DNA from: Eunapius fragilis
Taxonomy: Eukaryota > Porifera > Demospongiae > Spongillida > Spongillidae
Length of the DNA stretch: 64,000 nucleotides
Direction: 5' to 3'
Assembly (NCBI GenBank): GCA_963681505.1
Contig: OY811982.1
Coordinates: 2,578,622-2,642,621, forward strand
Part shown: one piece after another, positions 1 through 64,000 of the stretch
Position numbering within the stretch: position 1 is the stretch's first letter
Layout of the letters: the number at the start of each line of letters is the position of its first letter
Made by a program: the position numbers and the translations under genes
The notes under the pieces: model-generated
The model's database searches: none
What the model saw: the letters and a program-made list of their open reading frames with translations, nothing else
What the model was told of the DNA's origin: nothing

Positions 1-3000
1 AGGTGGCACCTCCAAGGTCAAGGATGGACTGAACGAACAGTGCATTATGACCTGCAAAGCTGCAGTCAAGAGATTGGAGTGTGTGTGGGTTCATCTAGCA
101 TCAGGAGAGATCTTAGTGAAGGATCTCTTGAGAGCTAAGCAGAGGGAGCAGCATTTGGTGACACTGTATGAGGCAGCCTCACGGGCATTGGTAGTAACTT
201 CATCCAATGTAAGAAAGGATCTAAATCAGAGATTACAAGAACTGGAGGCATATCATTCTCACCGTAATCATCTCAATCATCTTCTCTCCAATGCAAAACT
301 TCCTGCACATACATGTGGTACATAGTATTAAAAAATTAGTTTAAATCTCCATTAATAAAGCCTACTTACATTTCAGGTTTGCCTCAGCTGAATGCAGAGC
401 TGGAAAAGGATATTCAGAGTTTGAGCATTAAAACACTTTGTACTACAACCAGAGATGATAAAATTAATGTTATATTTCCAGCTGCAGGACCCTTGAATAG
501 CATTGCAGCAAAGTTCTATACCATGACATTTGAGTATCCCAGTTCAACATTTGTTAAATCATGGAAATCCTATCTCCAAAAATTGGTTACAATCACTTCT
601 GATGTTAGATTCAATCACATTGCTGATAATGTTTGGACACCATCACTCAGATTGTGTTGTTCCCGGGTTAATTCTTGCAAGGACATGTCTATTAAACTGA
701 GCACACTGGATCATCGGTTCAAACCTTTGGAAAGTAAAGGGAAATTAGAACAAGAACTTACTAACCTTTCACTAGGGAGTGCCATATGTATGGGCGTGGA
801 TGAAGGCACAACTGAATGGATCCAAAGCACGTGTGCACACATGAGAGAATACTGGATGCTGTGCACTTGCAGAGAAGCTGCAGCTCAACTTCTGGAGCTA
901 AAAAATGCAATTCCCTTGGAGGGAAATTTTAGAGATGTGGATATTCTTTCTACAGGGGTTAGATTGTCGATGTCACCGATGTAGTTATGTAACCAAGTGC
1001 TTTTCTGCATACAGGTAGAGAATTCCATGAAGGATGACTCTTTGAAAATGATAACCAGTACATTGGTTAAAACTGGTTATTTCCTAAAAGAAATTGCTAC
1101 AGATAAATTGAAGAAGCAGTGCCTTGAAGTATTTCAGAGATGTTTATCTCTTATAAAATGGTTGAAACAAGTCACCAAAGGTAAGATTTACTGACTATAC
1201 ATTTATGTGCGCTTTACATGAAAGTCTGTCTATTCATGCTGTAGACGTTTATGACCTAAACACATTTGTGACCATTGCTCTTTCTACTGCTACTGGAGGG
1301 GAAGATGCTCTCACTCAAGACAAGCTATCAAACCTCAGAACAGTGGGAAGTGGCTATGGTCCGCTTCTTTACTCTCTCCATAATACTGCTGGATTTCAAG
1401 AACTATCAAGTTGTTGCACTTATGTTTGGAAAGCCCTTGAGACAAAACCAGATTTACCCAATATTCTAGTAAGTTGTAAATTGTGCCAGCAAATTGTGTA
1501 TTCCATCAAATGTTGTACATGTAATTTTTTATGGTTCTCCTGAAAGGATGGTTGCATGGAGCACTTTGACTGGTACCAACACATAAGGAATAACATAGGT
1601 TCTGTGGAGGAGTCTTCATTCAGTCAACTGGAGAACATCCAGTTGTGTGGACAGTACTCAGTCGGTGTTGCAGCAGACTTTCCATTTCACAGTTCTCAGT
1701 TACGCATCCAGGATGTTGTGCAATTATGCATATCTGCTGGTGACAGGCCTGCTGTTACAAAACATTACAGTCTTGATGAACTAAGGGACCTTGAGAGTCG
1801 GCTTATATTGGTCACTAGTTGTGATGCTATGAATAGGAACAAAGTTGACAAATTCATACATGTGAGGTCCATATATTATGATATTACTTTATAACACTTA
1901 TATTCTTATCAATATAGACTTTGCACTCAATATGTCGTATTGGTGAAGTGCTGGTGGATCTGAAAAGGGAAGGAAATATCTCCTATGATGGCTGGAGCGT
2001 GACATGTTCTTGTACAGTGGGTTTAATAGACGAGTTAAATGAACAGGCCAAAATTATGGAGAAAGACCTACAATGTTGGAGGCTTGAGTTAAAGAAAGCA
2101 AGAGAAACGTACTATCAGATGAACTACTATACCAATGCACAGCTGCTCATTCTTCGTGAGCAATTGGCACAAGAGCAGACACTCTCTGACAGACTACTTA
2201 TGCTGCTGCAGAGTATATCCCCGATGGTCACAGAATATGATATAAAACAGGCTATCAGATTCTGCATACCTGTACCTAATGCCACTGAAGATGGTGATAA
2301 TGCTGTGCAAGATGGTACAATGCAGGCCCTCAATATTGAATCAAGTACACGAAAGCCAGTAGCAATGAAGTAACATTGCCAATATTGTATTACAAGTCCG
2401 TTAATCTCTAATATCTAATATTTGATTCCAGAACTGGGCTCAATATAACCACCAAATCAAGGGGCACTTGTTTTCTTACACTGAAACAAGTTGGAGACAT
2501 ACTCGATGTGCTAAGTGAGAGACTGCAAGGTACATGTTTACTGCTCACTGCATTTTTATATGTACCTTGATTTGTACATCTACTTGCTAGGAGCTGTTGT
2601 TGACGCAAGGCCCTTCCTTGACATTCTTATTCCTGGCAAGCCAAATCTCATTACTGCTGCTCCTAGTAAGGATATAATAATATTTTCATTATGTAGTGCC
2701 ATGTGTATGTACTGTAAAGATCAATATGATGGGGTTTAACTCATTCTTGCAGCACAAGTGCTAATGACAGTCCTCTCCATCTATATGAAAGACCCCACCT
2801 CTCCCCTCCCAACCCTAGAAGAAGTGTTGCTGTGTAGTGAACAGACCACTGAAGAACAGGTATATCCTGAGTAATGGTGCATGTATGATTAAATCACCAT
2901 TGCCTTGAGTTAAAAAATAAAACAATATCTAAGCAAATTCTTTCAGATAGCTGTACCTGTACACATTCTATCTTATCCTTTAGGCACAGTTGTTGTTAAG

Positions 3001-3122
3001 AAGAGCTATTGGAGATCCTGGATACAAGAGGATATTTTGCCTTGTCCATGCTGAGAAATTGTCATATAGGGTAGCTGACAATGTCCTAAAACAGCTGGAT
3101 GAAATCACCCAGGGACGATCAG
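1..3122 (+). other. RNF213-like: RNF213-like exons 1-10: N-terminal arm/stalk region
   Basis: Proposed exons: <1-317, 377-957, 1015-1180, 1245-1468, 1547-1861, 1918-2369, 2432-2529, 2591-2665, 2753-2859 and 2984-3122. Splice phases match at each junction (for example 317 ends in phase 1 and 377 completes the codon). The donor at 957 is the least certain. From 1245 the protein aligns well with human RNF213: DVYDLNTFVTIALS, YGPLLYSL, then HYSLDELRDLESRLIL, NYYTNAQLLILREQL, and PLPTLEEVLLCSEQTTEEQ followed by LLLRRAIGDPGYK. The first 200-300 codons are less conserved and are assigned by continuity of frame and splicing. No catalytic motif is expected here; in RNF213 this region forms the arm leading into the AAA core. 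The first exon (1-317) also exists as two degraded copies at 41,976 and 44,522. Confidence 0.85.
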
Positions 3123-6100
3123 GTGTCTACATGTACATGTACATGTGTATACATAACCTGTAGGATGATAAGTTTGGTTAATTTCACAGTTGATTTAGTG
3201 GCTTTGATTTATTAACAAACTAGTTAAGTTGAAATTATTAACTCTATGTTATTGTATTATTGGGAAATATTTAATTAGTTTGATTTTAGTTAATTACATA
3301 TTTACATCAGCATGTTATGGTATAACATTAAATTAACTAGTTAACTGGTAATTTTGAAATAATTTTTCTTCATTGTACATGTTCAACAATGCAAAGGTTT
3401 AAAAATATCATTCTGTATAAAAGTAACAATGATAAAAATGAAAATATACCTACCTTAATTTTGTGAGTGGTACTACTTTGATTAATACATGCCTACCTTA
3501 ATAACAATATAAAATCAGTCTACTGTACTTTGTATGGACTTTGGAAACTAATAAGCAATTTTAGTAAAGAAACAGTGTTGTGCATGTATAATGGAGTAAT
3601 TGGGAAGTATATTTATTGATTAATAATAGTATAGCTATTGCTCACTATTAAAGATGGTAGCATGAAATCAATGGTGTTCACTATATAGAGAGCTTTGAAT
3701 GTGTTGATTTTTAATGGTTAACGACTTATAATTTCTAAGCTAGTGTAGATGTGTATGTTAAAAATATGATTTACTAGCATTACATGTTGAAAGGTATTAA
3801 TTATATGTGCATACATGAATGTAAAAGTATTACTAAAAGAATGCATTCGAATATTACATGTACCTATTTATTACACTGTTGATGTATGAAATTTAGTTGT
3901 GCTTAAATTTGCATATTGTGACACTGCTCATTTTAATAAACAGATTATCGATTGGTGATTATATGTTGCTCTGATGAAGAAATGTCCCACTTCACAGCCA
4001 AACTGCAGATGTTCCAACGATTTTTAAGTCCCAATAATGATGTTAAATGCACTCAGTACCTCAGGAGTAAGCTAAATGTAGCACTAAATACTACAAAGTC
4101 ACATGGAAGATCAGTGCTTGGTAATTGTGCTATTGAACGGTGAGAAATATTTTATTATTAGCGTTAGTGCTTACTTGTACAATGTGCTCCAGATTGTCGG
4201 TGCAAATAGTGAGCTCAACTCGCTCTGGAATGGGAAAGTCCCTCTATGTTCAAAGGATGGCTGAGGGCATAAGAGGCTGCAAAATTACGTGCATACCAGT
4301 GCATGGACCTGATGTGACCTCTGATGCCATAATGAAGCTTTTGAAAGATGATGAACACACCAACTGCACCATATTCCACATTGATGTGGCTCCTAATGTA
4401 AGACTATGGAATAGCTCATTGGCACTGAAAGGGTATCTCATATTGCTGAAATGTGAACATGTAGGTTCTACATCAAATGCATTCTGTGCTGTTTTCACTT
4501 CTGGTGTTGAAAGGCTTAATGAACAGTTTTGGCAGAATATGGCGGTGTAATAATAACGACATATATGTTGTAGAGGTGACCCTACCAGAGGAAGGGGTGA
4601 GATTTATCATAATGTGTGTGCTTTAATGGATACCTTCGATCTGTTCATGCAGAATACATCAATATCAAGTAGTACTGTTTCATTCCTAAATCTGCTACCT
4701 TCAGTAAAGTGCCTGAGCCCAATGGAGTCAAGCAGGGCAAATGATACACCAGGATTAGGTCAGTTTATCAATAGTTCACAATTCTGAGATGAACATTTCT
4801 ATGTATAATTTTTTTTTTCATATCTAACTCTAGTTGGTTGTGACAAGATGACATTTAAAGACCAAGAACACAAAATGGTTTATCGCTCTCTGAGCGCCAT
4901 CAGTGGTAATCGTGGCACAGCCTCAGTGAATGATGATAAGATTATGCTTGGAGTTATTATTCAGTGAGCACTTTCATAGATGTGCTGGTGTCTCAATTCA
5001 TGTATGCTTATTGTTGTCTCATTGTGTCCATCCAGACATTGTGGGCTGAGGGATCCATCATGGTCAGAACTTGACCACTTTATAAGGTTCTTAGCTGTGC
5101 AGCTCCATTCATGTGAACAGTCTGTTTACTGTAATGAGAGCATTGTTGGAGATACATTGAGTGGAATGAAAAGCTTTGTTGTCAAATTCATGGTCCGAAT
5201 GTCAAAGGTTAGCTACATGTATCTCAAGGGATAAAATTAATTTCACTACAATGTACAGGACTTCTCAAAACCATCACTGCATGGAGAGCTTGCCCGTGAG
5301 AGAAGCACACAACAGGAGGGAGAAGATGGAACAGAGGCTAATGATGATATTGCAAATTATCAGATTGATGAACATAAAAAGTGGGAGAAGAGGTACTTAT
5401 AGATTGGATGCTTTATACTGTCACAAGTTATCTTCACAATCTTTACATTCTAGTTCACATCCGTACCTGTTCTTTAATAAAGATGGAGTGACCTTTACCT
5501 TTGTGGGGTTCATTGTTACACCACAAGGTGATCTTGTGGATCCAAGACGCCATGATCGTCAATTACAAGATCGTCCAATACAGGATAGTCAATATACCAC
5601 AGGCATACAACATACATATCTTCGAAAAAGCCTCAATTCCCAGCATATGCCTCAGGTCCCTCAGGCCAGGTTTGATTATGTACAGGATTGGCTTGGGAAA
5701 AATACATTTCAATCAGTAGGAGCACTCAGTAATAGCCAATGCTTTACCTCCTCAAATAGTAGTCAGTCTAGACAATTATCATTTACATCAAGGGTCCCGG
5801 GTATGGTTGGCCAACAAACTGCTAGTAGCAATTCCATAGCAAGGCATCACATCATTGAGAGATCTGTCATGTCACCAGAGCTGTATAGAGGATTAAAACT
5901 CTATGGTGTGAACTTTGATGAAGACTACAGCATGTGGACAAAGTGAGGGCTCTGTACATGCAAGGTGGCATTATATTGTTTTCTTAATAGAAAGCAGATG
6001 ATAATGAAGTTGGCATGTGTGATGGGTCTGAAACAAGAAGACTGTACAGATCCTGACCCATCATACGCTCTTACAGCAGATAATCTGATCAAAATCTTAG

Positions 6101-9100
6101 CTATCCAAATGAGATTCAGGTGAGAAGCAGAAACGATGTGCAGTGTATTTCATAATAAAGGACAAATGTTTATAAATTAACCAAAAGGAGTTAATTGTTG
6201 CAAAATGTTCTATAGAATAATGTGGGCTGAAATTCTGATCTAAACAAAGTAAAGATTCATATAATATACATGTATGATTAGATATGATTAAAATTCATTA
6301 ATAATACCAACAACACGTAATTAAACGAAATAATCCCCTGTTATACTTTCATGTACTCGACCAGGTGTGACATTCCAGTAATACTCCTTGGAGAATCAGG
6401 ATGTGGAAAGACCCGCCTTATTCAATACATGTGTGACCTCATCGCAGCCCAGTTTGCTAGAGTCAAGAATATAATCATTTTGAAAGTGTGTTATCTTATA
6501 GCATGCATAATGTATTTATGCATTGACCCACATGTGTGCATGTATTCGTTAGGTTCATGGTGGTACAACTCAAGAGGACATCATCAAATGTGTCAACAGA
6601 GCAGAGGAGTTGGCAAAGGACAATGCTAAGCTTAAGTTGGACACTGTGATCTTCTTCGATGAAGCCAACACCACAGAAGCCATAGGATTAATCAAGGAGC
6701 TCATGTGCGACAGGAGGATGAATGGAAGGCCAATCCCTAGGGAGATAAAGATAATTGCAGCTTGCAATCCATATCGAAGGTACATGTATTGAAACAAAAT
6801 GTGTATATCTCTGAAGCCAATAATCCCTTGTATTTAAAAGGCATTCTGATGATATGATTGCAAAGCTGGAATCAGCTGGACTGGGGTTTTATGTCAAGAT
6901 TAATGAAACCCAAGAGCAATTAGGTACATATTAGTGTTATATTTAAGAATCCAGCCAATCTTGGTCAGGAACTGGTGATGTTTATGTTAGGTTGAACCCT
7001 ATCGATTTAAAGTGTCAGAAGGTTTAGGGGTTATTATTTCAGTTAGATTGCAGTTCAATACATAGTCATCTTCAGACACTTAATCTTGTTAAGGCAAAAC
7101 TCCACTTCGTCATCTGGTGTATCGGGTTTTGGAACTTCCACCAAGTATGAGGTCACTGGTGTATGACTTTGGGCAGCTTGACACAACCACAGAGGCAGAT
7201 TATGTTGTTCAAATTGTCAATAATCAAGTAAGGCAAATGTCTTTATAGAAAAGTGTTTTGAATTGTATTTTGGACTGTATAGTAGTAGAATAGCACAATA
7301 ACATGTATTTCTCTATTCAGCTCGGCAAACTATTCAGCCGAGAGGCAATCAATGCTATTGCTCACGTACTAAGTTGGTCACAGCAATACATGAAGAATCA
7401 AAAGGTTTGAACAACTTTCATAACTGCAGTGTCTGCACACAACAGTCAGCACTATATCTATTCAAAGAAACATTAATCCCACTCTCAATAGGATGAGTGC
7501 AGCTATGTCAGCCTACGTGATGTGAAGAGGGCTGTAATTGCATTTGACTACTTTTACAACAATTCCCCATTTTTCAGTGAAACAAATCATTCAGAACGTG
7601 AGGTGTGATATGCAGAATTTAGTATTAAGGAATATGTACTTTAATTACACTGTTTAAAGTTCCAATTTTCACTTGTTGTTATAGATTTTCAGCAACTCCC
7701 TTGTACTTTCTCTGGCACTATGTTATGACGCTAGACTACTGAAGAGAGATGACTATGAGGAAAATGTGTGCAAGGAGTTTAGGTCTCCACTTGCACTTCC
7801 TGGGGGGGCTTTACAGTTCAGAGATGTGGTCAAGAGGTACATTTTAGGCTTTTACACATGTGTACATCTGTGCCACTTACTACCTCACACTAGGAGCCAA
7901 GAGGCTCTCCTTACCAGTATGGAGGTGGGACCCAACATTGCACACAATGCAGCCCTGAGAGAAAATGTTTTCATGATGGCTATTTGCATTGATCTGAAAA
8001 TTCCCCTCTTCATCATTGGGAAGCCTGGTAGCTCCAAGTCATTGGCAAAGAGTATTGTGACCTCTTCAATGAAGGGGGCGGGGTCTTCAAAGAGTTTTCT
8101 GAAATGCTTCAAAGAGGTTGGAACATTCACAAGAGCACATCAAAAGCATGATAGCTGCATGAAGGCTCTTTAATAACAGGATGTCATCACGGGTTACGTT
8201 ATTTGTCTACTGTGGTGTACAGAAATTAAATGCATTCATGTTCTTCCAGTTTAACATATCCCTTTTATATTTGACATTGCACAGGTCTTTGGTGCTTGGC
8301 CCAAAATAGCCAAGCTCTAATTATTTATCTTTGTCCTATATCAGCATATCAAAGTGAAGCTATTTGATTGTGATACACATGGTTACTAACCACACATATC
8401 ACAATCGACTTGATGTCCTGACTTGGGACCAAGAAAAAGGATTAGAGGTTGGCAACCTTTGGCCAAACTCCAAAAAATCTGTACATCTAGTGTGCATCGT
8501 CAAATGTAAAAGGGATTGTGAATGAAGTACACCGTGATAGACAAATGCATGGCCCGGCATGACATCCAGTACATTAGACATTATCATATACATAATAAAA
8601 TGTTACTGATCATTGTTGAAATTGTATCACCATGCAAAAATCTATAAAAATATTTCTACACGCAGGTCTACATGGTTTCTTATCAGTGCAGTCAGCTCTC
8701 AACTCCTGAGTCAATCAAAGACGTTTTCAAACAAGCCCAGAAGTTTCAAGAAAAGCAGGATCCCACTAAGTTTGTCTCTGTGGTGGTACTGGATGAGGTG
8801 GGGCTGGCGGAGGACTCACCACACCTTCCATTGAAGGCACTACACCCCCTCTTGGAGGATGGAACAGATGATGGCATGGTAAGATATTGGGTTGGGATAA
8901 GAGCCAAATCTTTTTAAAAAATGCAGACTACATGTATGTTTTTGATATGCTCACATTCCACTTTAAATGCGACATGGCTACATGTGTATGTAATTGTAAT
9001 TGTTGTTTTGCTTCACACAATATTTTTATCTATAGCAAACTGCCAACCAAAGAGTGGCATTTATTGGAATATCCAATTGGGCATTGGATCCTGCTAAAAT

Positions 9101-12100
9101 GAATAGAGGCTTGATGCTGACGAGAGGAGAGCCAACCATTCAGGAACTAGTAGAGAGTGCACGTGGCATCTGCTCTGAAAGCAAAGATGAAATGGCTTTT
9201 AAAAAACTTGATCAATTATTTAAGCCCCTTGCAGAAGCATATCAGGCTATATCCAGAAAACAAATCAAGGTTGATGGTGTGCAAAAGGAATTCTTTGGTC
9301 TTAGAGATTTCTACAGGTACTATAGTATTATATGCTTGTCATTTTAAAAAAAAATCATCTTGCAGCCTGATCAAGATGCTGTACTGTGTCTGCCATCATA
9401 GTAACCAAATGCCAACATTGCTTGAACTAAAACATGCTATTCTTCGGAATTTTGGAGGTCGAGATGACTTTGACCCCACTACAGAATTTTTCCTTCGGAT
9501 CAATACAAGTGTATTACAAAAGGTTAGCAATCTATTAATTTTAGTTTTTTTTCACCTGCTATTAATTTTTTTTGTAAATCTTAGACTACTGCAGGTGTAG
9601 GTCCAGATATTAGTCTGCTGGGCATGATCAGATCCAGCCTGGAAACAAATGATTCCATTTCAAATGGGTAAATACTTTTACTACCATGTGCATACTTTTA
9701 TGAATGTGCTAGCTGTCTTTGAGTTTGCATAGTACCATTATTATATTAATTCATTTTGAACAGTGAAAACAGATACTTGCTGTTTCTGACAGAAAATTAT
9801 GCCGCACTTGAAATCCTCATTCACCACCTCAGTGATGTAGTAACATCAGGGAATACAGTAGAACCTTACATCATATTTGGTAGCAGCTTTCCAAAAGACA
9901 GAGAATACACTCAGGTACTATGAAAAGCAGTGTTCATTATATGAATGGGCGCTATGGTATAGCATGCCTTTGCACTACATGTAGGTGAATCAAGAGCAAT
10001 TCCATTCTTAGGGCTTACAGTGTATGTACCCGTAGTGTACTTGTCACTATTATTGTATACACAGCCTCAGTATATGACATCAAATCTGGAGTTTTGTTTT
10101 GTTCTGCAATTTTAATGTCCTGTACAAAGTGGTTCTTTATATTCATCAAAATGTGATCTTCCTAATGTAAATCCATCACAGAGTTTTTAGCAACTGATAA
10201 TTGTATTTAGTTATGTTACCATATTTTTCCTTGTCCTGAGATGCCAGCTTCATCAGATGATGCATTATCCATATGCACATGCAGTACATATAAAATTAAA
10301 AAAAAACTATGTCATTCATTACCTGAAGTGGACTCTGACATTGATAAATGTGAATCGGGGCCACCAGCTTTGCATGCTACATTTACATACAAATACATAA
10401 CTTCTTGGCTGTAGAACTGTATTGTTGTATTTTTATGAAGATATGTCAGAATGTCAACCGGATAAAGCTGTGTATGGAGACAGGGAGAACTGTGATACTA
10501 CTGAACTTGGAGAACCTATATGAAAGCCTTTATGATGCCCTTAATCAGGTGAGCATTAGGTAATAACAGAGGGTAATAACACTGGCTACTAACATGCGCC
10601 TACTATCTTCAGTACTACATAAAATATGGTGGAAAGCGATATGTAGACCTGGGGCTTCAAACACACAAAGTCAAATGTATGGTCCATAAGAACTTCAAGT
10701 TAGTTTTTATGCATTTTATTTTTTATTGCAAGTACATGATCATTGTACATATACATACCATAGGCTAGTGCTGATAGCTGAGAAGATGACGGTGTATGAA
10801 AAGTTTCCCATACCACTGATCAGCAGACTGGAGAAGCACTTTGTGGTGACATCATCAGTGTTCAGTGACTGGCAGAATGATGTCCTTAAGCGATTGACCA
10901 TATGGGTTGAGAAATTTTCTAAATGTGATGATTATGACAAGTAAGAATCATAATTATAGTCTGCTATTTCGACTCTCAAACGGTATTTTTGTATTTATTT
11001 GATACATTGCTTGATTCTATTGCAAATAGTTTTGGAGGAAATAGTCTTTCTTTAATGACTGTAATTTTATGTGTATATTTATGAGCAGTGATTGTTCATC
11101 TAGTTCATCTAAGTTCAAAGTTGAAGAGGCATTTATTGGTTACCAGAAGGATACACCAGCAGCTGTCATATTTAAGGCCACTAAACATTGCCGTCAAGTC
11201 AAAGAATGTGGATCTGGTAAAGGTATACTCATGCCCAATGTTCTGGGTTCAATTTCCATTGATGACCTGAAGTGCCAGAAGGAAGGAAGTGAATATTGGA
11301 AAAATGCTGTGAGTTCAGTGGCAGATTCAGACAGGAATTATGGAATCAATAGTAAATTCGCATTTCTTAATTTTGTGTCTGCTATACTGCATGAAATGCT
11401 TCTTGATTAAGCCCCTTATCTGTTTGCTAAACATGAATGGGAGAGGGGCACCCCCTATTTCACCATCCCCTCATTAATATGTGTATCTGTGCATTTAATT
11501 TCTGCTCATATGAATGATAAAAGTATTTTGCCACATGTTCATTTCACTGATAATAATATGAAATATTTTCTGTATAGGTGTTACTGGAGAGCCAACACCT
11601 ACTGTTACAGACTGCATCACCTGATGCTATTGTCCGCCTTAAGCATAATGAATCACTTTCAAAGGGCTGCAAAGAAATCCAGTCGAAGTACTTCAAACAC
11701 ATGCATTGTCCATCTCTACTACATTACCTCAGACATCGTGTGCATGGTTATGATAAAAAGGATCACATGATGCAGGTCAGTATATTAATTCAAACAAATG
11801 CTATGAGTTCAGTGGCATATCCAGAAGGGGATTATGAAATATTTAAAACTGCATTGTTTAATGTTGTGTCTACTATAATGTATGAAATGCTTCTTGGTTA
11901 ACCCCCTTATCTGTTTGCTAGGCACCACCCCTATCATTAATGTATTAAACACTGAATTTAAAATTTGCTCACGTAATTTTTGCATTGCAGGTAACCACAC
12001 ACAGTCGTGTGCTATCCTATGACGAACTTCTGGAAGCTACTATACCATTAGGAATGCACACAGAGATGATTTTCCTACATCAATTTGACACAGAAATAGA

Positions 12101-15100
12101 CTTTTCAAACAAAGTCAGGTACATATGCAATTTGTTTTCCAAGTGTTCAACTTCCTTTTTTGATGAACTAAAAAAGAATATTTATTTTTCAAAAATAATT
12201 TTTAATTGTTCAATTGAAAGTCAGGTACATATGCAATTTGTATTTTATATCAATTTATATTTATATGCAAATTTATATTTATATGCAATTGAAAGTCAGG
12301 TACATATGCAATTTTCTAACTTTTTGTTTTCCTAGCGTTCAAACTCTTCATGACTCCTATTAATAAAGAATATTTTTGTTACTATTATATCTGGTATTTA
12401 GCAAGTTACATGTAATTTCTAGATTCGTATGGCACTGTTTGGATGCAACCGTTTTATGCAAAATAAAGAAGGCCATGATTTGATAACATTATTGTACTTT
12501 GAAATACTTTCATATGTTTTTAATTTCTAGGACTGTACCAGCATTCTGCCCATGTTTAAATTTTTTTAGTTGTACATGTATAGTGTAGGTAGTAAGTTAT
12601 GTGTGTGGATATTATTATGTTGATATCTCAAGCTAGAATAACTGTATTGTATACATGTGTATCATTGTTACATGATATATGCTGTAATTATGTGCATTTT
12701 GACAATTGAATATCTATTTAATTAGATCACTATTTCAAAGGCAACCAGGAAAAGAGAAAGACAATGTATTGCTTGTAGTCCAATGTCAGTCTGCGCACCT
12801 ATATGGTGATCTCATTGCTTGTGCTCGCTATCGTGTCAGTGATGAAAGGGCTAAGGCACTTGCACTGTCTCCAGGTGCCCAGACCTCCTCCAGGTCAATA
12901 GGGTGTACCCATGTGCTGTTCATTATCTACCTACCAAGGCAGACACCATCACTGTCATTTGTTGGTTTCCAGGGAGATCCCTGGTCGTCAGTGCATATTG
13001 ATGAGCTGAGGCTGACCAATGATGAAATAACATATACTGATCTTTTTGAGTGTCCAATCAGCAAATTGTTTTGTAGTCCCCCTGAAGCTGAAAGCACAGC
13101 TGGTGGGCAATATCACAAGAGGCTGCATAGTTGCATACAAGCAGCTGTTGCCACTCTACAGGACTCACTGCAAACCAGTGACAGGGGAAAAAAGCTGGTA
13201 GCTGTGTTACTTGACTTGGTTCCTAAATTTCCACCCAAAGATCTTGGTATGTGTGTGAGTTTTTGGCTACACTTTATCATACTGGTATTATTAAATACAT
13301 GTGTAAGCTAGCAAGTTATACAGGGTGTTTCACAATCAAAGAAAATTGTTTATAAATAAACCACAAGCATTTAATTAACTGTTAAAAGTTCTAACAGCAA
13401 AGGAAGACATGCTGGTGAAATAAAATTAATATTATAATTAACAATAATAAAAGTCCCAAAATCCCTTTTCATTTCAATTAATGTTAATAAATGTAGGGCT
13501 GATGGTTAGTTAAAAGATGCAAACTGTATTTAAGTAACTGCTTCTGTTTAGAAGTTATTCAAGATTGAAATCTTGATTTTTTGATTTTCGCAATGTACTT
13601 GATTTAGGGGCCATTGAATCTCGATTTAGTGATTTGAATTTATTAATAAATTCGGCCAAGTTGATAGTATTAAAATTCAAGGATATGTTGCGCTTTTGAA
13701 TGCCTCTAAAATGGTATGTTTTGATTAGGTGTTATCAAGAATTATTAATTCATGTCTGTTAATTTAATTCTTTTGATTTTATTAAATTAAATATTTAGTT
13801 TGTATACATCAACATTTAACCTCAAGTTAATAGAGCATTTACCAACAAATTTAAGTTAATTAACTGCTTTTGGTTAATTTATAAACAATTTTCCTTGATT
13901 GTGAAACACCATGTACATGTACATGTATTCATCGATAGTAAGAATACTTATTTGCACAACATATGCAACTTAATTCAAATAGATTACACAAACATAAATA
14001 ACTAACTACTACAATATTAACCTAGGGTAACTCTGTTTATTGTGTTGTAAACATATCTACATAATTTTTCCAGGTGAAGTACTATTTTATGAAGCACTGG
14101 TAAAGCATGTACACTCTCTTCTTCAACAAATGGAGGAAATGATCCCACAGTGCAAAACATGGGCACTAAATGAAGTTCTCAGCCACAAAAGCCTAAGACT
14201 TGGAGGGACACTTCAAAACACTCTCATTCGCAGGATTGATGGTGTTATTGTTCCAATTCTTGCACACATCATTTCATTTATAGACCAAAACAGCAATTTG
14301 GCATTGTTCAGCAAGCAACGTGGCAACCCTGTTGGCCAGCTATGGCTTTCAATATTCAGAAATTCATATGTTGTTCAGTTCAAATATGGTTCTATTGTGA
14401 AGTCTAAAAGTTCCCATAGCGGTGATAAATTTAATTGTGAAATGCCATTTTTCTGGTTGATAAAAGAAACAATAGAAGCAAACATTGCAGGTATTATTGC
14501 ACATTTGAAAGTATTGCATTATTTATAGTATACATTTCAGTCATAGGCTACACTTCTGCAAATGTACTCAATGAAAAAATACACAGCTTATCGATTGGAG
14601 GGATTCTCAAATCAGTCCCAACTCCTCATAGAGATAATCTCTACCAGCGATACCTCAATGACTTTGTTGTCAGTACATACACCAGTTTGCAGAAGGGTGA
14701 GCAAGAGCGTATTGCAGAGTGCAAGGTAACATCATACATTTGATGCATGTGAGCATTTTGTTTATTGATTTTAAAAACAGCTGGTATTGAGTGCACTCAA
14801 TGGGCTAGTCCCTGCTAATGACAGTTCACTGGTGAACAGAATGACAGCTTTGCATGCAGCATACCTGGCTAACAAGTCCCACCTACTGTGGTTTGGGAAC
14901 CTTGTGTCATGTGTTCCTGATATACTGAAGGTTATGAAGTGCAAAGCATCGCCTGAACAGCTGGTGAGTATTTTGTATTTGTACATACATCATCTAACAT
15001 TTACACACATAATTAAATTTTGTGAATTAAAAGATATTTTAAGAAGGTCTAATGATATGATGAAAGTACATGTATTAGAATTGTATAAACATTACATGGA

Positions 15101-18100
15101 TACAAATTATTATTTACATCAAGCAAAGATATTCTGTGATGTTGAGATGATTTTGTGCTTCAATTACATAATAGGGCATTATTTTTAAGATAACTGTAAC
15201 AATCGACAGGAACCACATGTTAATTAATTGTAGCTTTAAGCCAATTGTCCACATGTTTTATTGCAGACTATACATGCTGTGGGAAAAGCTGTTAGTCACC
15301 TCAGACCTCCACTTGAAAAGGATGAGGCCTCCATGCTGAAATGGCTTCTGTTGGTCCAGAAGTGCCAGGTTTCTCTAGAAACACTTTTGTCTTTTTGTAT
15401 CTCAGCTGATGTCAGCAAGCTACGGTGATGGCATTACTTTAGATAATGTGTTTATATCACGTTCTTTTCAGACATAATTGGCACTGTATCAGAGCTATAC
15501 AAATGTTCATGGAGCATATTGGTTCAAGATATCAGAGAATGCAGCCGTTTGCTCAAATAATATATACGGTATGCTCTACGTGCATTATCAATACAGGGTT
15601 TAAAAATTGTGATTCTGATTAGGATGTATCAGAGTCTGGGTATTTGCAAATAGGAACAGCAGACACAATAAATAAAATCAGGAGCACACTGAAGATTATT
15701 GACCATCCAAGCATAAGTAACAGGTGATTCAGCTTGATTTTAAAGTTGATCTGGATGTGAATTTATTGTCTTTATTGTAGAGATTTGGAAACAAGTTGTC
15801 ACACCTTCTTTATAGAACTCATTTCACAACTGTGCTTTGGGCATGAGATTCCACAAAAAGATCTCATTGGACTGCTTTTTGATATTGTGTTCAAGAGTAG
15901 ACCAAGGGAGGGCTTGCTGTTCACTAGACAGCTCTCGTATAAAGAAACAGATGACAAGGTTCCAGTGATCAGATCGTCTCTACTACAGCTTCTTTTGAAG
16001 CACAGGTAATTCCAACTAGTGTCTCCTGACACATGTTCATACTAAATATGTGCTTCCCTTAGTTTTGACTTGGTTCGAGAGTACCTACAAGAGTACCTCC
16101 TAAAGTCTAGGCAAGTACTGCAATACAACTCTGTTGATAATTGCCAACTATACCTTCTAAGCATCAAGTGTTTACAGGTATTTAAAAAAAAATCAATTGC
16201 ACACCCTCTCCCTTCAATGCCATCACTATGTGTACATGTACCTTTATTATGTGCCTTATATTTCTTTCTCAGGATGTGATAAATGCAGCACATGAGCACA
16301 AGTCACTAAAAGAAAAAGTGTCTATTGCTTCTGCTTTGCTTGATTCAGCTTATCCACATCTTTTTAATCACACTGGAAGAGTGACCTTTGAGTATCTTGA
16401 GGCAGTTGCTCATACTCGTTATGGGCTACTGATCGCTGGAGAAGTGTTACATGAAGATACATGTAATGATGCTCCAACAAATCCCATTTTCCTTGCAGCA
16501 GTTCAAAATGTTTGCAGTAGCAAACATATAAACAGAATAAATGAAAAGTTAGCAATTGGACCAAATGTTTTTTTGCTGAAAGTGTTGGGTAGAATATACA
16601 GCATGAGTTCACTGAAGAAGGTAGCTAAGAAACACAATTGGCTTTTGCCACAATTACTGCGTAATGAGGTCTGTATTTTGTACACATATGCACGGTGAAG
16701 GATTGACTATCTGTTCATTTGTATACTCAGAAAGAACCACAGCCAGATGCATTTATTTTATATGGAGCAATGTACTGTACAGTCCGTGACTGCGTTGCTG
16801 ATGTGATGTATGGCAGGAATCTGAAACATCTTGAAGATATATCTAAAGTATTAAATAAACGTTTGCAGTTAGTGTTAGATGTTGCAATTAACATCCTACA
16901 TGTATGCAGGAGCTTGAGGGTCATGAACGCATTTACATCAATTTGGCACTATATGAAGTTGTGACACTCAGCTGTATAGACAGCCACCAGGAAAGATACA
17001 TTCCTAGTCCCGAGGTAGCCTAATCATGTAATTGGAAAACTATAATTATTATTGCAATCTGTTTCCATTAGGTGCTTGCAGCATTTGAAAATTGTAAAGT
17101 ATTGACTCCTGAGGTAAGATATCTGTGTTTATAGATTTACTCATTTCAGTGTAAATGTTTACCTTCATGAAATCATAAAATAGCTGCGCTGCATGGCTAG
17201 AACTCTGCTTATGAGCACACAAGATAGTCTTCTTGTTAGACAGTGTATCTCCTCTCAAAATGGACTCCTGTCTGCTACTGTGGTGCATACAGCTGCTGTC
17301 ATGTCCAGCAGGCAGGGTGTACCTGTGCTGTGGCCATTTGTAAAAATGCTAACCGATCCTGCAGTATTGGTGGTTAGTTGATTAATCAATTACCAATGTG
17401 CATGCTGACCATTGTGGTATCACACAGAATGTGTACCTACCCACAATGCCCGAGGATGTATTACCTCACATACAAGCAGCACTACAAAGCCATGAAGATG
17501 TGGAAGGAAAATTTTATGGTACTTTTATATTCAATATTAATAAATTATTTATGTTTAGCACACAGAATGTCCAAATGGACATCAATACTTTGTGGGAAAT
17601 GTAAGCAGATGAACATGGACATGTACTTTTAAAATCAAAGTTAATTTACAGTGTGGAAAGCCGATGGTACAGTCAAATTGTGTAGTGTGCCGTGCATCAA
17701 TTGGAGGTCAAAATCATATTCCTGTCTCAAAAAATCGTTTTGCTAACCCGTAAGCATTGTGTGAAATAGTAGCAAGACAAGTTTGAAAAGTATGAATATA
17801 AATTGAAATGGCTGAATTTGTGCATTGCAGGTTAAGTGATTCCAGCCAGCGTGGTTACATCTTACCAAATCCAGAACAAAGGAGCTCAGATCCTTTACCT
17901 GAGAGGCATCTGTCTTCAGTTGCATGTTGCCTTGTGAGGATTGTCATGCATTCTGCTCTCCTCTGGAGCTGCTGTTCCTCACCGGTACAGTACGCATGGT
18001 GTATGCAAATATGCTTGGGAAATAAATGATGCCTCTATGTGATATATTATAGAGCATATCTGATGGCACAAAAAAATTGATGAAGGCGAGGGATGCACTT

Positions 18101-20882
18101 GCAGCATCACAGCTACTTTTATGGCATTTAGAAAAAGATTTTGAAACTTTGAAGAAGGCAATAAAGAAAAATGAACTGGAATGTGCTGTTATGGTACATG
18201 CTGTACTGCAAAATGTTATATCTGATTGTCCTGAAAGCAGTAAGCAAACTAATAGTAGTTATTAATAGCATGAAGTACAGTGTACTTGGGTCCATATTGT
18301 CAGCTTTGATCATAGGTTTTATAACTCCTGCAGCACCATTAAATCAATTGAAAACTGCTGATCAGCGATCTCAATGGGAACGGAACTTTAGTGAAATTTT
18401 CATTATTCCTGTATTGAAGGTGAATTAAGAATTAAATAAGTATGTGAAGTAACTTTTAATTTTCAACAGAAAATGGGAGAAAGAATATCATCTGTTGTGC
18501 AGTCAATAATGAAAGATGATAAGAAAGGTTTATGAATGACTAAAACGCAATTTTGTGTCTTAATGCCACCTGTGCTTTCTTCAGAATATGGCCGTCTAAT
18601 GTATATAGTTAATGAGAAGGTGTCTGTGGAGCCTGCTGATTTGAGCACCCATGCATGGGCATACCACCCTAACCTCTCACTGGAAAACCTGAGCATCACT
18701 TTGGAGTCCAAAAGTTTGCAAAGCAAATATCCCATTTTGCACAACTTCTTGCAAAATGTGTGACATAGTGTGCTGCATTTCTGTTGCTTGTGCATTCATT
18801 TTGTTTCACTGCAGGAGCGTGTTTTGAGGGCAACTCAATACATTGCAGACATTTATAAACTTCAGAGTCTTCTGTGTAGTCATTACAACCATCAACTTGA
18901 CCACAAAGAAGCTTGCACTACACCAATTGCTCACTTCCTCAAGCAGCTACCAAGTTGTGCAGCATTTCTCTCATGCCATATGATTTTAATACATTGCATC
19001 AACTATTTCAGGTCACATCTTAGATGAAGTGAAAATGACATTGGAGAGCCTAAACAAGGCCTGGGGATTATGCAGAAGTGTGCTTAAAATTAATTGTAAG
19101 CTCATATTAGGTATATTTTATACAGTTTTGAACCGATTGATCTTTGAATAGCTCGTATACCTATTGAAGACAAGTATCTAATTCCATCCTTTACTGCTGA
19201 TGTATTGTTGGACCACATCCTTCCGACCACTAACGGAGCTGGTGTATGCACTACAATACTGCTAGACTTCCTGGTTCGCACACACAATGGCTTCCTTGAT
19301 GACTGTAAAACAAATGTTGAAAAAGAAAATGGGTATGTTGCACAATAAATGTAAATCAAGTATGAAAGTGTGATCTATTATTATACAATTGTGTACATGT
19401 GATTATATTTGGCATGGTATGTAGAATAGAATCTGAAGATTGTCATAATGGAAAATGAAATAGGTGCATTGTACATAAAATATTGTTTGCAAATTGAAAT
19501 GGTCAGAACATGCAGGGTGAAATTTTGAACGTATAATGATTTACACAGTATATGTCTTTGCTGCATTCATTTTTGTCACCATAGGGGTCTACAATTTCAG
19601 GTGTGCATATAAATGTTTACACAAAATTGTTTTCTCGTCAGTGTTTGATCTGATATTTCATAATGACTGCACTCTTAATTATATAAAGGAGTTTCACAAC
19701 ATATTTTTATCCCTGTATTTGTTGTGATGTCGTCCATTCCAGTATGGTGAAAGTGGAGTTGCAGAGAGTACCAATCCAACACTTTCATCGCTTCCACACT
19801 TTGGATTATGAGGCACAGCTGTGTTCCATTATCAGTTCCCACTGCGAGTATTCCCTAATGACTGGAAAAGACCACGATGTAAAGTACGATTTCTCTGGTA
19901 TACAAAAACAACTGATCAACCAGTTTGTCAATGGAAAGCCTACTGTTATCCTGGACCTACCTCATGTTGTGTACAGAAAGGACATCCACACTATTGAGCA
20001 CTTCACCCAAATAAAGGAAAAGCTTCACCCCCAGGTAAATGCCATACATATTCTCGGGTGTCCTTTACACAAGTGTACATGAATTTCATCACTGTGAAAA
20101 GGTCAAACTCCCTGCTCAATCCCAGCAAGAGATTTTAGGAGAGCTTGTAGGTATTCCACACCTAAAGGAGGCTCTAGATACCTTGGAAACAGTAATGGCA
20201 TTCCTAGCAGCTGGAGTTGGCATGAATGCAGCAATGGACTTATCCACTTATGCAACATCTTTTAAAATTGAATTCAGCTCAAAGGTATACATAAAATATT
20301 TACGTATTTACAAAGGCTTTGTCTATGTGGTACTATTTATAGATCCAACAACACTGCAAGTTGTGTCACGTGCTTTCATTATGGGAGACTTTATCTGTTT
20401 CTATGGCCAGACAGCATGTGATCAGAAAAGAGGTATGTTACTTGAAATTACTAAGTAAGTAATTGTTGTCGTTACATGTAATAGGAACCATTTGAGGGAA
20501 TAGTGTTTCACGAAAAACTATCCGTGGTCCAAATTCAGAAGCTTGACGGTGTATTGAGACACCTTAAATTGGACCAGCTAGTTGTCAAATTGTACCTGTT
20601 GATTTCTCTGTACATCCGAGGTTCTAAACAGCAAGAAAAAGAAACAAGGTATTTTCAATCTCCTAATATGTAGTAATGTTATCAATTTTTATCCCTTGCA
20701 TACTTAATTCCTATAGTATCATTGATGGAATGGAACTATTTAATGACATATATGGGGATGATGATGGTATCCCTGGATTTGCAGCTCATTTCCCCAAAGA
20801 TATTACTCTAGGGCAGGCTGTAGAGGCTTGGAAGCACATCGTGGAGTATCAAAACAAAGTAGAAGCATACAGTTTGATGTAG
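1..20882 (+). CDS. RNF213-like: RNF213 (mysterin)-like giant AAA+ E3 ubiquitin ligase, 5' partial, about 68 exons
   Basis: The reading frame is already open at the left edge and runs through about 68 exons to a TAG at 20,880-20,882, about 4,040 codons. Human RNF213 has 5,207 residues, so roughly the first 1,000-1,200 lie upstream. Order and motifs follow the human protein from end to end: stalk region, AAA core with two canonical P-loops (GESGCGKT, GKPGSSKS), E3 module, RZ finger (CPNGHQ...CGKPM) and C-terminal domain. RNF213 is known as a cytosolic hexamer-like AAA ring with ubiquitin ligase activity in lipid metabolism and defence against intracellular bacteria. Exon phases agree at nearly every junction and I saw no in-frame stop, so the gene looks functional. 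The RING finger is missing (see 15,472-16,005). Introns are mostly 50-70 bases; a few hold repeats. Similarity was judged by eye from memory of the human sequence. Confidence 0.93.
3123..3943 (+). other. Long AT-rich intron 10 of the RNF213-like gene
   Basis: This 821-base intron lies between a phase-1 donor (GTGTCT at 3123) and the acceptor before 3944. It is AT-rich with short ACATGTACATGT palindromes near 3131-3150. The stretch around 3190-3350 (TTAGTGG..TTTGATTTATTAA) resembles the interior of the MITE at 13,321-13,913, so it may hold a decayed relative. I see no exon inside. Confidence 0.6.
3944..6119 (+). other. RNF213-like: RNF213-like exons 11-19: first AAA-like module and linker
   Basis: Proposed exons: 3944-4139, 4193-4503, 4574-4596 (a 23-base microexon), 4653-4758, 4834-4963, 5036-5207, 5259-5392, 5454-5942 and 5991-6119. 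A P-loop-like segment, STRSGMGKSLYVQRM, at about 4220-4265 matches the human SERAGVGKSLYVKRL. It is the least canonical of the P-loops seen. Further matches to the human protein are IFHIDVAP, FLNLLPSVKC, LRDPSWSELDHFIRFLAVQL, GDTLSGMKSFVVKFM, SHPYLFFN, SPELYRGLKLYGVNFD and LTADNLIKILAIQMRF. Between the last two blocks there is a serine- and glutamine-rich insert (about 5,530-5,830) that the human protein lacks. The microexon is supported because it restores phase and yields TSEVTLPEEG joined to NTSISSS. Confidence 0.85.
6365..7602 (+). other. RNF213-like: RNF213-like exons 20-25: canonical AAA module (Walker A GESGCGKT, Walker B FFDEAN)
   Basis: Proposed exons: 6365-6485, 6553-6779, 6841-6923, 7094-7227, 7321-7404 and 7492-7602. 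Walker A is ILLGESGCGKTRLIQYM and Walker B is DTVIFFDEANTTEAI, both complete. They are followed by IIAACNPYRR, RLVYRV-like RHLVYRVLELPPSM and YDFGQL, all as in human RNF213. This is one of the two AAA units that bind and hydrolyse ATP in RNF213 (often numbered AAA3). In human RNF213 its activity controls assembly and recruitment to lipid droplets; that role is inferred here only by homology. All catalytic residues visible by eye are intact. Confidence 0.92.
7685..9914 (+). other. RNF213-like: RNF213-like exons 26-32: second canonical AAA module (GKPGSSKS, VVLDEVG)
   Basis: Proposed exons: 7685-7836, 7894-8116, 8666-8878, 9036-9316, 9366-9522, 9585-9667 and 9764-9914. Walker A is IIGKPGSSKSLAKSIV, preceded by the highly conserved ENVFMMAICIDLKIPLF. 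Walker B is SVVVLDEVGLAEDSP, followed by PLKALHPLLEDG and FIGISNWALDPAKMNRG. This matches AAA4 of human RNF213 nearly residue for residue. The region ends with SSFPKDREYTQ, the start of a block continued in the next exons. The 549-base intron at 8117-8665 contains no recognised element. The intact ATPase residues argue that the protein is under selection. Confidence 0.92.
9915..10440 (+). other. Intron 32 of the RNF213-like gene (526 bases)
   Basis: Nothing recognised beyond AT-rich sequence and a short A run. The flanking exons join in phase (..REYTQ to ICQNVNRIK). Confidence 0.6.
11309..11577 (+). repeat. Intronic repeat, copy 1 (paired with 11,776-11,990)
   Basis: The intron start at 11,309-11,470 and that at about 11,801-11,945 share blocks: GAGTTCAGTGGCA, TGTCTGCTATACTGCATGAAATGCTTCTTG versus the same with small changes (about 11,375-11,408), and CCCCTTATCTGTTTGCTA. 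The two copies sit in neighbouring introns and have diverged substantially, so the duplication is old. No TSD or coding content seen. Confidence 0.6.
12119..12725 (+). repeat. Intron with local repeats of the splice-donor region
   Basis: The exon end and donor at 12,109-12,130 (AAAGTCAG|GTACATATGCAATTT) recur at about 12,218-12,241 and 12,290-12,313 inside the intron. The rest is AT-rich. This looks like local tandem slippage that copied the 5' splice site twice. Confidence 0.65.
13321..13913. mobile_element. Mariner-type MITE inside an RNF213-like intron
   Basis: The element starts CAGGGTGTTTCACAATCAA and ends with the inverse, TTGATTGTGAAACACCATG, flanked by TA at 13,319-13,320 and 13,914-13,915. 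The inverted similarity extends about 55-60 bases inward (AAAATTGTTTATAAAT and TTAATTAAC in both arms). A TA target duplication and CAGGGTGT-type ends fit a Tc1/mariner non-autonomous element. There is no transposase. It lies in the 827-base intron between 13,246 and 14,074. Confidence 0.75.
14074..16005 (+). other. RNF213-like: RNF213-like exons 40-46: hinge and E3 module, RING finger absent
   Basis: Proposed exons: 14074-14490, 14541-14725, 14781-14963, 15267-15424, 15472-15568, 15623-15723 and 15781-16005. Matches to human RNF213 include ILAHIISFIDQNSNL, YQRYLNDFVV and SCHTFFIELISQLCF (human NSFFVDLVSTICF), then VPVIRSSLLQLLLKHS. In human the C3HC4 RING (CSICLG...CLPCDHVHC...CPYC) lies between the blocks aligned here to 15,472-15,568 and to 15,790. 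Here only about 33 codons (exon 15,623-15,723) separate them, with no cysteine-histidine pattern. The introns on either side are about 54 and 57 bases, too short for a missed RING exon. The E3 module surrounding the RING is otherwise preserved. Confidence 0.88.
16063..17372 (+). other. RNF213-like: RNF213-like exons 47-52: E3 module downstream of the RING position
   Basis: Proposed exons: 16063-16177, 16273-16668, 16731-16847, 16910-17014, 17072-17113 (42 bases) and 17184-17372. The sequence reads SFDLVREYLQEYLL (human SFHDVKDYIQEYLT), FEYLEAVAHTRYGL, AFILYGAMYCTVRDCVADV (human RYLVYGDEYKALRDAVAKA), RIYINLALYEVVTL, VLAAFENCKVLTPE and ATVVHTAAVM. The helical scaffold of the E3 shell is therefore present without interruption. 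The donor at 16,848 is chosen for phase; alternatives a few codons downstream are possible. Confidence 0.83.
17428..17749 (+). other. RNF213-like: RNF213-like exons 53-55: RZ-type zinc finger, intact
   Basis: Exons 17428-17518, 17566-17600 (35 bases) and 17652-17749 encode NVYLPTMPEDVLPH followed by the finger CPNGHQYFVGNCGKPM and QSNCVVCRASIGG. The human counterpart is CPNGHPCSVGECGRPM...CIDC. The Cys and His of CPNGH and the two cysteines of CVVC, expected to bind zinc, are present. So is the cysteine of GNCG, equivalent to human C4516, which has been proposed to take part in ubiquitin transfer. The finger is split over two introns of 47 and 51 bases. In RNF213 the RZ finger is needed for RING-independent ubiquitylation, including of bacterial lipopolysaccharide. 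Confidence 0.92.
17831..20882 (+). other. RNF213-like: RNF213-like exons 56-68: C-terminal domain and stop
   Basis: Proposed exons: 17831-17984, 18053-18239, 18334-18419, 18470-18527, 18585-18757, 18815-18953, 19012-19095, 19152-19332, 19743-20034, 20102-20284, 20343-20432, 20485-20648 and 20717-20882. Matches to human: QRGYILPNPEQR (human QTGHVLGNPQRR), DQRSQWERNFSEI, DEVKMTLESLNKAW, SGIQKQLINQFVNGKPTV, HVVYRKDIH, LWETLSVSMA and EPFEGI. The last exon ends HFPKDITLGQAVEAWKHIVEYQN, aligned to the human C-terminus QFPEEILLASCVSVWKTAAVLK (positions 20,789-20,860), so this is the true end. The 410-base intron before 19,743 shows no recognised element. Confidence 0.9.
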
Positions 20883-21069
20883 CACAGCATAAAATTCTAT
20901 TTTATATTTAGAAATACTCACTGCACATATGTAATTGAGCTTAGTGATTGCATCCTAAGTGCATGTGTACATTATACCCATGTATATATAGATTAGTTAT
21001 TATTATAATATCTTGTGGGATACGATAATTTGTCATTTTTATATTCTATTCCTGTATGCACTATTTTCA

Positions 21070-21075
21070 AATAAA
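21070..21075 (+). terminator. Candidate polyadenylation signal AATAAA of the RNF213-like gene
   Basis: AATAAA lies 188 bases after the stop codon in AT-rich sequence (TTTTCAAATAAAATGC). It is the first perfect hexamer that I see downstream of the stop. Use is inferred. Confidence 0.5.
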
Positions 21076-21082
21076 ATGCTTC

Positions 21083-22440
21083 TTTCATTTCCTTTGCAAA
21101 TAGACTTCTGGCGGTGTGCCAATTTATTTGGACATTTGTAACAAACCATTACGTGGTGGGACACTTTGATCTCATGGTTGCTGCTTTTATCTTAATCTCT
21201 TTAGTTGGGAGTTTTATTGTCATACACATGTACTCCAACCCAGGTCTAGCATGAACTGTACATAGATGTACATATGTACGTGTAGCTTTTTGATTTCGAG
21301 TCTGCAGAACGAAAATGATCCTTCCATGATGAAATTATACTCAAAGTATTGATCCGGCTGGTCCCCAGACTCCTTCGGCGCAGTGTTGCCTACCGCTATC
21401 AACACAGGTGAACTCCTCGAAGCTAGATACCGTCGAATGGTTATAGTTTGGACTGACCCATAGGGGCAACTGCAGTTTTTGTAAAACTATGCTCGTAATT
21501 ATATATATTCAATCATTAGTATATTAAATTATTAATACTACTGACCGTAATAATCTTAAAACACTTTACCAAGACTTGCTAGCACGATTTCTGACAGCAG
21601 AGAGTGTGTTGCTAACATAACTGCAATCATTCATCTTGATTGATCGGTCGATTGATAGCATATGGAGAAATCAACGGACACGAAAGTTGCGGTTTGTAAA
21701 TTTTTGGATTTCATTCCGCGGTATACGTTCCATAGAGAATGTATGGCGTTTTTACTAACTTGATTATTATTTACTTAACTAACGGACCTGCAACTTTTGC
21801 CACCCACTAATACTACTCCAAATGATGTTTAAATATAGGCAATTTCAAATTTTGTACCTTGTATCGTCCAAAATTCTGGGACCATTTCTGAAAATATTAT
21901 ATTCCATAGTCGTGAGACTTGTACAGAAAATGGAAAAATTAAGATATTCCATTTAATTATAACTAATGAACCGAAGGGGTTAGAACTTTTGCCCCCTCTG
22001 AAACAATTCTGCAACTATCCAAGTAATATAATATATGAAAAAAAGTGGATGTTGTCGTGAAGAATTTGGGGACCATTTTTAAAAATAGTAAATCAGTTTT
22101 GGTGCAATAAGGCGCCTATTTTAAATGGCGTTTCTATGTGTTACCATAGATACTTAGTAAAATCAAGGATATTCCATAGTTAATAAAATGAGACCAGCTA
22201 GCTAGGACATACCTATAGAGCATTTTGCAAAGCTGGAGTCAAGCAGAGGGCGTGGTGGGCCAGATGCCGCCCGTGCCGGGCGGGGTAACTACTAGTACAT
22301 ACTAAAAGCTTCGAGTCTGTGTTTTCTTACACCGCGGAGTAGACACAGATCGATGTATTGAAATGAGAATGATATGTTAGGCTGCTTACCTAGACCGGCT
22401 GCTCAGACAAGAGATGTAAGCTGGATCTGAGCTATTCGAG
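21083..22440. other. Intergenic, no gene recognised
   Basis: No conserved reading frame, RNA gene or bounded repeat was recognised. The phrase CTTTTGCC recurs near 21,795 and 21,987, and the 22,400-22,470 sequence looks like the tail of a degraded LTR (see next entry). Confidence 0.5.
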
Positions 22441-24700
22441 TGCATCCTGAGGTATCGAGACTCTACAGTGGCGACGAGGGTGCATGGGATAGCTAAGAAG
22501 GATGGCAGGGGAGTATGACGGGTCAACGGAAGACTGGTTGAGTTAATACGTCGAGCGGTTAGAACAATTCTTTCTGGCAAATAAGGTAGAAGCCGAACAG
22601 AAAAAGGACGCTTCCTCGCCTGTATTACATTTGGCCTGCTCCGAGCGCTCGTAGCAATTGGAAGACCGAACGTCACAGCGAAACCGTTACATGGACACGG
22701 TAACGTCTCATCACGTGACCTTACCCGTCTCTTTGATGTAGGCGGATACCGTTGAAATCAATTTCAACGGGCCGTCTGTGGACTGAGAGTGGACGGTAAC
22801 GTCTCTTTCCCCGTCACTCTTTCACGTCATTTATACGTTATAATCCGTCACTTCGGTAAATCGACGGTTAAAGTGGTTCGCTTTTTACCGTGTCGTACCG
22901 TCGGTACGTAAGTTGGGTTTTAAGCAACCGCGCCGCTTCTATCCATGCAGCACCACACCATCACATGCAACTTTCTCATGCTCAGATTCTGAAGCAGTTT
23001 TGAAAATACAAATAGATAGGATGTGCGAAAGGGAAACGCAAGTATTTTGCTTGGCTCTGTACGTATCGATGTACAAAACAACTGTACTGGTAGGATTCTG
23101 TCCTGCATGTTGAAAGATACGATTATAGGATGAGAACCACACGAAGTACTTCCTTAAACACAATTGCGGTATTGATTACACGGGCGTGAAACCTGTACGA
23201 CAGTCACACAACTCTCTCGTCATCAAACCTTCATCTGATAAAAAAGTCGCAGGTGAGAAAAAGAGATTCTTTTGCACATACCTCATTGCGCATTTGCGCT
23301 CCAATGTAACTTCGCGGAAAGGCACTGTAAGCGAGGAAACAAAAATCACAAGCCCAACAATAATAAAACAACTTACAGATTGGAAAGAGTATACCGTAAT
23401 GCGAAAGGCATACTCTCTTGCCAGCAAACGTTCATCTGTTACAAAAAAATTGCATACTTGTGACACATTGGCATACCTCATGGCGCTCCAGAGTACGACG
23501 TGGAAAGGGTAAGCGAGAGGAAAAACAAGTATCAGACATCAACTTACATAACGAAAAGCATGTACTTTCGCGTTACAACCTATTCGTGCAGACGAAAGAA
23601 GGGGGTTCGAAACAACAAAAATGGCGCCTACCGACACGTGCACATTTACCTGATGAAGCTACGCTCATGAAGGTCCACACCTCCCTGGAGACCAGTATGT
23701 GTGTTACATCTGCTGATTTTGAAGCACTCAGGACATGTAGATCTACGCTCGTATTCACCACAGTGGTGACAGTAAGGTCGCTTGGCAGTTGCCGCTCATT
23801 TTGAAAGGAGTATCACGTGACCATGACGTCAATAACTATGTGGACGGTACCGTGCTGTCACTGCTGTGGCGTTCGTCGATTACCATTGCACATACACGGG
23901 CACCGTCACAAAACGTTTCCGTGACATTTACGTAGAAGTCCGTCATGTTCGATAGAGACGGAGTACCGTTGCAACCCGTCTCCGGATAGCGGTTTCGCTG
24001 TGCGTACGAGCAACTGGTCGCAGCCTTAACGACACACGTAGCGCCGAAACCTCTAGTCATCGCAGAACGTACGGTTCCGCTTCCACAAACGGGACAAAAG
24101 AGAGAGAAAGTGTGATATGTGGTAGTATGCAGCAAGTTGGCAGAACTGTGCGTTTGGTGTGACGTTATCAGAGACGCTGAGAGACAGAGTGTTCTTTGGT
24201 ATGAGGGACGAGGGAGTACAGAAGAGACTCCTCACAAAGGCAGACCTCACTTTTGCCAATTTGCTGGAGACAGCGGAAATAGCGGACGCGCATGCAGAAC
24301 CGTTGCAGAGTGTCACAAAACAGGAACAAGACTGAAGTACATCAAGTGGCAGCTAGCACCAAGAAGGGGGAGACTGTCAGGCCCAGGGGCTTGCAACAGG
24401 TGTGGAGGAGCGCATGATACTCAATAGTGCAGGTTCAGAAACAAAGTTTGCAGATTTTACAGCAAATGGGGGCACATTGAGAAGGCGTGTTGTTCAACGA
24501 AAAGGGCAGAAGGAACAGGTGTTGGAAAGGGTGTACCCACAAGAGACCACTGTGAAGGAACTAAAGGGGAACGATGAAAGCGAAGAAGAATGGGACAGAC
24601 TGCAATGGGGATCACTACATGGCCTAGCAGAAGATGAAATGAAACAGAGGAAAGTGGGTAAACCTATACATGTATGTATGTGGAGTTCATCATGAATGAA
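22425..24700 (+). mobile_element. Broken Ty3/gypsy fossil: gag with zinc-knuckle region, split by another element
   Basis: A primer-binding-site-like TGGCGACGAGGG follows a possible LTR end near 22,467. It is followed by gag-like sequence, and near 24,393-24,500 by a cysteine-histidine knuckle-like region. Between 22,674 and 24,002 a separate inverted-repeat element has inserted. A 35-base piece resembling the LTR tail recurs at 25,645-25,680 in direct orientation. The copy is clearly broken and old, with several breaks; no protease or polymerase part was found in the same orientation. Confidence 0.6.
22674..24002. mobile_element. Non-autonomous CACTA (EnSpm)-like element inserted in the gag fossil
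   Basis: The ends are CACAGCGAAACCG and its exact inverse CGGTTTCGCTGTG (13 bases), flanked by CGT at 22,671-22,673 and 24,003-24,005, which fits a 3-base target duplication. Subterminal regions on both sides are packed with variants of ACGGTAACGTCTC and CCGTCAC in both orientations, as in CACTA elements. The 1.33-kb interior has a partly duplicated block (about 23,275-23,345 and 23,470-23,530) and no transposase. The superfamily assignment is an inference from ends, TSD length and subterminal repeats. Confidence 0.55.
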
Positions 24701-24729
24701 CAACTGCTATGTATCAATATTGTACAGGC

Positions 24730-25135
24730 CTGTTCAATTTTATAGGTCACTACCCCTCCCTGTACACGCCGTTACCCTTGTACAAGCCTGCACCCCTGTA
24801 CAGTCCTGTACCCCCCTAAGGCTTGTACCCATGTACCCCTCCCTGTACAGGCCTGCACCCCTGTACAAGCCTGTACTCCTGTGCAGGCCTGTACACCCCC
24901 CCCCCCCCCCTCCCCCCCGTACAGGGTTGTACCCTCTGTACCCCTCCCTGAACATGGCCTGTACCCTTGTCCAGGCTTGTATCCCTGTACCCCTCCCTGT
25001 ACAGGCCTGTGCCCCTCCTTGAACATGCCTGTACCCCTGTACAGGCCTGTATCCCTGAGCAGGTCTGTACCCCTCTGTGAACAGTGGTACAGGCCTATAC
25101 CTCTCCCTGTACCCTTTCACAGGTTGTACTGCTGT
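24730..25135. repeat. GC-rich minisatellite (CCTGTACCCCTSCCTGTACAGG type)
   Basis: Short units built from CCTGTACCCCTG and TGTACAGGCCTG repeat irregularly about 15-20 times, with a poly-C run at about 24,895-24,911. Reading frames through it on both strands are proline/glycine-rich repeats and not genes. Confidence 0.8.
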
Positions 25136-25189
25136 ATAGTTCATGTCTCTACTCAAATCATGGCTTTACATGTATAACCTCTTCCGTAT

Positions 25190-25565
25190 TTTTGGGTGGC
25201 CATCCCTCCTGAATAGGCTGAAACACCCTTGCTAACACCAGGTCCCTTAATTGTTGTTGTTCTTTGTAATTCTACCACTGCGACAGGGAGAGTTTGTAGT
25301 TGGGAATGTCCCTCCTTCCTCCTCGTCCATTTGTGCCATCTGCATGTCGGCCACCACTGGGAGACGTGATAGTGCATCAGCATTTGTGTGCTGAGTGGTA
25401 CTCTTGTACCTGATATCAAGACAGGGCTAGCCTACCGCATATACCAATGCAACCGTGCTGATGTCACTGCTGGTAATCCCTTTTCCGGGTTGAGAATGGA
25501 CACCAAGGGATGGTGGTCTGTCACCAGTGTGAAATGGGGAGGAACTGTGATGTCCGGAAACATTC
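25190..25565 (-). mobile_element. Ty3/gypsy RNase H fragment (fossil)
   Basis: Read on the minus strand the sequence contains the characteristic TDHHPL and, further on, a NADALSRLP-like ending of a gypsy RNase H domain. It is a short fragment, broken, in the opposite orientation to the gag remnant at 22.4-24.7 kb, so it probably comes from a different insertion or a rearrangement. Confidence 0.65.
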
Positions 25566-25569
25566 AGTG

Positions 25570-26964
25570 ATTAGAGATATATAGGATCACATGTGTGTAT
25601 GTGATTACGTGTATGATTCAGTATAATGAATGAATGGTTGTTGATGTTGTGAGCTATCCAAGTGCATCCTGAGGTATCGAGTGTCTGAGAAACAAACCAG
25701 CATAGGACGCTATATTGCATGTGGTTGAATCTTTTGAAACATGATCACATGTACATGTACAGCAGTGCTTTGTTGTGGCACTTGCAGTTAAGTAAATAAA
25801 GTTAACACAACAGCAACGCTATATTACATCCATAGTGACATCCATGCACACTGTTCCTACTGATTGTTCCTGCAGCTAGTGAGCGTTGTATGTGAAAAAT
25901 CAATTTAAACTGACACTTGAACTCCCTGAAATAAAAACGCTAGTGATTACTAGAATACACCTGAACACACATAACTCATAAGTCAACTCACTGCGGCTAC
26001 TGTCCACCTACTATAGATCGTGCGCAGCGCTAAACAAGCTATAACGAATAATAACAACCTGCATACCTCGCGTATCTCTCCATTATGTATCGTCCATTTG
26101 AAGCTGCGCATAATTTGCAGGCTCCGCATTGGAACGTCTGTAACTGCCCATAGATCGCGATCGCAATCCATTCGTTCGGATAGTATATTAACTTCGAAAG
26201 GGCAGCAACTCAAACGTGGCATACTTATCTTTTAATCCTCCTTGCCCTCCCTGCTCACGTGGTGTACAAGGTGCAAGCAATGTCGTTACAGTCATGACTT
26301 CACAACCGAATATTTTCGGATCGTTACGCCACGTACGATGTAACATATCGTAACAGGAACACTTTTACGGGATCGATTGAACACTGACTCCTTATAGGCA
26401 CTGTTACGAGGACGAACTACGGGCCTTGTACAGGATGTGAACACATTATAGTTGGTTTCAGGAGTGAAACTTTTTGGTTGTGTAGCAGAAAGAGCCATGT
26501 GGGTGTGGTATTTGCATTAAGTGGGTAAAGGGTTAATAAAAACTTCACAGACAAAATAGACATCATGTGGGTCTCCAAAGGTTGGCGAGGTTTGGATAAG
26601 TGAATGGCACCTGGAACAAATTTTGCAATTGTCGTTTTAAGATACCATACCATATTCATAAATAGTACCTTGAGTTGTATGTGTTGCAGCTGTTCATTTA
26701 TCGGATTGTGATGCTTGTGGTTGGATATCGATGTTATAGCAGGTAAAAGGTCTTCTATAGGCTTCTGGATGGATTAATTTATATTGTTCCAAGGTTACTG
26801 CTTGAGTTGAGATTCTATTTATATAAAAGATACAAAATAGTTAATAATTTAATGAAATTCGTTTGAGGTTAATTCACTTCAGATTCAATGCTGTCCGCCA
26901 TTTTGGTGCTCAAGTTACTATAGAACGGTATGGGCAAGTTAATTGCCTGTTTTGGGTCTCGTAA
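25570..26964. other. Intergenic, no gene recognised
   Basis: Contains the LTR-tail-like piece at 25,645-25,680 and otherwise sequence that I could not assign. Short open frames here have no recognisable domain. Confidence 0.5.
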
Positions 26965-27187
26965 TACAGTCTACCCCCGTTAGTAGCGCATTGCGTTAGC
27001 AGCGCATCCCCTCGTTAGTAGCGCAGTGTTGAATAAATCATGTAGTGCGGTGGCGCATGTATCTTTATCATTATTATTCATACATGTACATGCATGTTGA
27101 AACTATCGGTCATGTATAATGGTAAGGATGAACGATAGCAAAAGGCAGCGCAGATCACTGACAAGCGCTACACGCACAATGCACAGA

Positions 27188-27325
27188 ATAGCGCACAAAG
27201 ACGCGTGAGAGGCGCACAAAGACAAGCGAATGGCGCACAAAGGCAAGCGAATGGCGCACAAAGGCAAGCGACAGGCGCACAAAGGCAAGCGAAAGGCGCA
27301 CAAAGACAAGCGAAAGGCGCACAAT
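27188..27325 (+). repeat. 21-base tandem repeat inside the Tigger element
   Basis: About six copies of GGCGCACAAAGRCAAGCGAAW lie head to tail. One frame would give an Arg/Lys-rich repeat (RRTKASE), but it starts after a stop and has no context, so I treat it as non-coding. Confidence 0.8.
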
Positions 27326-27329
27326 AAAT

Positions 27330-28349
27330 CCGCTCGCATGCAACACGACGCACTATAAAAGGAAAGAAGGCTAATTTTTGTTAATACTGGCCATATGATG
27401 TCCGAGTTAAGGGGAGCAAAGCCTAAGACCAAGTTGACCGCTGATAGGTACTGCATGGGGAATCTATGATTTTAGACCGTAAAATCCTAGACGTGAAATG
27501 AAAAAATTTCTGTTCGCAAATTTAAACTTTTCTGTTGACACCATTTGGTAAAAACGATCTGGTAGCTTCATTCAGCTTGATTATGGCTTATCATGCATTC
27601 AGAACGACTGCTGAGTGCGTCAGCAATAGGCCAGACTAGTTTTTAAGCTTTAAAACACGCATCGTATTTCGTAAGTGTTGCTCAAATCGAATACAATTTT
27701 CTACCCACGATTTTCGACTCTTAAACGCTGTGTCCCCTCCAAGGTAAGCATTCTCCCCTCTAGATACTTCATCCATCTATCCTTTTACGAAATTTTGTAT
27801 AGATGAGTCCTAGCGCCGCGGTCCTTGTACGATGCGCCAGTTACTGAACATCATTGAACCAATACATCAAATGGTACTTTACACTAGGATCTTAAAAAAC
27901 ATCATGGTTAATGTCTTAAACCATACCTTTTGAGTTATCATCACTAAAAATATCAGAATTCCAATTTGAGACAGAACTTTCAGGGTCAAAACATTAATGC
28001 ATCATCAGGATTAGGTTTTTGGCTTACAACTCAACAAATAGTTCGACTTAAGAGCTCATTTTTTGATGCATAGATAACTCATTATAAGAGCTATATATAT
28101 GGAATGCTTGAACTCTTAAGTCCAGCCGGTGAAGATAGGCTTGTTTTTATAAGGATTTTGATATGACCGCTGCTTAGCATCACTATGGCCGATTTAATTC
28201 GACTTAAGAGATGAAAATTATGTCACACTACTCAGAGGTCCCTAAAGTAGCCATATAATTTTTTATAATTTATTGGACACTTGCTAACATTGATACAAAT
28301 TGCAACGAAAGCAGAAAAGTGAAAAAAATTTAAGAATTGTACTCAATGT
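27330..28349 (+). other. Tigger interior without recognised content
   Basis: About 1 kb of AT-rich sequence between the tandem repeat and the first sizeable reading frame. Nothing recognised; it may be a 5' untranslated region or intron of the transposon. Confidence 0.4.
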
Positions 28350-28860
28350 TTGGATTCTTCAGTAAATGTATACGATACACGCGTGACGTCAGTGTTGGTG
28401 TGCGTGCTAGAGATAGCTATGTACGGCGAGTTTTTCGTTTCGAACGCCACGGGTTCTTTTCAGAACCATTGCAACGTGGCATCCCAAATGAACCCTTTCG
28501 CTGATGAACCAAGCTCTAGTGGAACAGGAGCCAAGAGACCGATCCGCAAGCGCGATATGACGGCTTTATTAGCGGAAGTTGCTTTGCCATCGCCAATGAA
28601 CTCGAGATCTGAAATTCTCTGCTAGGTTTATACTTAAATCGCAGGTGGCATGAGAATTTCACCAATGCATTATACAATGGGCATGTTGTAAAAATAAGCC
28701 ATAAAGCAAAGTTACCAAAACTAACAATTGCAAACTGGACTATAGATGAATCAGAAGAAGAAGGAATTGATAACACAATTACAGTTATTGAAATGCTCGT
28801 AGACTATTTAAATGGTGATTTAGTGTTTGTTGAGGATGGAAATGATGTACCTCAATATTG
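28350..28860 (+). CDS. Unrecognised reading frame(s) inside the Tigger element, upstream of the transposase
   Basis: A frame at 28,350-28,622 contains MNPFADEPSSSGTGAKRPIR and ends in a stop. An overlapping-phase stretch at about 28,640-28,860 reads WHENFTNALYNGHVVKISHK, then TIDESEEEGIDN and VIEMLVDYLNGDLVFVEDG before a TGA. The second stretch has the composition of a real acidic C-terminal protein segment. A 19-base GT..AG interval at 28,625-28,643 is too short to be an intron, so the two may be one gene broken by a frameshift. I do not recognise a family. It could be an accessory protein of the transposon, a captured host exon, or the 5' end of the transposase. Confidence 0.35.
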
Positions 28861-29234
28861 AATAATAACATTATTGTGCTTGATTTTGTGCGTGTTTCAT
28901 TGTTTGTCAATTTTTATGTTAACAATTTGAAAAGATAAAAGTGAGGAAACTAAATGATGAGACTTTAAAAAGTCTTCCCTATATCAGAATCACTTATGTG
29001 CAATGCTTGAAATTAAAATCTCCAGGTTACGCCTCGTTATAACACAACCGTCACAGTTTTTATTGCGATTACGCATTAACCGCTGTGCTAAAAAAGTTAT
29101 CACTTTGAGGATATGTATCTCTGGTATCGAATATGCTATGGTGACGCAAGAAGTACTGTTAAACTCACCTTGTTTTGCTCTTTCTAATGATGGTAATATT
29201 ATTATCCTCTGAGCATTTTTAAAAACATTCCCCA

Positions 29235-31116
29235 GTACCTACCGCTGATGATAAGCGCATGATTGCACGAAGAAGGGTGGAAACGGGTCATTCTGAAGAC
29301 ATGGTCGCAGTCTGGTTCAAACTGAAGACAGGCAAAGAGATCCATCGCTCAGTTGTTGGCAAATACGTCCGGGCTGGCTTCCATGAGATGGATATTGATG
29401 GACCGGAGGCGAAGAGATGCAGGAGGAGGGGGCCCAAATGGCCGCTTCTTGATTTAGGGCTTTACACATGGTTCAGTAGGTAAATAAAGCATGCTCCTTT
29501 CGAAAGTAGCATGCATAAAATAAACGATGATCTTTCTCACTTTAGTGTACGTGCGCGCAGTGGTGTGCTATCGGATGCTCTTTTACTCACAAAAGCTGCC
29601 GAGTTAGCTCAGGAGTTGGGTATCCATCTTTCCACATCTTCTTTGAATCCAGTACCAGTTACTTCTACAGCTAGTAGCAGCCAGCCAGTGGCAGCCCCAC
29701 CCACAGTTAGCAGCCAGCCAGTGGCAGCCCCACCCACAGACAGCCAGTGGCAGCCCCGCCTCCAGTTAACCGCCAGCCAGTGATCATGACAGCCACACCT
29801 CGAGTTAGCCGCCAGCCAGTGACAGCCACACCCACAATTAGCCAGCCAGTGGCAGCCCCACCCACAGTTAGCAGCCAGCCAGTGGCAGCCACACCCACAG
29901 TTAGCAGCAGACAGCTATCACCAACAGCTTCCAGCAATGATGATCTCACTGTGGATGGACATCTTATTTTAAGCAACGGTTGGCTTTCTAGATGGAAAGG
30001 ACGGCATGGCGTATTCAGCGTGCGGTTACATGGAGAGGCTGGTGGTGCTGACCAGCAAGGTGTGGCTAGAGCCCAGAGGGAGTTGCCTGGTATAATTGAG
30101 AAGTATCGACCAGAGGATGTCTTCAATATTGACGAGACAGGGTTATTTTACAGACAAGCAGTAAGTGAATTGATCAAGGCACATGCATATATACATATGA
30201 CTTCTTTATTAGGTACATTACATGTACATAATTCAGTTGGAAGGGAAATGGTGCACACTTTAATAATATTTTTTACAGCCTGATCGCACCCTCACTGCAG
30301 ACGTGCGGGGTGCCAAGAAAGCAAAGGACCGTATTACAGTGTCTTTGGCTGTAAATATAACTGCAAGTGAACGACTGAAGCCAGTGGTAATACACAAGTA
30401 CAAGAAACCACGTTGCTTTGGCAGAACATTTAACCCCAACAGCCTGGTCATGTATTACTCCAATACAAGTGCCTGGATGCGCACAGATGTAAGAAGAAAC
30501 TAATGCATGTATAAATGAAATACATTTTAATCAGATCTTTTTTCTGTGGTGGATACTTAGGTGTTTACTGACTGGTCAAAGCAAGTCAATGAGCAGTTCA
30601 AACAACAGAAGCGGCAATGTTTGATGCTTCTTGACAATGCCAGTTCTCATGTTTTGTCGGACATGCCAATGATTAAAGTGGGCAGCTTTGATTGCTTTAA
30701 GTTGAGAAATCTTTTGCTGCTATTTTTTCCAGCCAATTGCACATCAGTCGTCCAGCCATTGGACCAGGGTGTGATTGCTGCACTAAAGGCTCGGTACAAG
30801 AGCAAGCTTGCCACCCACATGGTCACCCAGTATGACATTGATCCCACCCAAGATCTGCGAGATGGAAACTGAGGGGGCTGAAACCATTGCTCAAATAGCT
30901 GCCAGGTTGATGGGTCGAGACATTGAAGATAGAGGTGATGAAAGTGATGGAGAGGCTGATCCAAATAATGTAGAACCTCGAACTGTGCCACTGGAAGAGG
31001 CAAAACGGAGTGCCTTAAGCCTTGCTCAATTTGTAGGAGATAATGTAGCTTTGTTTACTGAAGCTGACTACAGGGCACTTTTGCTGCTTGCTGAAAAGGT
31101 TCAAGCTCTACATTAA
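29235..31116 (+). pseudogene. Tigger/pogo transposase (CENP-B type HTH plus DDD endonuclease), decayed
   Basis: Proposed exons: about 29,235-29,480 (HTH, KLKTGKEIHRSVVGKYVRAG and RRRGPKWPLLDLGLYTWF), 29,546-30,160 (LSDALLLTKAAELAQELGI, then NGWLSRWKGRHGVFSVRLHG and FNIDETGLFYRQ with the first catalytic Asp), 30,279-30,488 (ITVSLAVNITASERLKPVVI) and 30,561 on (LMLLDNASSH and VVQPLDQGVI with the second and third Asp). A reading-frame change occurs inside the proline-rich tandem tract at about 29,690-29,760. After 30,870 the usual HAGF-type C-terminal segment is missing, and the frame shifts to ICEMETEGAETIAQIAARL, continuing to 31,116. The three catalytic Asp positions remain but the protein is probably not functional. 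Confidence 0.8.
29683..29912 (+). repeat. Tandem repeat encoding (AAPPTVSSQPV)n linker in the transposase
   Basis: Units of AGCCAGCCAGTGGCAGCCCC followed by ACCCACAGTT recur about seven times with small changes. The repeat lies between the HTH and catalytic parts of the transposase and is the likely source of the frame change there. Confidence 0.75.
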
Positions 31117-31724
31117 GTACATGTACATGTATACAAGTGTTGTGTACACTGCTGATCTCAGTTTACATACGCAAATACATTCATTTGACCATAATTAACC
31201 ACCCCCGTTAAAAGCGCATTCTACGGTAGTAGCGCAGGGAACAAACGTGGCGCTACTAACGGGGGTAGACTGTACTTTTATATTCTTACCATGGAATGAA
31301 GTCGATGCCCACTGTAAAAAAATAAAACCAAACCCATAATCACTTACTGTGAACGTAAGTAATAACCTAAAGCTTTGTTTAGCCTATACCGTCCTGTAGT
31401 AACTTGTGCACCAAGATGGCGGACAACAAATAAATTTAATTTCAATGAATGTCATTGCTCACGCGATGAAAAGGGTCTATACTTCTGAAAGTCGTTGTGG
31501 TCTTAAATACAGTCTAATTGATTTGCCCTGTATGTAGGCATGCACAGTTCTTCACAAGTTCATTTATTATGCATGCACTCAAAATGCCAGTAATGCCCCA
31601 GTGACTGGAACAGACTGGTTACATGTACTGACGTAATACCTGAGCTACATCACTTACAAATGTGCAGTCAAAGTCAGAAGTAATTAATTCGCGGTTTGCG
31701 GATCAACAAATACTCCTGTATATC

Positions 31725-32763
31725 TTCCCATAGATACTTAAATACCAAGCACGCCTGATTTTTCTCAGCATATGCCAAATGGGGTTGTTAGTACACTACA
31801 TTTGCCATGATTTTTAGTGGGATCGCCGTATTTTTCCTACTTAAGGCAGCGCTTCCCTAGGAGTAGTGTTGCCTTGGTATATCGCGGTTTTAAATACTTA
31901 TATCGCGAAAGGCGATATATCGCGATTTTAATCTTTAGTCATATCGCGAAATAAACGTGTACAAAGATATACAGAAATAAAATTTAGGAATAAGCATACA
32001 TTTAGGTATATCAATGAAAATAATTTACTGTTACAGTTAAACCAGCTCAGTCGGAATTTTGCCTTAGAAATATACATTTGCCAATGCACCTTTCATGCAT
32101 AATGCCACGCCCCCACGGAAGCAACCTTTACTTCTTAAGGAAAATACCTAAACAAAAATGCACAAGTACTTGCTTGCTGGTTTAGCTATGGTGGGGAAGT
32201 ATGTCTCATGATTCCTCCGCCACAACAATGGATCATATTTTCTGAAATTGATTTCTGCTGACAGGCTGCTTGGAAACATTGCGCATGCAAGCTATCATGT
32301 AGAAAAACTATTGATTTAGTTTTTTAATTGTGCCATCCAAAGCCTCCCACACGGCAGTTTTGAAGGAATTGCGATCAATGCTCATGAAATCGTCTGTGGT
32401 AGCAAGTACATTTAGCGTAAGTACACGTATACCTGTACCATATCCTTCGTTGTAACCATAACTATTCACCCCAACTTTTTATAACCAAGCGATAATTGAT
32501 CATGAATAATTTCATATATCATATCGCGATATAGACGATTAAAGATGAAGGCTATTTCTCGGCAACACTGCCTAGGAGTGTCCTCGATGTATGGTTATAC
32601 CATACATTGAGGACAATCCTAAAGAAGCGACGTCTTAAATAGGAGCGACCCCACTATAAATCATGGCAAATGTAGCGTACCAACAACCCCTTTGGCAAAT
32701 GCTGAGAAAAATCTGGCGTGCATGCTTGGTATTGAAGCACCCATATATGTCTATGGATGGGAA
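31725..32763. mobile_element. Foldback-type element, arms 31,725-31,863 and 32,571-32,763, interrupted by a hAT-type element
   Basis: The left arm (ACCAAGCACGCCTGATTTTT, TTGCCATGATTTTTAGTGGG) reads inverted in the right arm (ATCATGGCAAATGTAGCG, AAAAATCTGGCGTGCATGCTTGGT). The arms are about 120-150 bases with some differences. The right arm additionally has a small perfect hairpin (GTCCTC..ATGTATGG / CCATACAT..GAGGAC) near 32,580-32,620. The outer limits are approximate and no TSD was found. Confidence 0.65.
31864..32570. mobile_element. hAT-type non-autonomous element with 8-base target duplication
   Basis: Ends TAGTGTTGCC and GGCAACACTG are flanked by perfect CCTAGGAG copies at 31,856-31,863 and 32,571-32,578, the 8-base duplication typical of hAT elements. 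The first 80 bases and the last 60 bases contain several TATCGCGA palindromes, likely subterminal transposase-binding repeats. At 707 bases it has no transposase. Confidence 0.82.
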
Positions 32764-32979
32764 TATTCATTGTTGTGTAACGACATTTGCCTGTAATTGG
32801 TGTAAGACTCCATTTAAAGTGCAAGGGTTGTCTGGCATCTCCACTGGCATAATATTATGGAGGTCACATTGACCCCTGGTTATGCAGCAGCTGGTATAGC
32901 TCTCCTGCTGGCAGTGAGTGGTCTGGATAACTCTGTCTGGAACCACTGGTTGTGCAAGCGGGCTGCTGACTGGACTTGC

Positions 32980-35787
32980 AGTGTGAGTGAGGGCTGCCAA
33001 CTCCTCTTGCAGTGCATAGAGGTGAGTGTAGAGAAGGGAAGTACATATAAACGAGTGTACAGATGGAAGTTGTAGTGAAGTGAATAGATTGCACACGTGT
33101 GTTTATATAGAGGTTGGGTAGAGGAAAGTTATACACACAACACACAAGCATCAATGCTTCGAAAAGCCAAGCATCAATATGCTGTAATTGCCCAAACTAG
33201 TGACTGAAGAATTTAAGAACGTGGCCGGCATCACTAAATCACAGTTATTGTTTTACTGCAATAGCACGAGCAAAGAAAGGTAGTTTAATGCATGCACAGT
33301 ATATTGTACATGTGCTTTATACTTAAATAGGTACGTGTGAGAGCATACAACAAAACACGTCAGTAGCAATTACTCGTGGATCCTGATGTACATGTAGAAT
33401 TCAACAGTCACACACACCTCAGATACAACGACATGTACGTGAGACACTGTGCTATGGGTTCAATGACAATCGAGAATTTATTGCTGCATGGATTTAGCAA
33501 AGATGGCGCGACTGGGTTGCCTGTACACTTCAAGTGCAGGTACACCTGATCATGTTCAGTATGCATCACAATGAATATGTGTATGATGCATGAACAGAAA
33601 CGTGCAAAGACATTGCCACAAGGTAACACTTTATACTCTCCAGCAAGTTTGGTTTCACATAGTCACAGCAGACTAGATCTAAAATGCGATATGCATGTGT
33701 GAAAATACATACGCACATAATTTTATTGGATGGTGGTGCAATCTCATCAATGCACTCAAGCGAAAAAGTTACTGTCGACATGTTGCATGTGTATGTATGA
33801 AATAAATTATACATATCCCAATTGTATTGGATTGCAGGAACACTGAAAACCATAGAAAAACAATCACAATTAGAGAAGTTGTGACAATACAAAATATACT
33901 TTGAGACATCAGACAAGTTTACCCCCTGACATTTGGATTGTGTTGTATTTATTCAATATAATTTAAATTATCGCTTTCGCTTACAATGAGCAACAAAGCA
34001 CTCTAAAAGCTAAAAAGGCTCCATGCACTTACAATGTCAAGAGTGCACCACCACTCATAATCTGGATCTTTAAAGTAAAATATTGATCAGAACTCCATGC
34101 AAGAGCTGCACTTGCAATTAGTACATATTTGGTTAAAATGAGTCCCGAGCACAATTGACCATGCTAAAGAACTGCATTAGATTCGCATGACTTCACTAAT
34201 GGTACATGTACATGTTGATCACTTGGAACAGGAACCTGTAACCCACAACATTTGAAGCACATCTAAAAGGGTTGAGCCAGCCAGTTCCTTCCCCCACAAC
34301 CCCCCTCCCACCCATAAAAATGGTTGGTAATTGCAACAACATTTGACACTGAAATGTGTTTGGGCCTGCATCTGTGTTCAGTCATGATGTTTACATTTAT
34401 GTATGTAAATAGATTATAATCACCTTAAATACCATAATCATTGCACTTCTAATACCAAAAGCACAACAGAGTTAACAAAGGATGAGCATGATATTTGCTG
34501 GCATATGCATGCATGGTGTGGCAATCTACTCCCCATGGATCCTGGCCAGGCCAAGCAGGCCGACCTCTCAGGCCAGACCGGCCTTTGCATGACATGCCAT
34601 TATGGTTCAACCTTCTTAAATTAATGTCTGTGTGTGTGTGTTATTGGCAGTATTAGAAGAGCAAGTATTTGGGTATTCAAAGACTATATGCATGTACATA
34701 CATAAATGTAAACAGCAGGCCTGATTACATATAGAGATGAAAGCCCAAACACATTTCAGTGTCAAGTGTTCCACATCACATGTATCCTGATACATATTGT
34801 TGCAACTACTAACCATTTTTATGGGTGGGTGGGGGGAGGGTGGTGGGGGAAGGTAATAGACTGGCAGTTCTCAACCCTATTAGATGTGCTTCAAATGTTG
34901 TGGGTTACAGATTCCTGTTCCAAGTGATTAACATGTACACGTACCTTTAGTAAAGTCATGCAAATCTAATGCAATTCTTTAGCGTGGTCAATTGTGCTCA
35001 GGACTCATTTTGTAGTACTTACTTATAAGGTTGCAAGAGCAGCTCTTGCGTGAAGTTCAGATCAATACTTTACTTTAAAGATCCAGATTATGAGTGGTGG
35101 TGACACCAATAATCCAATGTATGGCACTCTTGACATTGTAAGTGCATTGAGCTTTTTAGCTTTGAACTCATTGAGGGTGAAAGCAATAATTTTTAATTGT
35201 ATTGAATGAATACAACACAATCCAAAACATGCCTCTGTCAGAGGGGTGAACTTGTCTGATGCCTAAATGTATATTTAGTATTCCCCCAACTTCTCTAATT
35301 GTGATTGTTTTTCTACGGTTTTCAGTCTTGGGATGCATATAATAATACATAATGCATACACATGTAACATGTTGATAGTAACCTTTTCATTGAATCCTTT
35401 GATGAGATTGCACCACCATCATTAGTCTGAACAATAAAATTATGTGCATGTGTATTTATTCTTTCATCACGAATGCATGCCTCATGTGAATTTTTTTCTA
35501 ATGCTCAGTCTCTTGCATTTCAGATCTAGTCTGCTGCAACTATGTGAAGCCAGACTTGAATGCTGGCTGGAGAGTATAAAGTGTTAGCACATGCAAATTG
35601 TGTTTCTTGCAACAGCAATGTTTCTGTTTATATGCATTATACAAATATTTATTATAAGATGCATACTTAAACTGATAAGTTGTATCTGCATTTGAAGTGT
35701 ACAGGCAACCCAGTCACCATCTTTGCTAAATCCATGCAGCAATAAATTCTCTATTGTCATTGAACCCATAGCACAGTGTTGTATCTG

Positions 35788-35865
<78 letters not shown>

Positions 35866-36290
35866 TGAATGATACATCAGGATTGTGTTTTGTTGTATGC
35901 TCTTAGAAGTACCTATTTAATTATAAAGCCATGTACAATATACTGTGCATGCATTAAATTACCTTTCTTTGCTCATGCTGTTGCAGTAAAACAATAACTG
36001 TGATTTAGTGATGCTGGCCATGTTCTTAAATTCTTCAGTCACTAGTTTGGGCAAGTACAGCATATTGATGCTTGGCGTTTCGAAGCATTGATGCTTGTGT
36101 GTTGTGTGTCTGCATGGATAGAGGGGTATAACTTTCCTCTACCCAACCTTTATATACCCACACTCCTCTGTACCCACGTGAGCAATCTATCCACTTCTGT
36201 ACAACCTCCATCTGTGCACTCTTTACACTTCCCCTCTCCACACTCCCCTCTATGCACTGCAAGAGGAGTTGGCAGCCCCAACTCTTAGGG
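32980..36290. repeat. 3.3-kb long imperfect palindrome (copy 1)
   Basis: Left arm (about 32,985-34,550) and right arm (about 34,600-36,290) are inverted copies. Examples are GCAGTGCATAGAGG and its inverse at 36,247-36,260; GTTCAATGACAATCGAGAAT (33,458) and its inverse near 35,750; and CCACCCATAAAAATGGTT (34,309) and its inverse near 34,803. The centre is GC-rich (AGGCCGACCTCTCAGGCC near 34,556-34,580). The right arm holds a (GT)n tract the left lacks. Short open frames in it have no recognisable domain. A second copy lies inverted at 56.7-59.77 kb. Confidence 0.85.
35791..35861 (+). repeat. (GT)n microsatellite, about 71 bases
   Basis: Perfect GT dinucleotide run in the right arm of the palindrome. 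Its counterpart in copy 2 is the shorter (CA)n at about 56,990-57,027. Confidence 0.95.
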
Positions 36291-36299
36291 AGACACTCA

Positions 36300-36977
36300 C
36301 CAATATGTCATTGCCGACCTCCAATGAGTTCAGTATAGATCGTTCCACTCGGGACTGTTGAAAAGATCCTAGACTCCTAGGTACTTGGATAAATTGCGTA
36401 AGTGGGTCCGTTAATCGATGATCTAAAACTACGACACGTATTTCGTAAAGTTTGATAATATCTCAAACAATCGAAGAAACTTGTTCAATTATCTGCGCAG
36501 TTAGTCCGACTACATAGCTTGATTTAGTGAGCCAAGAATGCAACACCATTGCCTAATATCAAGCTGGTTCCTGATCTCTTTTAGGGAATGAATATTCACT
36601 CTGATTGTGAACCAACTACCATGGGATATATATTGTCATTTAAATCAGGTATTGAATCATCAAAGTATAAAGGACGTTTGGATGATGCTCAAAGGGTGTT
36701 TGAACTACCCAGGCGGTTTGTATTGGCCTGCTTGAAAAAAGAACGCACATGCTTATATAAATGTATCTTTATATTTGAAATATTTATCTACAAACATAAG
36801 CACACAGCCATTCATTATATTGTGACTATTGCACACCTCATTCTTCGATCAGCTAAGTTGTAAATGCACAGTAATTAGAATATTTAACAAATTATTCTGT
36901 TACTGTCGCTGTAACATTGATGCCCACGCACTGTTGTTTTCAAGCCAAGTATTCATGTTTAATTAGATGCATGTATT
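36300..36977 (+). other. No gene recognised; one open frame of unknown meaning
   Basis: A frame at 36,588-36,863 (starting MNIHSDCEPTTMGY, later GRLDDAQRVFELPRRFVLAC) is preceded by TTTTAG and looks faintly exon-like, but I recognise no family. The remainder is unassigned. Confidence 0.3.
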
Positions 36978-37784
36978 CATCGGAAGTTTCGTTAGAAACT
37001 TCCATATAGGATTTGACCCCGACTATGAATGTCATTAAAAAACGCGACCCGTCTGTAACAACACTCCCGACGATCGGATCGTGTAGCTTGTTTTAGCAAT
37101 CGATCTAGAAGTCAAAAATGAGTAGTTTCGTTTTTGTTTCATGTCGCTGAACCGCGTGGTTGTTGAGAACAAGAGTGTACTGCCCGTCCTCGTACCCAGT
37201 CTCGGAACAAGGGGCGGGTCGTCTTCTTCTTCTCCTCCTCCTTCTTCTTGGCAACGCATAACTCAGGACAGGAACATTTCTAAGCGATGAAAATTTCACC
37301 AATAGCTTCAGAATCGGCTGGAGGACTCGCTTTTATATAATATAATACTTTGATAAACAATCGACTATCAGCCTCCTATGTCTTGTATAATTTAATTACG
37401 GTATCTAAAGATAAAAGTATGAAAGAAATGAAAAGGGAGAAGCAGCCATACAACAGTCATTGGGTTACTTGGGTATGAAAAAAATTAAGAAAACAAGTAA
37501 ATGAAAACATTCTCTACGAGAAAGTTGGTGGGATATAGGATTTGATTATGACATTGGTGGTGTAAAAAGCAAGGAAACAAGGTCTTATCAGAAGGGAAAA
37601 TGTCATAGTCCTATATTTAGCACACAAACAACACATGCCCTAGAAATGTGCTAAATATAGGACTATGACATTTTCCCTTCTGATAAGACCTTTTTTCCTT
37701 GCTTTTTACACCACCAATGTCATAATCAAATCCTATATCCCACCAACTTTCTCGTAGAGAATGTTTTTATTTACTTGTACATTT
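36978..37784 (+). repeat. Repeated block with terminal hairpin, copy 1
   Basis: The block from TCGGAAGTTTCGTTAGAAAC to the hairpin end ATTTACTTGT is repeated in the same orientation at 54,420-55,290. It contains a pyrimidine CTT/CTC tract (37,220-37,255). It ends in a near-perfect hairpin (arms about 37,493-37,620 and 37,650-37,784: AACATTCTCTACGAGAAAGT and its inverse). The loop reads TAGCACACAAACAAC onward. In the other copy the loop is inverted. Confidence 0.8.
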
Positions 37785-37789
37785 TACGT

Positions 37790-39894
37790 ACATGTATGAA
37801 TGATGCGCATGCGTGCAACCAATACTTTGTTGCTATGAAGACAGTTATTGACCTCAAAAGGCTCATGAATGAATATAAAAAGGATGAGAGTGAGCATGGA
37901 TCCCTATACTGCAATTGAATTGCCTTTAAAAATGAAATCATACATTCAAAAATCCATTGTCATCAGTCATTGTTCTGCACATAGCCAAACTGACACTACC
38001 CACTCCATATATATCTTATTACACTAATGTGAGGAAAGAAAATGTGCTTTATTAAAAATAAAAAAATATTTAAAAAGATGATAACATCAATTGAGGCTAT
38101 CTAAGCAAAGCTCTGAGTACTTGCTAGTGTTTTTAAGCCCAGGAAACGTTCCACCATATCAGCAGGAGGTTGGCAGTGGGCTCAGCCTCCAGTGAAGCCG
38201 GGGTGAGGCAGGACATGTATGGGAGACTAAGCCTGACCTAGGTGAGGGAGAACACTAAGGTTATCCTGGCAAGATCCAGCTGGCCTGTTGGCTGAACGCT
38301 TGTGTACTATTATGATTACATGATGTTATACTGTATATTTTTTGGAAGTACAGTATCTTCAAGAAGCATTTTACAGAAGTAAAAAAAAAAACACTCCATT
38401 CTAAATTGCTAAGTGCAACAAAAAAACAATGCAATGATTAAGTTGGCCTATGCACAAGCATGAAAGTACCATATTTCAAATCACTCAGTACATTCAATGG
38501 TGTTCATCGAAAGAGGGGAAAATGCATGCAATAATGCACATTTTTTATAATATCTAATGAATGGTATACAATTGTATCATGCCAATTACATTTTTAGATT
38601 CAGCATCTACTTCTGAACAGAGTGCATTCACTTTAAAACTTGTAAACAAAACAATGCACCATAGTAAACAACTGCTGGTCAGGTTGGATGTTCAAGCCTA
38701 TAACGCCTTTCGTTAAGCTACCAATTTTTATTTCCATCTACCCAATACTGGTGAGTACCTATACTGTTGTTTTGAGCTCTTAAGTCTCACTCGCTGTGGA
38801 GATCAGTATCATCTCTGGGGTATCCATATAATTTTTGGCAGCTTGCAATGGGCATTGAACAATCCATGAAATATTAAAAAGCTTTATACATTGAAAGCCG
38901 TTTTTCACCCGTTATTAGGATTTCTCCGTATATTGTAGTAAACGTATAGCAAATAATAAAGATACTTGCGTTTGTACTTATTCTATCAAGTAATCTACAT
39001 GCAGTAAAGCAGACAGGCTTTGCTTTGTTTGTTTGCTTCATTGTGTTGTTAACATTCAGAAGCTAATATATAGAGGTGTCAATTGTAAATTATATAGAAA
39101 CACTGAAAAGAGGAAAGGAAACATATCCTGTAAACAACAATGCACCTATAGCTGGGCATTATATAGGGTTTAATATAGGGTTGTCAATCAGGTGATCATA
39201 AGTTGATTTGGTGTGTCTATTGGTGTACTAGGGTCACACCGCAAAATAGGTGGCCTTCGCACATTTGCTGTGTGGGGTTAGCAGTTAGAGCCTTAACCAG
39301 CCTGGCTAATTTTTCCATTTTCATGACAGCCGTGCACTTGGGCAATAAACTGATCGATACACCCGGCACCTTAGGCTTTATCAGTGCATGCGTGGCTGTG
39401 TTAGTGCATGCAGCTGCTGCACACTCTTTCCTTCTTGCAGCTGCGCGAGCATTCTAAAAATATCTAAATAGGTCCATGTACATGTTTGTATACCTCATGT
39501 TCAAGTTGTTATTCCCGTGACTGGAAACCCATCCATAGCGCATTCTTTTCACGTCGGCGAGTGGTTATAATAGAGAGCCCTAACACGGTTTAAGCAAATA
39601 ACAAAAGGCGTTTGTGCTGCAGCACAAAACACCTAAACATCTGCGTTGAATATAACATTTTAAACACTAAACATCGCTAGCTCGAGTTACATACATTCGA
39701 GTTCACGTAGCCGCTAAAGGAGGAACGTACAAACGTGTCTGGCTGGAGGCATGCACCGAGAAGACCGTGCAGTTGAAGGTACGTACGTACCGGCACCAGT
39801 GCGTTAAAATAGACAGCACAAGATTTTTTTTTTGTTGAATTATTATAGGAAACATATGAAGTATACACCAACCGGTTATTTAGCGGTTATTTGA
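37790..39894. other. Intergenic, no gene recognised
   Basis: No supported gene. A GC-rich patch at about 38,140-38,300 (AGTGAAGCCGGGGTGAGGCA) stands out from its AT-rich surroundings but matches no RNA family that I can name. A short frame at 39,203-39,457 is alanine-rich and unrecognised. Confidence 0.4.
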
Positions 39895-39960
39895 TTCTCG
39901 CAATCGGTTAACCGCTGGTTAACCGGTTAACCGGAGTTCCGGAACAACCGGTTGCAAGCC
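39895..39960. repeat. AACCGGTT-rich terminus-like sequence
   Basis: Clustered GGTTAACCGG / AACCGGTTGCAAGCC motifs resemble one end of a hAT-type element. I did not find the other end. Confidence 0.3.
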
Positions 39961-40219
39961 TTTAGTTAGTTTATAGTGTGTTTGGCCCTTAATCTGTCAT
40001 CACAAAGTTCTGGTTGGAAGCAAGCCTGCTTAAGTCTTAGCAGAGGAGGTCTTGGCTTAAGATAAGTAGCTGTTCACACCACTGCTGCATACCTAGGCTC
40101 AATTAGCTCATCTTCCGCAGATTTGGTGTCCAGCCATTATGTCATAGATGCATGTTATTAACATCTTCTATCTCCATGCAGGTTTCTGCGAAGTATACAG
40201 TATCCATCCATTTGCCAAT

Positions 40220-41030
40220 CAAGTCCCATCTTCAGCATAACCTATCACAACGAATTGAGAATTGCCAATTCAGTGCACTATATACGACTCTGCCAGCTGG
40301 CAGATCAGGCTCATATATATATACTCTCCATTTCGTCTGTGCATGCCTCCTCATGGCTACATGTAGTCCCCTCCCCTAGGTTGGGGTTCAACATGGCTCC
40401 CAATGAAATGCAGTGGACCATCAAATGGTGGCTTGGTCTGCCTCTAACACCAGAAGTAGGGGTATGTGCTTACTGTCCTGACAAAGCTCTGAATGTGCTC
40501 CGTGCAGTTATACCTGCAAATTGCCGGGGAAGATGTTGCAATACTTCCCATAATGTTACATTTATTTCTGCAGAAGAGTTTTGTTGAAACCATGCAAACT
40601 ACTGGAAGCTGGTACTGGTTTGGGTCATGAAAGGAGGCTAACAAGACTTGCAGATACACTATTTACAAGCTGGTCCACTAGGGGATATAAGGTTGCTGCC
40701 ATTGATGTATCAATCACTTAGCTCCGCTTAGATAAAGCATTTTGTCCAAAACGGGTGTGGTTGGACAGACACATATTTAATGATCTCATATGCTCCAAAC
40801 TAGGCTGGAAGTGGTGGAGGTATTTGGTGTATGGGGAAGAACAGCAGGCCAGTTCCTTTTTGCACAACTTGCAGTACAACTTGCAGCATAAGGCTACCTT
40901 GCTAAATTCCATTTACGGCAGGCTAAGTGTCCTCTTAATTAGTTGGAGCCAATGCCTTGCTTTCATAGCAAAGTCAATTTCAGAAACCACAACAATGGAC
41001 CTGCTTGAGGGTTTTGTGTAGCATACTTCT
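40220..41030 (+). mobile_element. LINE-like fragment (downstream part of a reverse-transcriptase ORF)
   Basis: The stretch NEMQWTIKWWLGLPL followed by CAYCPDKALNVL and a C-R-G-R-C...HNV segment resembles the cysteine-histidine module found after the RT in some invertebrate LINE ORFs (LGLPL, CP.C, RHN). Several stops interrupt it after about 40,590, so the copy is dead. Sequence just upstream (39,975-40,070) recurs near 44,242-44,340, next to an RT fragment, which supports a common element. Confidence 0.5.
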
Positions 41031-41036
41031 GAATCA

Positions 41037-41145
41037 TTCCAACCGCAATCACTTTATCAATAGAGAAGTTTTTGATTTACTTGTGCTCAGTAAGGGGACA
41101 GCATAAATCCTGTCCTTGCATATTCTTAGGTGTGCATTAAGGTGG
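41037..41145 (+). repeat. Leading edge of the tandem segmental duplication, copy 1
   Basis: CATTCCAACCGCAATCACTT through CATTAAGGTGG recurs at 44,413-44,525 with few changes. It is followed in both copies by the RNF213-like exon fragment, but here an LTR element has inserted in between. Confidence 0.8.
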
Positions 41146-41975
41146 TGTAAAGAGTACGCGCAGCAGTAAAATTGAGGAAGTTCCAGTCCAAGAGTATGTG
41201 CAGAAGTTAAAAGAAGACCTACAAAGTTCATATCAACTAGTGAGAGACAGATGTGTGACCGAACACAAACGACAGAAGGCAATATACGATGAAAAGGTTC
41301 ATGGGGCACCCTTCAATCAAGGCGATCTTGTCTGGTTGCATTCTCCTGCTGTACCGCGAGGGTTATCTCGGAAGTTACATTGTCCCTGGAAGGGGCCATT
41401 CAAGGTGGTAGAGCGGATCGGCAACAGCACTTATAAGATCAAGGAAATACGAGGCACAAAAATGCAAATAGTGCATTTAGATAGGCTTAAACCTTGCCCA
41501 GCGAAGATCAGGTTGGACCAAGAAGGCGATAACATGGTACAGCGTGACAGCAATGATGATAGTGGGGAGGCAGCCCATCAAGTGGAACAACATACAAGCA
41601 GAAGTTTGCAGCTTCTGGATGAAGACGATGATTTGGCAGCCCCGCCTCCAGAAATTGACCTACCCGAACCTGATCCGGCGATGAGGCACGCAAAAATTCC
41701 CGAGCCTGCACCGGTGCCAGAGGACCACAGGAGAGCGGTACCGGCTCCAAAGAGGTATCCAAACCGTGTACGGAAACAGACAGACTTCTATGGTCCTTTC
41801 ATCGCTCATTAATTGAAAAGAGGGTGCAGTGTAAAGAGTACGCGCTTGCGCATTGAGCTCATGGAATCAGGTGACAGACTGCTTGTACATATATAGTCTA
41901 TATTTTCTTGTGTTAGTCAGTTCTATATACTTGTAACTTGCTGCTATTAAGTTGCTACCACGCTATCTCGTCACA
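41146..41975 (+). mobile_element. Ty3/gypsy fossil: short LTR pieces with the end of pol (integrase C-terminal part)
   Basis: Starts TGTAAAGAGTACGCG and ends GTCACA, flanked by GTGG at 41,142-41,145 and 41,976-41,979 (4-base duplication). The 3' LTR is about 41,830-41,975, preceded by a purine-rich tract. Between the ends, 41,198-41,815 encodes the tail of a gypsy pol, recognisable by the GPF-containing integrase C-terminal domain. Only a small part of a full element is present, so it is broken. The related segment at 44,525 keeps the empty site. Confidence 0.75.
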
Positions 41976-42222
41976 GTGGCATCTCCAAGGTCAAGGATGG
42001 ACTGAACTGATGAGCAGTGCATATGACCTGCAAAGCCGCAGTCAAGAGATTGAAGCATGTGTGGGGTCATCTAGCATCAGGAGGGATCTTAGTGAAGGAT
42101 CTCTTGAGAGCTAAGCAGAGGCAGCAGCATTTGGTGACACTGTATGAGGCAGCCTCGCAGGGATCCGTATAGTAAATTCATCAAAAAGATACTCGAGCAA
42201 TACATGTGGAGTCTAGATCTAA
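41976..42222 (+). pseudogene. Copy of RNF213-like first-in-window exon, degraded (copy A)
   Basis: GTGGCATCTCCAAGGTCAAG through GAGGCAGCCTCGCAGG matches window positions 3-185 with a few percent difference. It contains small changes that close the reading frame soon after its start (GAACTGATGAGC). After ATTCATCAAAAAG it diverges from the gene. No other RNF213 exon follows, so it is an isolated exon fragment. Confidence 0.85.
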
Positions 42223-42385
42223 GTCTTATAATTAATATATGAGGTTAGCAGTTTAGTTTACTGGTGACTGTGATAACCTTTAAACGCTTCACCCAAAAAA
42301 GGTCCATGTAGATATATAGAAAAATTAATGAAAGGGCGAAAAAAGAACATAGCACTTGTTGCTGGCACAATTTCACAGAATGTGC

Positions 42386-42922
42386 TAGCCTCGTCCCCAG
42401 GCCGTCAATTAAAGTTTGGGAAAAAAGACGGCCTGGTCTCCATTGCAACTCCGTTAGTGCGCATGCGCTGGCCATTACCAGAAAAAGTGGTAATCGTATA
42501 TTTCGCTTGTAAACCTTTCCGTAAACTAACTCGTTACCGGTCTGCCTCGTTCAAAGTGCCAGGCTTTTTCAATTAAAAACACATCGCGCACATGCACAAA
42601 ATACATAGCTACGCGTAGTATGGCAACGACGTCAAAGTCTTGCAGGATTAGTGGCAGTGTTGTGTCTCCTACACATTGTATTGCACATACTACGCGTAGC
42701 TATGTATTTTATGCATGTGCGCGATGTGTTTTTAATTGAAAAAGCCTGGCACTTAGAACGAGGCAGACCAGTAACAAGTTAGTTTACGGAAAGGTTTACA
42801 AGCGAAATATACGATTACCACTTTTTCTGGTAATGGCCAGCGCATGCGCACTAACGGAGTTGCAATGGAGACCAGGCCGTCTTTTTTCCCAAACTTTAAT
42901 TGACGGCCTGGGGACGAGGCTA
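42386..42922. mobile_element. Long-armed palindromic MITE with 9-base target duplication
   Basis: Ends TAGCCTCGTCCCCAGGCC and the exact inverse, with arms of about 230 bases and a loop at about 42,618-42,690. It is flanked by AGAATGTGC at 42,377-42,385 and 42,923-42,931, a perfect 9-base duplication. The related unit at about 44,895-44,910 (TTTCAGAGAATGTGTATGC) lacks the insertion. A 9-base TSD suggests a Mutator-like transposase, which is not encoded here. Confidence 0.88.
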
Positions 42923-42931
42923 AGAATGTGC

Positions 42932-43600
42932 ACGCTAACATAACTGCAATCATGCTTTTTAATCTTGTGATGTGGCATCTTGATTGATTGCCGGATTGAT
43001 TGACTGATTACATGCATGCATGAATATACATGTACATATATGTAAGAAGGCAAGTAATGATTTTCATAAGACATAATGATTTTCAATTCATAAGACATTG
43101 AACCATACTAAATGTATGGTTTAATGTCTTGTATTCTAGTAAGCATTCCAAGAAAAAAAATATGGTTTACAACAGATGCATGACATGTGGTTTTCGATCA
43201 AGCGTTATAAAATGATAACGTCGGAAGCATTGCCTTTACAGTGTACTCGATATCAAATATGTGTGCTTCGTTGAGGGCCGGTTACGTGGAGCGACAATCC
43301 TACTCGCAATCAAATTTACAAGTGAAATGCATTCGTGTATACTTATTGGGAGCGTATATGAAACAGGAAATATACAAGAATACGAGATTACTATTAATAG
43401 CATTGTACTATGTATGCAGCTAAAAACTATCACGTCTATATATACATTCTCTATTATTGCTGGAACGAGGTTCTGGACAGACTAGTGCAGCACTGGGATA
43501 AGAAAAGTGAATATTATTACGGCGGAATGTTTGAAAATCACTGCCAGTTCAAGCGTGGACATGAGTACTTCACGACAATCAAATTCCTGTGATGTATTTA
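42932..43600 (+). repeat. Trailing part of the tandem segmental duplication, copy 1
   Basis: CTAACATAACTGCAATCATG to about 43,600 (AATTCCTGTGATGTATTTAG) recurs at 44,912-45,603 with a few percent difference. Both copies include an internal inverted motif around TGTATGGTTTAATGTCTT. No conserved gene seen. Confidence 0.8.
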
Positions 43601-43899
43601 GCAGGGCCTCCTCTCACACTCCAGAAGGTGGAAGTTCCTCACCTTAAGTTTGACCTACATTGTAATGTGTTATTAGATTCAAGTTAAAATATGTTGTGAA
43701 TTAAAGGTGTACAATCATGTACAAAATAAATTTATTATTTATGAGTGTTGCTGTGCTATTGTGAAATCCAACCATACCAATATGAGGTTGTTTGCCCCAG
43801 GTGGAGTAGAAAAAATTCATCCACTCATTGCGCTCATGTATGATCATTGGTTTGATCATCAGTGAATATTTTACTGTAAGCCAAAGTTGATTTACACAA

Positions 43900-44130
43900 T
43901 CCATTTAACTTGGTGTCTCGAAATGCCGTGCTAGAAAACTGTGCTGAGTTTTTCTCAGAACTTTACTCAGGCTGTAGCATCCTATATATGGGCACTCTCC
44001 GCTCTGCTAGCGGTGTGCAACAGGGCTATCCACTTGGGCCACTTTTATTTTCTGTTGTGCTGCTTTGATTTATACTATTCAATTGTACTTTGATGAGCCT
44101 GAACCAGTTGTTCTCATCTCTTGGTAAATA
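43900..44130 (+). mobile_element. LINE reverse-transcriptase fragment
   Basis: The sequence encodes SASGVQQGYPLGPLLFSVVL, the motif of RT block with GVQQGDPLGPLLF in non-LTR retrotransposons; here the Asp of QGDP is Tyr. A stop follows directly. It is a short dead fragment, likely from the same kind of element as 40,220-41,030. Confidence 0.7.
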
Positions 44131-44412
44131 AAATTTGCAAAATGTGACAAGAAGATTTATCAGCTACACCTCCAACTTTAATAAAGTCATCACTTTCACC
44201 TTTGTGATGATAGCATTCATTAATGCATGCTTTACAGAGTTTTTGGCCCTCTATAAGACCACAAAGTTCTGATTGAAAGCAGGCTTGTTTTAAGTCCCAG
44301 CATGCAAAGGTGGTCTTAATTGGCTTAAGATCAGTATAAATTAAAAAAATCCGGAAAGAGATTGGTGATAACTGTAACCAACTATTCTAGAATCCTAGTG
44401 TAACATACTTTA

Positions 44413-45603
44413 ACATTCCAACCGCAATCACTTTCTCAATAGAGAAGTTTTTGATTTACTTGTGCTCAGTAAGGGGACAGCATAAATCCTGTCCTTGAAT
44501 ATTCTTAGGTGTTACATTAAGGCGGCACCTCCATGGTCAAGAATGGACTGAACGAGCAGTGCATTATGACCTGCAAAGCTGCGGTCAGGAGATTGGAGTG
44601 TGTGTGGGGTCATCTAGCATCAGGAGAGATCTTAGTGAAGGATCTCTTGAGAGCTAAGCAGAGGCAGCAGCATTTGGTGATGCTGTATGAGGCAGCCTCA
44701 CGGGCATCCATAGTAAATTCATCAAAAAGATACTCGAGCAATACATGTGGAGTCTAGATCTAAGCAGGTTAGCAGTTTAGTTTACTGGTGGCTGTGATAA
44801 TCTATAAATGCTTCACCAAAAAAAGTTACATGTAGGTATATAGAAAAATTAATGAATGGACGAAAAAAGAACATAACACTTGCTGGCACAATTTCAGAGA
44901 ATGTGTATGCTAACATAACTGCACATGCTTTTTAATTTTGTGATGTGGCATCTTGATTGATTGATTGATTGACTGATTACATGCATGCATGAATATACAT
45001 GTACATATATGTAAGAAGGCATGTAATGATTTTCATAAGACATAATGATTTTCGATTCATAAGACATTAAACCACATGCTACATGTATGGTTTAATGTCT
45101 TATATCCTAGTAAGCATTCCAAGAAAATAATATACGGTTTACAGCAGATGCATGACATGTGGTTTTCGATCAAGTGTTATAAAATGATAACGCCAGAAGC
45201 ATTGCCTTTACAGTGTACCGGCTCGATATATAATCCATCAAATACGGGTGCTTCGTTGAGGGCCGGTTACGTGGAGCGACAATCCTACTCGCAATCAATT
45301 TTATAACACGTGAAATGCATTCGTGTATACTTATTGGGAACGTATATGAAACAGGAAATATACAAGAATACGAGATTACTATTAATAGCATTGTACTATG
45401 TATGCAGCTAAAAACTATCACGTCTATATATACATTCTCTATTATTGCTGGAACGAGGTTCTGGACAGACTAGTGCAGCACTGGGAAAAGAAAAGTGAAT
45501 ATTATTACGGCGGAATGTTTGAAAATCACTGCCGATCAGTTCAAGCATGCATGGACATGAGTACTTAACGACCACCGCCAAATTCCTGTGATGTATTTAG
45601 CAG
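44413..45603 (+). repeat. Tandem segmental duplication, copy 2 (without the insertions)
   Basis: This 1.2-kb unit corresponds to 41,037-43,600 minus the gypsy fossil and the palindromic MITE. It starts CATTCCAACCGCAATCACTT, contains the RNF213-like exon copy B, and ends at AATTCCTGTGATGTATTTAG. It is the pre-insertion form of both sites. Confidence 0.85.
44522..44757 (+). pseudogene. Copy of RNF213-like first-in-window exon (copy B), frame open but isolated
   Basis: GCGGCACCTCCATGGTCAAG onward matches window positions 3-210. Unlike copy A its frame is open: MTCKAAVRRLECVWGHLASG, then EILVKDLLRAKQRQQHLVML, matching the gene with a few substitutions. It ends shortly after the point where similarity stops. 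With no neighbouring exons it is a fragment, not a gene. Confidence 0.85.
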
Positions 45604-46102
45604 CAAGAGATATAAGAAAAAAAAATGATAGAAATATGTCACAACCACCACTGTGGTTGTCTAGAGCTGTGGGAATATCTTTCATTCGTTGCCTTTCAAG
45701 TTCTATATTTAGCCGGCACACATTATATTGTGCTTGCTTGTGCAGGACTATATATTTCAACCGGTCGGTCCCCTTCTATTTGCACCACTATATATGCAAT
45801 ATTGCCTAAAATCGTATATATATATATACCACCATGCAACTTTCTCATTGAAAAAATACTTGTAGTATTAAAAAATCATACAGCACACGACATGATATAG
45901 ACTCTTTTAATAATTATATATGATACGGCCTGAGCAAGCTATACTAGATCGTCATTCTTAAAAAAAAAAAACACAAACAAACGTCCACTACATGTAGTCA
46001 GTCTTCAAGAGGAAGTGAGTATCGTGTTTCACTTTCGATAAGTGTAGTCGTCTCTTTAATCGTTACATGCTCTCCAGAGTTGCTATGGGAGATCAGTGTT
46101 TT
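45604..46102. other. Intergenic, downstream of the minus-strand receptor
   Basis: Nothing recognised apart from A/T runs. Confidence 0.5.
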
Positions 46103-47007
46103 TCATTTCTTCTTGCATACAACAATACCTATGTGTATTATCAGAGTGCACGAACAACTAATGCTCCAGAGTGGAACGCTAACAAATGTAGCGATGGAGA
46201 GTGTATTACTGTAGGATAAAACATAATCGCCATTCAGAATGAGTAGTTCTCGCACGCTTGATAGAAACAGTGGAATGAAGAGAATTAGGTACAGTATTGG
46301 ATACATCAGAAGTGGCATGATCTCTTGAAGAGCTTTTTTGTGTTGTTGCTGTTGTTCCGAAACAATCCCATGATTAGTTTTATATACCCTCCGGCACAGC
46401 GTAACTCCCATTATTATTACCAACGGCAATGAAAGTAGAAGAAGAAGAATGGCCACAAAGAGTGGAGTTAGTTGTCCAATTGCAAACATATCGAGAATGT
46501 TAATGGAATCAGTGGAATTATTAGAGGAATTCGAGGACCCGGTAAGGCCGTTGTCTAAGTTGTCTTCTGTTGTTATTAGAAATGCTAACAACAGTACGAG
46601 CAGTACGATTGCAGCTATGATGGAACTCCCGACATACAGTGGCTCTAACCGTTTGAAGTTTTTGTGGCACATTGAAAGTGAGTAGAGATGGAAATTTAGC
46701 CACAGTGTTAGGGCAGCCTTTAGAAACATTGACGATAGTGCCAGCGAATATTATACTGCCAGCGAATGCAGCTTTAAATCAAGATAGAATATTGTAAAAA
46801 AAAAAACCAACCACGTAATGAGGCACAACTCTGCGCTGATCACTTGATAAAGGGCTAGGCGGTATACCATAAGTCTGTGTAGCTTAAAAGCTGGTATAAG
46901 CAGAATAGCGGCCAAGAAGAGTACAAGTGAAATACATGCTAAGGGAATCATAATGAAGGCTTTAAGAAGGCTACTTCGTCACTACTGTTATTCGAGTCAT
47001 TTGGCAT
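46103..47007 (-). pseudogene. 7TM G-protein-coupled-receptor-like gene, probably decayed
   Basis: On the minus strand a possible start at 47,007 gives MPNDSNNSSDE, an extracellular N-terminus with glycosylation sites. It is one frame off from TM1 (IPLACISLVLFLAAILLIPAF) and TM2 (VYRLALYQVISAEL). After a poly-T tract near 46,790 the frame changes again to TM3 (KAALTLWLNFHLYSLSM), TM4 (LYVGSSIIAAIVLLVLLLAF), an Asn/Ser-rich loop, TM5 (PLFVAILLLLLSLPLVIIMG), TM6 (EIMPLLMYPILYLILFIPLF), TM7 (SIATFVSVPLWSISCS) and a very short tail CKKK before the stop at 46,103. The LTLWLNFHLYSL and KNFKRLEPLYV motifs resemble a large sponge/cnidarian receptor family. Two frame changes and a short TM2-TM3 loop suggest decay; a short intron at the poly-T tract could explain one of them. 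Confidence 0.65.
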
Positions 47008-47289
47008 CGCTATAGCTTTTGCAGATGATTAGATATTGTGACCAGATGTACAGAACTTGTGCCTGCAAACAAAACAACATGGATGTATTACCAACCTTGC
47101 ACCTATACATTGTATATGACATCATATATAAAAGATAAACTAAGGAATTAGGTATGTGTCCTAGTAATATACTGCCTTAATTCTTTCATTTGCAAGTGCA
47201 CAATAAAAAGAATGCATAAACACATACGTTCAAAGACATGCAGTCATGTATACATCGTAAATTGTCCACCCATGAGTAAATGAGTTTCT

Positions 47290-47398
47290 TGGGTGTACAA
47301 GGGGGCATTGGATGGGTGTACATGGAGGGCATTGGATGGGTGTACATGGGGGGCATTGGATGAGTGTACATGGAGGGCATTGGATGGGTGTGCATGGG
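47290..47398 (+). repeat. 24-base minisatellite GGCATTGGATGGGTGTACAT (about 4-5 copies)
   Basis: Units of GGGCATTGGATGGGTGTACA plus four bases repeat head to tail. The same unit forms a longer array at 50,215-50,520. Frames through it encode an 8-residue repeat and are not genes. Confidence 0.9.
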
Positions 47399-47404
47399 GA
47401 TGTT

Positions 47405-47465
47405 ACGCGCAAAGCGTGGATTTGCGCAATCCCGGGATTGTCCTGCGCAAACCCTGGATCCATGG
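47405..47465. repeat. 61-base GC-rich repeat, exact inverse of 50,149-50,209
   Basis: ACGCGCAAAGCGTGGATTTG to CTGGATCCATGG is identical to the reverse complement of 50,149-50,209, 61 of 61 bases. It contains CCCGGG and GGATCC palindromes. Both copies lie next to the 24-base minisatellite. Confidence 0.9.
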
Positions 47466-47667
47466 CTTGTTTGCGCAATCTCGAGATTGCCCTTATATAT
47501 ATCTTTAACCCAATCAACTCGCGTAGGCCTATCTCGTAATGTTGAAATACAACGAAGGCACAAAAGTTGTATTGACTACGCCAGAGCCTGGCAAGGCCGT
47601 TGAGCGTACACACAGATAAGCTGTCGGTCTGTCCAGTCTGGGTCTCCAAGCTTTTCAAGACGGTAAG

Positions 47668-48604
47668 CAGGGTCGGATGCAGGATTTTGGCGAGGGGGGG
47701 GTCCGACATGAATAATTGATGAAGAGGAGGGGCGCGCGCGAAGCGCGCGAAAAATTTTGTGGTGTGCATTCCAATTTTTCCAAAGATTGTACATGTAAGG
47801 GGGCCGGGGATTGGAAACCAAGGCAATCAACACCAATAAATGAGTGACACTCCGTTACATTCTGCCGGGTTTCCAGGCTATTGTAGTCTTATGGATTTAA
47901 ATGGCTGTGTTGTTACATGCATGCGGTCTCCTTTGCGATTTGAACCACTTAAAATTTACCATCACACTCCGGCAGATGACCTACTTCAAGCAGTGAACAG
48001 TATAATTCAGCATAACATTCGCGCGCGAAAAAAATATTGTACACATTCCACAGATTGTACATGTAGGGGGATTAGAAACGGAAGCAATCATAACCAATAC
48101 CGTTACGTTCTGGTTTCCAGACTATTGTGGTTTTGCGGATTGAAATGGCTAGTGTGTTTCGTCGCAGATTTGCATTGTACATTACATGCCCCGGCTTAGT
48201 TTCTTTGTTAAAATTTATAATTTAAAATTTAAATTTGCAATGGTCTTGCAGCGCGCAAGGTGCATTCAACCTTGATGGGTACTAATTTAATAGAGCACGA
48301 ATCAAAATAACTGTGGAAAGAATCGCTCTATATTACGACCGTGAGTTAGCATTTTGGAATACATTTACCTTACGTATAAATACCAGCCTACTACGTATCT
48401 CGCAATTAACAGAACTAAAATATAGTACTAACCAAGGAATAAGCAATAAGAATATTAAGCTATTTAGCAACTTCACGAAGTGCACTCCGTAGAAATGTAT
48501 ATCTCACGTGCGACACGTCATATGCTAATTATATTCATATTCAGGTTCGAGGGGGGGGGGGGTCCAGACACCCTGGACCCCCCCCCCCCCCGGATCCGCC
48601 ACTG
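47668..48604. mobile_element. Non-autonomous inverted-repeat element with poly-G/poly-C ends
   Basis: Left end CAGGGTCGGATGCAGGATTT and right end GGATCCGCCACTG are imperfect inverses, both followed inward by long G or C runs. GGTAAG flanks it at 47,662-47,667 and 48,605-48,610. Near the right end, 48,550-48,591 is a strong hairpin (G run, TCCA, short loop, TGGA, C run). The interior contains a direct repeat (47,735-47,905 and 48,020-48,155). No transposase; a hAT-like origin is possible but the TSD visible is only 6 bases. Confidence 0.6.
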
Positions 48605-48610
48605 GGTAAG

Positions 48611-50045
48611 TGAATTGTGTGGTAGGCATTATTAAGAGCGGATCGATTGATACCCTCAATAGAACACTTTCTTGTGATGGTGTTAAAAGGCCCACGGACT
48701 TCGCTTGAATCCAGCTTATGGGCGCCCGCTAATCACGATAGTGAGGGAAAGTCGTATCTGTACTGTCAATATGTAACGCACTTATGGACGCCGGCTTATC
48801 ACGATACATAGTTGAATTACAGCCGTATTTGTGAAAAAGAGCTAGTTTGTTGGGTGCATGGCTGCGCTTATAAATGGACTAGTACTGACCGTTTGAAGTT
48901 TTGCATGGGTGAAGTTGCACTTGGACGCTGACTCTGTGATGTGTTCTGTTCACCAGCCAGCATTAGAAACATGTGACAAGTATTTTTCGTCATAAAAAAA
49001 ATAAATCTGTTCAGGATTCTAATAGCACCACCGTGCTAGCCATGTTAGTAAATTGGTGTACGTGGAAGATTTTTTTATGACAGTGTCAACAACGAGGTCA
49101 TGTATTACATATCTTTCAAAAAAAAAAAATCTCTTACTCATGCAAGTACAGAGAAAATTGTATAGTTATACATGTTTGTGTGTATGTTTTTCAAATATAG
49201 ATTCAGCATTCTTTGAATGTCTTCCATGGTCTACGGGTGTGGATATTCAGTTTGTGAGCCTGCAAGTGTCCCCTTTGCAGTTGACAAAACACTACAGCAA
49301 AATCTAGTCAGTGTCACTAAAATCCATCATATAACATCAGGATTTAAAGTACTAACCTATATTGTAGCCTCAAGTATGTGTTCAAGTTGTAATTTATCTA
49401 CAAAGTTAATCTCTGATGATTGGACCAATCCTGCTCTTCAGAGCCAATCAGAGAAGAGGGGCAAGGAGGTGGCCTAGCTGGTACTTTGCACCAAATCAGT
49501 TAATTGCTTATATTTTACCCATGCAAAATATTACAATGGAAGCACTTTAATTGCTGATTTTGTAAAGAACTGGCCTGGTGACTAGGCTATTCTTGATTAC
49601 CTCAAAGTCAAGGACTTGAGGAAAGAGAAATGATAGTTAATCGATGGAAATTAGCCTAGGGGTGATTGGCATGAAATTAAGTAATTTATACATGCAAGGC
49701 CAATTTAAATCTTGATGTAATAATTTCTCTCCATATATTTCTGCAGATACTGGTGATGATGTGGAAAAAGTGATATCTCAGGGGAAATGTATTTCATATT
49801 TGGTAGTATTATTGGAGGCTTGCCAAGCAACTGTACAAAGGGAGACATGAAGAACTGTTTATCAAGATGTAATGAACCTGACCATGCACATTTTCAAGAG
49901 TTCTGAACCACTGTGCTCAGTGTCTCATCAGTAGAGAACAATTGTCTTTTATTTATACTGCAAACGCATGCTATTTGATATCAAGTAATGTGGACGTACT
50001 TATTATTCATTGCCCATCGCTTAAACATATTACATGCAGACATAT
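48611..50045. other. Intergenic, no gene recognised
   Basis: A frame at about 49,205-49,475 (VFAVDKT-like stretch PASVPFAVDKTLQQNLVSVT) is mildly protein-like but unassigned. Otherwise nothing recognised. Confidence 0.4.
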
Positions 50046-50148
50046 TTATCTATGCTTTGCGCAGGGCAATCCCAGGATTGTCCGGATCCATGCTTTGCGC
50101 ACGAGCAATCCCTGGTTTGCGCGGCCAATCCATGGTTTGTACCACAAA

Positions 50149-50209
50149 CCATGGATCCAGGGTTTGCGCAGGACAATCCCGGGATTGCGCAAATCCACGC
50201 TTTGCGCGT
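50149..50209. repeat. 61-base GC-rich repeat, inverse partner of 47,405-47,465
   Basis: Exact reverse complement of the copy at 47,405. The preceding 50,050-50,148 holds further degenerate copies of the same GCGCAATCCCGGGATTG type motifs. Confidence 0.9.
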
Positions 50210-50214
50210 AACAG

Positions 50215-50520
50215 GGATATTGAATGGGTGTACATGGGGGACCTTGGATGGTGTAGGGACATTGAATACCCATACATGGTGGGTGTACATGGGGGGCATT
50301 GGATGGGTGTGCATGGGGACATTGAATGGGTATACATGGTGGGTGTACATGGCGGACATTGGATGGGTGTACATGGAGGGCATTGGATGGGTGTACATAG
50401 GGGGCATTGGATGGGTGTACATGGAGGGCATTGGATGGGTGTACATAAGGGGCATTGGATGGGTGTACATGGGGGGCACTGGATGAGTGTACTACATAGA
50501 GCATTGGATGGGTCATGGGT
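50215..50520 (+). repeat. 24-base minisatellite, long array
   Basis: About 12 copies of GGCATTGGATGGGTGTACAT plus four bases. The first units are irregular. It has the same orientation as the array at 47,290 although the neighbouring 61-base repeats are inverted. Confidence 0.9.
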
Positions 50521-50531
50521 GTACATGTGGC

Positions 50532-51313
50532 CAACTTCATGGACCATGGTTCCAGTAAAACCCCAGCAGGCCTTGTTTCCAATACCACAGGCCTTGGCTC
50601 CACTCAGACCACATTGCTTGAATACCATATGCAGGAATGGATAGGCCATATGCACTATACATGTATGTATGCAGGATGCTGTCTCGTGGGAGAACCGCCC
50701 GGGCTGTGTCTTTTCATAACAGCCTTGGTAAGGTTGGGTTCATCCCTGGCCCCGTTGCAGGAGGGTTTCACCTAGTATACATCAGAGAGCAATCTGGCTA
50801 AGATCCATCTTTACCAATGCATAGACAAATAGCCAATACACTATGAAAGAATATGGCGTCGCGGGTGATAGCGCTAAAATAACAATATTCTGAAGGCTCA
50901 CAACTTCTAGTAGAATACGCAGCACCACGAGATGACATTGAAAAATACAGGAACAACCTACCGGCTTTACACTGTTAAAATTTGAAGGTACTTTATAAGG
51001 GCGGAAACCGGCTTTACCAGGGCAACGTTTATCCTCCTAGGTCAAGAATCACCCCGTGGATTTTCAAGCTAGTGCCACATCCAGGATTGAAAGATAGCGC
51101 CAGAGAGTAGAAACTGTACATAGACAACGCCGTCACTCATATCAGTGGAGAAATCGCCCATACATCGGCAGTCATCTTGCATTTTATTTCAAATTGAATT
51201 CTAAATGACCACGGAATATACTAAAAATTAGTCTGAATTCGAATTGTAGTTTTCATTGCGTTGCAATAAAGCAATGTTATACAAAAATCAAGACAAAAAA
51301 TTAATTACCGTCG
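50532..51313. other. Intergenic, no gene recognised
   Basis: No supported feature. Confidence 0.5.
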
Positions 51314-51345
51314 TAGTCTCGTTCCCGGGCCAGAGAACGAGACTT
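51314..51345. repeat. Short palindrome related to the TAGTCTCGT element family
   Basis: TAGTCTCGTTCCCGGGCC followed by AGAGAACGAGACT is a small hairpin sharing its end with the elements at 42,386 and 54,826. It looks like an extreme internal-deletion derivative. Confidence 0.5.
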
Positions 51346-51436
51346 GCTTGTAATTACAATTTAACTGCTCAATAACTGCTATTTTAATTGCGCTTCGTTA
51401 ATAAACTCCTATACTGTAACGCGTAACGCAATAGCA

Positions 51437-51458
51437 CCCCCCCCCCCCCCCCCCCCCA
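51437..51458 (+). repeat. Poly-C tract
   Basis: About 21 consecutive C before ACCCATCC. Other long C or G tracts lie at 48,550-48,591, 51,901-52,195 and 53,559-53,588. Confidence 0.9.
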
Positions 51459-51899
51459 CCCATCCTACAAGAGGTGGATGCGCATCAATTAGCACAAACT
51501 CGGACGTTGGCCGCGACATATAGTACCCATTTACCATTAAACTTAAGCGCTAACCCCTACAGCCTTCGGAACCCCGTAGTTCTCTTTCAAGATATGTATG
51601 GCTACCGTTTTATTATTTTTTATTGTACGTTCTATGATACAGTGATGTCACGTTGAGAACCTCATAGCAGGACCTGTACTTTTAAAACATAACCCTTGTT
51701 GTGTGGTAGCAGTTCATGCATGCAGTGATGTATATTCAGGGGTCTGGTCCCAGCAATAAGTTTTTGGGCAAGGTTCTTGCCAAGAAGAGCAAGATCTTGA
51801 CAGGAGGCCTAGATCTTGCCAGGAGGCCTAGAGGAAAGATATCCGCACGCATGAACTATACTACTGTACTATATCCCGGGCCCTCCGATATGCGATCAT

Positions 51900-52165
51900 A
51901 CCCCCCCCCCCCGCCCTTAGTATCATCGGGCCAGAAAACCGACAGCACCCCACCCCCCGCTCTTCGTTTTGGGCCAGAAACCGACAGCACCCCCCCCCCC
52001 CCCCCCCCCCGCTCTTCGTTTGGGCCAGAAACCGACAGCACCACCCCCCCCCCCCTCCCCCCGCTTTTCGTATTTTCGTATCGGGCCATAAACCGACAGC
52101 ACCTCCCCCCCCACCCCCCCCCCCCCACCCGCTTTTCGTATCGGGCCAGAAGCCGACCCCACCCC
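51900..52165 (+). repeat. C-rich minisatellite (unit with GGGCCAGAAACCGACAGCA)
   Basis: Four to five units of a variable C run, GCTCTTCGTTTT and GGGCCAGAAACCGACAGCA. Frames through it on both strands are low-complexity. Confidence 0.85.
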
Positions 52166-52260
52166 AGCCACACCCACCATCCGTGCCCCCCCCTAAAACC
52201 TGTATCCGCCGCTGAATCTTGCCACCATGGGCAAGATCTTGTCCACGAACTGTTTGCTGG

Positions 52261-52261
52261 T

Positions 52262-52346
<85 letters not shown>
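52261..52346 (+). repeat. (GT)n microsatellite, about 86 bases
   Basis: Uninterrupted GT repeats. Confidence 0.97.
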
Positions 52347-52350
<4 letters not shown>

Positions 52351-52444
52351 GTTGCATGCTCATAAGGTTTCTTGACCACATCAATCAGTAGTGGTCATGC
52401 TGTATAAACAGATCCCAAATTGATTTGTCACATCTACAATGCAT

Positions 52445-53555
52445 GTAAGGTAAACTGCCATATTAGAACCGGTTTTTAAACGGACTGTACAAGTCAAACG
52501 CATCGTCTGGAGGACGTTTTAACACCACCAAGTGTCACTACTGATGGATGCGCACCATACCATCGTTTTAAAAGTTTTCCAGCACCTTTTGTTTTGTATA
52601 TCCACTCGCACCTCTGAGGGGGGGGGGGGTTCGCGATGAGTGCCAAATTAGAACAGGGGGTGTGTCGTAGCTTTTTTAATAGTTTCAATCGTACAGACAA
52701 CCAGCAACGCCGCCAACATATCTAGAAGTATCCGAAGTGAAGTTCTAAACACACAAAAAAAATACATTTGCGTTCTCTGTCTGCAACTATGTCACTTTCT
52801 GTTAGTTCGAGGGGTAGTGATTTTAAAAACGCCATGCATTGCAAGAGCTAGCAAAAGCCCTCCTTTTCCCCATCTTTCTATTCATAAGTCATGAGGCATC
52901 GATTTTATTAAGCTTAAAACTTTGTTATAAGTGGTTACGCGGAAGAGCTACTTCAAGTCAAAGAGAGGCTTCGTGACCTCCATTGAAAATTACCGGAAGT
53001 GAGTACTAAATGAGCCATAGTTTGCATGGTGGAAATTGGCATCGCTAAGTTACGGTTATAACACAAATCTACGCAAGAAAGAATGAGTTTCAAATCCCTA
53101 CCTCTTCTACAGCCCCCTGAGAATCGCTGGAATTCAGCAAAACAAAACTTGTTTACCTATACTTGGTTAAATTATTGTACTATTGGAAAATTATTGATAG
53201 ATGCGCGTATTATCGGGTACACAATCGGCTATTATTTTTATGGCGTTCTGATCAGTGGTGACGTGTCCTGGGCACTGCAGTTTGGCTCTACATTTACCAA
53301 ATGCTAGGCCTACTTCCTTTGACCCCACGAACGGGTCGGTTCTGTGGAGCGATATCGTTTACATAAGTCCATCGTGACATTATACTATTAACTGGGATAG
53401 GCGCTTTCCCTTTCGCTGCCAGCCATTTCTTCCACGCTTGGCCTCCAAGAAATAAGAGGTTTACTAACTAGCTTTCGTACGTACATGAAAACAAATTAAC
53501 TACTTAGTTCGCTAAAGGGTATTATCAACTGTGGTTATAGGCTGCGGTTATTCTG

Positions 53556-53593
<38 letters not shown>

Positions 53594-53633
53594 CAATAAG
53601 GCCAACCTGTTCTAATATGGCAGTTTACCTTAC
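52445..53633. mobile_element. Inverted-repeat element of unknown superfamily
   Basis: GTAAGGTAAACTGCCATATT at 52,445 is matched by the inverse AATATGGCAGTTTACCTTAC ending at 53,633, about 25 bases with one mismatch at most. A third copy of the inner motif (AATTAGAACAGGGGG) lies at about 52,646. A poly-C run at 53,559-53,588 adjoins the right end. There is no transposase and no clear TSD. An open frame at 53,083-53,307 is unrecognised. Confidence 0.65.
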
Positions 53634-53819
53634 TGCTTCATGCTGTGGCCTACAAAACCACGCTTGTGGTATACATGTATAAAATAAACGGACTAGCATC
53701 ACTTTCAAACCCACGGGTCTTCCAAGCTAAAATGCCCTTCCTATTTTCAGGACTTACTGCCACACTATTTTCAGGACTTACTGCCACACCAATCTTTATT
53801 TTTAAAGGGGCCCATCCAT

Positions 53820-53992
53820 CCTGTGTTGGACTGGTGTGTTATATGTACTGGACTGGTGTGTTGTATGTACTGGACTGGTGTGTTGTATGCACTGGACTGG
53901 TGTGTTGTATGTACTGGACTGGCCATACCAGTCCAATACACCAGCCCAGTACATATACCAGTCCAGTTCAACACACCAGTCCAGTACATAAT
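53820..53992. repeat. 22-base minisatellite, inverted pair of short arrays
   Basis: TGTGTTGTATGTACTGGACTGG units (22 bases; written as TGTACTGGACTGGTGTGTTG) run to about 53,920. They then meet the inverse orientation (CCAGTCCAGTACATA) up to 53,992. The unit is the same as in the array at 55,657-56,525. Confidence 0.88.
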
Positions 53993-54141
53993 ACACTGTT
54001 GCATGTACTCAACTGGGAAAGGGGGTTGGGGCATTGCCCCTGCACCTTTGTTAAAGAGGAAGGGTGGTGGTGAGAAGTACTAGACACCAGTGTACCATCC
54101 TCAGAATTTGTAATTTTAGGTGAGTGCCCCCCCCCCCACCC

Positions 54142-54336
<195 letters not shown>

Positions 54337-54419
54337 GCCTTGGAGAAGCCATGGGTTTATATGAAGCCATGTGTGTGAATAGCTCAGCATGTAAACTTTC
54401 CAGTGGCCCAGTCCCAACA

Positions 54420-55290
54420 TCTATCGGAAGTTTCGTTAGAAACTTCCATATAGGATTTGACCCCGACTATGAATGTCATTACAAAAACGCGACCCGTCTG
54501 TAACAACACTCCCGACGATCGGATCGTGTAGCTTGTTTTAGCAATCGATCTAGAAGTCAAAAATGAGTAGTTTCGTTTTTGTTTCATGTCGCTGAACCGC
54601 GTGGTTGTTGAGAACAAGAGTGTACTGCCCGTCCTCGTACCCAGTCTCGGAACAAGGGGCGGGTCGTCTTCTCCTTCTTCTCCTTCTTGGCAACGCATAA
54701 CTCAGGACAGGAACATTTCTAAGCGATGAAAATTTCACCAATAGCTTCAGAATCGGCTGGAGGACTCGCTTTTATATAATATAATACTTTGATAAACAAT
54801 CGACTATCAGCCTCCTATGTCTTGTTAGTCTCGTACCCAGACCGTCTATGACGTAAGCGATTATCGCTATAATCACTACGTCCATACGTATGGACGTAGT
54901 GATTATACTGTTTACAGCGATAATCGCTTACGTCATAGACGGTCTGGGTACGAGACTAATGTCTTGTATAATTAAATGGGTATGAAAAAAAATAAAGAAA
55001 ACAAGTAAATAAAAACATTCTCTACGAGAAAGTTGGTGGGATATAGGATTTGATTATGACATTGGTGGTGTAAAAAGCAAGGAAACAATTAAGGTCTTAT
55101 CAGAAGGGAAAATGTCATAGTCCTATATTTAGCACATTTCTAGGGCATGTGTTGTTTGTGTGCTAAATATAGGACTATGACATTTTCCCTTCTGATAAGA
55201 CCTTGTTTCCTTGCTTTTTACACCACCAATGTCATAATCAAATCCTATATCCCACCAACTTTCTCGTAGAGAATGTTTTTATTTACTTGT
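54420..55290 (+). repeat. Repeated block with terminal hairpin, copy 2
   Basis: Same block as 36,978-37,784 in the same orientation, nearly identical over the first 400 bases. It carries an extra palindromic element at 54,826-54,958 and lacks about 75 bases present in copy 1 just before the hairpin. The hairpin loop (TAGCACATTTCTAGGGCATG onward) is the exact inverse of the loop in copy 1. Confidence 0.88.
54826..54958. mobile_element. 133-base palindromic MITE with 9-base target duplication
   Basis: Starts TAGTCTCGTACCCAGACC and ends with the inverse. The arms pair almost completely, the right arm having about 9 extra bases. ATGTCTTGT flanks it at 54,817-54,825 and 54,959-54,967. The related block at about 37,379-37,388 (ATGTCTTGTATAATT) is the empty site with a single copy of the target. 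Its end matches that of the 42,386 element at 16 of the first 18 bases. Confidence 0.92.
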
Positions 55291-55656
55291 TGAGATAGGG
55301 TTTCTCTGCCACTATCAAGGCTTCCTTCCAGTAAAAAGCTACAGACCCCTAGAAATGGACAATGTACATAACAAAAAAACGCGCACACAAGCACACGCAC
55401 AGTTTGCTATGACGAAATATGTGAGGTGGTGGCAAGCAGATAGGCCAGCTAATAGCTTATGCCTCTGTACTGCATGTAGGACTCGGAAACTAGTGACACA
55501 CACACACCCATAATCAGAGTACTTGGTGTCATTTAAAGTAGGTTTCTGGATCACAGTGACCACAGTGCCACATTGCAATCCAGTAGGTACATCACACCTA
55601 TAACATACTTGTCCAGTGCATACAACAGCACAGACAACACACTTATATTCTTATAA

Positions 55657-56525
55657 ACACACCAGTCCAGTACATAAAACACACTTGTCCAGTACATCAG
55701 TCCAGTTGATACAACACACCAGTCCAGTACATACAACACACCAGTCCAGTACATACAACACACCAGTCCAGTACATGCAACACACCAGTCCAGTACATGC
55801 AACACACCAGTCCAGTACATACAACACACCAGTCCAGTACATGCAACACACCAGTCCAGTACATGCAACACACCAGTCCAGTACATACAACACACCAGTC
55901 CAGTAAATACAACACACCAGCCCAGTACATGAAACACACCAGTCCAGTACATACAACACACCAGTCCAGTACATACAACACACCAGTCCAGTACATGCAA
56001 CACATCAGTCCAGTACATACAACACACCAGTCCAGTACATACAACACACCAGTCCAGTACATACAACACACCAGTCCAGTACATACAACACATCAGTCCA
56101 GTACATACAACACACACCAGTCCAGTACATACAACACATCAGTCCAGTACATACAACACACACCAGTCCAGTACATACAACACACCAGTCCAGTACATGC
56201 AACACACCAGTCCAGTACATACAACACACCAGTCCAGTACATACAACACACCAGTCCAGTACATACAACACACCACCAGTCCAGTACATACAACACACCA
56301 GTCCGGTACATGCAACACACCAGTCCAGTACATACAACGCACCAGTCCAGTACATACAACACACCAGTCCAGTACATACAACACACCAGTCCAGTACATG
56401 TAGCACACCAGTCCAGTACATGCAACACACCAGTCCAGTACATACAACACACCAGTCCAGTATATGCTTGTAACACGCCAGTCCTGCACACTAACAACAC
56501 GCCAAACCAGCACACACCAGTCCGG
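55657..56525 (+). repeat. 22-base minisatellite array (CCAGTCCAGTACATACAACA type), about 37 copies
   Basis: Units of ACACCAGTCCAGTACATACA plus two bases run almost without interruption, with a few units of 24 or 25 bases that shift the register. Open frames of up to 247 codons on both strands are by-products of a 66-base (three-unit) coding period. Confidence 0.95.
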
Positions 56526-56707
56526 TTTATGCGTTCTTAACCCTTAATGTTACCAAATATCAGTACGGACGAGTGTAAGGAACTCACAGTGTGTAAATAT
56601 AGAATTAAATACTGATGTGGCAATAAGTCCTGAAAATGGGAAGGACGTGGGTTTAGCTTGGAAGATATGTGGGTTTGAAATTGATACTAGTTTATAATTG
56701 TTATAAT

Positions 56708-56984
56708 ATAGAGGAAAGTTATACCCCTCTATCCATGCAGACACACAACACACAAGCATCAATGCTTCGAAAAGCCAAGCATCAATATGCTGTACTTGCC
56801 CAAACTAGTGACTGAAGAATTTAAGAACATGGCCAGCATCACTAAATCACAGTTTTTGTTTTACTGCAACAGCATGAGCAAAGAAAGATAATTTAATGCA
56901 TGCACAGTATATTGTACATGGCTTTATTATTAAATAGGTACTTGTAAGAGCATACAACAAAACACAATCCTGACGTATCATTCA

Positions 56985-57028
<44 letters not shown>

Positions 57029-59765
57029 CAGATACAACACTGTGCTATGGGTTTTATGACAATAGAGAATTTATTGCTGCATGGATTTAGCAAAGATGGT
57101 GACTGGGTTGCCTGTACACTTCAAATGCAGATACACCTTATCAGTTTAAGTATGCATCATATAATAAATATTTGTATAATGCATATAAACAGAAACATTG
57201 CTGTTGCAAGAAACACAATTTGCATGTGCTAACACTTTATACTCTCCAGCCAGCATTCAAGTCTGGCTTCACATAGTTGCAGCAGACTAGATCTGAAATG
57301 CAAGAGACTGAGCATTAGAAAAAAATTCACATGAGGCATGCATTCGTGATGAAAGAATAAAAACACATGCACATAATTTTATTGTTCAGACTAATGATGG
57401 TGGTGCAATCTCATCAAAGGACTCAAGGAAAAGGTTACTATCAACATGTTACATGTGTATGCATTATGTATTATTATATGCATCCCAAGACTGAAAACCA
57501 TAGAAAAACAATCACAATTAGAGAAGTTGGGGGAATACTAAATATACATTTAGGCATCAGACAAGTTCACCCCTCTGACAGAGGCATGTTTTGGATTGTG
57601 TTGTATTCATTCAATACAATTAAAAATTATTGCTTTCACCCTCAATGAGTTCAAAGCTAAAAAGCTCAATGCACTTACAATGTCAAGAGTGCCATACATT
57701 GGATTATTGGTGTCACCACCACTCATAATCTGGATCTTTAAAGTAAAGTATTGATCAGAACTTCACGCAAGAGCTGCTCTTGCAACCTTATAAGTAAGTA
57801 CTACAAAATGAGTCCTGAGCACAATTGACCACGCTAAAGAACTGCATTAGATTCGCATGACTTCACTAAAGGTACGTGTACATGTTAATCACTTGGAACA
57901 GGAATCTGTAACCCACAACATTTGAAGCACATCAAATAGGGTTGAGAACTGCCAGTCTATTACCTTCCCCCACCACCCTCCCCCCACCCACCCATAAAAA
58001 TGGTTAGTAGTTGCAACAATATGTATCAGGATACATGTGATGTGGAACACTTGACACTGAAATGTGTTTGGGCTTTCATCTCTATATGTAATCAGGCCTG
58101 CTGTTTACATTTATGTATGTACATGCATATAGTCTTTGAATACCCAAATACTTGCTCTTCTAATACTGCCAATAACACACACACACAGACATTAATTTAA
58201 GAAGGTTGAACCATAATGGCATGTCATGCAAAGGCCAGTCTGGCCTGAGAGGTCGGCCTGCTTGGCCTGGCCAGGATCCACGGGGAGTAGATTGCCACAC
58301 CATGCATGCATATGCCAGCAATTATCATGCTCGTCCTTTGTTAACTCTGTTGTGCTTTTGGTATTAGAAGTGCAATTATTATGGTATTTAAGGTGATTAT
58401 AATCTATTTACATACATAAATGTAAACATCATGACTGAACACAGATGCAGGCCCAAGCACATTTCAGTGTCAAATGTTGTTGCAATTACCAACCATTTTT
58501 ATGGGTGGGAGGGGGGTTGTGGGGGAAGGAACTGGCTGGCTCAACCCTTTTAGATGTGCTTCAAATGTTGTGGGTTACAGGTTCCTGTTCCAAGTGATCA
58601 GCATGTACATGTACCATTAGTGAAGTCGTGCGAATCTAATGCAGTTCTTTAGCATGGTCAATTGTGCTCGGGACTCATTTTAACCAAATATGTACTAATT
58701 GCAAGCGCAGATCTTGCATGGAGTTCTGATCAATATTTTACTTTAAAGATCCAGATTATGAGTGGTGGTGCACTCTTGACATTGTAAGTGCATGGAGCCT
58801 TTTTAGCTTTTAGAGTGCTTTGTTGCTCATTGTAAGCGAAAGCGATAATTTAAATTATATTGAATAAATACAACACAATCCAAATGTCAGGGGGTAAACT
58901 TGTCTGATGTCTCAAAGTATATTTTGTATTGTCACAACTTCTCTAATTGTGATTGTTTTTCTATGGTTTTCAGTGTTCCTGCAATCCAATACAATTGGGA
59001 TATGTATAATTTATTTCATACATACACATGCAACATGTCGACAGTAACTTTTTCGCTTGAGTGCATTGATGAGATTGCACCACTATCCAATAAAATTATG
59101 TGCGTATGTATTTTCACACATGCATATCGCATTTTAGATCTAGTCTGCTGTGACTATGTGAAACCAAACTTGCTGGAGAGTATAAAGTGTTACCTTGTGG
59201 CAATGTCTTTGCACGTTTCTGTTCATGCATCATACACATATTCATTGTGATGCATACTGAACATGATCAGGTGTACCTGCACTTGAAGTGTACAGGCAAC
59301 CCAGTCGCCATCTTTGCTAAATCCATGCAGCAATAAATTCTCGATTGTCATTGAACCCATAGCACAGTGTCTCACGTACATGTAGTTGTATCTGAGGTGT
59401 GTGTGACTGTTGAATTCTACATGTACATCAGGATCCACGAGTAATTGCTACTGACGTGTTTTGTTGTATGCTCTCACAAGTACCTATTTAAGTATAAAGC
59501 CATGTACAATATACTGTGCATGCATTAAACTACCTTTCTTTGCTCGTGCTATTGCAGTAAAACAATAACTGTGATTTAGTGATGTCGGCCACGTTCTTAA
59601 ATTCTTCAGTCACTAGTTTGGGCAAGTACAGCATATTGATGCTTGGCTTTTCGACGCATTGATGCTTGTGTGTTGTGTGTCTGCATGGATAGAGGGGTAT
59701 AACTTTCCTCTACCCAACCTCTATATAAACACACGTGTGCAATCTATTCACTTCACCACAACTTC
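56708..59765. repeat. Long imperfect palindrome (copy 2, inverted relative to copy 1)
   Basis: The sequence matches the reverse complement of 33,060-36,150 across almost its full length, including identical open frames of 66 codons (58,000-58,200 versus 34,616-34,816). Arms meet near 58,240. The right edge is cut by a Ty3/gypsy LTR at 59,766. Similarity between the two copies is clearly higher than between the two arms of either copy. Confidence 0.87.
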
Positions 59766-62700
59766 TGTGACAGAACTGACGGTAGCAATCAGTCTGCACA
59801 CGTCTTCTGGAATGCCTATACACCCCCCAATACCGTTCACGTTAGCCAGTATCTCGAAAAGGGCAACCAACCTCCCATAATTCCACACGAAAATGCATTT
59901 ATACCTAGATTTCTATCCATGCGCATGCTCAAAGATTCTGCATGCACGTAATTGATATTCAAGAGCGCAGGCCCGTAGGTCTGGGCGCTCACACTTCCTT
60001 CCCCTTCTCCTGCAGCAACGCCGTTGCTGGATTTCTTGACAGTGCGTCCGCGTTCAGGTTCATAGTCCCTGGTCGATGTTCCACCCCAAAAGAGTAAGGT
60101 TGAAGGGCTAAGCTCCATCTGCATAGCCTTGCATTGTTTTCCTTGAGTTTTTCTAGCCACTCTAGTGCTCGATGATCTGTTTGGACTACAAATTTCCTGC
60201 CCAGTAGATAGACCTTGAATGCATCTAACGCCAACTTAATAGCCAAACATTCCTTCTCAATAGTTGAGTATCGTTGCTCCCTAGCCAATAACTTCCTGCT
60301 ATAATAACCAACAGGGTGTTCCTGACCGTCCTCCTGTACTTGACTTAGAACGGCTCCCACTCCCCGATCAGAAGCGTCAGTCTGTACGATAAATGTTTTT
60401 GAAACATCCGGGCTACTCAAAACTGGCTCTGAGATCAGCGCTTTCGTCAAAGTTTCAAACGCTCTTTGACATCCTTCGTTCCACACCCCGCTATTCGGAA
60501 CCGATTTCTTTGTTAAGTCTGTTAGCGGTGCTGCCACTGAAGCGAAATCTGGAATGAATCGTCTGTAATACCCTGCAAGACCTAGAAATGCTCTGACCGC
60601 TGTCTTGGTGTCTGGCTTTGGGAAAGAGCTAATCGCTTCTACCTTGCTCAAAATTGGCTTCACAACTCCTCCTCCTACAATGTATCCGAGGTACTCGCAA
60701 CTCCGCTTCGCAAATTTACTTTTGCTAAGCTTCACAGTAAGTCCAGCCTTTTCTATCCTCATTAGCACCTCCTGCAGTTGTTTCAGATGATCCTGCCAGT
60801 CACTGCTAAAAATGGCAAAATCATCAATGTAGGCTACAGCATAATCTTCACATCCCTGCAACAATCGATCCATCAACCGCTGAAATGAAGCTGGGGCCCC
60901 GCTGAGCCCAAACGGCATCACTGTAAACTGAAAACTACCAAAAGGAGTGACAAAAGCAGTTTTGCATTTATCCTTATCTGCCATTGGAATCTGCCAATAC
61001 CCAGTTGTTAGGTCTAACGTAGTGATAAAGTTTGCTTTTCCTACACGGTCGATCAGCTCATCTATGCGAGGCATCAAATATGAATCGACCTGTGAAACTG
61101 AATTTAGCCTACGATAGTCCACACACAATCGTAACTCTCCATTTCTCTTTGGTACCACAACTATCGGGGACGCCCATTCACTACAGGTAGGCTCAATAAT
61201 TCCACTCCGTTCCATTTCCTGAAGCTCCCTTTTTATAGAATTCCTATAGGCATGCGGCACCCGGTACGGAGGCAATCTAACAGGCTTAGAGCTATTGGTA
61301 TGGATCCGATGCTCATACAAAGTCGTTTTTCCAGGCTTGTTGCTAAACACCTTTGCAAACCTCCCCAGCAACTCCTTAAGCTCCTTCTTTTGTCCGCTAT
61401 CCAGCCCCTCCCCCATGTCAACAACTTGCCCCGCCTCACCACTCCGCCATGAAGGGATATCCGCTTCTTCCTGTATTTCCTCTACGAAGCATCCTTGATT
61501 TTCACGAACATGGAAGTCCTTGAGCATATTGACGTGGAACACCCGTTTTCTCTTTCTTCTGTCCTGCATGTCAATAAGGTAATTGACTTTACCCATTCGC
61601 TGCACCACTTGATAAGGCCCCTGCCATTGGGCAAGCAACCTGTTGGATGATGTTGGGAGTAGTACCAGTACGGAATCGCCTGGCTTGAACTCGCGGAGTC
61701 GAGCACCCTTGTCGAACCAAGATTTCTGCCGACGTTGGGAGCTGGATAGATTTTCCTGCACCAGTTCAGACATCTCTCTGAGTCGTTCCCTTGTGGACAA
61801 AACGTAACTGATTACATTTTCATCAGTAGTCCTACTTGTTGTTTCCCAAACTTCTTTTAAGATGTCCAGTGGTCCTCGTACGTCCCGACCATATAAAAGC
61901 TCGAAAGGGGAAAATCCCGTTGATGCTTGCGGTACTTCCCGATATGCAAACAGTAGATAGGGAATTTTCTTATCCCACTCTTTTCCTCCGTCCGTTCCCG
62001 TCTTTCGCAACATTGACTTCAACGTCTGGTTAAATCGTTCAACCAGGCCGTCAGTCTGCGGATGGTATGGGCTTGTGCGTATAGGGTGCACCTGTAAGAG
62101 CCTGTACAGTTCAGCAAGTAATTGCGACGTGAAATTTGCTCCTTGATCTGTTAAGATCTCCCTGGGTACACCCACACGAGCAAATACCTTAATAAGCTCC
62201 TCCGCCACACTTTCAGCATCAATGCTTTTGAGGGGCACCGCCTCCGGGTAGCGAGTTGCGTAATCACATATTACGAGGATGTACTTGTTCCCTGCTCGAC
62301 TTCTGGGAAGTGGGCCCACAATGTCCATGGCAATGCGGCTAAATGGCTCTGAAACGATAGGAAGAGGAATCAATGGTGCTGGTTTAACCCCCTTAAATGA
62401 AGCCTTTTGACAAGCACTGCAAGTTTTACAATACATGTCTACGTCTCTAAAAATAGATGGCCAGAAAAACCTGCGCAATAGTCGTTGCCTGGTCCGATCT
62501 CTGCCTTGATGTCCTGCAATGGGAATATCATGAGACATCTCCAGTGCAACTTGCCTGCACTCCTTGGGTAGAACCAGCTGCTCAATCTCCATCTCCTCTC
62601 CTCTTCCCCTTGGTGTCCATTTTCTGTACAGCAACCCATCCCTTTTGAAGAACTCCCCTTTTGATCCTCCTGTCAATGCTGCAAGTTCCCTCACAGCTCT

Positions 62701-63383
62701 CAGTGTTTCATCCTGCTCCTGCATATCCTTCAGTCTCTCAGCTGTGATGTTAATGTGAGACAAGCAGTCTCCCTGGCTCCCAAGTTCCCTTCGCATTTGC
62801 CTTCTTTGCTCCTGTGACATAGTCTTCAATTTGGGTTCCTCTTCAGAGACACCTAATGGATTTGGTACCACCCCAGACATAACCTCCTTTTCCTTCCTCA
62901 GTACTTCCTCCTGTATTTCCTGTCGTCTCTTCGCCCTTGTTGTCACCACCATAACATGTTCTTGAGCAAAGAACACAGAACCAGCTCGTCTTCCTAGTAA
63001 CTCCGTCATTCTAGAAGCATCAGTTCCAAGTATCACCTCCACCGGTAGACTGTCAGCTACAGCAGCCTCCACTGTGACTGGAATGCCTTCCACCACAAGC
63101 TTGATATCTGCTAGGGGATACAAGACTGTGTCACCATGCACACATCTGATTGATACCCATTTTCCCTCCAAGAACTTCTCCTGGGGGACGAATTGTCTCC
63201 GGACCATTGTGCGGGAACAACCTGTGTCTAACAATATGCGGCTTACCAAACACCCTTCCACACTTCCCTTACAATACATTCCATCCTTCACCTTGTACTT
63301 TGATTCACGTCCAAACAATACCTCATTGTTGGGACACTTCCTTGCTGGGTGACCTGGTTTTCCACAGTTGTAGCACACTATCC
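59766..63383 (-). mobile_element. Ty3/gypsy retrotransposon, Gmr1-like domain order, 3' part with LTR
   Basis: On the minus strand one open frame of 1,129 codons spans 63,378-59,989. Domains in order: CCHC knuckle at its start, aspartic protease (about residue 50), integrase zinc-binding domain (about 283-325), integrase core (about 350-450), GPY/F domain (about 600), reverse transcriptase (about 720-900) and RNase H (about 1,000-1,110). The integrase therefore precedes the RT. A purine-rich tract follows and then a 228-base LTR (59,766-59,993, TG..CA). The part present looks whole and hence young. The gag and the 5' LTR are not seen in the window; unrelated sequence begins at 63,384. It inserted into the right edge of the palindrome copy 2. 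Confidence 0.9.
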
Positions 63384-64000
63384 CGGGTGGAAAAAATCGC
63401 GATAATATCGCGATATTTGGCGATTCTGGCGATTAATCGCCGGACAGAAATGACGTCAACGTGTCAAGTAAATTGTCATGACAACCATTCTATGACGGGA
63501 TGATATCCAATTACATGTATTTGGACGATAGAAAATTTGATATTTTATCTGTACGCCTATACTAGTAGGTCTGGATTTTAATATTCCCTTGTATTTAAGA
63601 TGAAGCTGGTCGGAGAGGATCTAGCGGAACTCTAATTAACAGTTACTATTAAACGAGGGAGCGGACGTAGCCGTAGCACATATCGATGGTGACTCGGTTC
63701 GCGCTACATATGTAGACATTCTCTGTATGGAAGCGGTAAACGAGCAGGCATATTGTGTCGATCTATATGTTTATGTGATGTGTATCATGTGTCACAGCGA
63801 AGCCGCTATCTGCATATGGTGCTTCAACTATGTCTCTACTAGTAAGCAGGTGCTTGAGCTGGTGCGCTACCTGCATGAAAGCACTGTTTCAGTCTGGACA
63901 GACCGCGAAAGCAGAGGAACAATCTGGATTTTAAAATGGGGTAAGGTAGTAATTTTGTCACGTTGGCTTTTACATACACACACGGATTACATTTCCACAT
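63384..64000. other. Unassigned sequence with TATCGCGA-type repeats at its start
   Basis: AATCGCGATAATATCGCGAT and GGCGATTAATCGCC palindromes at 63,390-63,445 recall the subterminal motifs of the hAT-type element at 31,864-32,570. It may be the edge of another DNA element that interrupts the retrotransposon. No gene recognised to the window end. Confidence 0.4.

What the first reader, a model, noticed from the sequence alone, without database searches (positions are those of the whole stretch)
15472..16005. An RNF213 homologue that has lost its RING finger
Every other landmark of human RNF213 is present in order, but between the helix aligned to human VEHVLLG (15,472-15,568) and the block HTFFIELISQLCF (15,790) there are only about 33 codons without any cysteine-histidine pattern. 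The human protein has roughly 75 more residues there, including the C3HC4 RING. The two adjoining introns are about 54 and 57 bases, so no RING exon can be hidden. RNF213 biochemistry has shown that the RING is dispensable for activity; this gene would be a natural example.
Basis: partly seen in the sequence, partly recalled or inferred. Interest (0 to 1): 0.8.

Follow-up and report, generated by a model that had tools for sequence, protein, structure and literature searches.

The report
Sponge RNF213 without its RING
A giant ubiquitin ligase gene in this sponge genome lacks the RING finger that the protein is named after, as do its sister genes and the other demosponge and glass-sponge relatives examined, which offers a natural test of what that finger is for.

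Summary
The + strand up to 20882 encodes an RNF213 homologue with AAA core, E3 scaffold, intact RZ finger and C-terminal domain. Where vertebrates carry the C3HC4 RING, two E3-back helices are joined across a 57-base intron; about 70-76 residues are missing. A RING profile finds nothing convincing in six frames here or at the nine other RNF213 loci found in this genome (best E 0.6). The pattern is wider than one gene: of 190 retrieved homologues that span the site, 165 have a RING and 25 do not. The 25 are all 7 demosponge proteins, the one glass sponge, 13 coral proteins, and single amphioxus, scallop and annelid models, some doubtful. Five of five named Homoscleromorpha keep it. Trees separate demosponge from coral RING-less genes (AU p 2.7e-6), so the state probably arose at least twice. 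For sponges, loss rather than primitive absence rests on sponge monophyly; I had no outgroup. dN/dS of 0.12-0.25 indicates working genes. They are most likely RZ-only ligases, natural counterparts of the engineered delta-RING mouse protein. No RNA or activity data; eight paper searches found no earlier report.

The parts
14074..17984 (+). E3 module read as 17 exons, 902 residues (E3-back to RZ finger)
   Evidence: Hand-read splice chain, open and in phase; phmmer to human RNF213 E 2.3e-66
15267..15424 (+). E3-back exon; donor ACG|gtgatg (not 15368, which would lead into a stop)
   Evidence: the same junction is seen in four paralogous loci (read by eye)
15472..15568 (+). E3-back helix exon, FMEHIGS aligned with human FVEHVLLG
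15623..15723 (+). E3-back helix just before the missing RING (33 codons plus 2 bases)
15724..15780 (+). 57-base phase-2 intron at the place where other RNF213 proteins have the RING
   Evidence: intron kept in four paralogous loci
15781..16005 (+). E3 exon after the missing RING (CHTFFIELISQLCF block)
17566..17749 (+). RZ finger (exons 17566-17600 and 17652-17749) with all six residues reported as metal ligands or catalytic
   Evidence: Pfam PF20173 E 4.1e-20; residues from PMC11549300; motif
6365..8878 (+). Two AAA units with Walker A and B motifs (taken as AAA3 and AAA4)
   Evidence: Exons; Pfam AAA_5 and AAA on the first unit; phmmer to RNF213 E 4.5e-22 for 8648-8917
19743..20882 (+). C-terminal domain exons and stop codon
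   Evidence: phmmer to RNF213 E 2.4e-14; frame read

Best explanation
The window gene is an RNF213 homologue of a demosponge (dynein-like AAA core, E3 scaffold, RZ finger) that truly lacks the RING, as do all RNF213 loci found in its genome. In mouse the RING is inserted between the last two helices of the E3-back; here the segment is gone and the two helices are joined by a short linker, so the scaffold can keep its shape. The ligase most likely works through the RZ finger alone: the equivalent of Cys4516 takes ubiquitin from a charged E2 and passes it on, with the equivalent of His4537 as base, under control of nucleotide binding in the AAA core. Shown here: exon chain, absence of a RING, presence of the six RZ residues, purifying selection, distribution, tree. 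Inferred: loss rather than primitive absence, that the protein is made, and that it is active.
For: Exon chain and alignment. No RING by Pfam, pattern or profile. Ten of ten RNF213 loci without it. RZ residues kept here and RZ motifs in 9 of 10 loci. dN/dS 0.12-0.25 over the RING-site exons in six diverged pairs. Five of five named Homoscleromorpha with a RING, 7 of 7 demosponge and 1 of 1 glass-sponge proteins without. Mouse delta-RING (3941-3999 replaced by a 5-residue linker) has wild-type-like autoubiquitination (PMC7311170 section 8). RZ mutants, not RING mutants, lose ubiquitylation of Salmonella and Listeria (PMC11549300, passages).
Against: No RNA or activity data. The E2-contact tryptophan (W5097) is threonine in this copy. 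RING inactivation partly impaired ubiquitylation of the Toxoplasma vacuole, and isolated RING is reported active in vitro, so the RING is not without effect everywhere. No outgroup, so polarity in sponges is inferred. Some dS values are near saturation, and dN/dS for the two exons closest to the site ranges 0.12-0.49 in the three computable pairs of seven.
Confidence: 0.8

Rival explanations
1. Primitive absence: the first RNF213 had no RING; demosponges and glass sponges keep that state, and the RING was inserted once in the line to Homoscleromorpha and other animals, then lost in corals.
For: The trees are unrooted and demosponges form one starred group, so a root on their stem would make one gain as cheap as one loss. 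No RING-bearing demosponge or glass-sponge protein was seen.
Against: If sponges are one clade (recalled, not tested), Homoscleromorpha and the other animals share a RING at the same place, so absence in other sponges is a loss.
Confidence: 0.15
2. Artefact: a RING exon is present but missed through a wrong exon chain or an assembly error.
For: No RNA; exon chain read by hand; several database models at this site are clearly wrong (P0003, P0121).
Against: Introns at the site are 47, 54 and 57 bases and open in no frame for a RING; RING profile negative in six frames of ten loci; same layout in copies and paralogues.
Confidence: 0.03
3. The protein is made but is no longer a ligase; it acts as an AAA machine or coat, and the RING went because ligase function relaxed.
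For: W5097 equivalent is threonine in this copy; paralogue C15 lacks the IGGxxH part of the RZ motif; coats on Toxoplasma vacuoles form without RZ activity (PMC11549300, passages).
Against: Six RZ residues kept here and RZ motifs in 9 of 10 loci; E3 module under purifying selection.
Confidence: 0.1

Closest known systems
Vertebrate RNF213 (mysterin)
   Same: AAA core, E3 scaffold, RZ finger and C-terminal domain align in order
   Different: Vertebrate rows carry the RING in the E3-back (98-99 residues in the interval against 30 here)
Engineered mouse RNF213 delta-RING (PMC7311170 section 8)
   Same: RING removed between the same two E3-back helices, joined by a short linker
   Different: Net 54 residues removed in the construct; about 69 fewer here than in vertebrates. 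The construct was assayed, this gene was not
RING-less coral RNF213 paralogues (e.g. P0023, P0050)
   Same: Segment missing at the same place
   Different: Separate group beside RING-bearing coral genes
Homoscleromorph sponge RNF213 (Corticium P0046, Oscarella P0125)
   Same: Sponge RNF213 with RZ finger
   Different: Keeps a C3HC4 RING

Membership tests
RNF213 family | RNF213-type AAA core | tested here: met
   phmmer E 4.5e-22; Pfam AAA_5 and AAA
RNF213 family | E3-back, shell and core scaffold | tested here: met
   phmmer E 2.3e-66; tree among RNF213 genes
RNF213 family | RZ finger | tested here: met
   PF20173 E 4.1e-20; six reported residues present
RNF213 family | C-terminal domain | tested here: met
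   phmmer E 2.4e-14; E2-contact W5097 is Thr here, and varies among RING-bearing homologues too
RNF213 family | N-terminal CBM20 domain | tested here: inconclusive
   No Pfam hit for the candidate stretch read upstream of the window; resemblance by eye only
RNF213 family | RING in the E3-back (usual, and source of the name) | tested here: not met
   25 of 190 spanning homologues also lack it, so I treat it as usual, not diagnostic, and file this as a RING-less variant
RING-type E3 ligases | C3HC4 or similar RING | tested here: not met
RZ-finger transthiolating E3 ligases | Ubiquitin transfer through the RZ cysteine | not testable with these tools
   Residues present; activity needs a bench assay

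The most novel reading that the evidence does not exclude
The RING of RNF213 is an old accessory module, separable from ligase function and shed repeatedly: in the stem of demosponges plus glass sponges, where no copy with a RING was seen, and again in a coral paralogue group, with possible further losses in annelids and scallops. RZ-only RNF213 is then an old and stable animal design. The RING would serve something these animals do without, such as a partner-binding or control surface that pathogens can also grip.
Probability: 0.5. Interest if true: 0.75.

Novelty: new variant of a known kind. Interest (0 to 1): 0.62.

Why it matters
What the RNF213 RING does is open in print. Deleting it leaves autoubiquitination and LPS or bacterial ubiquitylation unaffected, and one paper states that no bona fide RING substrate has been identified (PMC11549300, passages). 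Yet disease mutations fall in it, and a Shigella effector grips it, from which those authors argue for an unknown function (PMC12440826, passages). Animals that do without the RING, beside close relatives that keep it, make the question testable by comparison. Their proteins would also let the RZ mechanism be studied without a second ligase domain.

Tried and rejected
Hidden RING exon: rejected. Assembly error: judged unlikely. One origin of all RING-less genes: an AU test holding 14 demosponge rows (8 of them own loci) and 5 coral rows together gave p 2.7e-6; the group was named after I had seen the trees, and the trees are quick ones with SH-aLRT only. Glass sponge with demosponges: one side of a branch, support only 63.

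Rows dropped: 36 bird and fish rows before the alignment (60 of 96 kept). One search used 46 proteins and 10 own loci. One search used 42 of the 190 spanning proteins and 8 of 10 own loci. Kept in the 25 of 190 although doubtful: P0027 and P0036 (truncated at the site), P0003 (misread there), P0012 and P0171 (amphioxus models with close or near-identical RING-bearing relatives, perhaps exon-skipped); without these five, 20 RING-less remain. P0121 (Em gene id) is misread at the site and is not counted. P0001, P0003 and P0121 are called Ephydatia muelleri from the Em gene-id prefix, which I recall; and one search give no species for them.

Linchpin residue (after the last RING cysteine; mouse Leu3986; place checked). 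K or R in 83 of 100 other vertebrate rows (mostly birds, so redundant), 7 of 8 amphioxus, 3 of 3 named stony corals (Hydractinia and an unnamed row, also in that group, have N and Q), 4 of 9 Homoscleromorpha plus unnamed kin, 3 of 6 hemichordate/echinoderm rows, 5 of 31 lophotrochozoans, 0 of 6 mammals, three of them donkey entries. A lead only.

Led nowhere: phmmer with one exon frame (chance hits); protein search with the 902 residues (one hit); Pfam RING search of the genome (150 of 481 candidates scored, none of those 150 at an RNF213 locus, so it shows little). Structure prediction was not tried: the spliced protein is not one stretch of the window and the homologues exceed the length limit.

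Papers: eight searches listed no report of RING-less RNF213; the library lacks most subscription papers and all preprints. Of PMC7311170 I saw section 8 and passages; of PMC11549300, PMC12075652 and PMC12440826 passages; of others the search listing.

Full report
What is there. The window lies at C12:2578622-2642621 of a 219-Mb, 24-contig genome. Its nearest relatives by protein are demosponges: the best listed match carries an Em gene id, which I take (recalled) to be Ephydatia muelleri, and named Amphimedon, Geodia, Dysidea and Halichondria entries follow among the top hits. The + strand from before base 1 to 20882 carries an RNF213 gene. An AAA block matches RNF213 at E 4.5e-22, the E3 module at E 2.3e-66 and the C-terminal domain at E 2.4e-14. 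The E3 module was read by hand as 17 exons, 902 residues, phases consistent. A simple gene finder trained partly on those exons returns the four exons around the RING site.

The RING site. In mouse the RING is inserted between the last two helices of the E3-back (PMC7311170 section 8). Here those helices are on exons 15623-15723 and 15781-16005, with a 57-base phase-2 intron between. Between the matched flanks human has 125 residues and this gene 49; over a tighter interval the seven vertebrate rows have 98-99 and this gene 30. There is a third short intron (47 bases, 15425-15471) whose donor is also seen in four other loci (by eye). Pfam at E up to 0.01 finds only the RZ finger in the 902 residues; the control Corticium protein gives RING families and RZ. 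A profile of 14 RNF213 RINGs finds nothing better than E 0.6 in six frames of ten RNF213 loci, and E 7 in window 1-22000.

The whole genome. A query with the block after the RING site gave 16 matches at 10 loci on contigs 1, 2, 12, 13, 15 and 21. All ten were fetched. Exon by exon they carry the E3 module, and none shows a C3HC4 pattern in + frames or a convincing RING profile match. Nine of ten keep the RZ motifs CPxGH and CGxP...IGGxxH; C15 matches neither pattern and lacks IGGxxH, though remnants can be seen by eye. Over the exons at the RING site dN/dS is 0.12-0.25 in six diverged pairs, some with dS near saturation; for the two exons nearest the site it is 0.12, 0.34 and 0.49 in the three computable pairs of seven. 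The pair C12a/C12b is too alike to judge.

Other animals. Three protein searches (listings capped at 120) gave P0001-P0218. Of these 208 match the E3 profile and 190 span the site; 165 have a RING profile match in the interval (E below 1e-3) and 25 have none, and interval lengths do not overlap. Without: 7 of 7 demosponge proteins (two by gene-id prefix), the one glass sponge Oopsacas, 13 stony-coral proteins, two amphioxus models, one scallop (Mizuhopecten) and one annelid (Capitella). With: 5 of 5 named Homoscleromorpha (Corticium, Oscarella), four unnamed entries that group with them, and coral, hydroid, mollusc, nemertean, echinoderm, hemichordate, amphioxus and vertebrate proteins. Five of the 25 are doubtful models (see Tried and rejected).

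Tree. With the RING columns removed, demosponge rows form one starred group (17 rows, 14), Homoscleromorpha and unnamed kin another, and the main RING-less corals a third near RING-bearing corals; a further RING-less coral gene, P0136, is unresolved there. The label needs 4 changes on the first tree and 6 on the second, of which starred branches force 4 and 5. Holding demosponge and main coral RING-less rows together costs 81 log units, AU p 2.7e-6 (group named after seeing the tree). So the RING-less state probably arose at least twice. In corals it is best read as a loss. In sponges it is a loss if sponges are one clade (recalled, not tested); if demosponges and glass sponges branched first, primitive absence is as cheap. 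I had no outgroup.

How it most likely works. In mammals the RZ finger does the transfer; reported metal ligands, nucleophile and base are C4505, H4509, C4525, C4528, C4516 and H4537 (PMC11549300, passages). All six have equivalents here. Mouse delta-RING has wild-type-like autoubiquitination, whereas a wider deletion presumably broke the fold. RING inactivation did not affect ubiquitylation of Salmonella or Listeria but partly impaired that of the Toxoplasma vacuole, and the isolated RING is reported active in vitro. The sponge gene is the same kind of protein made by evolution, cut somewhat deeper than the construct (about 69 against 54 residues net). Against full confidence: the E2-contact tryptophan W5097 is threonine in this copy. 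That position is tryptophan in Amphimedon (RING-less) and tyrosine in Homoscleromorpha (RING-bearing), so it does not track the RING.

Why it could be lost. Open. IpaH1.4 of Shigella binds only the RING of human RNF213, and RNF213 without it is not degraded; the authors infer that the RING must have an unknown benefit because it has stayed (PMC12440826, passages). Many vertebrate, amphioxus, coral and some Oscarella rows have Lys or Arg after the last RING cysteine, as active RINGs do, whereas 5 of 6 mammal rows have Leu, so the weak mammalian RING may itself be derived. These are leads, not results.

Novelty. Eight paper searches listed no report of RING-less RNF213; the library lacks most subscription papers and preprints. 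Such proteins already sit in public databases under RNF213 or RZ-type names. I call it a new variant of a known kind.

Noticed in passing
window 1-21662 against L005-L010 (C12 downstream): An inverted copy of the RNF213 gene, 99% identical, lies within about 70 kb; a third, 91% copy of window 35-2183 lies further on. True duplication or retained haplotype not decided.
   Followed up: partly
L048/L050 (C15:2946600-2962500): RNF213 paralogue lacking both the RING and the IGGxxH part of the RZ motif: a possible inactive member.
   Followed up: partly
L003:3986-5482, upstream of the window: A 21-base tandem repeat with 71 copies; in the gene-finder model it reads as a 7-residue repeat (KADDGLS-like) in the N-terminal part of this gene.
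   Followed up: partly
RNF213 RINGs of lophotrochozoans, P0001-P0218: In 21 of 31 lophotrochozoan rows the RING histidine ligand is aspartate, which hints at RING decay in bivalves and other molluscs.
   Followed up: no
residue after the last RING cysteine, P0001-P0218: The linchpin is Leu in 5 of 6 mammal rows and in 5 squamate rows but Lys or Arg in most other vertebrate rows and in 3 of 3 named stony corals.
   Followed up: partly
window 29223-30283: Open frames that by eye resemble a pogo/Tigger-like transposase (recalled; no family search run).
   Followed up: no
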